A stretch of 35,016 nt of DNA from Clostridia bacterium (GTDB lineage: Bacteria; Bacillota; Clostridia; Christensenellales; Borkfalkiaceae): NCBI GenBank assembly GCA_017886895.1, contig JAGHJD010000008.1:1-35016 (forward strand). Direction: 5' to 3'. How positions within the stretch are numbered: position 1 is the stretch's first letter; each line of letters opens with the position of its first letter. Below are positions 1-35,016 of the stretch, in pieces. The notes under the pieces were generated by a model. The model was given only the letters and a program-made list of their open reading frames with translations. It had not been told where the DNA came from and searched no databases. The translations under genes and the position numbers were made by a program.

Positions 1-118
1 CGGCGGCTGCGCCGCCGTCAACTTCGCCGATTTTGCATAAATGTCTGCAAGCAGCCGCTTCGCAAAATCGGCTTCGTTAGCCGCAGCCGTCAGCTCGGCG
101 AGAAATCCGCGAGTACCT
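1..118. other. Left edge: hairpin and inverted repeat, unresolved coding
   Basis: No gene can be called safely here. Positions 1-17 form a perfect 7-bp GC hairpin (CGGCGGC, TGC, GCCGCCG). An 11-bp inverted repeat, GCCGATTTTGC at 27-37 and GCAAAATCGGC at 63-73, follows. Both could be transcript-end structures after asnB, but neither has a clear T-run. On the minus strand one frame stays open from 117 to the edge and reads like ordinary protein sequence, yet it has no ATG, GTG or TTG start next to a ribosome site. On the plus strand a frame ends with TAA at 38-40. A gene end or a decayed gene is possible. Confidence 0.3.
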
Positions 119-1699
119 TTATTTCCCGCTGTCCCCGTAGTTCGACAGCACGCGCGCGGAGGGGTCGTTCACCTTGCAGCCCTCCCAGTGCCTGTTCGGC
201 ATCCAGAAGTCCTTGATCATAGCAGCCTGCCCGGGGTAATACTTTTCAAACAGTTCGCGGTAGAGAAGGCTCTCCTTCGTGAACGGCTTTGCGTGGCAGG
301 CGTACTTTTTGGCAAGCTCCTTCCAGTCGCTGCCGTACTTCTCCTCGGCGTACTCTTTGATGTCGTCCACCATGGAGTGCCCGACCGCGTCCGAAAACGC
401 CGCTTTTTCGCGCCAGAGAATGTTCTCGGGCAGCCAGTCGCCCTCAAACGCCTTGCGCAGAAGGTACTTGCCCTTGCCGTAGGTGTTCAGTTTCAGCGCG
501 GGGTCGACGCGCATGACGTACCGCACGAAATCGAGGTCGCCGAAGGGCACGCGCGCCTCCATGCTGTTGACGGAGATGCAGCGGTCGGCGCGCAGGACGT
601 CGTACATGTGCAGTTCGCGCACGCGCTTCTGCGACTCCTTCCGGAACGCCTCCGCGGAGGGCGCGAAATCGGTGTACTTGTAGCCGAACAGCTCGTCGGA
701 GATCTCGCCCGTCAGCAGCACGCGCACGTTCGTGCTCTCGTGGATCTTTTTGCAGATGAGGTACATGCCCATGGACGCGCGGACGGTCGTGATGTCGAAG
801 GTGCCGAGGGCGGCGACGACCGTCTCCAGCGCGGCGAGCACCTCCTCGCGCGTGATATAGATCTCGGTGTGTTCGCTGCCTATGTAGTCGGCGACCTCCT
901 TCGCGTATTTGAGGTCGATCGCGTCCTTATCCATGCCGACGGCAAAGGTGCGCACGGGCTTGCCCAGAAGGCGGGTGCCGATGGAGCAGACGAGGGAGCT
1001 GTCCAGCCCGCCCGAGAGGAGGAACCCGAGCGGCGCGTCCGCATCCAGCCGCTTTTGTACGCCCGCGACCAGCTTTTCGCGGATGTTTCTGCACACCTCG
1101 TCCAGCCCGTCCGCACTGTACTGCGGCGCGGCGGCAATGTCCTCGTAGCTGTGAAACTTCCCCTTATAATAATAGTGCCCCGGAGGGAAAGGCAGGACCT
1201 TTTGGCACAGCCCGACGAGGTTTTTCGGCTCGCTCGCAAATAGGATCGCGCCGTCCTCCCGATAGCCGTAGTACAGCGGGCGGATGCCGATGGGGTCGCG
1301 CGCGGCGATATACTCGCCCTTGTCGCCGTCGTAGAGGACGAGCGCGTACTCCGCATCGAGCATGGAGAACATCTTCAGCCCGTACTCATGGTACAGCGGC
1401 AGTAAGATCTCGCAGTCGCTGTCCGACGCGAAGGTGTAGCCCAGCGCCTCGAGCCTGCGCTTTAAGGGGCGGAACCCGTAGATCTCGCCGTTGCACACGA
1501 GCTTGCTCTTGCCCATCGAGAAGGGCTGCATGCCCGCCGCGTTCAGCCCCATGATGGCGAGGCGGTGGAACGCCATGTACCCCGACGGGGTCTGCTCGAT
1601 GCGGCTCATGTCCGGCCCGCGCGAGGCGGTGCGGTAGAACCCGTCCAGCATCTGTTTATAGTCCACTTTTTTCGTGGTGCAGCAGAAAATGGAACACAT
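119..1699 (-). CDS. asnB: Asparagine synthetase B, glutamine-hydrolysing
   Basis: Makes asparagine from aspartate, ATP and glutamine in the cytoplasm. The 526-aa protein has the family architecture. An N-terminal class II glutamine amidotransferase domain begins with the nucleophile Cys2 (MCSIF) and contains NGEIY near residue 70. The C-terminal ATP-pyrophosphatase synthetase domain has its PP-loop SGGLDSS at 229-235. The start is fixed by this: Cys must follow the removed Met, and AAGGAGAG lies just upstream of the ATG at 1699. An in-frame upstream extension has no such support and would bury Cys2. The gene is a single unit behind its own promoter and a T-box leader whose specifier is an Asn codon, so expression should rise when tRNA-Asn is uncharged. 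Length is normal for AsnB. Confidence 0.96.
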   Translation of the reverse strand: MCSIFCCTTKKVDYKQMLDGFYRTASRGPDMSRIEQTPSGYMAFHRLAIMGLNAAGMQPFSMGKSKLVCNGEIYGFRPLKRRLEALGYTFASDSDCEILLPLYHEYGLKMFSMLDAEYALVLYDGDKGEYIAARDPIGIRPLYYGYREDGAILFASEPKNLVGLCQKVLPFPPGHYYYKGKFHSYEDIAAAPQYSADGLDEVCRNIREKLVAGVQKRLDADAPLGFLLSGGLDSSLVCSIGTRLLGKPVRTFAVGMDKDAIDLKYAKEVADYIGSEHTEIYITREEVLAALETVVAALGTFDITTVRASMGMYLICKKIHESTNVRVLLTGEISDELFGYKYTDFAPSAEAFRKESQKRVRELHMYDVLRADRCISVNSMEARVPFGDLDFVRYVMRVDPALKLNTYGKGKYLLRKAFEGDWLPENILWREKAAFSDAVGHSMVDDIKEYAEEKYGSDWKELAKKYACHAKPFTKESLLYRELFEKYYPGQAAMIKDFWMPNRHWEGCKVNDPSARVLSNYGDSGK

Positions 1700-1753
1700 A
1701 TCGCTCTCTCCTTTTTTCCGTACGGTCTGCCCTCTGCGGGCGGCGCGGCAAAT

Positions 1754-1793
1754 AAAAAATGCCCTTCCGCCCTGCAAAACAGGGCGAAAGGGT
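1754..1793 (-). terminator. T-box-controlled intrinsic terminator of asnB leader
   Basis: On the minus strand, CCCTTTCGCCCTG pairs with CAGGGCGGAAGGG around a short TTTT-rich loop, followed by a run of six T. Part of the 5' arm is also the 3' arm of the antiterminator, which is the usual T-box switch. Confidence 0.9.
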
Positions 1794-2036
1794 TCCTTCG
1801 CGGTGCCACCTGTCTTTTACGCAGCGGTCTTTGCCGCCGCGCCTCATGCCTTCGCAAAAAGGCTCGCGCTGTAACGGGCGTACCCGTCGGAAACTACTTG
1901 CGGGCATGCGCCCCGTTCACCTCCGCCGCTCGCGGGTGTTCTTCACGGCGGCGGGAACCGCGGCGATCCCAGCCTCCGCCGCTCTCTTTGCGTTCCCTCT
2001 CCGCGCTACTTTTCCCTGTCATCGCGTTCGATCTTG
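1754..2036 (-). ncRNA. T-box riboswitch (Asn specifier) upstream of asnB
   Basis: The leader RNA of asnB carries the hallmark T-box sequence GGTGGCACCGCG (minus strand, 1799-1810). Upstream is a long Stem I with an AGAGAG motif. The specifier loop reads GTGAAG-AAC-ACC, with AAC at 1938-1940, an asparagine codon. This matches the downstream gene. ACAGG (1809-1813) can pair with CCTGT (1779-1783) to form the antiterminator, and this excludes the terminator helix just downstream. Uncharged tRNA-Asn is therefore expected to permit readthrough. The right end (transcription start) is inferred from the promoter at 2042-2070. Confidence 0.93.
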
Positions 2037-2041
2037 CGGAA

Positions 2042-2070
2042 ATTGTAGCACTTGCGGGAAAAGAAGTCAA
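2042..2070 (-). promoter_or_regulatory. Sigma-A promoter of asnB
   Basis: Minus strand TTGACT (2065-2070), 17-bp spacer, TACAAT (2042-2047). It lies just ahead of the T-box leader. Confidence 0.85.
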
Positions 2071-2124
2071 TTTTTCGGGCAGGAAAGGTCTATCGCGATC
2101 GTTTATACCGCCCATAAGCGCAGC

Positions 2125-2628
2125 TTAACGCGGCAGAACGTACTCGTAGATATAGTCGTCCATGACGAACCCGCCGCCTATATCGGTGACGGCGCTGTCC
2201 GCCCGCGCAAACCCGAACTTTTCATACGCGCGGATGGCGCGCGCGTTGCCCTTGTTGACGGTGAGGTACACGCTCTTCAGCCCCAGCCTGCGCGCGCAGT
2301 CCGCAACTTCGCCGAGCGCGCGCTGCCCCAGCCCCCTGCCGCGGAACTTCTCCGAAAGGTAGAGCTTGGAGAGGAACAGCCGCTCCTTCTCGGGTTTCAA
2401 GGCGCAGTAGCCCGCCCGCGCGCCCTCGAAAAAGAGAAAGAAGTAGATATAGTTCTCCCGTTCGATCTGGCGGCGGATCGCCTCCTCGCTCTGGATCGTA
2501 CGCATCATATAGTCGACCTGCTCCCCGCCGATGAGCGAATCGTAGGCGTCGTGCCACAGCTCGGACGCGAAGGCGGCGAGCTGCCCCTCCTCGCCCGGGC
2601 GCATGAGCACCATCATTCTGCTTTGCAT
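2125..2628 (-). CDS. GNAT family N-acetyltransferase
   Basis: A 167-aa acetyl-CoA dependent acetyltransferase; the acceptor is unknown. The core of the GNAT fold is visible. A beta strand LSKLYL leads into the pyrophosphate-binding loop RGRGLG at 96-101 (the R/Q-x-x-G-x-G/A motif), then the C-terminal N-x-x-A-x-x-x-YEK-x-GF motif at 128-140. The ATG at 2628 follows GGAGG with a 5-base gap; Met5 and Met6 are less likely alternatives. It has its own promoter and runs the same way as asnB but is separated from it by the asnB promoter, so it is probably monocistronic. Sequence resembling RimI or protein/small-molecule acetylases does not settle the substrate. Confidence 0.88.
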   Translation of the reverse strand: MQSRMMVLMRPGEEGQLAAFASELWHDAYDSLIGGEQVDYMMRTIQSEEAIRRQIERENYIYFFLFFEGARAGYCALKPEKERLFLSKLYLSEKFRGRGLGQRALGEVADCARRLGLKSVYLTVNKGNARAIRAYEKFGFARADSAVTDIGGGFVMDDYIYEYVLPR

Positions 2629-2653
2629 ACCTTCCTCCGTTTATCTCCCGTCT

Positions 2654-2682
2654 ATCATACCACGGCGGCGCGGAGAAGTCAA
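2654..2682 (-). promoter_or_regulatory. Sigma-A promoter of the GNAT gene
   Basis: Minus strand TTGACT (2677-2682), 17-bp spacer, TATGAT (2654-2659), about 26 bp before the start codon. Confidence 0.8.
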
Positions 2683-2804
2683 TACCCCTCCCGCTTTTCG
2701 CCGAAAACCGCGCGCTTTCGGCAGGATGCGCGCGCATTGCGCCAGCATGCCGCGCATAGGTATATCCCGTATCACTGCGGAACCGCCGCAAAAAGGAGAG
2801 AACC

Positions 2805-3566
2805 ATGCAGACCGTGAGCGAACTCATCGGAAAACCGCTCTTAACGCGCAGCGGCGCGTACCTCGGATGCGTCAGGAACGTACAGACGGACGCGCGCTGC
2901 ACGCGCATCCGCAACCTCGAATATTTTGACAAAGAGGAGGAAGAGCTGCTGCTCCCCGCCTCTGCCGTCGCCGAATACGGCGCGGACGCGCTCGTCGTGA
3001 AGAGCGCGGCGCGGCAGGCGTGCAAGAACTGCGTGCCCCTTCCCCTCAAAACAAGGGCGTTTTCGCACAGGGGGGACGAGCTGGGCGCGATAGACGACTT
3101 CACGCGCGAAGGGCTGCAACTCACGGGCGTGACGCTCTCGGACGGCAGGACCTACCCGCTCGAGCGGCTGCGCAAGGTGACGGACGCCGCCGTGCTCGAC
3201 CTCTCCGACCCTGCCGAACGCGCGGACGGGAACGCTGCGGCGGCGCGCGCCGAAAAAGAGAGGGAAAACGCCGCCCTTTCGCGGGAGGCTGCTGCCCCGA
3301 GCAGCACAGAGACACCCGACGGGGAGACGCTCGCGGGCGCGGCAAACGGAAACGCAAGCGCGGCGGGCGCCCCGCCGCGCAAACAGGCGGGGCAGGCGCT
3401 GCTGACGGGGAAGATCTTGCCCGAACCGCTGCTGGACGCGCGCGGGAACGTGCTCGCGCCCGCAGGCACGCGCGTAACCGCGGAAGTCATCCGCCGCGCC
3501 ATGGCGCACAATAAGCTGTTTGCTTTAACAACAATAATTTCACGAAATTTCTTTCAAAAGAGATGA
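2805..3566 (+). CDS. PRC-barrel domain protein
   Basis: A 253-aa cytosolic protein. Residues 1 to about 65 look like a PRC-barrel domain: SELIGKPLLT opens it, and a stretch ending in LPASAVAEYGADALVV closes it. A second, weaker copy may lie at about 85-135. An Ala/Glu-rich linker (about 140-195) leads to a C-terminal segment with L-x-G-K-I-L and AGTRVTAEVIRRA followed by a leucine-rich end. In Clostridia such proteins are often linked to sporulation or RNA metabolism, but nothing here fixes a role. The ATG follows AAGGAGAG. A promoter is not obvious; TTGCGC (2737-2742) with TATATC (2761-2766) is a weak candidate. The gene is transcribed towards the repeat region. Confidence 0.75.
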   Translation: MQTVSELIGKPLLTRSGAYLGCVRNVQTDARCTRIRNLEYFDKEEEELLLPASAVAEYGADALVVKSAARQACKNCVPLPLKTRAFSHRGDELGAIDDFTREGLQLTGVTLSDGRTYPLERLRKVTDAAVLDLSDPAERADGNAAAARAEKERENAALSREAAAPSSTETPDGETLAGAANGNASAAGAPPRKQAGQALLTGKILPEPLLDARGNVLAPAGTRVTAEVIRRAMAHNKLFALTTIISRNFFQKR

Positions 3567-4094
3567 ATCGGTGTTGCTTGGCTAACTGCATACAGCTTTC
3601 AACGCATTCAGCTCAGATCCCTCGGCTGCGCTCGGGATGACACAGAGATGATATTTGTATAGAGATCTTTCGCAAGGCTCGGGATGAGGGACATGCTCCT
3701 TGGCAAGCTGCTCGGGATGACAGGGACATGCTCCTTGGCAAGCTGCTCGGGATGACAGGGACATGCTCCTTGGCAAGCTGCTCGGAAAGACAGGGGGCGC
3801 GCCCCTTTCCTGCGCGGAATGACGGCGAGCACCCCTGCCTCCCCCCTAATACAAACAGGGGGAAGGTGGCGGCGGCAAAGCCGCCCGATGAATGGGAGGG
3901 AAGAAAAATACGATCCTCATCCGTCAGGCGGCAAAGGCGCCTGACACCTTCCCCTTTGGGAAAGGGGAAGGCAGGGGAAACGAAGCGGCGAGCTCACTCT
4001 TGCAAAGGGGGAGGCAAGTGCGATAACGGCGCGGGCGTTTCTTTCCCCTTATCCCCCTAAAAAGAAATGGCAAGCAGGAGACTGCACAAGCAAG
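3567..4094. repeat. Gene-free repeat-rich intergenic region
   Basis: No gene seen. The stretch has the imperfect 35-bp tandem repeat listed separately, more distant copies of the phrase CTCGGGATGACA, and hairpins. GTCAGGC pairs with GCCTGAC at 3923-3945, and CCTTCCCCTTT pairs with AAAGGGGAAGG at 3947-3971 around GGG. Such phrases are common as dispersed intergenic repeats in Clostridia draft genomes and give short false open frames in several readings. They may mark a family of miniature repeats scattered in this genome. Confidence 0.6.
3681..3783. repeat. Tandem repeat, 35-bp unit, three copies
   Basis: Copies at 3681-3713 (33 bp, lacking two bases), 3714-3748 and 3749-3783 are otherwise identical. 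A degenerate partial fourth starts at 3784. Each unit begins GGGATGACAGGGACATG and ends CAAGCTGCTC. There are no unique spacers between units, so it is a minisatellite-like array and not CRISPR. Confidence 0.85.
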
Positions 4095-4128
4095 ACCGCC
4101 GCCGCGGGAATATTCCCGCGGCGGCGGT
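4095..4128. terminator. 34-bp perfect palindrome, probable bidirectional terminator
   Basis: The sequence is its own reverse complement: ACCGCCGCCGCGGGAAT is followed by its mirror. It sits between two convergent units, the PRC-barrel gene and the cassette ending at 4353. T-rich sequence follows on the plus side (TTGCGTTTTGTGTTC). The minus side is only weakly T-rich (TCTTGCTT), so terminator function on that side is less certain. Confidence 0.5.
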
Positions 4129-4206
4129 TGCGTTTTGTGTTCTCTGCCCCACCGTTCGGCGGGGAATTTTTGTGTCGCTGCCTTTGGCGGGGGTGCGCTT
4201 GCGTTT

Positions 4207-4302
4207 TTACCGCCGTTTGGCGGGGCGTTTGGCTTTCGGCGATTTTGATTGTTTGCACCGTTCGACAAGAACTTTTGCCGCTTTTACAAAACGTTTGCTC
4301 AT
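4207..4302 (-). CDS. Possible small basic peptide (31 aa)
   Basis: A short open frame begins 50 bp after the stop of the large beta-helix gene. It starts MSKRFVKAAKV and ends in a run of Lys, Arg and Pro (PAKRR). Two even shorter open frames precede it (MKEWARRTV, then MGKG), each ending at or next to the following ATG. AAAGG lies just upstream, but spacing is poor. It is outside the GC-rich codon style of the neighbours. It may be chance. Confidence 0.2.
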   Translation of the reverse strand: MSKRFVKAAKVLVERCKQSKSPKAKRPAKRR

Positions 4303-4352
4303 TCAGCCTTTGCCCATTAAACCGTTCGACGCGCCCATTCTTTCATATTCTA

Positions 4353-7300
4353 TCACGCTCTGCGTACACTGACCTGCGTCTCCTCCGCAAGCGATGAATA
4401 ATTCATTACACCGTTATATGTATGAATATATTCGTAATTGAGTCGGGAACCGGAAGCGTTATAGAACGAACAACCGGAATCGAGCACGCTGTCTACGGAG
4501 ATACGCAACCCTGTATAGGTTCCCCAACTTCCGGTTGCCGTCATTGCACCGATCGCGCCACCGTCAGACCAATAATGCACCATACTCCCGCCTGCATAGC
4601 TACGATCGGCTTCCCCTCCTATAAACGTACCGCCAAAGATCTGAATGTTGGTGCCGGGATTGACTGCTATATACAAACCGGAACGCCCTTTCGTACCGCT
4701 GCTTTCGGGATCGCCCACCCCGCTGAAAACACCGCCGTAAATATTAAGTTTCGTTGTGCCTTCGCCGTAAAAGATGCCGTCGCTGCCGCCGCCCGATTTC
4801 GGGGAATTGCACCAATACGTTCCGTTATAGATCGTAACGGAAGAACCGCTGTTGCCGTCCGTTCCTTCCACCGTGATCGCCGCCGATTCGCCCGCAAGCT
4901 GTATCACTTCATTGTCTGCACTGCCTTCCGTGCCGAATGTTACCGTGGCATGGCTGTACACGGCAAACGCTGCCGTACCCGCAACGTTAAACGTACCGGC
5001 GGTGATTGTTGCCGTAGCCGATCGTTCCGCGCTGCCCATAACGAACGCGCCGCTGCCCGCATAGCGGCTGCCCGTTCCCGTCGTTGCCTGGTCGGTAAAG
5101 GTGCCTCCGTTCACGGCAAGCGTGCCGCCGTACAGTTTGAACGCGTATGACGCGGCGGGCCCCGCATTTGCCGCACTATCCGCAGTGCCCGGCGTATAGG
5201 CGTCCGCACCGATAAAGGTACCGCCCTCCACTGTCGCCGTTCCTTCCTGAACCAAAATGCCGTTCCCCATATTGGCGGTATATCTGCCGCCGTTGATCGT
5301 CAGCTTGCCGCCGACGACCTCCACCGCATGCCCGCCGCTTATATTTTTATGATAATGCCATGCATTTGTGCCGTCCGCTGTACCGTTGTTGATATTATAC
5401 CATGCGTCCGTATACCCGCTTCCCGTTGCAGAAATGGTAAGTTCTGCGGAAGCCTCCGCCCCGCCGTCCTTTTCGACGCCGATTTTCACAGAACCGCCGC
5501 TGACATACAGCCCGCCGCCGACGGAGTTGGTGATCGCCCCCTTTGTAATGGTGGTGACCTGCGTCTCCGCATCGCCCATAACGCGCACGGCATAGCTGCG
5601 CACGTTCAATTTATTGTAATTCCCGTCGTAATTGTTATTTACGCCCGTATGGGTGACGTTAAACACCGCATTGGTTGCGTCAAGCGAGCCGCTCTGCACG
5701 CGCACGCCGTCAAAGATGCCCGCGCCGCCCGCAACGGTATAACCCTCCCCCGCAATCGCCGACGTAATGTTGACGGTGCCGCTGAGCGTCGCTTTGCCGT
5801 TGATGTACATGGCGGTGCCGCGCGTCGTCGTAATGCTGAGCTGTTCGGCGGGCGTGTCGCCGCTGCCCGCCGCTTCGGTCGTGGGCGCATAGGTGAAACT
5901 GCCGCCGCCCGTGCCCGCCGTGCCCTCTGTAGACGAGCTGGTCGTCACGCCCAGCCCGTCGGATGCAACGGTCACATTGCCCGTTAGGCTGACGCTGCCG
6001 CCGACGGCGCTGATCGCCGTGGAGGAGAGAACGGGGTCGCTCGCCGCAGCCTTCATTTGCATGGTCACGGTGAGGGAGTCGGCGCTGCTTGCTGCCGTGT
6101 AGGTGATGCTGCTGTCCGCGCCGCTCGCGTACACGCAGCAGGAGTACGTCCCCTGCACCTCGATCGTGCAGGTGCCGTGCACTTCGACCTCGCCCGCAGA
6201 GCCGTCCGCGCTCGAGGCATAGACGCCGAAGTTGCCCGTCTGCGTGCCCGAATCCGCCGTATCGCTGCCAACGGCGATCATGCAATCAGTGAGGGTGACG
6301 GAGCCGCCGTCTGCGTACACACCGTAATTTCCGCTGCCCTCGCCGAACGAAAGCTCTGCGTCCGTAAGGGTGACGTCGCCGCCCTCTGCGTACACGCCGT
6401 AACTGTTGCTGCCGCTGAGGGTGAACGCCGCGCCCGCAAGGGAGACGGAACCGCCCTCTGCGTACACGCCGTAGACGGACGAGCCTTCCAGCGTAAAGGT
6501 GAGCGAAGAGGCGCCGCCTGTGATGCTGCTGTTCTCTCCCGTGATGCGGATCGCGGCACTGTCCGCGCCCGCAGACGCCGCCGTCTTTGTAAACGCGCCG
6601 CCCGTAACGAGCACGCGCCCGCCGCTCACCTGCACGGTGTCGCCGTCCTCCGAGCCGAAGGCGCCGTCCGCAATGCGCAGGTATTCGTCATCGCTGTTTT
6701 CGGCATAGTCGCAGTGGATGCACACGCCGCCCTCGATCGCCTCGAAGGTGCCGCTCTCCACGGACATGTACCCGCCCTCGGCGTACACGCCGTACGCCGT
6801 TTTTTCGCCGAAATTCGTGGTATACGAGCCGCCGCGCACGTACATGTTGCCCGAGAGCATCTCGACCGTCGCGTAGTGCGCGGACGCCGTCGCGCTCGCC
6901 TTGACGTCGTTGTACCCGTACACGGTGACGGTAAAGAGGTTCTCCTTCTCCGTATCGGGCAGCGCCTCCGCGTCCTCGTCGGAGATATAGGTATAGACGG
7001 GCGCGCCCGTCTCCGCATTCTCGGTGCGCTGCACTTTGTAGCTGTACCTGAAGTTTGCCGAGCCCTCCGCGGCGATCGTCGTCGTGGAAACGGAGTCGTC
7101 GTCCAGCACGTAATAGAGATAGGTATCGCCCTCTATTTTGCCGCCGTAGGCATCGGCGCCGAACGCGGGATCGGTATCGAAATACATGTTCCCGTTGACG
7201 AACCAATACTGCTGCGTTTCGCCCGCGGAATAGGTCGCCTCCTCCACATGCGGGGTGATGACGGGCATGTTTGCCGCGCTCCCCTCGTAGTTCTCCCCGC

Positions 7301-7904
7301 TCTCATCTTTCACATAGAGGGTGACTGCGGCGGTCGTCCCGTCGATCGTGCCGCCGCCGTTTTCGCGGTCGGCAGACCAGTGCCCGCCGCTCTCCTCCGC
7401 GTATTCGCTCTTTTTCGGGCCGCTGACGAAGGCGCCCGCGGACACGGTGAGCGTGCCGCCGCCGATGCGCAGCACGCTGCCGACGGGGTTGTAGAAGGAG
7501 CCGCTCTGCTCGACGGACGTATCGATAATGGTCAGGCGCACGCCGTTCTGAATATTCAGCATCGGCTCGCGGTTATTGCGCTGGATCTCGTGCCCGTTCA
7601 AATCGAGGATGAGATCTGTGCCGACATCCGTCACGCCCGACGTGATGATGAGCGGGTTATCCACGCCGTCCGCGATCTTGATATTGGAATACCCGTTCTC
7701 GATGGCGGCGATCAGCTCTTCCACGCTGTTCACTTCGACCTGCTCGGCGACGATATACTCCATTTCGCCGTCATAGATGTCCGACGAGGAGAGCACCTCC
7801 TTTTCATACCTGCCCTGCGTGAACAGCACGCCGAGCAGCGTCGAAAGGACAAGCAGGAGCAGAATGAATACGATCAGCCCGTACTTCGTTTTCAGCGACT
7901 TCAT
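4353..7904 (-). CDS. Large anchored beta-helix surface protein
   Basis: An 1183-aa exported protein, last gene of the SipW/TasA-like cassette. It has a short basic N-terminus, one hydrophobic segment (about 9-29), then the boundary GRY at 31-33, the same R-Y signature as in two other proteins of the cassette. The rest reads as a right-handed beta-helix. Short strands such as LTIIDTS and LTVSAGAF recur, and the phrase YGVYAEGG is repeated near residues 371, 478, 501 and 527, with many related G-G-x-(V/L)-x-(V/I)-x-G-G-x-F turns. The composition is rich in Gly, Ser, Thr and Ala with almost no Cys. No LPXTG or S-layer domain is visible, so the N-terminal segment either anchors it or is cleaved. 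The start overlaps the previous stop (ATGA at 7901-7904). It is probably an adhesin or matrix component; that role is inferred. Confidence 0.85.
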   Translation of the reverse strand: MKSLKTKYGLIVFILLLLVLSTLLGVLFTQGRYEKEVLSSSDIYDGEMEYIVAEQVEVNSVEELIAAIENGYSNIKIADGVDNPLIITSGVTDVGTDLILDLNGHEIQRNNREPMLNIQNGVRLTIIDTSVEQSGSFYNPVGSVLRIGGGTLTVSAGAFVSGPKKSEYAEESGGHWSADRENGGGTIDGTTAAVTLYVKDESGENYEGSAANMPVITPHVEEATYSAGETQQYWFVNGNMYFDTDPAFGADAYGGKIEGDTYLYYVLDDDSVSTTTIAAEGSANFRYSYKVQRTENAETGAPVYTYISDEDAEALPDTEKENLFTVTVYGYNDVKASATASAHYATVEMLSGNMYVRGGSYTTNFGEKTAYGVYAEGGYMSVESGTFEAIEGGVCIHCDYAENSDDEYLRIADGAFGSEDGDTVQVSGGRVLVTGGAFTKTAASAGADSAAIRITGENSSITGGASSLTFTLEGSSVYGVYAEGGSVSLAGAAFTLSGSNSYGVYAEGGDVTLTDAELSFGEGSGNYGVYADGGSVTLTDCMIAVGSDTADSGTQTGNFGVYASSADGSAGEVEVHGTCTIEVQGTYSCCVYASGADSSITYTAASSADSLTVTMQMKAAASDPVLSSTAISAVGGSVSLTGNVTVASDGLGVTTSSSTEGTAGTGGGSFTYAPTTEAAGSGDTPAEQLSITTTRGTAMYINGKATLSGTVNITSAIAGEGYTVAGGAGIFDGVRVQSGSLDATNAVFNVTHTGVNNNYDGNYNKLNVRSYAVRVMGDAETQVTTITKGAITNSVGGGLYVSGGSVKIGVEKDGGAEASAELTISATGSGYTDAWYNINNGTADGTNAWHYHKNISGGHAVEVVGGKLTINGGRYTANMGNGILVQEGTATVEGGTFIGADAYTPGTADSAANAGPAASYAFKLYGGTLAVNGGTFTDQATTGTGSRYAGSGAFVMGSAERSATATITAGTFNVAGTAAFAVYSHATVTFGTEGSADNEVIQLAGESAAITVEGTDGNSGSSVTIYNGTYWCNSPKSGGGSDGIFYGEGTTKLNIYGGVFSGVGDPESSGTKGRSGLYIAVNPGTNIQIFGGTFIGGEADRSYAGGSMVHYWSDGGAIGAMTATGSWGTYTGLRISVDSVLDSGCSFYNASGSRLNYEYIHTYNGVMNYSSLAEETQVSVRRA

Positions 7905-9475
7905 GCCGACCCCTCCCCCGCAGGCGCGCTCTCGGACGCCTGCGCGAACAGCACGCTGAGCACGGTGGAGTACCCCTTGCTCGTCGCAAGAGAGAGCGAA
8001 TATTTGCGCGTGCCTCCCGCCTGCTGTTCGGCATAGGTGTCGTAATAGGGGTCGTCGGACAGCCCGTCAAAGAAAATGTACCCGCTCTTCGGCTCCCCGT
8101 CCGCGCCCACGTTCACGCAGGTGCCGTACAACCCGTGTACGCCCGCAACGGAGGAGAACGCCGCGGAAGTTTCGGTGAATGCGCCGTTTTCGTAGGAATA
8201 GAAGGTCTCTATCGGATGGTCGACGGACGCGGAACCCGCCGCCTCGGAGACGGGCGCGACATGCTCGTAAAAGAGCGTTGCCCCGCCGTTTTCGTAGTCG
8301 TAGACCTTGTTGATGCGGACCGTCGTTTCGCCGCTCTCGGTAAGTACGCCGTCCGCGAGCCCGTAGACGGGCAGATCGCGCGTAAAATGATAGCCCGTGA
8401 CAGTCGCCCCGTTGAGGGTGTACGGCGCGGCCCCCGCAACGGGCTCTGCGAGCAGGCCGTCCCAGCTCGTCACGCCATCGCCGCCGACGCTGCCTGTACC
8501 TTCGGCGCCGTCCGTCCCCTCCGTGTTCCAGACGGAGTTGAAGTCTGTATCGTCGATCTGTTCGGTCACGGTGAGGAAGAGAACGAACTCCTTCTCCTCC
8601 GCCTGCCCCGCGGAAAACAGCGCTTCGGGCAGCGTCAGGTCGACGGTGTAGAAGGACATCTCTTTCTCGCAGTCGATATACAGCACGGGCGCCATGACGC
8701 CCGCCGTCCCGCTGCCGACCTCTTCGCCCTGCACTTCCGTGCGCACGAACCCCACGGAATAGGACGCCGTCCGCACCGCCGAGGTGATGCCGATGCCCGT
8801 GCCGTCTTCCGCCGCCGCGGTGATGCTGCCCGTGTGGCTGCCGTCCGCAGTCCCTGCAAAGCCGCCCGTGACGGTGAGCTGCTGTTCAATGTTTCCCGTG
8901 CCCGTCAGCCCGTCGGTGCGGTCGCTGTAATCTTCGGAAAGGGCGGTATTTACGGTGCGTTCGCCGCTTGCGAACGAGCCGCCCGCCTCGTACTTCCCGT
9001 CCGCGCCCACGCTCACTTCATAGATAAAATCGCGCAGCACGTACTGCGGCGTCACGACCGTGTAGCCGCCATCCTCTTCGACCTCTGCGACCTGCACGGC
9101 GAGCCCGCCCGCAAACTGCGCGGGCGCATAGAAGCGCAGCGTGCTCTGCAGGGCGACGTCGCTGATCCTGTCCGCGCCGCCCTCTTCGTCCGCAAGGTAG
9201 TTGCGCAGCGTAAAGCGCACCGTGCGCGCCGTGTTCGTCGCACTCAGCCCCTCTTCGCCCAGATCCAGCCAGTAATCGGAATTGGAAAAAATGAGCGAAG
9301 AGGCGTCCGAGATCTCGTACGAACAGAGAAAGCGGCTGAGCGGCGTGCTCACGCCGCCGCTGGTCGCCCCCGAATAGCGGGCAAGGCTGACGCCCGTCAG
9401 CAGGATGCCGACGATGACCAGATAGCTCAGATACCTGAGGATCGGGTATTTTTTAGTCCTTTTCTTCTTCTCCAT
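7901..9475 (-). CDS. Exported cassette protein with ARY signal boundary
   Basis: A 524-aa protein of unknown function. The N-terminus is Lys/Arg-rich (MEKKKRTKKY), followed by a membrane segment at about 12-31 and ARYSG at 32-36. The exterior part is acidic and rich in Gly, Ser and Thr, with alternating beta-type segments (for example VRFTLRNYL, FVLFLTVTEQ, TVRINKVYDY) but no domain I can name. It may be a fibre subunit or an accessory like the anchoring proteins of TasA systems. The ATG at 9475 has GGAG six bases upstream and lies inside the end of the second signal peptidase gene (23-bp overlap). Its stop overlaps the next start by 4 bp. These overlaps indicate tight co-translation with the peptidase and the beta-helix protein. 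Confidence 0.8.
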   Translation of the reverse strand: MEKKKRTKKYPILRYLSYLVIVGILLTGVSLARYSGATSGGVSTPLSRFLCSYEISDASSLIFSNSDYWLDLGEEGLSATNTARTVRFTLRNYLADEEGGADRISDVALQSTLRFYAPAQFAGGLAVQVAEVEEDGGYTVVTPQYVLRDFIYEVSVGADGKYEAGGSFASGERTVNTALSEDYSDRTDGLTGTGNIEQQLTVTGGFAGTADGSHTGSITAAAEDGTGIGITSAVRTASYSVGFVRTEVQGEEVGSGTAGVMAPVLYIDCEKEMSFYTVDLTLPEALFSAGQAEEKEFVLFLTVTEQIDDTDFNSVWNTEGTDGAEGTGSVGGDGVTSWDGLLAEPVAGAAPYTLNGATVTGYHFTRDLPVYGLADGVLTESGETTVRINKVYDYENGGATLFYEHVAPVSEAAGSASVDHPIETFYSYENGAFTETSAAFSSVAGVHGLYGTCVNVGADGEPKSGYIFFDGLSDDPYYDTYAEQQAGGTRKYSLSLATSKGYSTVLSVLFAQASESAPAGEGSA

Positions 9476-10283
9476 CCACTGCTCCGCGCTCGTCTGTTCC
9501 GCGCTCGTCTGCCCCGCGCTCGTCTGTTCCGCGCTCGTCTGCCCCGCGCTCTCCTGTCCCGTATTTATCTGCCCCGCGTTCGTTTGTTCCGTCTGTATCG
9601 GTTTCGCGCTCTGCCGCGCGCTCTTCTGCCGCGGGACCGCCTGCGACGGGCTCCTCCGCCTCTGCCGCGGCGTCCGCCGCGTCCCCCTGCGTTTTCCCCG
9701 TGTTCTCGTTTTCCGATGCTTGTTCCGTGTTTTCCGCGCCCGCCTTCGCCGTTTCAGCCGCCTCTCTGCGCTTGCCGAGAGCGCGCCCGACGAGCGCCGT
9801 CGCCACCCAGACCGCCGCAGCCGCCGCGATAATTACAAGTATGCCGAGCGGCGTCTGCACAAAGGCGATGAACGAACCGAACCCGTGCAGGACGGCGGTC
9901 ACCTTTCCCACGACCGCGTCCTGCGGGACGGTGAACGAATCCTGCCAATTGTTCGCATCCCCTTTGGTCGTATAGCCGCCCTCCGAGACCAGCACGATGC
10001 GGTGCGTGACGTATTCGCCGCGTTCGGAGTCGTAAAAAGTGATGACGTCGCCGACGGCGTATTCCTCTTCGGCGTGCAGGACGACGAAGTCCCCTGCGGC
10101 GATCTCCGGCTCCATGCTGCCCGTTTCGACGACGGCAAAGCCGTAGCCGAACAGGGTGGGGATGCCCTCCCCGAAGGCGTACCGCGCCACGAGCGTATAG
10201 ATATTGTACAGGAGCAGCAGCCCCGCAAGCACCAGCACGAGCACGCGCAGCGCCGTCCCGACCGCACGGAAAGCCTTCTTCAT
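9453..10283 (-). CDS. SipW-like (ER-type) signal peptidase I, second copy
   Basis: A 276-aa membrane signal peptidase. A transmembrane segment at about 11-30 is followed by the catalytic TGSMEP, with Ser56 directly before Met57. Then comes VTHRIV with His94, the residue that replaces Lys in ER-type/SipW enzymes, and KGDANN with Asp109. A second transmembrane segment spans about 144-168. The tail (about 178-276) is charged, low complexity and ends in tandem repeats. SipW enzymes cleave TasA-like proteins. ATG at 10283 is chosen because it gives a standard short cytosolic end; SD is only GGTGG. A GTG at 10373, overlapping the upstream stop (GTGA), would add 30 residues and cannot be excluded. 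It lies between the 504-aa and 524-aa genes. Confidence 0.88.
   Translation of the reverse strand: MKKAFRAVGTALRVLVLVLAGLLLLYNIYTLVARYAFGEGIPTLFGYGFAVVETGSMEPEIAAGDFVVLHAEEEYAVGDVITFYDSERGEYVTHRIVLVSEGGYTTKGDANNWQDSFTVPQDAVVGKVTAVLHGFGSFIAFVQTPLGILVIIAAAAAVWVATALVGRALGKRREAAETAKAGAENTEQASENENTGKTQGDAADAAAEAEEPVAGGPAAEERAAERETDTDGTNERGADKYGTGERGADERGTDERGADERGTDERGAVDGEEEKD
9481..9590. repeat. 30-bp (2 x 15) tandem repeats in peptidase tail
   Basis: Period 30 at 9491-9520, 9521-9550, 9551-9580 (degenerate) and into 9590. Each unit encodes two alternating five-residue blocks of the type ADERG and TDERG in the cytosolic tail of the second signal peptidase. It is a probable site of copy-number change; a 15-bp sub-repeat keeps the frame whatever the copy number. 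Confidence 0.85.
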
Positions 10284-10369
10284 AGACACCACCGAACAGA
10301 CAGGCGCGGAAGTTTCACCCGCCCTGCCGCGGCGCGGCGTTTTTGCGTATGCAGGCGCCGCATGCGCGT

Positions 10370-11884
10370 TCACGCCTCCGCGACGACGGACGCTTCGAAC
10401 CCGATGTGCAGCACATACGTGGCGCCCGCCTCGCCTGCGGCGGTATCGGCGGCGTCGTTATGCCTCCAATACCACTGCAATTCGAACATCGTGCCGGAAT
10501 TTGCCTCCAGCGTCAGCCCCGAAACGTTCAGCTCTTCCGCGGTGACGTACCCGCCCGTACCCGAAACGTACGCGCCGTCGCGCACGAGGCGGTAGACAAG
10601 CTCTATCCCGTGTTCGTTCTCCTCCGTAAAGGTGAAGGAAAACGTCACGGTGTCGTCGTTCGCGTTTTCAAAAATGAAGCGGTAGGAACCGCTCATGCCG
10701 GGCGCGATGACCGAATCGCCGAACGTCTCGTTGACGAAGACGGGCAGATCTTCCTGCTCCTCCCAGTGCACGCCCTCCTCGTCCGTCAGAAAGATCGTGG
10801 GCGCGTACGGCTCCGCCGTCTGCGGGATCGCCAGGGCGCCGAGCAAAACGGCGAGCACGGCGATGACCGCGAGGCAGAGAAAGAGGATAAACAGCGGGAT
10901 AAACCGCCCGCGGCGGATGGTCGCGATATGTTCGTGCAGCGCCGTGAGCAGGTTGCCGTTGCCGTCGAGGTAGCCGAGCGCCGCCTCCTCCCCTTCGGGA
11001 TAGTACAAGACGCCCTCGCCCTCTTCACGGAGCACGCCCTGCACGGCGTCCTCTTCGTCGTACCATGTGCCGCGGCGCAGCCGCCCGACCCTCTGCCCGA
11101 ACCTGTCGTACACCGCCGCGCGGCGGGGCAGGCGCGCCTTCACCGCCTCGGGCGGGAGCACGCACGGCAGGACATCCGCCGCGGACGCCGCTGCGGGCGC
11201 CGCGTTTTCGGCGGCGGTCTCCGCGTCGGGCAGGACGGGCACGGGCACATATACCGTGCGCCGCCGCACCTTCGCACTGCCGAACGCGCCCGCCTGGTCA
11301 TGCGGGACGTACGAGGGGTCGGGCTCCAGCCCGTTCTCCGCCATCACCTGCCCGATCAGCTCGAGCGCGTAGCGCACCTGCCTGTCGGAAGTCAGGCGGA
11401 TGAGCATCGGGCAGCGCGCGTAGCGCGCCTTTGCGGACATATCCCTGTGATGGTACCTGCCCGCGCTGTACGCCTTCGGGTCGAGCGCCAGAAACAGCCG
11501 CAGCGTCGAACCCGAAACGCGCAGCATCGCGAGCGTCTTTCTCCCGCAGGAAAAGACTTCGCCCGTCTTGGAGACGCGCGCCTGCACGCCCTTGCCTGTC
11601 CGCGGAAAGCGGTAGCGGAGCAGTTCGTTCTTCACGGCGTCGTACCGCCGACCCGTCACATACCCCGCTCCGTTCATGCGCTGGGCAAAGGAGGACGCCG
11701 CGCGGGCGGAGGGCACGCCGAAACGGCCCGCTGCGCTTTCGCCCGGGCCTGCAGATCTTGCGGCGCTCTCCGCGCCGTCCGCCGTGTATTCGGAAACACG
11801 CTCCTCTGCCGGAGCGTTTTCCTGTATATTCCCCTCCTGCGCGCCGCGCAGCTCCTTTTCCCTGTCCTGAGAGGTATCCCGCAT
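10370..11884 (-). CDS. One-pass protein: cytosolic domain plus TasA-like outer domain
   Basis: A 504-aa protein. Residues 1-65 are low complexity. Residues about 66-185 resemble a domain met in clostridial proteins, with LDPKAYSAGRYHHRDMS (134-150) and a helix RYALELIGQVM; I know it only as of unknown function. A Pro/Ala linker and a small beta region (about 255-325) follow. The single membrane segment is at 328-352. The exterior part (about 385-504) has features of TasA/camelysin-type beta sandwiches: APGMSGSYRFIFEN, a YRLVRDG strand, then LQWYWRHNDAADTAAG before a final strand. So it may sense or anchor the fibre from inside. The start at 11884 has GGAG about 14 bases upstream, which is loose. 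It is preceded by a 488-bp structured gap and followed directly by the second peptidase. Confidence 0.78.
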   Translation of the reverse strand: MRDTSQDREKELRGAQEGNIQENAPAEERVSEYTADGAESAARSAGPGESAAGRFGVPSARAASSFAQRMNGAGYVTGRRYDAVKNELLRYRFPRTGKGVQARVSKTGEVFSCGRKTLAMLRVSGSTLRLFLALDPKAYSAGRYHHRDMSAKARYARCPMLIRLTSDRQVRYALELIGQVMAENGLEPDPSYVPHDQAGAFGSAKVRRRTVYVPVPVLPDAETAAENAAPAAASAADVLPCVLPPEAVKARLPRRAAVYDRFGQRVGRLRRGTWYDEEDAVQGVLREEGEGVLYYPEGEEAALGYLDGNGNLLTALHEHIATIRRGRFIPLFILFLCLAVIAVLAVLLGALAIPQTAEPYAPTIFLTDEEGVHWEEQEDLPVFVNETFGDSVIAPGMSGSYRFIFENANDDTVTFSFTFTEENEHGIELVYRLVRDGAYVSGTGGYVTAEELNVSGLTLEANSGTMFELQWYWRHNDAADTAAGEAGATYVLHIGFEASVVAEA

Positions 11885-12372
11885 AATTGACGTACGTTCT
11901 CCGTTTTTTTGGATAACTTACTTCAAATAAAGTACCCCCCCCCGAGCAACATACCTCCATGTTTATGAATGCGGCACAGCCGCCGTGCCCGTTGCTGCAG
12001 CGGACGGCGCGCCCGTGAAAACGGCATGCATCCTTCTCGGCAGGGTCCCCTGCCGTTTGCCTCGGCGCCCTGCGCTTTGCAGGACGTGCGCGGGGAGGCG
12101 GGTATGGAAATGCACCGTTTCACAGCAATCTGCGGCTTACGCAGGGTTTTGCTCCCCTATGTCTGCGTTTCCGCGAAAATACGGAAGAATGCCCTTTGTT
12201 CCGATACCTGCCGCGCACAGCCGACGCGCACGGCATCCCTGCGGCGCAACTGCGCCGCCCCTTCCCCGCTGCAACGCTGCCACATCCTCAACGGAACGCC
12301 TGCGCGGAAAAAACGGGTCTGCCCGCGCGCCCGCAGGCGGGCGCGCGGCTGCCCTGTCCTTATGCTTTTACT
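11885..12372 (-). promoter_or_regulatory. 488-bp structured gap inside the cassette
   Basis: No convincing gene. Read on the minus strand, it begins with the hairpins and T-run after the TasA-like gene. It then has strong stems such as GCGGCGCA/TGCGCCGC (near 12243-12260), CGGCAGGG/CCCTGCCG (12037-12054) and CCTGC/GCAGG (near 12068-12082). A run of nine G (plus-strand C, 11935-11943) lies close to the next start. GGAGGTATG at about 11950-11958 looks like a ribosome site but opens only a very short frame. I find no good sigma-A promoter. A long 5' region with regulatory folding is likely, of unknown type. Confidence 0.45.
12308..12348 (-). terminator. Attenuator-like terminator after the TasA-like gene
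   Basis: On the minus strand, CCGCGCGCCC and GGGCGCGCGG form a perfect 10-bp stem, nine bases before TTTTTT. An alternative small stem, CGGG-CAGA-CCCG, touches the T-run directly. The two exclude each other. Partial termination here would lower expression of the downstream genes relative to the putative subunit. Confidence 0.45.
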
Positions 12373-13056
12373 TTATGCAGTCGGCAATTCGGATGCCTGC
12401 ACCGCCGAATACGTCACGTCGAACCCGACAGACTCCACGTTCTCGCCTGCCCAAGTATCGATCGCGTCCGCGACTGCCTGCCCCTCTGTGTCCGCAGACG
12501 TCCAGATAACTTCCACAAAGATGACGAGCACGCCGCCGTCTGCCGCAACCGTCTGGGTGATCGTGCCGTCCTCATCCGTCGCGGTCGCGGTGTCGGCCGC
12601 AGCCGTCGTCGCATAGCCGAGCTTGACGCTGAACAGCCCTGCGACCTGCTCCGGGCTTGCGTTGTTCGTGAGAGCATCGCTGCTGATACCGGCACCGTAG
12701 CTCACGCTGCTGCGGAGCGCGACCTCGATATCGCCGACGGTGACCGTGACATCTGCCGCCACGTCGCCGCTGTTGGTGATGGTGATCGCCTTCACCGAAC
12801 CCGTGCTGTGCGTGCGCTCTTCGCCGTCGGTTTCAGACGCCCACGCGTCTTTGGCGGGCGAAAGCTGACTGAACGTGATCGCGCTCACGTCGTCGCCCTC
12901 AAAAGAAACATTCCACTCCGCCACGCTGACGGACGCCGTGCTCTCGCCGCCGCTCGTATAACGGGCGAACGTGCTGCCGAGGAAGCAGAAGCTCACTGCG
13001 GTGAGTACGACGAGCGCAAGGATCAGTTTGGATACGATCCTCTTCTTCTTGACCAT
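12373..13056 (-). CDS. TasA-like secreted protein (SipW-dependent type)
   Basis: A 227-aa exported protein and the best candidate for the structural subunit of the cassette. The N-terminus MVKKKRIVSK precedes a hydrophobic segment (about 9-29) ending in GSTFARYTSG, with ARY at 31-33. Next comes ASVSVAEWNVSFEG, typical of mature TasA/camelysin-like starts. The rest is a beta-rich Ser/Thr/Ala/Val domain with ITITNSGDVAADVTVTVGDIEV, a strand pattern usual in this family. No Cys occurs after the signal region. ATG at 13056 has GGAGGAAAG five bases upstream; an in-frame upstream extension lacks support. It lies directly after a SipW-like peptidase, as tasA lies beside sipW in Bacillus. Fibre formation is inferred from family and context. 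Confidence 0.85.
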   Translation of the reverse strand: MVKKKRIVSKLILALVVLTAVSFCFLGSTFARYTSGGESTASVSVAEWNVSFEGDDVSAITFSQLSPAKDAWASETDGEERTHSTGSVKAITITNSGDVAADVTVTVGDIEVALRSSVSYGAGISSDALTNNASPEQVAGLFSVKLGYATTAAADTATATDEDGTITQTVAADGGVLVIFVEVIWTSADTEGQAVADAIDTWAGENVESVGFDVTYSAVQASELPTA

Positions 13057-13322
13057 TCTTTCCTCCACTGAATATGAAAAAACTGTATTTGCACACTGCG
13101 CGCGTATGTGGCGCCGCGCGCCGGGTACCGAAAGGAAACGCCCCCTTCTCCGTTTGCCTCTCCTATGCTGCCGCGGGGTCTCTGCCGCCGCGGCGTACCG
13201 CGGCGCATTCAAATCGATCTATGTCTTTAAAATACAGCAAAAACAGCATAATGAAGTGAACCAAGCAGTACGTGTACTTCCAAAGGCGCATATCAAAAAG
13301 CTGTTTGTTGTTTTGTTCGCGA

Positions 13323-14096
13323 TCATTCCGCGTCGGAAGAGCTGTTTTCGTTCTCCTTCGGCGGCGGCTCCGTGCCTGCGGTTCCGCCCTCCGCTTCGGG
13401 GCGTTCCGCGCCCTCTGCGGGCGCCTGCCCCTCTTTTTCCGACAGCAGTTCGCGCAGGCGGCGGATCTCCTCGTCCTTCTCCGCTTCGGACTGCGCCCCC
13501 GCCGCGGCAGCCGCCTTCGCGCGGCGGTTGGTCAGCGTGATGCGCGTCACGTCATAGACGATATACAGAAGGACGGGCACGCCGATCACGACCAGGATGC
13601 CGACGGGCGTCTGCAAAAACATGGCGAAATCGCCCAAGCCCGCAACGCTGCCCGTGCACAGCCCGATCACGTTTTCAACGGGGATCGCGCCGTCGGGGAT
13701 ATTGTTCGTCGGCGCGTCGCCCTGGGTCACGACCGTCTCGATGCTGCCCGCAGCCGAGCGGTTGACCTGTATGATGCGGTGGGTGACGAACGAGCCTTCC
13801 GTCCTGTAGGTCACGATGTCCCCCGCTTCCAGTTCCTGTTTCTCTTCCTCGCCGAGCAGACGCACGAAAATGAGCGCGCCCTCGGCAAAGCTGTCCTCAT
13901 AGCCGCCGTCCATGGAGCCGGACGTGACCGCCATCGGCGCAATGCCGAACACGTCGGGCGGCAGGTCCTCGTTCGTGCTGCCCTTGATGATCAGCGTAAG
14001 ATTGATCGCAAACAGCGGGATGAGGATGACCGCGAGCACCGCCAGGATGACGATGCTGACAATATCCCCCTTTGTCCTCTTCCTCTTCTCTCCCAT
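13323..14096 (-). CDS. SipW-like (ER-type) signal peptidase I, first copy
   Basis: A 257-aa membrane peptidase and the first gene of the cassette. The first transmembrane segment is at about 12-37. Catalytic TSGSMDGG has Ser61 before Met62. The usual Pro after SM is replaced by Asp, unlike the second copy. THRIIQ supplies His106 in place of Lys, and QGDAPTNN supplies Asp127. A second membrane segment (about 158-182) is followed by a charged, Glu/Pro/Ala-rich tail to 257. ATG at 14096 has AGGGG nine bases upstream. It is transcribed from the perfect-consensus promoter at 14168-14196. Two such peptidases in one cluster suggest a division of labour among the exported proteins, or one acting as a sorting-type enzyme. 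Confidence 0.9.
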   Translation of the reverse strand: MGEKRKRTKGDIVSIVILAVLAVILIPLFAINLTLIIKGSTNEDLPPDVFGIAPMAVTSGSMDGGYEDSFAEGALIFVRLLGEEEKQELEAGDIVTYRTEGSFVTHRIIQVNRSAAGSIETVVTQGDAPTNNIPDGAIPVENVIGLCTGSVAGLGDFAMFLQTPVGILVVIGVPVLLYIVYDVTRITLTNRRAKAAAAAGAQSEAEKDEEIRRLRELLSEKEGQAPAEGAERPEAEGGTAGTEPPPKENENSSSDAE

Positions 14097-14167
14097 CCGA
14101 ACGCGCCCCTGCTCCGTTTCGCACCGAATCGAAAGATACTCCCCTGCGGGAATATTTCGGTAGGAAT

Positions 14168-14196
14168 ATTATAGTTAGAATTAACTATAATGTCAA
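14168..14196 (-). promoter_or_regulatory. Perfect-consensus sigma-A promoter of the cassette
   Basis: Minus strand TTGACA (14191-14196), 17-bp spacer, TATAAT (14168-14173). Both hexamers match the consensus fully. An inverted repeat fills the spacer and enters the -10, so strong transcription is probably held back by a repressor. Confidence 0.92.
14169..14190. promoter_or_regulatory. Candidate operator, 9-bp inverted repeat
   Basis: TTATAGTTA (14169-14177), GAAT, TAACTATAA (14182-14190): perfect 9-bp arms. It covers the spacer and most of the -10 of the cassette promoter and touches the -35 of the plus-strand candidate. A site of this size fits a dimeric XRE/Cro-type regulator, such as the one encoded next to it. 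Confidence 0.65.
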
Positions 14197-14209
14197 CTCA
14201 TTTTATACT
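14181..14209 (+). promoter_or_regulatory. Candidate promoter of the XRE regulator
   Basis: TTAACT (14181-14186), 17-bp spacer, TATACT (14204-14209). A second -10, TATAAT at 14233-14238, lies further on, but its -35 is poor. The -35 overlaps the inverted repeat, which would allow autoregulation. Confidence 0.45.
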
Positions 14210-14396
14210 ATATGGACACTTGTTTTTTATACTATAATATTTATAGCATGGCGGGATAATGCAAATTTCAGAAAGAAAGAGGCTCGTACAGGGTGCCGTC
14301 ACGGCAAACAAGTACGGCCCGAACCGAATCGATCGGTCTGCCCCGTACCCACCTGCCGACTGCCTGCGCCTCCTCTTTTTCCGCCGAGGACGGGAC

Positions 14397-14723
14397 ATGC
14401 ATATGGACATTATAGCAAAACTGAACAAACTGCGCCTGGAGCGGAACATGAGCGTATACCGCCTTGCAGAGCTTTCCGGGCTGAGCCAATCCACGCTCGC
14501 AAACACCTTTTCCCGCGGGACGATCCCCTCCCTTCGCAACCTCGAAGCCCTCTGCGATACGCTGGGCGTGACGCTCGCGCAATTTTTCACCGAGGATGAA
14601 ACGCTCGTTCGGCTCACCCCCGAAGAGGCGGACTTCTTCGCCGCATACAAAAAACTTCCGCCCGCCGTAAAACGCTCGGTCAACGAGATCGTCGCTTCCG
14701 TAGCAAACACGGCGAACAACTGA
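14397..14723 (+). CDS. XRE-family HTH transcriptional regulator
   Basis: A 108-aa DNA-binding protein. The HTH_3 domain fills about residues 6-60: LNKLRLERNMSVYRLAELSG, then LSQSTLANTFSRG as the recognition helix region, then IPSLRNLEALCDTLGVTLAQFF. A short C-terminal helix region (LTPEEADFFAAYKKLP to the end) is common in small clostridial XRE proteins and may form dimers. No sensor domain is present. ATG at 14397 is preferred because GAGGA lies six bases upstream; the second ATG at 14403 is also possible. It is divergent from the SipW/TasA-like cassette, as SinR-type regulators can be near matrix genes. The operator-like repeats between them suggest it controls both. Confidence 0.88.
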   Translation: MHMDIIAKLNKLRLERNMSVYRLAELSGLSQSTLANTFSRGTIPSLRNLEALCDTLGVTLAQFFTEDETLVRLTPEEADFFAAYKKLPPAVKRSVNEIVASVANTANN

Positions 14724-14880
14724 CGCGCGCGGGATAAGAAGGCGGCGAGGGCGGCGGACGGGCAAACAGCGCGCCGCCCCGCACATTTCTATTTTATGCC
14801 CCGAGTGCAGGTTACGGCACTTTTCACACATAAAAATTATCCCCCCCTTTGCACCCGCAGCCGAACGGTTGCGGGAGTGC

Positions 14881-14923
14881 AAAAAAACGCAGCCGCGCTT
14901 TCCGAACGGAAAGCGCGGCTGCG
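14881..14923 (-). terminator. Terminator of the dagK-to-lemA operon
   Basis: CGCAGCCGCGCTTTCC (14888-14903) pairs perfectly over 16 bp with GGAAAGCGCGGCTGCG (14908-14923) around a 4-base loop. On the minus strand seven T follow. The plus side has only CCGCTTTT, so it may also weakly end the XRE transcript. Confidence 0.9.
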
Positions 14924-14956
14924 CCGCTTTTATGGATCTCGCTTCTTGCCCGCGGC

Positions 14957-15625
14957 TCAGAAGAACACGCCGCGCGCCTGCTCTTTGACCTCCGCGCTCG
15001 CGGTGAACGGGATGCGCGTGGTGTAGCCCCTGCGCGCCGCAACGATCATCTTGGTCGGCCAGGCGTAGATGTCCCTGTTCCAGACGCCGACGGTATCGTT
15101 GTACAGCTCGCGGGCGGCGGTGATCTCCTTCTGGAGATAGGCGTTCTGCTGCATCGCGTCCGCAATCTCGGCGTGCGCTTTGAGATCGGGGTAGTTCTCG
15201 AACGCGAGGTTGATGCTCCTGCCCACCGAGTCGATCTGCTGCGCGACCTCGTTGCGCAGCCCGTCGTTCGCGGGGTTCGCGCCCGAACGGTAGGCGGCGA
15301 TCTGCGTCATCGTCGTCTTGTCGAGATCGATCGCCTTATCGAGAAGGCGCGCGCAGTTCTGCAAAATGACGACGCGCTGTTCGAGATAGTTGTCGATCTG
15401 CGAAGCGTCATGCTGCAGTTTCTGCTGGAGCTGCGAGAGATAGTTCCCCGCCTTGATCTTCATGATCAGGAAGATCAGCCCGGGGATGATCAACGGGATC
15501 CAAAGGAGCACCTCAAAGATCCTCGACCCGACCCCGACCTTGATGGGGAGCTGTTTCTCGATGACGGCAACGTCGCGGCCCTGCTGGTTTACGGGACCGG
15601 TCATTTCGTCAAGTTCGTTTGCCAT
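14957..15625 (-). CDS. LemA family protein
   Basis: A 222-aa membrane protein of the LemA family, whose molecular role is not established. An N-terminal cytosolic stretch of about 35 residues is followed by one membrane segment (about 36-57). The helical LemA core runs from GNYLSQLQQKL through IDNYLEQRVVILQNCARLL to AYLQKEITAARELYNDTVGVWN and a final aromatic patch (IYAWPTKMI). It is a little longer at the N-terminus than many LemA proteins. ATG at 15625 has GGAGG eight bases upstream. Only 15 bp separate it from the 726-aa gene before it. This pairing suggests a joint role at the envelope. It is the last gene before the strong terminator. Confidence 0.9.
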   Translation of the reverse strand: MANELDEMTGPVNQQGRDVAVIEKQLPIKVGVGSRIFEVLLWIPLIIPGLIFLIMKIKAGNYLSQLQQKLQHDASQIDNYLEQRVVILQNCARLLDKAIDLDKTTMTQIAAYRSGANPANDGLRNEVAQQIDSVGRSINLAFENYPDLKAHAEIADAMQQNAYLQKEITAARELYNDTVGVWNRDIYAWPTKMIVAARRGYTTRIPFTASAEVKEQARGVFF

Positions 15626-15640
15626 GTTTATATCCTCCTT

Positions 15641-17821
15641 TTATTTTTCATCTTTTGTCGGATCGCCGAACTCCGCGAAGGGGTCCGCGTCTCCGTCCGT
15701 CTCCCCTCCGAATTCGGAGAAGGGCTCTGCCCCGCCCTGCTCTGCCGGCGCGGGCGGCGCTTCCGCCGCTTTTTCGGGCGGCTCTGCCGCGCTCTCCGCC
15801 GCTTTTTCGGGTGCGGCGCTCTCTTTTTCGGGCGCTTCCGCCGCTTTTTCGGGTGCGGCGCTCTCCGCGCCCTGCCGCCCGTTCTTTTCCGCGCTCTCTG
15901 CGTCCGCTTTGTCGGCATAGTCCGCCGCCGCGCGCACCGCCTCCGCGCCGACGATAAACGCCGCGCCCGCCGCCGCAGCCTCGCGCAGCCCGAAGATGCC
16001 CGAAAGCTCCGCGTCCGCTGCGGGGCCGAACGCGCTGCCCTCCGCAAGCGGGAAGGCGACCAGCCCGTCGCGGTAGACGCAGTCGCCGTTCGGCGAATAT
16101 CTGCGCACGAAGGACGCAAGCGCGGAACCTGCGCGCTGCCGCTCGTACTCCTCGCGCGTGCCGCCGACCGCCTTCATCTCCATCTCCGTCGTGCGGGAAA
16201 CGGGGATATACTCGATCCACGGCACGGGCACCGCGTGCATGCGCCCGTCGCCGCCGAACACGGAGACGACGTCCACGCGCTCGCGCGTATCGTAAGAATT
16301 CGCGGTGACGGCGACCCTGTCCGCCGCGCCGTCCTTGCGCACGAAAGACGCCTTCAAGATCGTGTCCGTCTTCGCCGCCCCGTGCGCGAAGGGCGCGGCG
16401 CCCAGCCCGTTGGCGAGCACCTCCGCCTCGTAGCCCGTATAGTTGGTGTTGTAGACGTCTCGGTAGATGAACTCGCGCGGTTTCTGCTGGCGGTACAGCG
16501 GCACCGCCAGAACGGGCGCGAGATCGAAGTAGAGAGACTTGAAATATTCCGCATTATAGGCGATGAACGCCGCCCGCGACGCGGCGAGATCGTGGCTGAC
16601 GTAGCGGGAGGGATCCGTCTCCGCCTGCCAGCGCTGCGCGTGCTCTGAGCGGATGCAGTTGATGCAGCCCGTCTTGTAAAAAGCGAAGTCGTCGCCGTAG
16701 CCGTCGTCCTCTTTGATGAGGTCGAGCATGTTCTTCTGCGCGAGCGGGGTGAACATGAGGCGGAACTGCACCTCGTGCGTGCGGTCTACCGCACCGAACA
16801 GCACGTCGAACTCGGTGCTGCCCATTTCAGTGAACTGCGCGCCCGCGCCGACCGCTTTCCTCGCACGTTTGGCAAGTTTTTTGCCGCCCTTTTTCACCGT
16901 CTTTTCGATCTCTTTTTCGTCCAGCTCGTTCGCATGCGTGGGCTGCCGCGAAAAGCTGAGATCGGGCGCCGCCTCGTTGCCGTAGAACAGACGGGTCTCG
17001 TAGCCGTAATAGGGCGCGGGCTTGGTGACGGACGCGGTGAGCGTCTGCGAATGGTGCACGGCGCGCGTGTTCCCTTCCGAGTCACGCTCGTACGTCGTCC
17101 AGTGAATGACGATGGAGCCGTAATACGTCTTGCTGCCCATCGTACAGCGGAACAGCCGCTCTACGAAAAACGGGTTTTCGTCCGCCGTGCCCGAGAGCAC
17201 GTACACCGTGGAGGCGTTCGGGTCGGTATTCTGGCGGAACCCGTACTTGCGCGTAAACAGATCCAGCCGCCGCACGTCGAACCGATCGTCCAGCTTGAGG
17301 AAGGGCGCCGTCTTTTCGATGAGCTCGCGCGTCATGTTCCAGGTGAACAGCGCGTGCAGCGGGCGCACCTGCTCCATCGCCTGTTCCCTGATCTCATTCG
17401 CATGGGAAACTGCCTTTTCATACTTCGCCTGCCGCGATTTGAGCACCTGTTTGATCTTCGTGCACAAAAGGACGATGAGCACGACGGCGACGGCAAGGCA
17501 GATGCCGCCGATAAGAAGGTACAGCCGGTTCGGGTCGCCCGCGAAATAGAGCGCGACGAGCACGACCGCCGCGACCAGCGCCGCAACGAGGAAAAAGATG
17601 ACGAACCCGCGCAGGACTTTGGAGGAGTTGAGCCGTTTTTCGGCATGCTGCGCCTTCACGCACGCGGCGTTGTACTGCGAAACGGTCGCGGCGTTCTCCT
17701 GCGCGTTCACGCCCGAACGCCTGACAAGCTCGTCAAAATACGCCGCGGCGTTCTCTTCGATCGCGGCGCGGAGCGTGCCCCTGTAATATTTTAAAGGTTC
17801 ATAGCCCGTAAGCGTATCCAT
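15641..17821 (-). CDS. LemA-linked two-TM protein of unknown function
   Basis: A 726-aa protein. A helical N-terminus (1-66) is followed by two membrane segments at about 70-93 and 99-121 with a very short link, so most of the protein faces the cytosol. The next part (about 123-620) mixes alpha and beta; I recognise no catalytic motif. Features include a Lys-rich patch KKGGKKLAKRARK and a Cys pair CINC. The end (about 640-726) is low complexity, with repeated A-P-E-K and acidic P-F-(S/A)-E-F-G motifs near the C-terminus. ATG at 17821 has only GAGAG nearby. Genes of this type sit next to lemA in other Firmicutes as far as I recall, which suggests a complex. Function unknown. Confidence 0.8.
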   Translation of the reverse strand: MDTLTGYEPLKYYRGTLRAAIEENAAAYFDELVRRSGVNAQENAATVSQYNAACVKAQHAEKRLNSSKVLRGFVIFFLVAALVAAVVLVALYFAGDPNRLYLLIGGICLAVAVVLIVLLCTKIKQVLKSRQAKYEKAVSHANEIREQAMEQVRPLHALFTWNMTRELIEKTAPFLKLDDRFDVRRLDLFTRKYGFRQNTDPNASTVYVLSGTADENPFFVERLFRCTMGSKTYYGSIVIHWTTYERDSEGNTRAVHHSQTLTASVTKPAPYYGYETRLFYGNEAAPDLSFSRQPTHANELDEKEIEKTVKKGGKKLAKRARKAVGAGAQFTEMGSTEFDVLFGAVDRTHEVQFRLMFTPLAQKNMLDLIKEDDGYGDDFAFYKTGCINCIRSEHAQRWQAETDPSRYVSHDLAASRAAFIAYNAEYFKSLYFDLAPVLAVPLYRQQKPREFIYRDVYNTNYTGYEAEVLANGLGAAPFAHGAAKTDTILKASFVRKDGAADRVAVTANSYDTRERVDVVSVFGGDGRMHAVPVPWIEYIPVSRTTEMEMKAVGGTREEYERQRAGSALASFVRRYSPNGDCVYRDGLVAFPLAEGSAFGPAADAELSGIFGLREAAAAGAAFIVGAEAVRAAADYADKADAESAEKNGRQGAESAAPEKAAEAPEKESAAPEKAAESAAEPPEKAAEAPPAPAEQGGAEPFSEFGGETDGDADPFAEFGDPTKDEK

Positions 17822-17851
17822 ATTCTCTCTCGCAACGTTTCTCTTTTCCTA

Positions 17852-19522
17852 TCATTGTACAGCATCCGGCAACATTCGAGTCGCGCCGTACGGGATGACG
17901 GTGCCGCCGCCGCGCTTGATCATCGCAACGAGCGTGCCCGCGGGCAGACCGAGTTCGCGCACCTTTTTGCCCTCCCACGGGTGGTTTTTGCCGATATATT
18001 CCTCAAACATGCCGAAGCTCTCGCGGTTCTCGAATTCGGGCGCGGCAGTGACGAGCAGGTCGCCGGGATGCACGACGGTGTTGCCGTTCGGCACGACCGT
18101 CTCATTGCCGCGCAGGATGAGCACGACGAGAAATTCGTGCGGCATGACGCAGTTTTTGAGCTGCCGCCCCGCCCACGGGTGGTTCTCCCCCACCACGACT
18201 TTGACGAAGCGCACATCCGTCTCGTCCTGGTAGTCCGTGAACGTGCGCAGGACGTTGTCGTTGTCGCCCAGCATGTGCACCTTTTTGGAAAAGAAGGGCA
18301 GCAGCGAGCCCTGCAGCGCGATGGAGATGATGACGATGACGAAGATGATGCTGAACAGATCGTAAGGCAGCGCGTTTTCGCCGAGGGTGCTGATGGCGTA
18401 GATCGCGAACACGATGGACGCGACGCCGCGCAAGCCCGCCCACGAGACGACGGCGATCTGGTTGGGCTTTGCGCGGAAAGGCGCCAGAAGCCCCGTCACC
18501 GTCACGGGGCGGGCGATGAGCGTCATGAACACAAAGATGAGCAGTGCGGGCAGGAGCACTTCGGGGCGGATGAGGTATTCGGGGGTCGCCAAAAGCCCGA
18601 GCAGGAAAAAGATGAGCATCTGCGCGACGTTCGTCAGCGCGTCGAAAAAGTGCACGCAGTCGCGCTTCTGCGAGATACGCGCGTTGCCGAGCATGATGCC
18701 GCAGATGTACACGGCGAGGTACCCGTTCCCCGCGAGGGCGGGAACGCCCGTGATCTCGCCGAGCAGCGAGGGCAGCGCGTAAGTGACGAGCGCCACGGCG
18801 ACGACGAAGATGGTGCCGCCCTGCCCCATGTTGAAGGGAAAGCGCTTTAAAATGAAGATGCCGAGAAATCCCAGCCCGACGCCGAACAGCGCGCCGAACC
18901 CGACCTGCGAAAAGAGCATGCCGACGATCTCGCCCGCGCCCATGCCGCCGCCCGCCGCGCCGTTCGCGGCGAGCACCGACGTAAACACGACGGTGAGCAT
19001 ATACGACATCGGGTCGTTCGAGCCGGACTCCATTTCAAGGAGAGACGACGTGCGGTATTTCAGGTTCAACCTGCGCGAACGCAGGATATTGAACACGGAT
19101 GCGGCGTCCGTCGAGCAGATGACCGAGCCGATGAGCATGCTCTCGACCCAGCCGATGCCGCCGAAAGGCAGGAGCTGAAAGATGCACCAGACCCCGACGC
19201 CGACCAGCCCCGCCGTGAGCGCCGTGCCCGCAAAGGACAGGAGCAGCGCCCTGCCCGCGACGGGGCGCGCCTCCTTGAAATTGGTGCCGAACCCGCCGTA
19301 GAAGATGACGAACACAAGGCAGATGGAGCAGACGATATTGCCGAGGTTGTAGTCGGTGAAGTTGCCCATCAGCCCCGTGACGCGCGCGAGCAGCCCGAAC
19401 ACGATGCCCAGCCCGATGAACAGCAGGAGAGAGGGCACTTTCAGCTTGTCCGTGATGCGGTTTATGAAGATGCACAGCGCAATGACCGCGCCGATCACGA
19501 GCAGCATATAGACGTAATCCAT
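17852..19522 (-). CDS. K+/H+-type antiporter (CPA1, NhaP2-like) with RCK_C domains
   Basis: A 556-aa inner-membrane cation/proton antiporter. About 12 hydrophobic segments cover residues 1-400. STDAASVFNILRS and LLEMESGSNDPMSYML are the family motifs, with the conserved ND pair that binds the ion. Two C-terminal RCK_C (TrkA-C) units follow, at about 433-494 (VRFVKVVVGENHPWAG to GDLLVTAA) and about 503-556. The second stops at GATRMLPDAVQ, where relatives usually go on with a G-D-x-L strand, so the domain seems clipped. ATG at 19522 is chosen for GGAGG upstream; an in-frame extension into the gap is not supported. It lies between the lipid kinase and the 726-aa gene, in one operon. Confidence 0.92.
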   Translation of the reverse strand: MDYVYMLLVIGAVIALCIFINRITDKLKVPSLLLFIGLGIVFGLLARVTGLMGNFTDYNLGNIVCSICLVFVIFYGGFGTNFKEARPVAGRALLLSFAGTALTAGLVGVGVWCIFQLLPFGGIGWVESMLIGSVICSTDAASVFNILRSRRLNLKYRTSSLLEMESGSNDPMSYMLTVVFTSVLAANGAAGGGMGAGEIVGMLFSQVGFGALFGVGLGFLGIFILKRFPFNMGQGGTIFVVAVALVTYALPSLLGEITGVPALAGNGYLAVYICGIMLGNARISQKRDCVHFFDALTNVAQMLIFFLLGLLATPEYLIRPEVLLPALLIFVFMTLIARPVTVTGLLAPFRAKPNQIAVVSWAGLRGVASIVFAIYAISTLGENALPYDLFSIIFVIVIISIALQGSLLPFFSKKVHMLGDNDNVLRTFTDYQDETDVRFVKVVVGENHPWAGRQLKNCVMPHEFLVVLILRGNETVVPNGNTVVHPGDLLVTAAPEFENRESFGMFEEYIGKNHPWEGKKVRELGLPAGTLVAMIKRGGGTVIPYGATRMLPDAVQ

Positions 19523-19602
19523 GCCGTTCTCCTCCTTTTCCGCGGGCATGCGCACGCAGATATTTCCGAACGCGCGGGCATTTCCGCGCGCATGCGGGCG
19601 CG

Positions 19603-20472
19603 CTATCCCCTGTACATGCGCAGCCTGTCCTTCACAATGTCCACCACAAAGGGCAGACCGTCGTACAATTCCCCGTCCACCTGCACGGTGAGCGGCTTTT
19701 CGGGCACCACCTCGAGGTGCTCGCACCGCTCGAAGCGGGTGAAACTCTCCTCTAAGATCCGCCCCTTCATCAGCCTGATAAAGGCGGGAATGATGCGCGA
19801 TTTTTTCACGTTGTCCACCGCGACGAAGTCTAAAAGTCCGTCGCCGAGCACCGCCGCGGGGCACATGCGGATGCCCCCGCCGATGCGGTAGCCGTTGCCG
19901 ATGCAGGCGATGAGCGTCTTATAGTGCTCCTCCTTCCCGTTGAACCGCGCCGTCAGCTCGTAATTCCTGAACTTGATGAGCGAGACGATCAGGCTGAGGA
20001 GGTACCCCGTCTTGCCGCGGAACAGCCCGCCCCTGCGGCAGCGGCGCAAAATCTCCACGTCGATGCCCGTGCCGATGACGTTGATGCCGCGCACGCCCTG
20101 CGGCATCTGCATGTATTCCGTAAACTGCGGCGCACCGTCCGCAATGAGGTCGACCGCCCGCACGGGATCCTCGGGGATCTTCGCCGCGGCGGCAAAGTCG
20201 TTCCCGGTGCCGAGCGGGATCAGCCCCAGCGCACAGCGTTCAAAGTTGCAAAAGCCGTTCAGCGCCTCGTGCAGGGTGCCGTCTCCGCCGACGACGATGA
20301 CGTCTTCCCCCGCCTCGCACGCCTGCCGCGCCAGCTCCTTCGCCTCGCCGCGCGCGTGCGTCTCGCTGACGGAAAACGCCAGCCCGCGCTCGCGCATGCG
20401 CGCAAGCACGCGCCGATACTGTTTTTTCTTTTTCCCTCTCCCCGCGTTCGGATTGACGATCAGGCGGAACAT
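19603..20472 (-). CDS. Diacylglycerol/lipid kinase (YegS/DgkB family)
   Basis: A 289-aa cytosolic lipid kinase that probably phosphorylates diacylglycerol, returning it to phosphatidate. NPNAGRGKKKK near the start is the nucleotide-phosphate binding region. VVGGDGTLHEAL holds the GGDGT motif at 62-66, and PLGTGNDFA lies at 86-94. The C-terminal beta domain contains GNGYRIGGG and VDGELYDG, as usual. Length is typical. ATG at 20472 has a GGAAGAGAG site. It is the first gene of an operon with the antiporter, 726-aa protein and LemA. It is transcribed from a promoter that shares its -35 with the divergent cca promoter. Confidence 0.92.
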   Translation of the reverse strand: MFRLIVNPNAGRGKKKKQYRRVLARMRERGLAFSVSETHARGEAKELARQACEAGEDVIVVGGDGTLHEALNGFCNFERCALGLIPLGTGNDFAAAAKIPEDPVRAVDLIADGAPQFTEYMQMPQGVRGINVIGTGIDVEILRRCRRGGLFRGKTGYLLSLIVSLIKFRNYELTARFNGKEEHYKTLIACIGNGYRIGGGIRMCPAAVLGDGLLDFVAVDNVKKSRIIPAFIRLMKGRILEESFTRFERCEHLEVVPEKPLTVQVDGELYDGLPFVVDIVKDRLRMYRG

Positions 20473-20510
20473 CGGCTCTCTCTTCCGTAAAAAAATCTTA
20501 TATTTTGTTT

Positions 20511-20539
20511 ACTATATAATAAACGGCGGAGATTTGCAA
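20511..20539 (-). promoter_or_regulatory. Promoter of the dagK operon
   Basis: Minus strand TTGCAA (20534-20539), 17-bp spacer, TATAGT (20511-20516). Transcription would start about 30 bp before the start codon. The -35 is a palindrome and is also the -35 of the opposite promoter. Confidence 0.75.
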
Positions 20540-20562
20540 TTTATTTCATCTTCTGCTATAAT
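20534..20562 (+). promoter_or_regulatory. Promoter of cca-rmuC
   Basis: TTGCAA (20534-20539), 17-bp spacer, TATAAT (20557-20562) with an extended -10 (TGC before it). The -35 is shared with the divergent promoter. Confidence 0.82.
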
Positions 20563-20617
20563 AGATTTTATGAATACGCGCGTTAACCCCTGTTTATGAA
20601 AGCGCGCGGAATTGTTT

Positions 20618-21964
20618 ATGGAACTTGTACTCCCCGAACAACTGCATGCGCTCGCCGAACGGGCGCCCTTCCCGCTGTACGCGGTGGGCGGCGCCGTGCG
20701 CGACGCCCTCGCGGGGCTGCCCGCGACCGACGACATCGACCTCTGCGCCCCTGCGGACGCGGACGCTTTTTCGCGCCTCGCGGCGGACTGCGGGCTGGAG
20801 GTGAACGGCGTCTACAGGAACACGGGCACGGTCAACCTGACGGCGGGCGGCGCGAAGATCGAATTTACCTCCTTCCGCTCAGACTTCTACCGCGGGGACG
20901 GGCACGCGCCCGCGCGCGTCACCTTCACGGACGACATGCAGACGGACGCGCGCAGGCGGGATTTCCGCTGCAACGCGGTCTACTGTGACCTGAAAACGGG
21001 GGAGATCTGCGACCCGCTGAACGGGCGGGCGGACATTGCGGCAAGGCGGCTGACGGCGACGCGGGAGCCCGTGCAGGTGTTCTCCGAGGACGGGCTGCGG
21101 CTTTTGCGGCTGGCGCGGCTCTCCGCACAGCTCGGCTTTTCGCCCGACGGGGAGACGCTCGCGGGCGCGCGGGCATCCGCAAAACAGATCGACACCATCA
21201 CCGCCGAGCGCATCTTCGCCGAACTGCAGCTCATCCTGCACGCGGACGGAAAGTACGGCGTGCGCTACGCACACTACGAGGGGCTGAAACTGCTGGACGC
21301 GATCGGCGTGCTCGAACGCATCCTGCCCGAACTGACGGCGGGGCGGGGACTTGCCCAGCGCGCGGATTTCCACGCGTACGACGTGCTGGAGCACTCGCTG
21401 CGCGCCTGCCGCTACGCCGACCCGCGCGTGCGCCTCTCGGCGCTGCTGCACGACGTCGGCAAACCCGCGGCCTATGCGGCGACGGGAAAGTACCACGGGC
21501 ACGACGCGGTCGGCGAGCCCATCGGGCGGGCGGTCCTGCAGCGGCTCAAAGCGCCGAAAAAGACGACGGAGACCGTGTGCCGCATGATCGCGCTGCACAT
21601 GTTCGACCTCGACGGAAAGGTGCGCGAGGGCAAAGTGCGCGCCTTCCTCGTGAAGAACGCGGACGTGTACGAACTTTTATGCCTCGTCAAACAGGCGGAT
21701 TTTTCGGGCTGCAAGGACGACCTCTCCCCCTGCCCCACCCTCAAAAAGTGGGAGGGGATCCGCAAAAAGATGGTGCGCGAAGGGGTGCCCTTCACGCTGA
21801 AGGAGCTTGCGGTGAAGGGGGACGACCTCGCACCCTTCCTCCCCGCGCGCAGGATCGGGGAGGTATTGAACACGCTGCTTCTGCGCTGCGCGCAGGGCGC
21901 GCTGCCGAACCGGCGGGACGCGCTGCTGCGGGAGGCGGCGCGCATGGCGGAGGAGGAGAGATGA
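20618..21964 (+). CDS. cca: CCA tRNA nucleotidyltransferase with HD domain
   Basis: A 448-aa enzyme that adds or repairs the 3' CCA of tRNA. It is a class II polymerase-beta type enzyme. YAVGGAVRDAL holds GGxVRD at 24-29, and DDIDL holds the metal-binding Asp39 and Asp41. RRRDFRCNA lies at 112-120, and the EDGLRLLRLARLSAQLGF region starts at about 157. The C-terminal half contains an HD phosphohydrolase-like motif, LLHDVGKP, with His278-Asp279, plus EHS and KYHGHD, as in many bacterial CCA enzymes. ATG at 20618 is preferred; a TTG two codons earlier is possible. SD is weak (CGGAA). Its stop overlaps the rmuC start (ATGA), so both are translated together. Confidence 0.93.
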   Translation: MELVLPEQLHALAERAPFPLYAVGGAVRDALAGLPATDDIDLCAPADADAFSRLAADCGLEVNGVYRNTGTVNLTAGGAKIEFTSFRSDFYRGDGHAPARVTFTDDMQTDARRRDFRCNAVYCDLKTGEICDPLNGRADIAARRLTATREPVQVFSEDGLRLLRLARLSAQLGFSPDGETLAGARASAKQIDTITAERIFAELQLILHADGKYGVRYAHYEGLKLLDAIGVLERILPELTAGRGLAQRADFHAYDVLEHSLRACRYADPRVRLSALLHDVGKPAAYAATGKYHGHDAVGEPIGRAVLQRLKAPKKTTETVCRMIALHMFDLDGKVREGKVRAFLVKNADVYELLCLVKQADFSGCKDDLSPCPTLKKWEGIRKKMVREGVPFTLKELAVKGDDLAPFLPARRIGEVLNTLLLRCAQGALPNRRDALLREAARMAEEER

Positions 21965-23205
21965 CGGAGATCTTCGCGATCCTCGCGGCGGTGTTCGCTG
22001 CGGGCGCGCTCGCGCTGAGCGCAGCGCTCTTTTTCGGGCGCAGAAAGACGGGCGCGGGAAAGCAGGCACAGCTTCTGGAAAAGCTCGCCCGCGAGACGGA
22101 GCGGGCGAACTACCTCGCCGAAAACACGGCGCACGCGACGCAGAACTACCTCGACTTTCTGACCAAGCAGCAGGGCGGGAATTTAAAGAGCTTACAGGAA
22201 AAGATGGACGGGCTGAGCGCGCAGACGGAGCGGCGGCTCGCCGAGATACAGCGCACGCTGGCGGGCGAGCTGCGCTATATGGCGGAGCAGAACGCGAAGA
22301 CGCTGGAAAACATCCGCCTGACCGTGGACGAAAAGCTCTCCTCCACCCTCGAAAACAGGCTGAACAAGAGCTATTCGCTCATCAACGAACGGCTGGAGGC
22401 GGTGTATAAGGGGCTCGGCGAGGTGAAACAGCTCGCGGGGTCCGTCGCGGACATAAAAAAAGTGTTCTCGAACGTGAAACTGCGCGGCGGCTGGGGCGAG
22501 GTGCAGCTCGCCTCCCTGCTCGACCAGATGCTCGCGCCCGCGCAGTACCGCGCGAACGTGCGCATCGACCCCCTCGACAGCGCCGTCGTCGAATACTGCA
22601 TCCTGCTCCCCTCCAAGGACGACGAGACGACGCTCCTGCCCGTAGACAGCAAATTCCCCGTCGAGGAGTACAGGCGGCTCATCGACGCCGAGGAGAGCGG
22701 GGACAGGGCGCTCGCCGAACGGGCGCGCAAAAATCTGGAACGCGCCTTCCGCGTGCAGGCGGACACGATCGCGAAAAAGTATATCCGCCCGCCGCTGACG
22801 GCGGACTTCGCCGTCATGTTCCTGCCCCTCGAAGGGCTGTACGCGGAGTGCATCCGCATGGAGGGGCTCGGCGATTACCTCAACGAACGGCGGGTGCTCG
22901 CCTGCGGGCCCGCGAACTTCGGCGCCTTTTTAACGACGCTGCAGCTCGGCTACCGCACCGCCGCCATCGAAAAGCGGTCGGGCGAGCTGTGGGAGCTTTT
23001 GTCCGCGTTCAAGCACGAGTTCCGCAACTTCGTGCTGCTGCTCGAAAAGGCGCAGAAAAAGCTGCGCGAGGCGCAGGACACGATCGAGAGCGCCGCGAAG
23101 AAGACGCGCACGATCGACCGCAGGCTCAAGACGGTCGCGGACCTGCCCGAGGGCGCGCAGCCGCTCGGGATCGAAGGCGGGGACGAGGAGGAAGGCGAGG
23201 GCTGA
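21961..23205 (+). CDS. rmuC: DNA recombination protein RmuC
   Basis: A 414-aa protein. RmuC family members limit recombination at inverted repeats and carry a nuclease-like fold. One N-terminal membrane segment (about 4-27) is followed by a long coiled coil (about 35-150; KLARETERANYL, LSAQTERRLAEIQ). The RmuC core then runs from GGWGEVQLASLLDQML through VEYCILLPSKDDE, LPVDSKFPVEEYRRL and ADFAVMFLPLEGLYAE to the final helices with KTRTIDRRLK. The end is an acidic Gly/Glu tail. ATG at 21961 overlaps the cca stop by 4 bp. This start is fixed by the hydrophobic N-terminus; a longer reading frame extends upstream through cca but is chance. Confidence 0.94.
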   Translation: MTEIFAILAAVFAAGALALSAALFFGRRKTGAGKQAQLLEKLARETERANYLAENTAHATQNYLDFLTKQQGGNLKSLQEKMDGLSAQTERRLAEIQRTLAGELRYMAEQNAKTLENIRLTVDEKLSSTLENRLNKSYSLINERLEAVYKGLGEVKQLAGSVADIKKVFSNVKLRGGWGEVQLASLLDQMLAPAQYRANVRIDPLDSAVVEYCILLPSKDDETTLLPVDSKFPVEEYRRLIDAEESGDRALAERARKNLERAFRVQADTIAKKYIRPPLTADFAVMFLPLEGLYAECIRMEGLGDYLNERRVLACGPANFGAFLTTLQLGYRTAAIEKRSGELWELLSAFKHEFRNFVLLLEKAQKKLREAQDTIESAAKKTRTIDRRLKTVADLPEGAQPLGIEGGDEEEGEG

Positions 23206-23271
23206 CAGCCCTCCGCGGGCGGCGCCCCGCACGCAAACCACGGTTTTCACAGACGGGGCAACCCCGTTCTC

Positions 23272-23300
23272 TTGCGCATCGGCGCGCAATATAGTATAAT
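23272..23300 (+). promoter_or_regulatory. Promoter of the 101-aa/990-aa gene pair
   Basis: TTGCGC (23272-23277), 17-bp spacer, TATAAT (23295-23300), 21 bp before the start codon. Confidence 0.65.
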
Positions 23301-23321
23301 GGCGGCAGAAGGCGGTAAACT

Positions 23322-23627
23322 ATGATGAAACTTTGCAAAATCGCGGGCGATGCGCTCCCCGACGCGGGCGCGTTCGCCTTTTCGGACAGGACGGTGCAGG
23401 GCGCGCGCCTGGGCAGGGCGGGCGACTCCCTGTATATTTTCTCCCCGCGCAGGTTCAAACTGTTTGCAGAGGGGCGGGACGAGGTGGTCATCGTGCGCGG
23501 CGAGGGGCACATCAAATGGGCGCGCGGCGAGCTGCCCTTCCGCGCGGGCGAGCATATCCTCGCCGAGGAATGCGGCGAATACGAAATAAACGGAGACTGC
23601 GAATTTGCGGTCCTCCGCAACAGATAA
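23322..23627 (+). CDS. Hypothetical 101-aa protein, possibly cupin-like
   Basis: A small cytosolic protein with no membrane segment. It is a run of short beta strands: YIFSPRRFKLFA, DEVVIVRGEGHIKW and LPFRAGEHILAEECGEYEI, ending in FAVLRN. The pattern of strand, glycine turn, E-H-x-x and a final strand recalls a minimal cupin or beta-barrel fold, but the metal-binding His set is not complete, so this is a guess. Two ATG codons stand in tandem at 23322; AAGGCGG lies upstream. A good promoter is present. The next gene begins 20 bp on and is probably in the same transcript. Confidence 0.65.
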   Translation: MMKLCKIAGDALPDAGAFAFSDRTVQGARLGRAGDSLYIFSPRRFKLFAEGRDEVVIVRGEGHIKWARGELPFRAGEHILAEECGEYEINGDCEFAVLRNR

Positions 23628-23647
23628 AAAAGAGGCTTTTTTTTCAA

Positions 23648-26620
23648 ATGGTCAGATCGAATACAAGCGTGGGCGGGAAGATCCTGCTCATCCTCATCAC
23701 AATGATCCTCACGCTCGCGCTGCTTGTCGGCGTGGTCTTTATCGTGTACAAAAAGGCGAGCGTGCGCTCCATTGCGGGGCTGTTCGGCGCGGACGACCTC
23801 ATCAGCGAATCGTACGACGGCACGATCGAGGACCTCGTCTCCCTGCTTGCGGGCGCCGTTTCGGACGGGTCGCTCTCCATGAACGACCTCATCGAGATCT
23901 CCCCGCTCGTCGGAGAAAAGCTCGACGCCGTGCTCGACGACATCGAGGAGACGGGGCTGATCAGCGTCGACCGCGACACGCTGTACGCAACGCCCGTCAA
24001 CAGCCTCTCCGCCTCGCTCGGCAGCCTCATCGCCGTCACCGCGACGCTCGACGACCTCTCCTCCACGCTCGGGTTCACCCTGCCCGACCTGCCCCTCATC
24101 ACGGGCAGCGAGGAAGAGCCGCTGCAGCTCTATTCGCAGGCGAACCTCACCGATTCCGGAGAGATCGGCAGCGAATTTCTCTTCGGCGGAGACGCGTACT
24201 CCTTCTATACCCGCACGACAAGCTATGCGAGCACCTATACGGACGGGGAAGAGACGGCAAACATCGTGACGTGGAACCAATATTCGCTCTACACCCTCGC
24301 GGGCGTATCCGAGGGAGAAAACGGGACGCTGCGCTACGGGAACTATACGCTGTATCTTTGCACGGCGGGCGAGGACGAGGCAGAGCCCTCCTATGCCGCG
24401 CTCACGCCCGAGAGCGGCGCCGTCTACTCCTATACGGCGCCCGCAGACCCCGCCGAGGGCCCCGTCACCTTCGCGCTCGGCTCAGACGAGAGCGTGTGCG
24501 TGCGCACGGGTGAGGCGGAATATACCGCCGTCTCCGAACTGTTTACAGAGGACTGGACGGATGAGAACAGCGTCGTCTATTCGCCCGAAGTCGCCGCCGC
24601 GTACAAATACACGCCGCTCTTTTACGCCGATGCGGAGAGCGGGAACTACGTCACCGCGAACACATACGACTCCGCGTCCGGGAAGTACGTGACGGACGAA
24701 ACTGCGGGCGGGTTCGCGCTGGTCCTGCCGAACGCCGCAGACGAGAGCGGCTATTACAAGCAGACGACGGAGCTGTACTGCCGCGTCTACACCTATTCGG
24801 AGGCGATGACGGCGGACGAGGCGAACGCGCTCGTTTCGGAGGCGATCGCGGCGGGAGTAGGCGCGCCCGCGATCTACACCTGCACGAACGGCATCGCGGC
24901 TCTCCCCGCGACCTATGCGATGACCGCGCTCTCCTCCGCGCTGGATACGGACAACATGACGCTGGATACGCTGTGCGACTACCTCGGCATGGAATTCGGC
25001 ATACAGGAGGACGGAGAGGGCTCTGCCCTGCTCGAGACCGTGCGGCATATCCCGCTCGGATACCTGAACGACAACATGCAGGCGGAACTGCAGGGCATAG
25101 CATTGGGCGACGTGATCGTGCTCGATGCAGATTCGCCCCGCATGCTGCTCACGCTCGCCTACGGCGAGGAGGGCGTCGGCTATGAGATCACCGAAGAGGG
25201 GGAACTGGTCGTCTACGAGAAAAAGACGGTCGCCGACCTCACCTCTTCGCTGAACACGCTGCGCATCGGCGACCTCGTGGACGTGACCGACGGCAGCGCC
25301 GCCATTTTACAGGCGATACAGGACTGGACGCTCGCGGACTTTTCGGACAGTACGAAAGTCGGTTCGCTCACCCTCGGCGACGTGCTGACGATAGACGGGG
25401 ACTCCCCCGCCATTTTACAGGCGCTCAAAGACGTGACGCTGGACGGCATGAGCGGCGCGGTGGACAGCCTGACGCTGGACGAGGTACTCGGCGACAGCAT
25501 CAACAACAGCGAACTTCTGTCCATGCTGCGCGGCTCTACGCTGCAGACGCTCGCGGAAGACATCGCTTCCCTCTCCGTGCAGAGCATGTTCGCGGACAGC
25601 GTGTACACGTATTACGACACGGGGTACATCGTTTCCTCCGTTACGGACGCCGCCGCGCTGTACGGCGCGGAAAACCTGTACGTTTGGGACGGGGCGGTCT
25701 ATACCCTTTACTCTGCAGACGGCGGCTATGACGGCAGCGAAACGCTGTACAGCCCCTATCGGCTGCTTTCGGCGGGAGAGCGTTCGGACTACGCGGGCGT
25801 GCCGCTGTACTATTACGACGAAACAAGCGGGCAGATGCAGCTTGCGACCGCCGTCACGGGCTGGTCGATGACCGCGGAACAGTTCGCGGAATACGGCGGC
25901 TACACCCTGTACTATGCGGAGAACGGCGGCTACACGCAGGTCACGGGCTCCGTCACGGCGGACACCGTGTTCACGGCAAGCGCCGTCTGGTATTGGGATC
26001 CCGCGACGGAGAAAATGCAGAGCGTCCGTCTCACGGCGTCGGGGTACGGCGTCACCGTGACGGCAGACAATTACTTCACCCGCCCTGCCAAAGCGGGCGA
26101 TCCCGCACAGTACAACGGCACCGATTACTACACGGAGAGCAATCTCTACTACTACGACGTCGAAAAGGAGAGCTGGCAGCGCGTCACGCTCACGGGCGTG
26201 TGGCTGAACACGAGCGGCAGCGAAGTCGCCGTCACGGACGAGACGGACACAACCGGTCTCACCCGCTATTATAAAATCACCGACGGGACCGTGCCCGCAG
26301 GCGCGGCGCTGTACACCTACGGCGAAGTGATCGGCGTATGGAAGTACCTCGTGCGCGACGGGGACGGGTTCGAGCAGACCTACACCCTCGAGGACGTGGG
26401 CAGCATGGTCTCAAACATCAACCACAACATCAACACCGCCACCCTGCGCGAGCTGGTCGGGGACGGCATCATCACCATCAACACATCGGACGGGCAGACG
26501 CAGGAAGACATCCTGAACACAAAGTACAACCAAGACGGCGACATGCTCGGCGACTGCACGGTGGGGCAGCTCATCTCCCTCATCGCGGGGCACCTTTCCT
26601 CGCCCGGAACGGGCGGCTGA
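23648..26620 (+). CDS. Large membrane-anchored repeat protein, unknown function
   Basis: A 990-aa protein. After a short N-terminus one strong membrane segment (about 10-34, KILLILITMILTLALL) anchors a large outer part. Most of it is acidic and Ser/Thr/Tyr-rich. Three to four repeats of the type (I/L)-x-(L/I)-G-D-(V/L)-x-x-(V/I)-D-x-D-S-P-x-x-L start near residues 484, 538, 572 and 605, the last two about 33 residues apart. A Tyr-rich part (about 675-875) repeats short blocks such as LYYYDETSG, LYYAENGG, WYWDPATE and LYYYDVEKE. No catalytic motif or wall-anchor signal is seen. ATG at 23648 has AGAGG 12 bases upstream, across eight T, a long spacing. It ends at a strong terminator. Confidence 0.82.
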   Translation: MVRSNTSVGGKILLILITMILTLALLVGVVFIVYKKASVRSIAGLFGADDLISESYDGTIEDLVSLLAGAVSDGSLSMNDLIEISPLVGEKLDAVLDDIEETGLISVDRDTLYATPVNSLSASLGSLIAVTATLDDLSSTLGFTLPDLPLITGSEEEPLQLYSQANLTDSGEIGSEFLFGGDAYSFYTRTTSYASTYTDGEETANIVTWNQYSLYTLAGVSEGENGTLRYGNYTLYLCTAGEDEAEPSYAALTPESGAVYSYTAPADPAEGPVTFALGSDESVCVRTGEAEYTAVSELFTEDWTDENSVVYSPEVAAAYKYTPLFYADAESGNYVTANTYDSASGKYVTDETAGGFALVLPNAADESGYYKQTTELYCRVYTYSEAMTADEANALVSEAIAAGVGAPAIYTCTNGIAALPATYAMTALSSALDTDNMTLDTLCDYLGMEFGIQEDGEGSALLETVRHIPLGYLNDNMQAELQGIALGDVIVLDADSPRMLLTLAYGEEGVGYEITEEGELVVYEKKTVADLTSSLNTLRIGDLVDVTDGSAAILQAIQDWTLADFSDSTKVGSLTLGDVLTIDGDSPAILQALKDVTLDGMSGAVDSLTLDEVLGDSINNSELLSMLRGSTLQTLAEDIASLSVQSMFADSVYTYYDTGYIVSSVTDAAALYGAENLYVWDGAVYTLYSADGGYDGSETLYSPYRLLSAGERSDYAGVPLYYYDETSGQMQLATAVTGWSMTAEQFAEYGGYTLYYAENGGYTQVTGSVTADTVFTASAVWYWDPATEKMQSVRLTASGYGVTVTADNYFTRPAKAGDPAQYNGTDYYTESNLYYYDVEKESWQRVTLTGVWLNTSGSEVAVTDETDTTGLTRYYKITDGTVPAGAALYTYGEVIGVWKYLVRDGDGFEQTYTLEDVGSMVSNINHNINTATLRELVGDGIITINTSDGQTQEDILNTKYNQDGDMLGDCTVGQLISLIAGHLSSPGTGG

Positions 26621-26658
26621 GCGCCCGTTCCGCATGCCGCTGTACAGAAACGATTTTT

Positions 26659-26689
26659 CCGCCGCGCCGCAGGGCGCGGCGGTTTTTTT
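26659..26689 (+). terminator. Terminator after the 990-aa gene
   Basis: CCGCCGCGCC (26659-26668), loop GCAG, GGCGCGGCGG (26673-26682), then seven T. The stem is perfect. Confidence 0.95.
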
Positions 26690-26721
26690 ACACTTTTTGC
26701 CGCAGACAAGCGCAAAAAACA

Positions 26722-26750
26722 TTGACTTGCGCAAAAAAATCGGGTAAAAT
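26722..26750 (+). promoter_or_regulatory. Promoter of rpsF-ssb-rpsR
   Basis: TTGACT (26722-26727), 17-bp spacer, TAAAAT (26745-26750). Confidence 0.82.
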
Positions 26751-26756
26751 AGACCA

Positions 26757-26804
26757 TGCGCCGCAAGTTCGGCGCACAAAACCTTGCGTGCGGGAACCGC
26801 ACGC
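26757..26804 (+). promoter_or_regulatory. Two-hairpin leader of rpsF, possible S6:S18 control element
   Basis: TGCGCCG/CGGCGCA (26757-26763 and 26770-26776) and GCGTGCGG/CCGCACGC (26786-26793 and 26797-26804) form two perfect stems before the rpsF ribosome site. Bacterial rpsF leaders are known to bind the S6:S18 complex for feedback control. Whether this leader has the exact conserved bulge is not clear to me. Confidence 0.4.
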
Positions 26805-26829
26805 CGAATAAGACCGGGAGGTAAAAAAC

Positions 26830-27111
26830 ATGAAATACGAGATGCTCTATCTGATCGACGCATCCGTCGCGGACGAGCCGCGTGACGCCCTCATCGAACG
26901 TTTCGGGAAGATCGTCACCGACCTCGGCGGCAAGGTGCTCTCCACAGATAAGTGGGGCGTGAAAAAACTCGCGTACCCCATCGACTACAAGAGCGACGCG
27001 TTCTACGTCCTGATGACGTTCGAAGCGGACGGCGCCGTAGTCAAAGAGCTGGACAGGGTCGCAGGCATCACGGACGAAGTGATGCGCCGCATGATCTCGA
27101 AGGCGAACTGA
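26830..27111 (+). CDS. rpsF: 30S ribosomal protein S6
   Basis: A 93-aa ribosomal protein that binds the central domain of 16S rRNA together with S18. It opens with MKYEMLYLIDAS, followed by the helix with ALIERFGKIV, then KWGVKKLAYPI-x-Y and FYVLMTFEADG, the standard four-strand fold. GGGAGG lies eight bases upstream. It lacks the long acidic tail found in some S6 proteins. It is the first gene of the rpsF-ssb-rpsR unit. Confidence 0.97.
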   Translation: MKYEMLYLIDASVADEPRDALIERFGKIVTDLGGKVLSTDKWGVKKLAYPIDYKSDAFYVLMTFEADGAVVKELDRVAGITDEVMRRMISKAN

Positions 27112-27124
27112 CGGGAGGCGCGGC

Positions 27125-27538
27125 ATGAACAAAGTTTTTCTGATCGGCAACCTTACGCGCGACCCCGAGCTTTCGGAGACGAACAGCGGCGTGGCGCTCT
27201 GCCGTTTCGCGATCGCGGTCAACCGCAGGTTCTCCTCGGGCGACGCGGAGAGGCAGACGGACTTCTTCAACGTGACCGCGTTCCGCGGGCAGGCGGAGAA
27301 CATCGCACGCTTCTGCAAGAAGGGCAACAAAGTTGCGGTCGCGGGCAGCATCCAGATCCGCAACTATGAGGACAACAACGGGCAGCGCCGCACCTTCGTG
27401 GACGTTGTGGCGGACGAGGTGGAGTTCCTCTCCCCCAAGAACAGCGGCGGGGACAGCGACGATTACGCCGCACCCTCCTCTCCCAGGAAAAAGCCCGCGC
27501 TCGAGCCCTTCGACGACGACGGGGACATCCCCTTCTGA
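27125..27538 (+). CDS. ssb: Single-stranded DNA-binding protein
   Basis: A 137-aa SSB. The OB fold covers about residues 1-105: MNKVFLIGNLTRDPEL, then FAIAVNRRF, DFFNVTAFRGQAENIARFCKKG as one region, and GSIQIRNYEDNNGQRR. A short linker leads to the acidic end DDDGDIPF, the site where partner repair and replication proteins dock. It begins 13 bp after rpsF, with a GGGAGG site in the gap. Its place between rpsF and rpsR is the classical Firmicutes order and coordinates replication with ribosome production. Confidence 0.97.
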   Translation: MNKVFLIGNLTRDPELSETNSGVALCRFAIAVNRRFSSGDAERQTDFFNVTAFRGQAENIARFCKKGNKVAVAGSIQIRNYEDNNGQRRTFVDVVADEVEFLSPKNSGGDSDDYAAPSSPRKKPALEPFDDDGDIPF

Positions 27539-27652
27539 GCAAAAACCGAATTTTCCCCGCGCGGCAAATTTACGGGCGCCGTACCCCGCCGCGCGCACGG
27601 CGACAGCCTTTTACGGCACAGCCCCTTACGGGCAATTCGATAAGGAGATAAC

Positions 27653-27898
27653 ATGGACGAGAAACCCGCAGTGAGAAGGCCCATGAAGCGTTCCCGCAGG
27701 AAAGTGTGCGCCTTCTGCCAGGAAAAAGTGGAAGTCATCGACTATAAGGACGTGAACCGCCTGAAAAAATATGTCTCGGAGGGGGGCAAGATCCTGCCCC
27801 GCCGCATGACCGGCACCTGCGCGATGCACCAGCGCGAACTTTCGAACGCGATCAAAAAGGCGCGTATCGTTGCGCTCCTGCCCTATCGCGGAGACTAA
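27653..27898 (+). CDS. rpsR: 30S ribosomal protein S18, zinc-binding form
   Basis: An 81-aa ribosomal protein, partner of S6. The S18 core is [24 protein letters not shown] followed by a helix of Lys and Arg. It has a Cys/His set, with CAFC (Cys19, Cys22) and CAMH (Cys56, His59), so it is the C+ form expected to hold zinc. Many bacteria have a C- form instead. AAGGAG lies seven bases upstream. A 114-bp gap separates it from ssb; no promoter is evident there. A strong terminator follows. Confidence 0.97.
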
Positions 27899-27916
27899 AA
27901 GTTTTTCAAGAAAAGC

Positions 27917-27955
27917 GCCTCCGCGCCGCAACATTGCGGCGCGGAGGCTTTTTTT
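27917..27955 (+). terminator. Terminator after rpsR
   Basis: GCCTCCGCGCCGCA (27917-27930), loop ACAT, TGCGGCGCGGAGGC (27935-27948), then seven T. The stem is a perfect 14 bp. Confidence 0.96.
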
Positions 27956-28019
27956 ACGCGGGGACTTTTTTACGCGAGGGCTTTTTTACGCGGGGGGGTA
28001 CGGGGGGCTTTTTTACGCC
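27948..28019. repeat. Tandem repeat of T-run plus ACGCG units
   Basis: Four units start at 27948, 27965, 27981 and 28008. Each is C, six or seven T, then ACGCG or ACGCC and a G-rich or C-rich end. The first contains the U-run of the rpsR terminator, so the array looks like slippage copies of the terminator tail. Confidence 0.6.
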
Positions 28020-28184
28020 CCGAAACCGAAGGGAAGAACCTTTTCCCTTCCCTCCCCTCGCTTCCGGTGCCAAAGGGGCGGTGCGGCTTTGCGCCGCCCC
28101 TTTGGCGCACATTGCTTTTTGCATACCGCCCGCCGCGCCGCCCCTGCGGAAAAATTTTCACGGAAAAGAGCGTACGGAAAATTC

Positions 28185-28214
28185 TTGCGCGCGCACCGCC
28201 GCATATGCTATACT
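28185..28214 (+). promoter_or_regulatory. Candidate promoter of the FHA-ABC operon
   Basis: TTGCGC (28185-28190), 18-bp spacer, TATACT (28209-28214) with an extended -10 TGC. Transcription would start near 28221, so upstream ATG codons are not in the message. This supports the TTG start at 28271. Confidence 0.55.
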
Positions 28215-28270
28215 GTATGCAGAAAAAACCGCAGCAAGGGGCGCGCAGAAACGCGCGGAGAGGCACCGCG

Positions 28271-30034
28271 TTGAAGAACTTGATCCTGAAAATCACCGAA
28301 GGGGAGCTGTTCCGCTTTTACGACACGGAGGAGCGCGAAAGCGTCGTTATCGGCTCGTCGAGAAAAGCGGACATCTGCATCAGATCGGTGTATATCCAGC
28401 CGCAGCAGCTTCGCCTGACCCGCGAAAACGGCGTATGGTTCGCCGAAGAGCTCGGCGGGAAGGATCCAAAATGCGTCGCGCTCCTCGGCGGCAAGCCCTT
28501 CCGCCGCCCGAAAGTGCGGCTGGACGGAGAGCTCGCTCTTCGCCGCACGGATGCGGAGAAAAAGGAGAAGGACGGCGAGCTGTGCCGCATTACACCCGTG
28601 CGGCAGATCAACCGCAGAAAAGAGGGGCCCGCCTTCGACCTCACGCAAAAGACGGTCACGACCTTCGGCAGCGGCGACTGCGACGTGCGCATCGACAGCC
28701 CGCTTGTCTCGGCGAAACACTTCTTCATCGTGTTCGACGGAGCGGACTGCTACATAGAGGACGCGCACAGCCTGCACGGCACCTATGTGAACAACCGCAG
28801 GATCAAGCGGCAGAAACTTATCGACTACGACCGCATCTCCGTTCCGACGGCGGCGTATGTGTTCTACCGCAACAAACTGCTCCACTCCACCGCGGCGGGC
28901 GGCATCCGCATCGACGCCGTGAACGTCTCAAAAAAAGTGAACGACCGCAACGCGCGCGGGAAGATCCCGCTGGTGACGGAGGCGTCCTTCCGCATCGAGG
29001 CGGGCGAATTCGTCGCCGTCGTCGGCGGGAGCGGCGCGGGCAAGAGCACCCTTTTGGACTGCCTCAACGGCATGCGCCCCGCGACGGAGGGGAAGATCTA
29101 CTACGACGGGAACGACTATTACGAAAACCTGAACTCCTACCGTAGCGTCATCGGATACGTGCCGCAGAAGGATATTTTGCACGAGGATCTGACGCTCGCG
29201 GACGCGCTGCGCTATACGGCGCGGCTGCGCACGCGCGCAGACCTCTCCAAAGGGGAGCTCGCCGCGCGCGTGGCGGCGGCGGTCGCCGACGTGCACTTAC
29301 AGGGAAAGGAGCACCTCCGCATCTCCTCCCTCTCGGGCGGGCAGAAAAAGCGCGTCTCCATCGCGATGGAACTTTTATCCGACCCGAAGGTCATCTTTCT
29401 CGACGAGCCGACGAGCGGGCTTTCGCCCGATCTGGACCTCGGCATGATGGAGCTTTTGAAGGAGCTCTCCAAAAAGGGGCGCACGATCGTCGCCGTGACG
29501 CACGCGATGGAGAACCTCGACAAGTGCGACAAGGTGCTCTTCCTCGGACGGGGCGGCAGGGTGTGCTACTTCGGCGAGGCGGCGGGCGCCTTCCGCTGGT
29601 TCAACCGCCGCAGCTATTCGCGCATCTTCCTCTCGCTCACGGAGGAAAAGACCTGCGAAGAATTTGCGCGCAAGTACCGTTCGGACGCGAATTACAAGAA
29701 GCTGTACGCCGCCTTCTGCACAGAGTACGGCGCGGGGTGCGTCGCCCCGCCCGTGGAGCGGGAGGAGATCGCGCGGCGCAACTGGGAGGCGCCGCCGAAG
29801 GCGCTGCCCGTACAGGGCGCGCAGCGGCGCGCGGAGGAAGAGACGGCGACAACAACGGCGAGAAAAACACAGCCCGCCGCAGAGAGCGCGCCCCTGCCCG
29901 CCGCGGCGGAGATACCCGCAGGCAGGGAAAAAGAAAAAGCGGACGATCCGCAAAAGACCGCGCAGGGCGCGCGACAGACAAACAAACGGCGCGCGGCGGG
30001 CGCGCAGAGGGCGGTGCGGCATGAAGAGAAGTAG
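28271..30034 (+). CDS. FHA-domain ABC transporter ATPase (ABCG-like)
   Basis: A 587-aa cytosolic ATPase. Residues about 1-95 look like a degenerate FHA domain (VVIGSSRKADICI), and about 120-200 a good one: FGSGDCDVRIDSPLVSAKH, then LHGTYVNN, the phosphothreonine-binding pattern. The ABC domain covers about 214-430, with Walker A GGSGAGKST (252-260), signature LSGGQ (354-358), Walker B VIFLDEP (374-380) and the switch His411. A low-complexity tail of Ala, Glu, Lys and Arg (about 500-587) follows. The layout recalls Rv1747-type transporters, but the membrane domain is a separate gene here. The start is TTG at 28271 with GGAGAGG seven bases upstream; an ATG at 28217 would lie at the transcription start. 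Its control by Ser/Thr phosphorylation is an inference from the FHA domains. Confidence 0.88.
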   Translation: MKNLILKITEGELFRFYDTEERESVVIGSSRKADICIRSVYIQPQQLRLTRENGVWFAEELGGKDPKCVALLGGKPFRRPKVRLDGELALRRTDAEKKEKDGELCRITPVRQINRRKEGPAFDLTQKTVTTFGSGDCDVRIDSPLVSAKHFFIVFDGADCYIEDAHSLHGTYVNNRRIKRQKLIDYDRISVPTAAYVFYRNKLLHSTAAGGIRIDAVNVSKKVNDRNARGKIPLVTEASFRIEAGEFVAVVGGSGAGKSTLLDCLNGMRPATEGKIYYDGNDYYENLNSYRSVIGYVPQKDILHEDLTLADALRYTARLRTRADLSKGELAARVAAAVADVHLQGKEHLRISSLSGGQKKRVSIAMELLSDPKVIFLDEPTSGLSPDLDLGMMELLKELSKKGRTIVAVTHAMENLDKCDKVLFLGRGGRVCYFGEAAGAFRWFNRRSYSRIFLSLTEEKTCEEFARKYRSDANYKKLYAAFCTEYGAGCVAPPVEREEIARRNWEAPPKALPVQGAQRRAEEETATTTARKTQPAAESAPLPAAAEIPAGREKEKADDPQKTAQGARQTNKRRAAGAQRAVRHEEK

Positions 30035-30833
30035 ACGGCGTTCCGCGCGCATGAACGCCATGCACTTCCGTGTGCTGACGGCGCGCTATTTCAGACAGAT
30101 CTTCACCAACCTCGGCACCGTGCTCCCGCTGCTGTTGGAGGCGCCCGTGCTGCTGCTCCTGTTCATCGTCGCCTGCAAGGCGGATGCCTTTACGGAAAAA
30201 AACGTGACGGACGCGAACACCGCGATCTTCCTGCTCGTCGTCATGAGCGCGCTGATGGGGATCCTGAACAGCTACCGCGAGATCTGCAAGGAGCGCGAGA
30301 TCCTCTCGCGCGAGGTATTCGGCGGGCTGGACGTGACCGCCTACGCACTCTCGAAGTTCGTGGTGCTCGCGGCGTTCGGCGCGGGGCAGTGCCTCGTCCT
30401 CTACTGCGGCGCGGCGCTGTACACGGACTTCGCCTTTGCAGAACCCTTCGCAGCCTACCCGCTTTGCTGGCTGGCGCTGTACCTTGTGAACCTCTCCACG
30501 ACCGCGATCGGGCTGTTCCTCTCCGCATTCTTAAAGCGCAGCGAGAGCGCCATCCTGCCCGTTCTGCTCATCATCATCGTGTGCGTCGTGTTTTCGGACT
30601 GCGTGCTGACGATGGACGGCGCGGCGGGGTACCTGCGCTACATCACGCCCACCGCCTGGGGCGCGGGCGTGTTCGGCAGCTACACGGGGCTGAACGGTTG
30701 GCGGGAAGGTTTTTCGCGCGAGCTGTACGACAGCCCGCCCCTGCTCTCTCTCGCCGTACTCGCGGCGATCACGCTGCTGTTTTTGTCGGCTGCGATCGCC
30801 TGCCTGCGCCATGCGTACAAAAGCAAAGAATAA
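30021..30833 (+). CDS. ABC-2 type permease subunit
   Basis: A 270-aa membrane protein, partner of the FHA-ABC ATPase. After a basic N-terminus (KRSRRRSAR) and an amphipathic start (LTARYFRQIFTN), six hydrophobic segments follow. They include VLPLLLEAPVLLLLFIVAC, a central stretch with a conserved-looking SYREICKEREILSREVFGG loop, and the closing segments before YITPTAWG. This is the ABCG/ABC-2 pattern. The ATG at 30021 lies inside the end of the ATPase gene (14-bp overlap); later Met codons at 30051 and 30060 are alternatives. The substrate is unknown; ABC-2 systems of this kind export lipids, sugars or drugs. Confidence 0.88.
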   Translation: MKRSRRRSARMNAMHFRVLTARYFRQIFTNLGTVLPLLLEAPVLLLLFIVACKADAFTEKNVTDANTAIFLLVVMSALMGILNSYREICKEREILSREVFGGLDVTAYALSKFVVLAAFGAGQCLVLYCGAALYTDFAFAEPFAAYPLCWLALYLVNLSTTAIGLFLSAFLKRSESAILPVLLIIIVCVVFSDCVLTMDGAAGYLRYITPTAWGAGVFGSYTGLNGWREGFSRELYDSPPLLSLAVLAAITLLFLSAAIACLRHAYKSKE

Positions 30834-30845
30834 GGAGGCTTCCCC

Positions 30846-31022
30846 ATGGAACTGCCGCAGGATCCGTATATTCTCGTAAGTTTCGTGAACATGAAACTGC
30901 GCGACGCCTATCCGAGCCTTGCCGCCCTCTGCGACGACCTCGGCGCGGACGAGGCGGCGCTGCGGGAAAAGCTGCGCGCGGCGGGCTTTACGTACGACGC
31001 GGACAAGAACGCGTTCGTCTGA
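30846..31022 (+). CDS. DUF4250 domain protein (58 aa)
   Basis: A short protein of the DUF4250 family, found across Clostridia and of unknown function. It reads MELPQDPYILVSFVN, then KLRDAYPSLAALCDDL, and closes with AAGFTYDADKNAFV; the family pattern P-x-D-P-x-x-L-(L/V)-S-x-(V/L)-N and L-R-D-x-Y-x-S-L is clear. AAGGAGG lies seven bases upstream. It starts 12 bp after the permease gene, so it is probably co-transcribed. It has no membrane segment. It ends before a bidirectional terminator. Confidence 0.88.
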   Translation: MELPQDPYILVSFVNMKLRDAYPSLAALCDDLGADEAALREKLRAAGFTYDADKNAFV

Positions 31023-31078
31023 CTGCGGCGCATTTTCAAAGGGACGGGGAACCGCCGCCCGACAGCCCCCTATAAAAC

Positions 31079-31109
31079 CGTGCGCGGCTCTTTTAAAGAG
31101 CCGCGCACG
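31079..31109. terminator. Bidirectional terminator between DUF4250 and degV
   Basis: A near-perfect palindrome: CGTGCGCGGCTC (31079-31090) and GAGCCGCGCACG (31098-31109), centre TTTTAAA. T-rich sequence follows on the plus strand (TCATTTTTGCG, then six T). On the minus strand GGTTTTATA follows. Confidence 0.88.
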
Positions 31110-31126
31110 TCATTTTTGCGTCTTTT

Positions 31127-31951
31127 TTATCTGTCCAGCGCCTTCGTGACGTAAGCCGCGCCGAACGCGCCCGCGCCGACATGGATGCTCAGCACAGGCC
31201 CCAGCACGCGCTGGTGGATATTCACGGCGGGGAACCGTTCGTGCAAAAGCTGCGTAAATTCGGAGACGTCCGTCTCCTGCCCGCAGCGGCAGACGATGAG
31301 CCTGCGCGTATTTTCGGGGAAGAGCGCGCACATTGCCTCCAGCCGTTCGCGGTGCCCGCGCGTGTTCTCTTTGAACAGGATGCGCTCCTTCATCTCAAAA
31401 ACGGGGCGCACGTTGAGCTGCGCCTTCGCGCGCGCGCTGTTGAGCCTGCCGCCCGCGCGCAGCCGGTCGAGGGTCTCGACCGTGAACACGATGCCGATCT
31501 TCCGCTTGATGTTTTCGAGCTGTTTGACGACGGTCTCGAACGAAAACCCGCCCTTGACCATGTTCACCGCCTCGTCGACCAGAAGGTGCATGCCCGCGCC
31601 GATCGTGCCCGAATCGAGCACATAGATATTCCCGCCCGCCTGCTGTGCGGCGAACTTTGCGGAGGAATACGTGCCCGAAAGCGCCTCGGAGAGCACGATG
31701 CAGATGACGTCGCACCCGCGCTCGGTGAGCGTGCGGAAGGTGCGCAGGAAGTTGTCGAAATTCGGCTGCGCCGTCTTGCACGGGGAAAACTGCGCCATCG
31801 GCGTCATGAAATCGCCGTTGCGGTCGGAGGCGTACTCCTCGTAAAAGCCGTTCCCGATCTGATAATTGAGCGGCACGACGCTCAGGATGCCGCGGCTGGT
31901 AACTTCCGCCGTCGAATAGCCGACGGACGAATCGGTCACAATGGCGATCAT
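31127..31951 (-). CDS. DegV family fatty acid-binding protein
   Basis: A 274-aa cytosolic protein. DegV/FakB proteins bind a fatty acid and present it for phosphorylation by FakA. The start MIAIVTDSSVGYS is the first conserved strand and loop. The middle has CKTAQPN, the TSQP-like site, and ICIVLSEALSGTYSSA, the family's SGTYQSA-like motif. GTIGAGM and RAGGRL come later; the first usually reads D-(S/T)-x-x-x-x-x-G, here DSGTIGAG. The end is HVGAGAFGAAYV. It is shorter than some relatives by a few residues. GGAGG lies nine bases upstream. It follows accA by 51 bp in the same direction, which fits a role in lipid supply. Confidence 0.93.
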   Translation of the reverse strand: MIAIVTDSSVGYSTAEVTSRGILSVVPLNYQIGNGFYEEYASDRNGDFMTPMAQFSPCKTAQPNFDNFLRTFRTLTERGCDVICIVLSEALSGTYSSAKFAAQQAGGNIYVLDSGTIGAGMHLLVDEAVNMVKGGFSFETVVKQLENIKRKIGIVFTVETLDRLRAGGRLNSARAKAQLNVRPVFEMKERILFKENTRGHRERLEAMCALFPENTRRLIVCRCGQETDVSEFTQLLHERFPAVNIHQRVLGPVLSIHVGAGAFGAAYVTKALDR

Positions 31952-32002
31952 AGTCTTTTCCTCCGTTCCGTGCCCGCCTCGCCCGAACAGGGCGCCTTCC
32001 GC

Positions 32003-32767
32003 TTAAAATTTGCGGAAACGGCGGTATCTGGTTTCAATGAGTTCCTCTGCGGGGATCTTCGCCTTCTCCTCGAAAAACGCGGCAATATCCGCTTTGAGCA
32101 AGGCGAAAAACTCCTCCGAAAAGCCCTTTTCCTCTATGACCCTGTCCACCGCGCCCAGCGCGATGAGGTCGCGTGCGGTGAGTTTGAGGCACTCACACGC
32201 CTCGGCGACCTTCGAGCTGTCCTTCCAGAGAATGGAGGCGCAGCCCTCGGGGGAGATGACGGAGTAGGTCGACGTCTCCGTGATCCACACCTCGTCCGCC
32301 GCCGAAAGCCCGAGCGCGCCGCCCGAGCCGCCCTCGCCGATGAGCACGGAGAGTGCGGGCGTCTTTAAACGGATCATCTCCATGATCGAGCTTGCGATCG
32401 CCTCCGCCTGCCCGCGCTCCTCCGCGCCGATACCGCAGTACGCGCCCGACGTATCCACAAAGCACAGCACGGGGCGGTGAAATTTTTCCGCCTCCTTCAT
32501 CAGCCGCATCGCCTTGCGGTAGCCCTCGGGGTGCGCGCAGCCGAAGTTGTGCGCGACCTTCGCGTTCGTGTCCTCGCCCTTTTCGATGCCGATGACGGTG
32601 ACGGGCCGCCCGTTCAGGGACCCGATGCCGCCGACGATCGCGGAATCGTCCGCAAAGCGCCTGTCGCCGTGCAGCTCGATAAAGCCGTCGACGATCTTCT
32701 CAATGTACTTCACCGCGGTGGGACGCCCCTTCTCGCGGCTCTTCATCACGATCTCGTATGCGTTCAT
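32003..32767 (-). CDS. accA: Acetyl-CoA carboxylase carboxyltransferase subunit alpha
   Basis: A 254-aa subunit that transfers carboxylate from biotin to acetyl-CoA to make malonyl-CoA. It shows crotonase-fold motifs of Acc[12 protein letters not shown], a GHxKG-like region replaced here by [56 protein letters not shown] and [14 protein letters not shown]. It is shorter than the E. coli protein (about 319) because it lacks the N-terminal helical part, which is common in Firmicutes. ATG at 32767 overlaps the accD stop by 4 bp, which balances the two subunits. Confidence 0.97.
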
Positions 32768-33666
32768 GCCGTCGCCTCCGCTGCATGCAGTTTTAAAAGA
32801 GCGGCAAGTTTTTCTTTCAGCTCTCTGCGCTCTGCGATGAGGTCGACGAAGCCCTTCTCCTGCAAAAGTTCCGCCCGCTGGAACCCCTCGGGGAGTTTCT
32901 GGCGGATGGTCTGTTCGATGACGCGCGGGCCCGCAAACCCGATGAGCGCGCCCTTTTCGGCGACGATGATGTCCGCCTCGAACGCGAACGACGCCGAAAC
33001 GCCGCCCGTCGTGGGGTCGGTGAGCACGGCAATGTACAAAAGCCCCGCCTCGCCGTGCTTGGCGACCGCGGCGGAGGTCTTTGCCATCTGCATGAGCGAG
33101 ACGATCCCCTCCTGCATGCGCGCGCCGCCGCTCAGCACAAAGCCGACGACGGGGAGACGGTGCTCCGTCGCGTACTCGAACAATTTTGTGATCTTTTCGC
33201 CGACGGCGTGCCCCATGCTGCCCATCTGAAAGCGGTAGTCCATGGAAAACACCGCGCAGTCGCAGCCGCCGATCTTCGCCGTACCGCAGACGGCGCCGTC
33301 CTTTTCGCCCGTCTTTTCGCGGAGCGCGGCGAGCTTTTCGTCATACCCCGGGAACCCCAGCGGATTGCCGCCCTCCACCTCCGCGAACAGCTCGGAGAAG
33401 TCCTCCGCGCACATGCCGATGCGCGTGCGCGCGTCCAGCTTTTTATAGTGCCCGCACTTGGGGCAGACGCCCAAATTTTCCGCCATTTCGTCGGAGAGCA
33501 CGATCTGCCCGCACTTCTCGCACTTTTCCGCGAGCTTGTCGGGGATCGCCGCCTCCTGCTGCGGCGCCTCTTGCGCAGCCTGCTGCGCGGGGGGCGCATC
33601 CTCCGTGCCTTCGAGCACGTTCTGCGGCTTTTTGAAATTGAATAATTTTTTAAAATCGAATTTCAA
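32764..33666 (-). CDS. accD: Acetyl-CoA carboxylase carboxyltransferase subunit beta
   Basis: A 300-aa subunit, partner of AccA. The zinc finger has Cys49, Cys52, Cys68 and Cys71 (CEKCG and CPKCG). The carboxyltransferase core contains [23 protein letters not shown], then [21 protein letters not shown] and [16 protein letters not shown], and [21 protein letters not shown] start with TTG at 33666 is chosen; it gives the natural beginning (KFDFKKLFN), and AGGAG lies about nine bases upstream. An upstream in-frame ATG would add an Arg-rich piece with no family match. The linker at 20-45 is rich in Ala, Gln and Pro. Confidence 0.95.
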
Positions 33667-33940
33667 CGCTCCAGCTCCTGACCGATATTTCCGCGGCACA
33701 GATCCCGCCGCGGCGTCTCCTCCCAACTCTCTTTCCGTTCTCTCTCTTTCTTTTCCGCTCTCTCCGCGCACACAGAGCCGCATGCGGAAAAAATTCTTTC
33801 TCCGCGCGTGTTCCGTGCCTCTCTCCGCACGGGTCGGCACGGAGAAAGCCCGGCTCCCGCCGCGCAAAGTTTACACGGGGACCATGCGTCCCGCCGCGCA
33901 ATGCCTGCGCGGGCGGCGCATGCGCTCCGCGCGAAGGGAA
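33667..33940. other. Gap between accC and accD, purine-rich on the coding strand
   Basis: No gene. On the minus strand this 274-bp stretch is strikingly purine-rich (GGAGAGAGCGGAAAAGAAAG and similar, 33715-33780). It has no clear promoter or terminator. It may be simply a long untranslated segment of the acc transcript. Confidence 0.45.
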
Positions 33941-35016
33941 CTACTTGCGTTTGTTCAGATATTTTTCAAGAAAATTCGTACAGTATGTGCCGTCTTTGAA
34001 TTCGGGCTGCGCCAAAATCTCGCTCGAGAACTCGGCGTTCGTCGTCACGCCCTCGATGACCAGCTCGCACAGCGCCGCCTGCATTTTGCGGATCGCCTCG
34101 GTGCGCTCGCGCGCGTACACGATGAGTTTGCCGATCATGCTGTCGTAATACGGCGGGATCTCGTAATCCTGGTAGATCGCCGTATCGAACCGCACCCACG
34201 GCCCGCCCGGGATGTGCAGCAGGCTGATCCTGCCGCAGCTCGGGCGGAAGTTCTGGCGCGCGTCCTCCGAATTGATGCGGCACTCGATCGCGCAGCCGCG
34301 GATACGGATGTCCTCCTGCTTGTAGATGAACTCCATGCCCGCCGCGATGCGGATCTGCCACTTCACGACGTCGATATTGGTAACGTACTCGGTGACGGGG
34401 TGCTCCACCTGCAGGCGGGTGTTCATCTCCATGAAATAGAATGTATCGTCCCTGCACAGCAAAAACTCGATGGTGCCGAGATTGGTGTAGTTCACCGTCT
34501 TTGCGGCGGTGACAGCCGCCTGCATCATCGCCTCGCGCACGGCGGGCTTTAAGGTGACGCAGGGGCTCTCCTCGATGAGTTTCTGGTTCTTGCGCTGCAT
34601 GGAACAGTCGCGCTCGCCGAGGCAGACGACGTTGCCGAAGTTGTCGGCGACGATCTGCATTTCGACGTGCTTGACGTCCGTCAGATATTTTTCAAGGTAG
34701 ACTTTGCCGTTGCCGAACGCCGCCTGCGCCTCGGCGGACGCCGTTAAGACGGCGTTTTCGAAGTCCTCTTCCTTCCAGACGATGCGGATGCCCCTGCCGC
34801 CGCCGCCCGCGCTCGCCTTGACGATGACGGGATAGCCGATCTCGCCCGCGAACTTCTTTGCCTCGGCGACGTCCGCGATCTCGTCCATGCCGGGCACGAC
34901 GGGCACGCCCGCCGCGCGCATGGTGCGCCGCGCCTCGTCCTTATCCCCCATCTTGGCGATGACGGTATAGGAGGGACCTATGAACTTGATGCCGCACTTT
35001 TCGCAGAGCTCTGCAA
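33941..35016 (-). CDS. accC: Biotin carboxylase, 5' end beyond the window
   Basis: The visible 357 residues form the C-terminal four fifths of biotin carboxylase, which carboxylates biotin on AccB with ATP and bicarbonate. The frame stays open through 35016, reading KCGIKFIGPSYTVIAKMGDK upstream of an internal Met, so the true start (about 90 residues more) lies outside. ATP-grasp motifs are KASAGGGGRGIRIV, EKYL, GERDCSMQRKNQKLIEESP, EFLL and FMEMNTRLQVEHPVTE; the C-terminal cap has ECRINSEDARQNFRPS. It ends KYLNKRK. accB and perhaps fab genes are likely to the right. Confidence 0.96.
   Translation of the reverse strand, partial: AELCEKCGIKFIGPSYTVIAKMGDKDEARRTMRAAGVPVVPGMDEIADVAEAKKFAGEIGYPVIVKASAGGGGRGIRIVWKEEDFENAVLTASAEAQAAFGNGKVYLEKYLTDVKHVEMQIVADNFGNVVCLGERDCSMQRKNQKLIEESPCVTLKPAVREAMMQAAVTAAKTVNYTNLGTIEFLLCRDDTFYFMEMNTRLQVEHPVTEYVTNIDVVKWQIRIAAGMEFIYKQEDIRIRGCAIECRINSEDARQNFRPSCGRISLLHIPGGPWVRFDTAIYQDYEIPPYYDSMIGKLIVYARERTEAIRKMQAALCELVIEGVTTNAEFSSEILAQPEFKDGTYCTNFLEKYLNKRK

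Follow-up and report, generated by a model that had tools for sequence, protein, structure and literature searches.

The window, a stretch of 35,016 nucleotides from a Borkfalkiaceae genome (1.63 Mb, 81% complete), carries a six-gene cassette that is probably a self-contained operon for a surface fibre of the SipW/TasA type. This assignment draws on a conserved gene order, the catalytic residues of two signal peptidases from separate clades, a signal private to the exported proteins, an operator-like repeat and a beta-helix fold. A SipW/TasA-like surface assembly had been suggested by a first-pass annotation of the sequence; that reading holds for the gene order, the peptidases and the beta-helix protein, and its interpretation is supported in part. 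The sequence of the TasA-like protein does not support membership of the camelysin family.

Organization and conservation of the cassette

All six cassette genes lie on the minus strand, in the transcription order SipW1, TasA-like, P504, SipW2, P524 and Helix, and a gene for an XRE-family regulator (14397..14723, plus strand) diverges from them, as the first-pass annotation had described. The regulator is, however, not of the 154 aa then assigned; translation from 14397 or 14403 gives a protein of ∼108 aa, these starts, like those of SipW2 (10283, the Met of MKKAF) and the TasA-like protein (13056), being our choice of the likely ones. Overlaps occur at P504/SipW2 (4 bases), SipW2/P524 (23 bases) and P524/Helix (4 bases), while 488 bases separate the TasA-like gene from P504. 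The exported proteins are strongly acidic in their mature form, and none of the six cassette proteins contains an LPxTG motif; the three exported proteins also display neither a sorting signal of the form LP.T[GANS] nor a hydrophobic stretch at the very C-terminus.

The expected recurrence of this neighbourhood in relatives was confirmed. All six families were present in 16 of 31 distinct loci, always in this order and on a single strand; the 16 comprise the window, L024 and loci from 14 numbered genomes, which span seven genera of three families (f1, f19 and f32 by group codes). Members aligned in full, from loci of this complete kind, are 33–65% identical to the window proteins. The remaining loci are cut by contig ends, represent a broken copy (G130, L041/L078, where stops interrupt P524 and Helix is split, the pieces being read separately and unmended) or are variant arrangements, such as SipW1-TasA-two small proteins-SipW2-P524-Helix in L050 and P524-Helix-TasA-P504-SipW2 in L073 and L075. 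L052 has all six genes in order and lies outside the 16, its P524 being under the threshold, and the repeat loci L023, L025, L026 and L078 were removed before most counts. The P504 outer-domain profile matched 14 of 297 genomes of the order, the P524 profile matched two of 391 genomes drawn from the class (the source genome and one over the signal part only), and a search of 72,556 plasmid records (E 0.001) found no relative of P524.

In the P524 tree, loci from other families nest inside f1, and grouping the non-f1 loci together was rejected (p-AU 4.6e-5) in an AU test that omitted the long branch L048 and in which the tested group was named after a quick tree had been seen. The SipW tree displays the same pattern. 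Because other-family loci nest inside f1 in both trees, the cassette has probably moved between families as a block, although an old duplication with losses may also account for the trees. The mirror correlation between P524 and Helix (r = 0.93) was the highest of 15 pairs; those of the TasA-like protein with SipW1, P524 and Helix were no better than permutations.

Two ER-type signal peptidases

SipW1 (13323..14096, minus strand; 257 aa) has two hydrophobic stretches and a charged C-terminal tail, and SipW2 (9453..10283, minus strand) comprises 276 aa from its likely start, in an open reading frame (ORF) that opens at 10373. Both proteins pass TIGR02228, the archaeal/ER-type signal peptidase model (70.3 and 82.9 bits; cut-off 51.85), and Ser61, His106 and Asp127 (SipW1 numbering) are invariant in 30/30 aligned cassette peptidases, in agreement with the earlier description of two ER-type enzymes in which His replaces Lys. 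SipW1 and SipW2 are predicted Ser-His signal peptidases. By their scores against the Bacillus SipW equivalog NF046067 (66.9 and 78.9 bits; cut-off 190, not reached) both are SipW-like enzymes but not members of that equivalog. The two form separate clades in a tree of 43 rows that included two of five intended outgroup rows (support 99/93 and 95/82), and the pair thus looks old, with both members kept. No further ER-type peptidase over the cut-off was found in the source genome as sequenced (81% complete), which encodes one P-type signal peptidase on another contig.

A signal private to the exported proteins

The TasA-like protein (12373..13056, minus strand; 227 aa), P524 (7901..9475, minus strand) and Helix (4353..7904, minus strand; 1183 aa) have SipW-type signals with cleavage expected at ...STFA/RYTSGG, ...SLA/RYSGAT and ...FTQG/RYEKE, respectively. 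Directly after the membrane stretch the motif [AGS]-[RK]-[YF] was present in all TasA-like (18/18), P524 (21/21) and Helix (25/25) sequences, these 64 being the ones in which a stretch was found; five P524 or Helix ORFs, which are fragments or over-long reads, had none near the start. The same motif occurred in one of 63 other N-terminally anchored ORFs of these loci, a control set of at least 100 aa per frame that was chosen by length and may include false genes, and this single example lies in a variant SipW cluster (L072). Cleavage before the Arg or Lys would place an aromatic residue at P2′. A study of B. subtilis TasA links an aromatic P2′ to poor cleavage by the P-type peptidase LepB, a site with which SipW copes, and reports an influence of further residues between P3 and P4′ (PMC10269814).

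At E 0.001 a profile of the signal matched only the three cassette genes in the source genome (E 2e-16 to 1e-12), the next rows (0.018 and 0.23) being partial. A further 47 matches, each at a cassette gene judged by position, came from 16 other genomes with the cassette, three from each of 15 genomes and two from G028; the G010 cassette is divided between two contigs. As the profile was built partly from the same genomes, these matches show that the signal type is private to the cassette clients, not that other kinds of SipW client are absent.

The TasA-like protein, P504, P524 and Helix

The name 'TasA-like' reflects a weak fold match of the structure model and the signal, not family membership. 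The TasA/camelysin profile PF12389 matched neither the window protein nor 14 family members at E 1, and nothing in the source genome. Profile-profile comparison with the camelysins, using 20 of 30 loci, selected by inspection because their frame and signal were clean, gave a probability of 94% with the signal peptide and 3% once it was removed (reversed-profile controls, 0.4 and 1.0%), and a family link by sequence was therefore rejected. The TasA-like label draws on the SipW-type signal, with an aromatic P2′ at the predicted cleavage site in 18/18 proteins, and on the weak fold match, donor-strand pilins being among the matches listed. The mature N-terminus of the model is extended and of low confidence (residues 29–46). 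The TapA profile TIGR04087 matched 2 of 14 TasA-like relatives weakly (best E 0.0011) and did not match the window protein. Pfam, NCBIfam and PDB sequence profiles gave nothing useful for the TasA-like protein, P504, P524 or Helix.

P504 (10370..11884, minus strand; 504 aa) is the one-pass protein that had been described, with a cytosolic part, a single hydrophobic membrane stretch (residues 323–358) and an outer domain of ∼150 aa from residue 353 that contains a C-terminal W..ND..DT.AGE motif. It had no NCBIfam match, and comparison of the P524 profile with its outer domain gave a probability of 3.5%; P524 itself belongs to no known family. Helix, which had been called a giant beta-helix protein, forms a right-handed parallel beta-helix in a structure model of residues 45–640. 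It had no Pfam or PDB sequence profile match, and its GVYA-type motifs start at residues 478, 502 and 527, 24–25 residues apart. Autocorrelation gave no repeat period better than shuffles, and the beta-helix claim therefore rests on the model. Fold matches for the TasA-like and Helix models are the best rows of ranked lists, and the absence of a family from them does not count against it.

Regulatory features

The XRE protein passes both HTH_3 (41.4 bits, cut-off 23) and HTH_26 (42.4 bits, cut-off 22). The SipW1 promoter (14168..14196, minus strand), TTGACA-17-TATAAT, agrees with the consensus at 12/12 positions and is the only site to match in full among the six promoter-like ones counted over 11.5 kb, a length in which shuffled sequences give 3.1. 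The −10 box and spacer lie within a perfect 24-bp inverted repeat, ATTATAGTTA-GAAT-TAACTATAAT (14168..14191). The pattern TATAG-N10-CTATA occurs at the same promoter offset in 4/4 loci with an XRE protein of >150 bits beside SipW1 (the window, L035, L042 and L044), a count that is not a blind test since the pattern was set after the promoters had been seen. It is missing from 15 other SipW1 upstream regions, including that of L040, where the XRE match reaches only 32 bits, and four of its five matches in 513,041 bases are at the four SipW1 promoters. The repeat appears tied to the XRE gene and is predicted to be the XRE operator.

A hairpin region 3′ of the TasA-like stop (12263..12372, minus strand) includes a T-run and the word TGTGG (12284–12280) and may act as an attenuator that separates the major subunit from the later genes. 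The 110 bases following this stop fold more stably than shuffles in 14/18 loci (z < −1.5, median −3.3), the z of the window being only −1.47, and a T-run terminator is present in 4/18 TasA-like/P504 gaps, including that of the window. The TGTGG segments of relatives aligned poorly, and against Rfam nothing in the window reached the gathering score, with two chance-level matches in the TasA–P504 gap. Attenuation is suggested here because in C. perfringens a terminator after bsaA results in two messages, one short and the other long through read-through (PMC7395162).

Proposed assembly and alternative readings

We propose that XRE, bound to the palindrome in the SipW1 promoter, would repress the operon until released by a cue. 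Relief would yield SipW1 and much TasA-like protein, with the other genes expressed by read-through; the TasA-like protein may be in excess because the hairpin after its gene limits that read-through. SipW1 and SipW2 would be reserved for three Sec substrates, the TasA-like protein, P524 and Helix, whose aromatic P2′ may hinder their processing by the housekeeping P-type peptidase. Cleavage by SipW1 or SipW2 would free an extended N-terminal strand for joining; B. subtilis TasA and TapA join through such a freed strand (PMC9674648, PMC10151520). The TasA-like protein would then polymerize by donor-strand exchange to form a shaft, with the TasA-like outer domain of membrane-held P504 as its base or assembly site, P524 as the joint that links Helix to the shaft, and Helix as a displayed adhesin or glycan-binding part. 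A more specific model, which we hold to be doubtful, is a polarized fibre in which P504 serves as the base, able to accept a strand but not to donate one, Helix as the end, which only donates, and the TasA-like protein, perhaps with P524, as shaft and joint, which do both. The order of assembly would be set by which protein has a free strand or groove, and the two peptidases, by freeing the shaft and end strands separately, would time it.

It is unlikely that the cassette instead displays an enzyme, with Helix a polysaccharide lyase, epimerase or glycosidase that the TasA-like protein and P524 only hold on the cell, in a device for glycan foraging or matrix remodelling. The two best Z matches of the Helix model are Vag8 and pertactin, which to our knowledge are not enzymes; 27 of the 55 invariant Helix columns are Gly and only three are acidic (E63, E167 and D260), and among 17 Helix members no match to a Pfam enzyme family passed, the rows being only weak and chance-like. 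The TasA-like protein might also form no free fibres and, with P524 and Helix, build a coat, anchored through P504, on the cell surface or in association with the spore. Such a coat would be consistent with the acidity of the mature exported proteins, the lack of LPxTG in all six proteins and the first description of TasA as spore-coat associated (PMC9674648), but we judge it improbable, as the extended, low-confidence mature N-terminus and the donor-strand pilin matches point to end-to-end polymers. SipW-type enzymes over the cut-off are present in 68/151 genomes of the family and P524 matches in 19/151, as might be expected if a secretion pair lay by chance beside three exported proteins; recurrence of the set contradicts this, and the fixed order over three families, the overlapping genes and the private shared signal make such a coincidence scarcely credible.

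Comparison with known systems

The cassette probably works like systems of the SipW/TasA kind; its TasA-like protein does not qualify as a member of the camelysin family. Known Bacillus SipW/TasA systems have one peptidase and short fibre proteins, and SinR is an XRE-type repressor. Searches of the open-licence PMC literature brought up no description of P504, P524 and a beta-helix client together with two SipW clades. The tapA-sipW-tasA operon of B. subtilis resembles the cassette in its ER-type peptidase beside a TasA-type client, its repressor control (SinR) and an accessory protein that donates a strand or serves as an anchor (PMC9674648, PMC10151520, PMC10269814), as well as in the aromatic P2′ of the client (PMC10269814). 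The cassette differs in its two peptidases, membrane-tethered P504, neighbouring regulator gene and two extra exported clients, one an 1183-aa beta-helix protein, and has no TapA match; the first-pass annotation had rightly set two peptidases and a giant beta-helix protein against the one-sipW operon of Bacillus.

The sipW-bsaABCRSD operon of C. perfringens is likewise SipW-first, with a major protein that forms polymers and transcription that reads through a terminator behind the gene for this subunit, but it has one peptidase and a two-component system where the cassette has two peptidases and an XRE gene (PMC7395162). In B. cereus, sipW-tasA, capP and calY make up a sortase-independent system in which SipW has several clients and a helper aids assembly, but one SipW processes all three, the helper is a DUF4047 protein and the available passages mention no beta-helix protein (PMC13082335). 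The relation to archaeal bundling pili (7ueg) is remote. Chaperone-usher pili with a tip adhesin are similar only in how they work, through an Ig-type pilin, an exchanged strand and a large end protein, whereas the six cassette genes include no chaperone or usher and encode signal peptidases instead. The cassette thus bears on how a donor-strand fibre made without chaperone or usher obtains a defined base and end. Apparently transferable, it also offers a natural experiment on what leads bacteria to retain an ER-type peptidase that serves few clients, and it points to a surface structure to seek in a mostly uncultured group.

Candidate regulatory elements of the cassette

The stretch between the TasA-like gene and the gene for the one-pass membrane protein P504 contains the word TGTGG (12284-12280, minus strand). 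This word is present in 14 of the 18 TasA-P504 gaps from the window and its relatives, where it occurs 17 times compared with an expected 2.2, and at several loci a stable hairpin forms with the word inside its loop or adjoining it. A search of Rfam with the window's gap returned nothing above chance level. The combination of TGTGG and hairpin may represent a conserved RNA element.

Other words are repeated in the region of the SipW1 promoter and the XRE regulator gene. The start of the XRE gene carries GACATTATAG (14406-14415), a copy of the -35/operator half of the promoter of the signal peptidase gene SipW1 (14185-14194), and TTTTATACTATA is present twice, at 14201 and 14225. The copies of both words are possible sites of autoregulation.

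Variation and decay of the cassette

P504 (gene 10370-11884) has a cytosolic N-terminal domain, spanning residues about 70-215, that bears a YHH(R/K)D motif. The domain is found in some relatives and is missing from others, and at L042, one of the related loci, a weak, separate relative adjoins the cassette (14466-15152).

In G130 (loci L041 and L078), a genome from the same genus as that of the window, the cassette is decayed, with stops within the exported protein P524 and Helix in two pieces. Locus L028 is on a contig assigned to the MAG of an uncultured Victivallales; at positions 1-108 this contig encodes a terminal 36 residues identical to residues 59-94 of SipW2, the second signal peptidase; the 10 kb past this fragment contain no match to other cassette proteins. 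The contig is probably chimeric or misbinned.

Features outside the cassette

A large, exported-looking ORF (about 23500-26620, plus strand), inside a 1095-aa frame (23333-26620), displays one hydrophobic stretch at its start. Short intergenic repeats occupy 3608-3832, where the translation reads CHPEQLAKEHVPVIPSSL...; in clostridial genomes repeats of this kind frequently appear as false ORFs.
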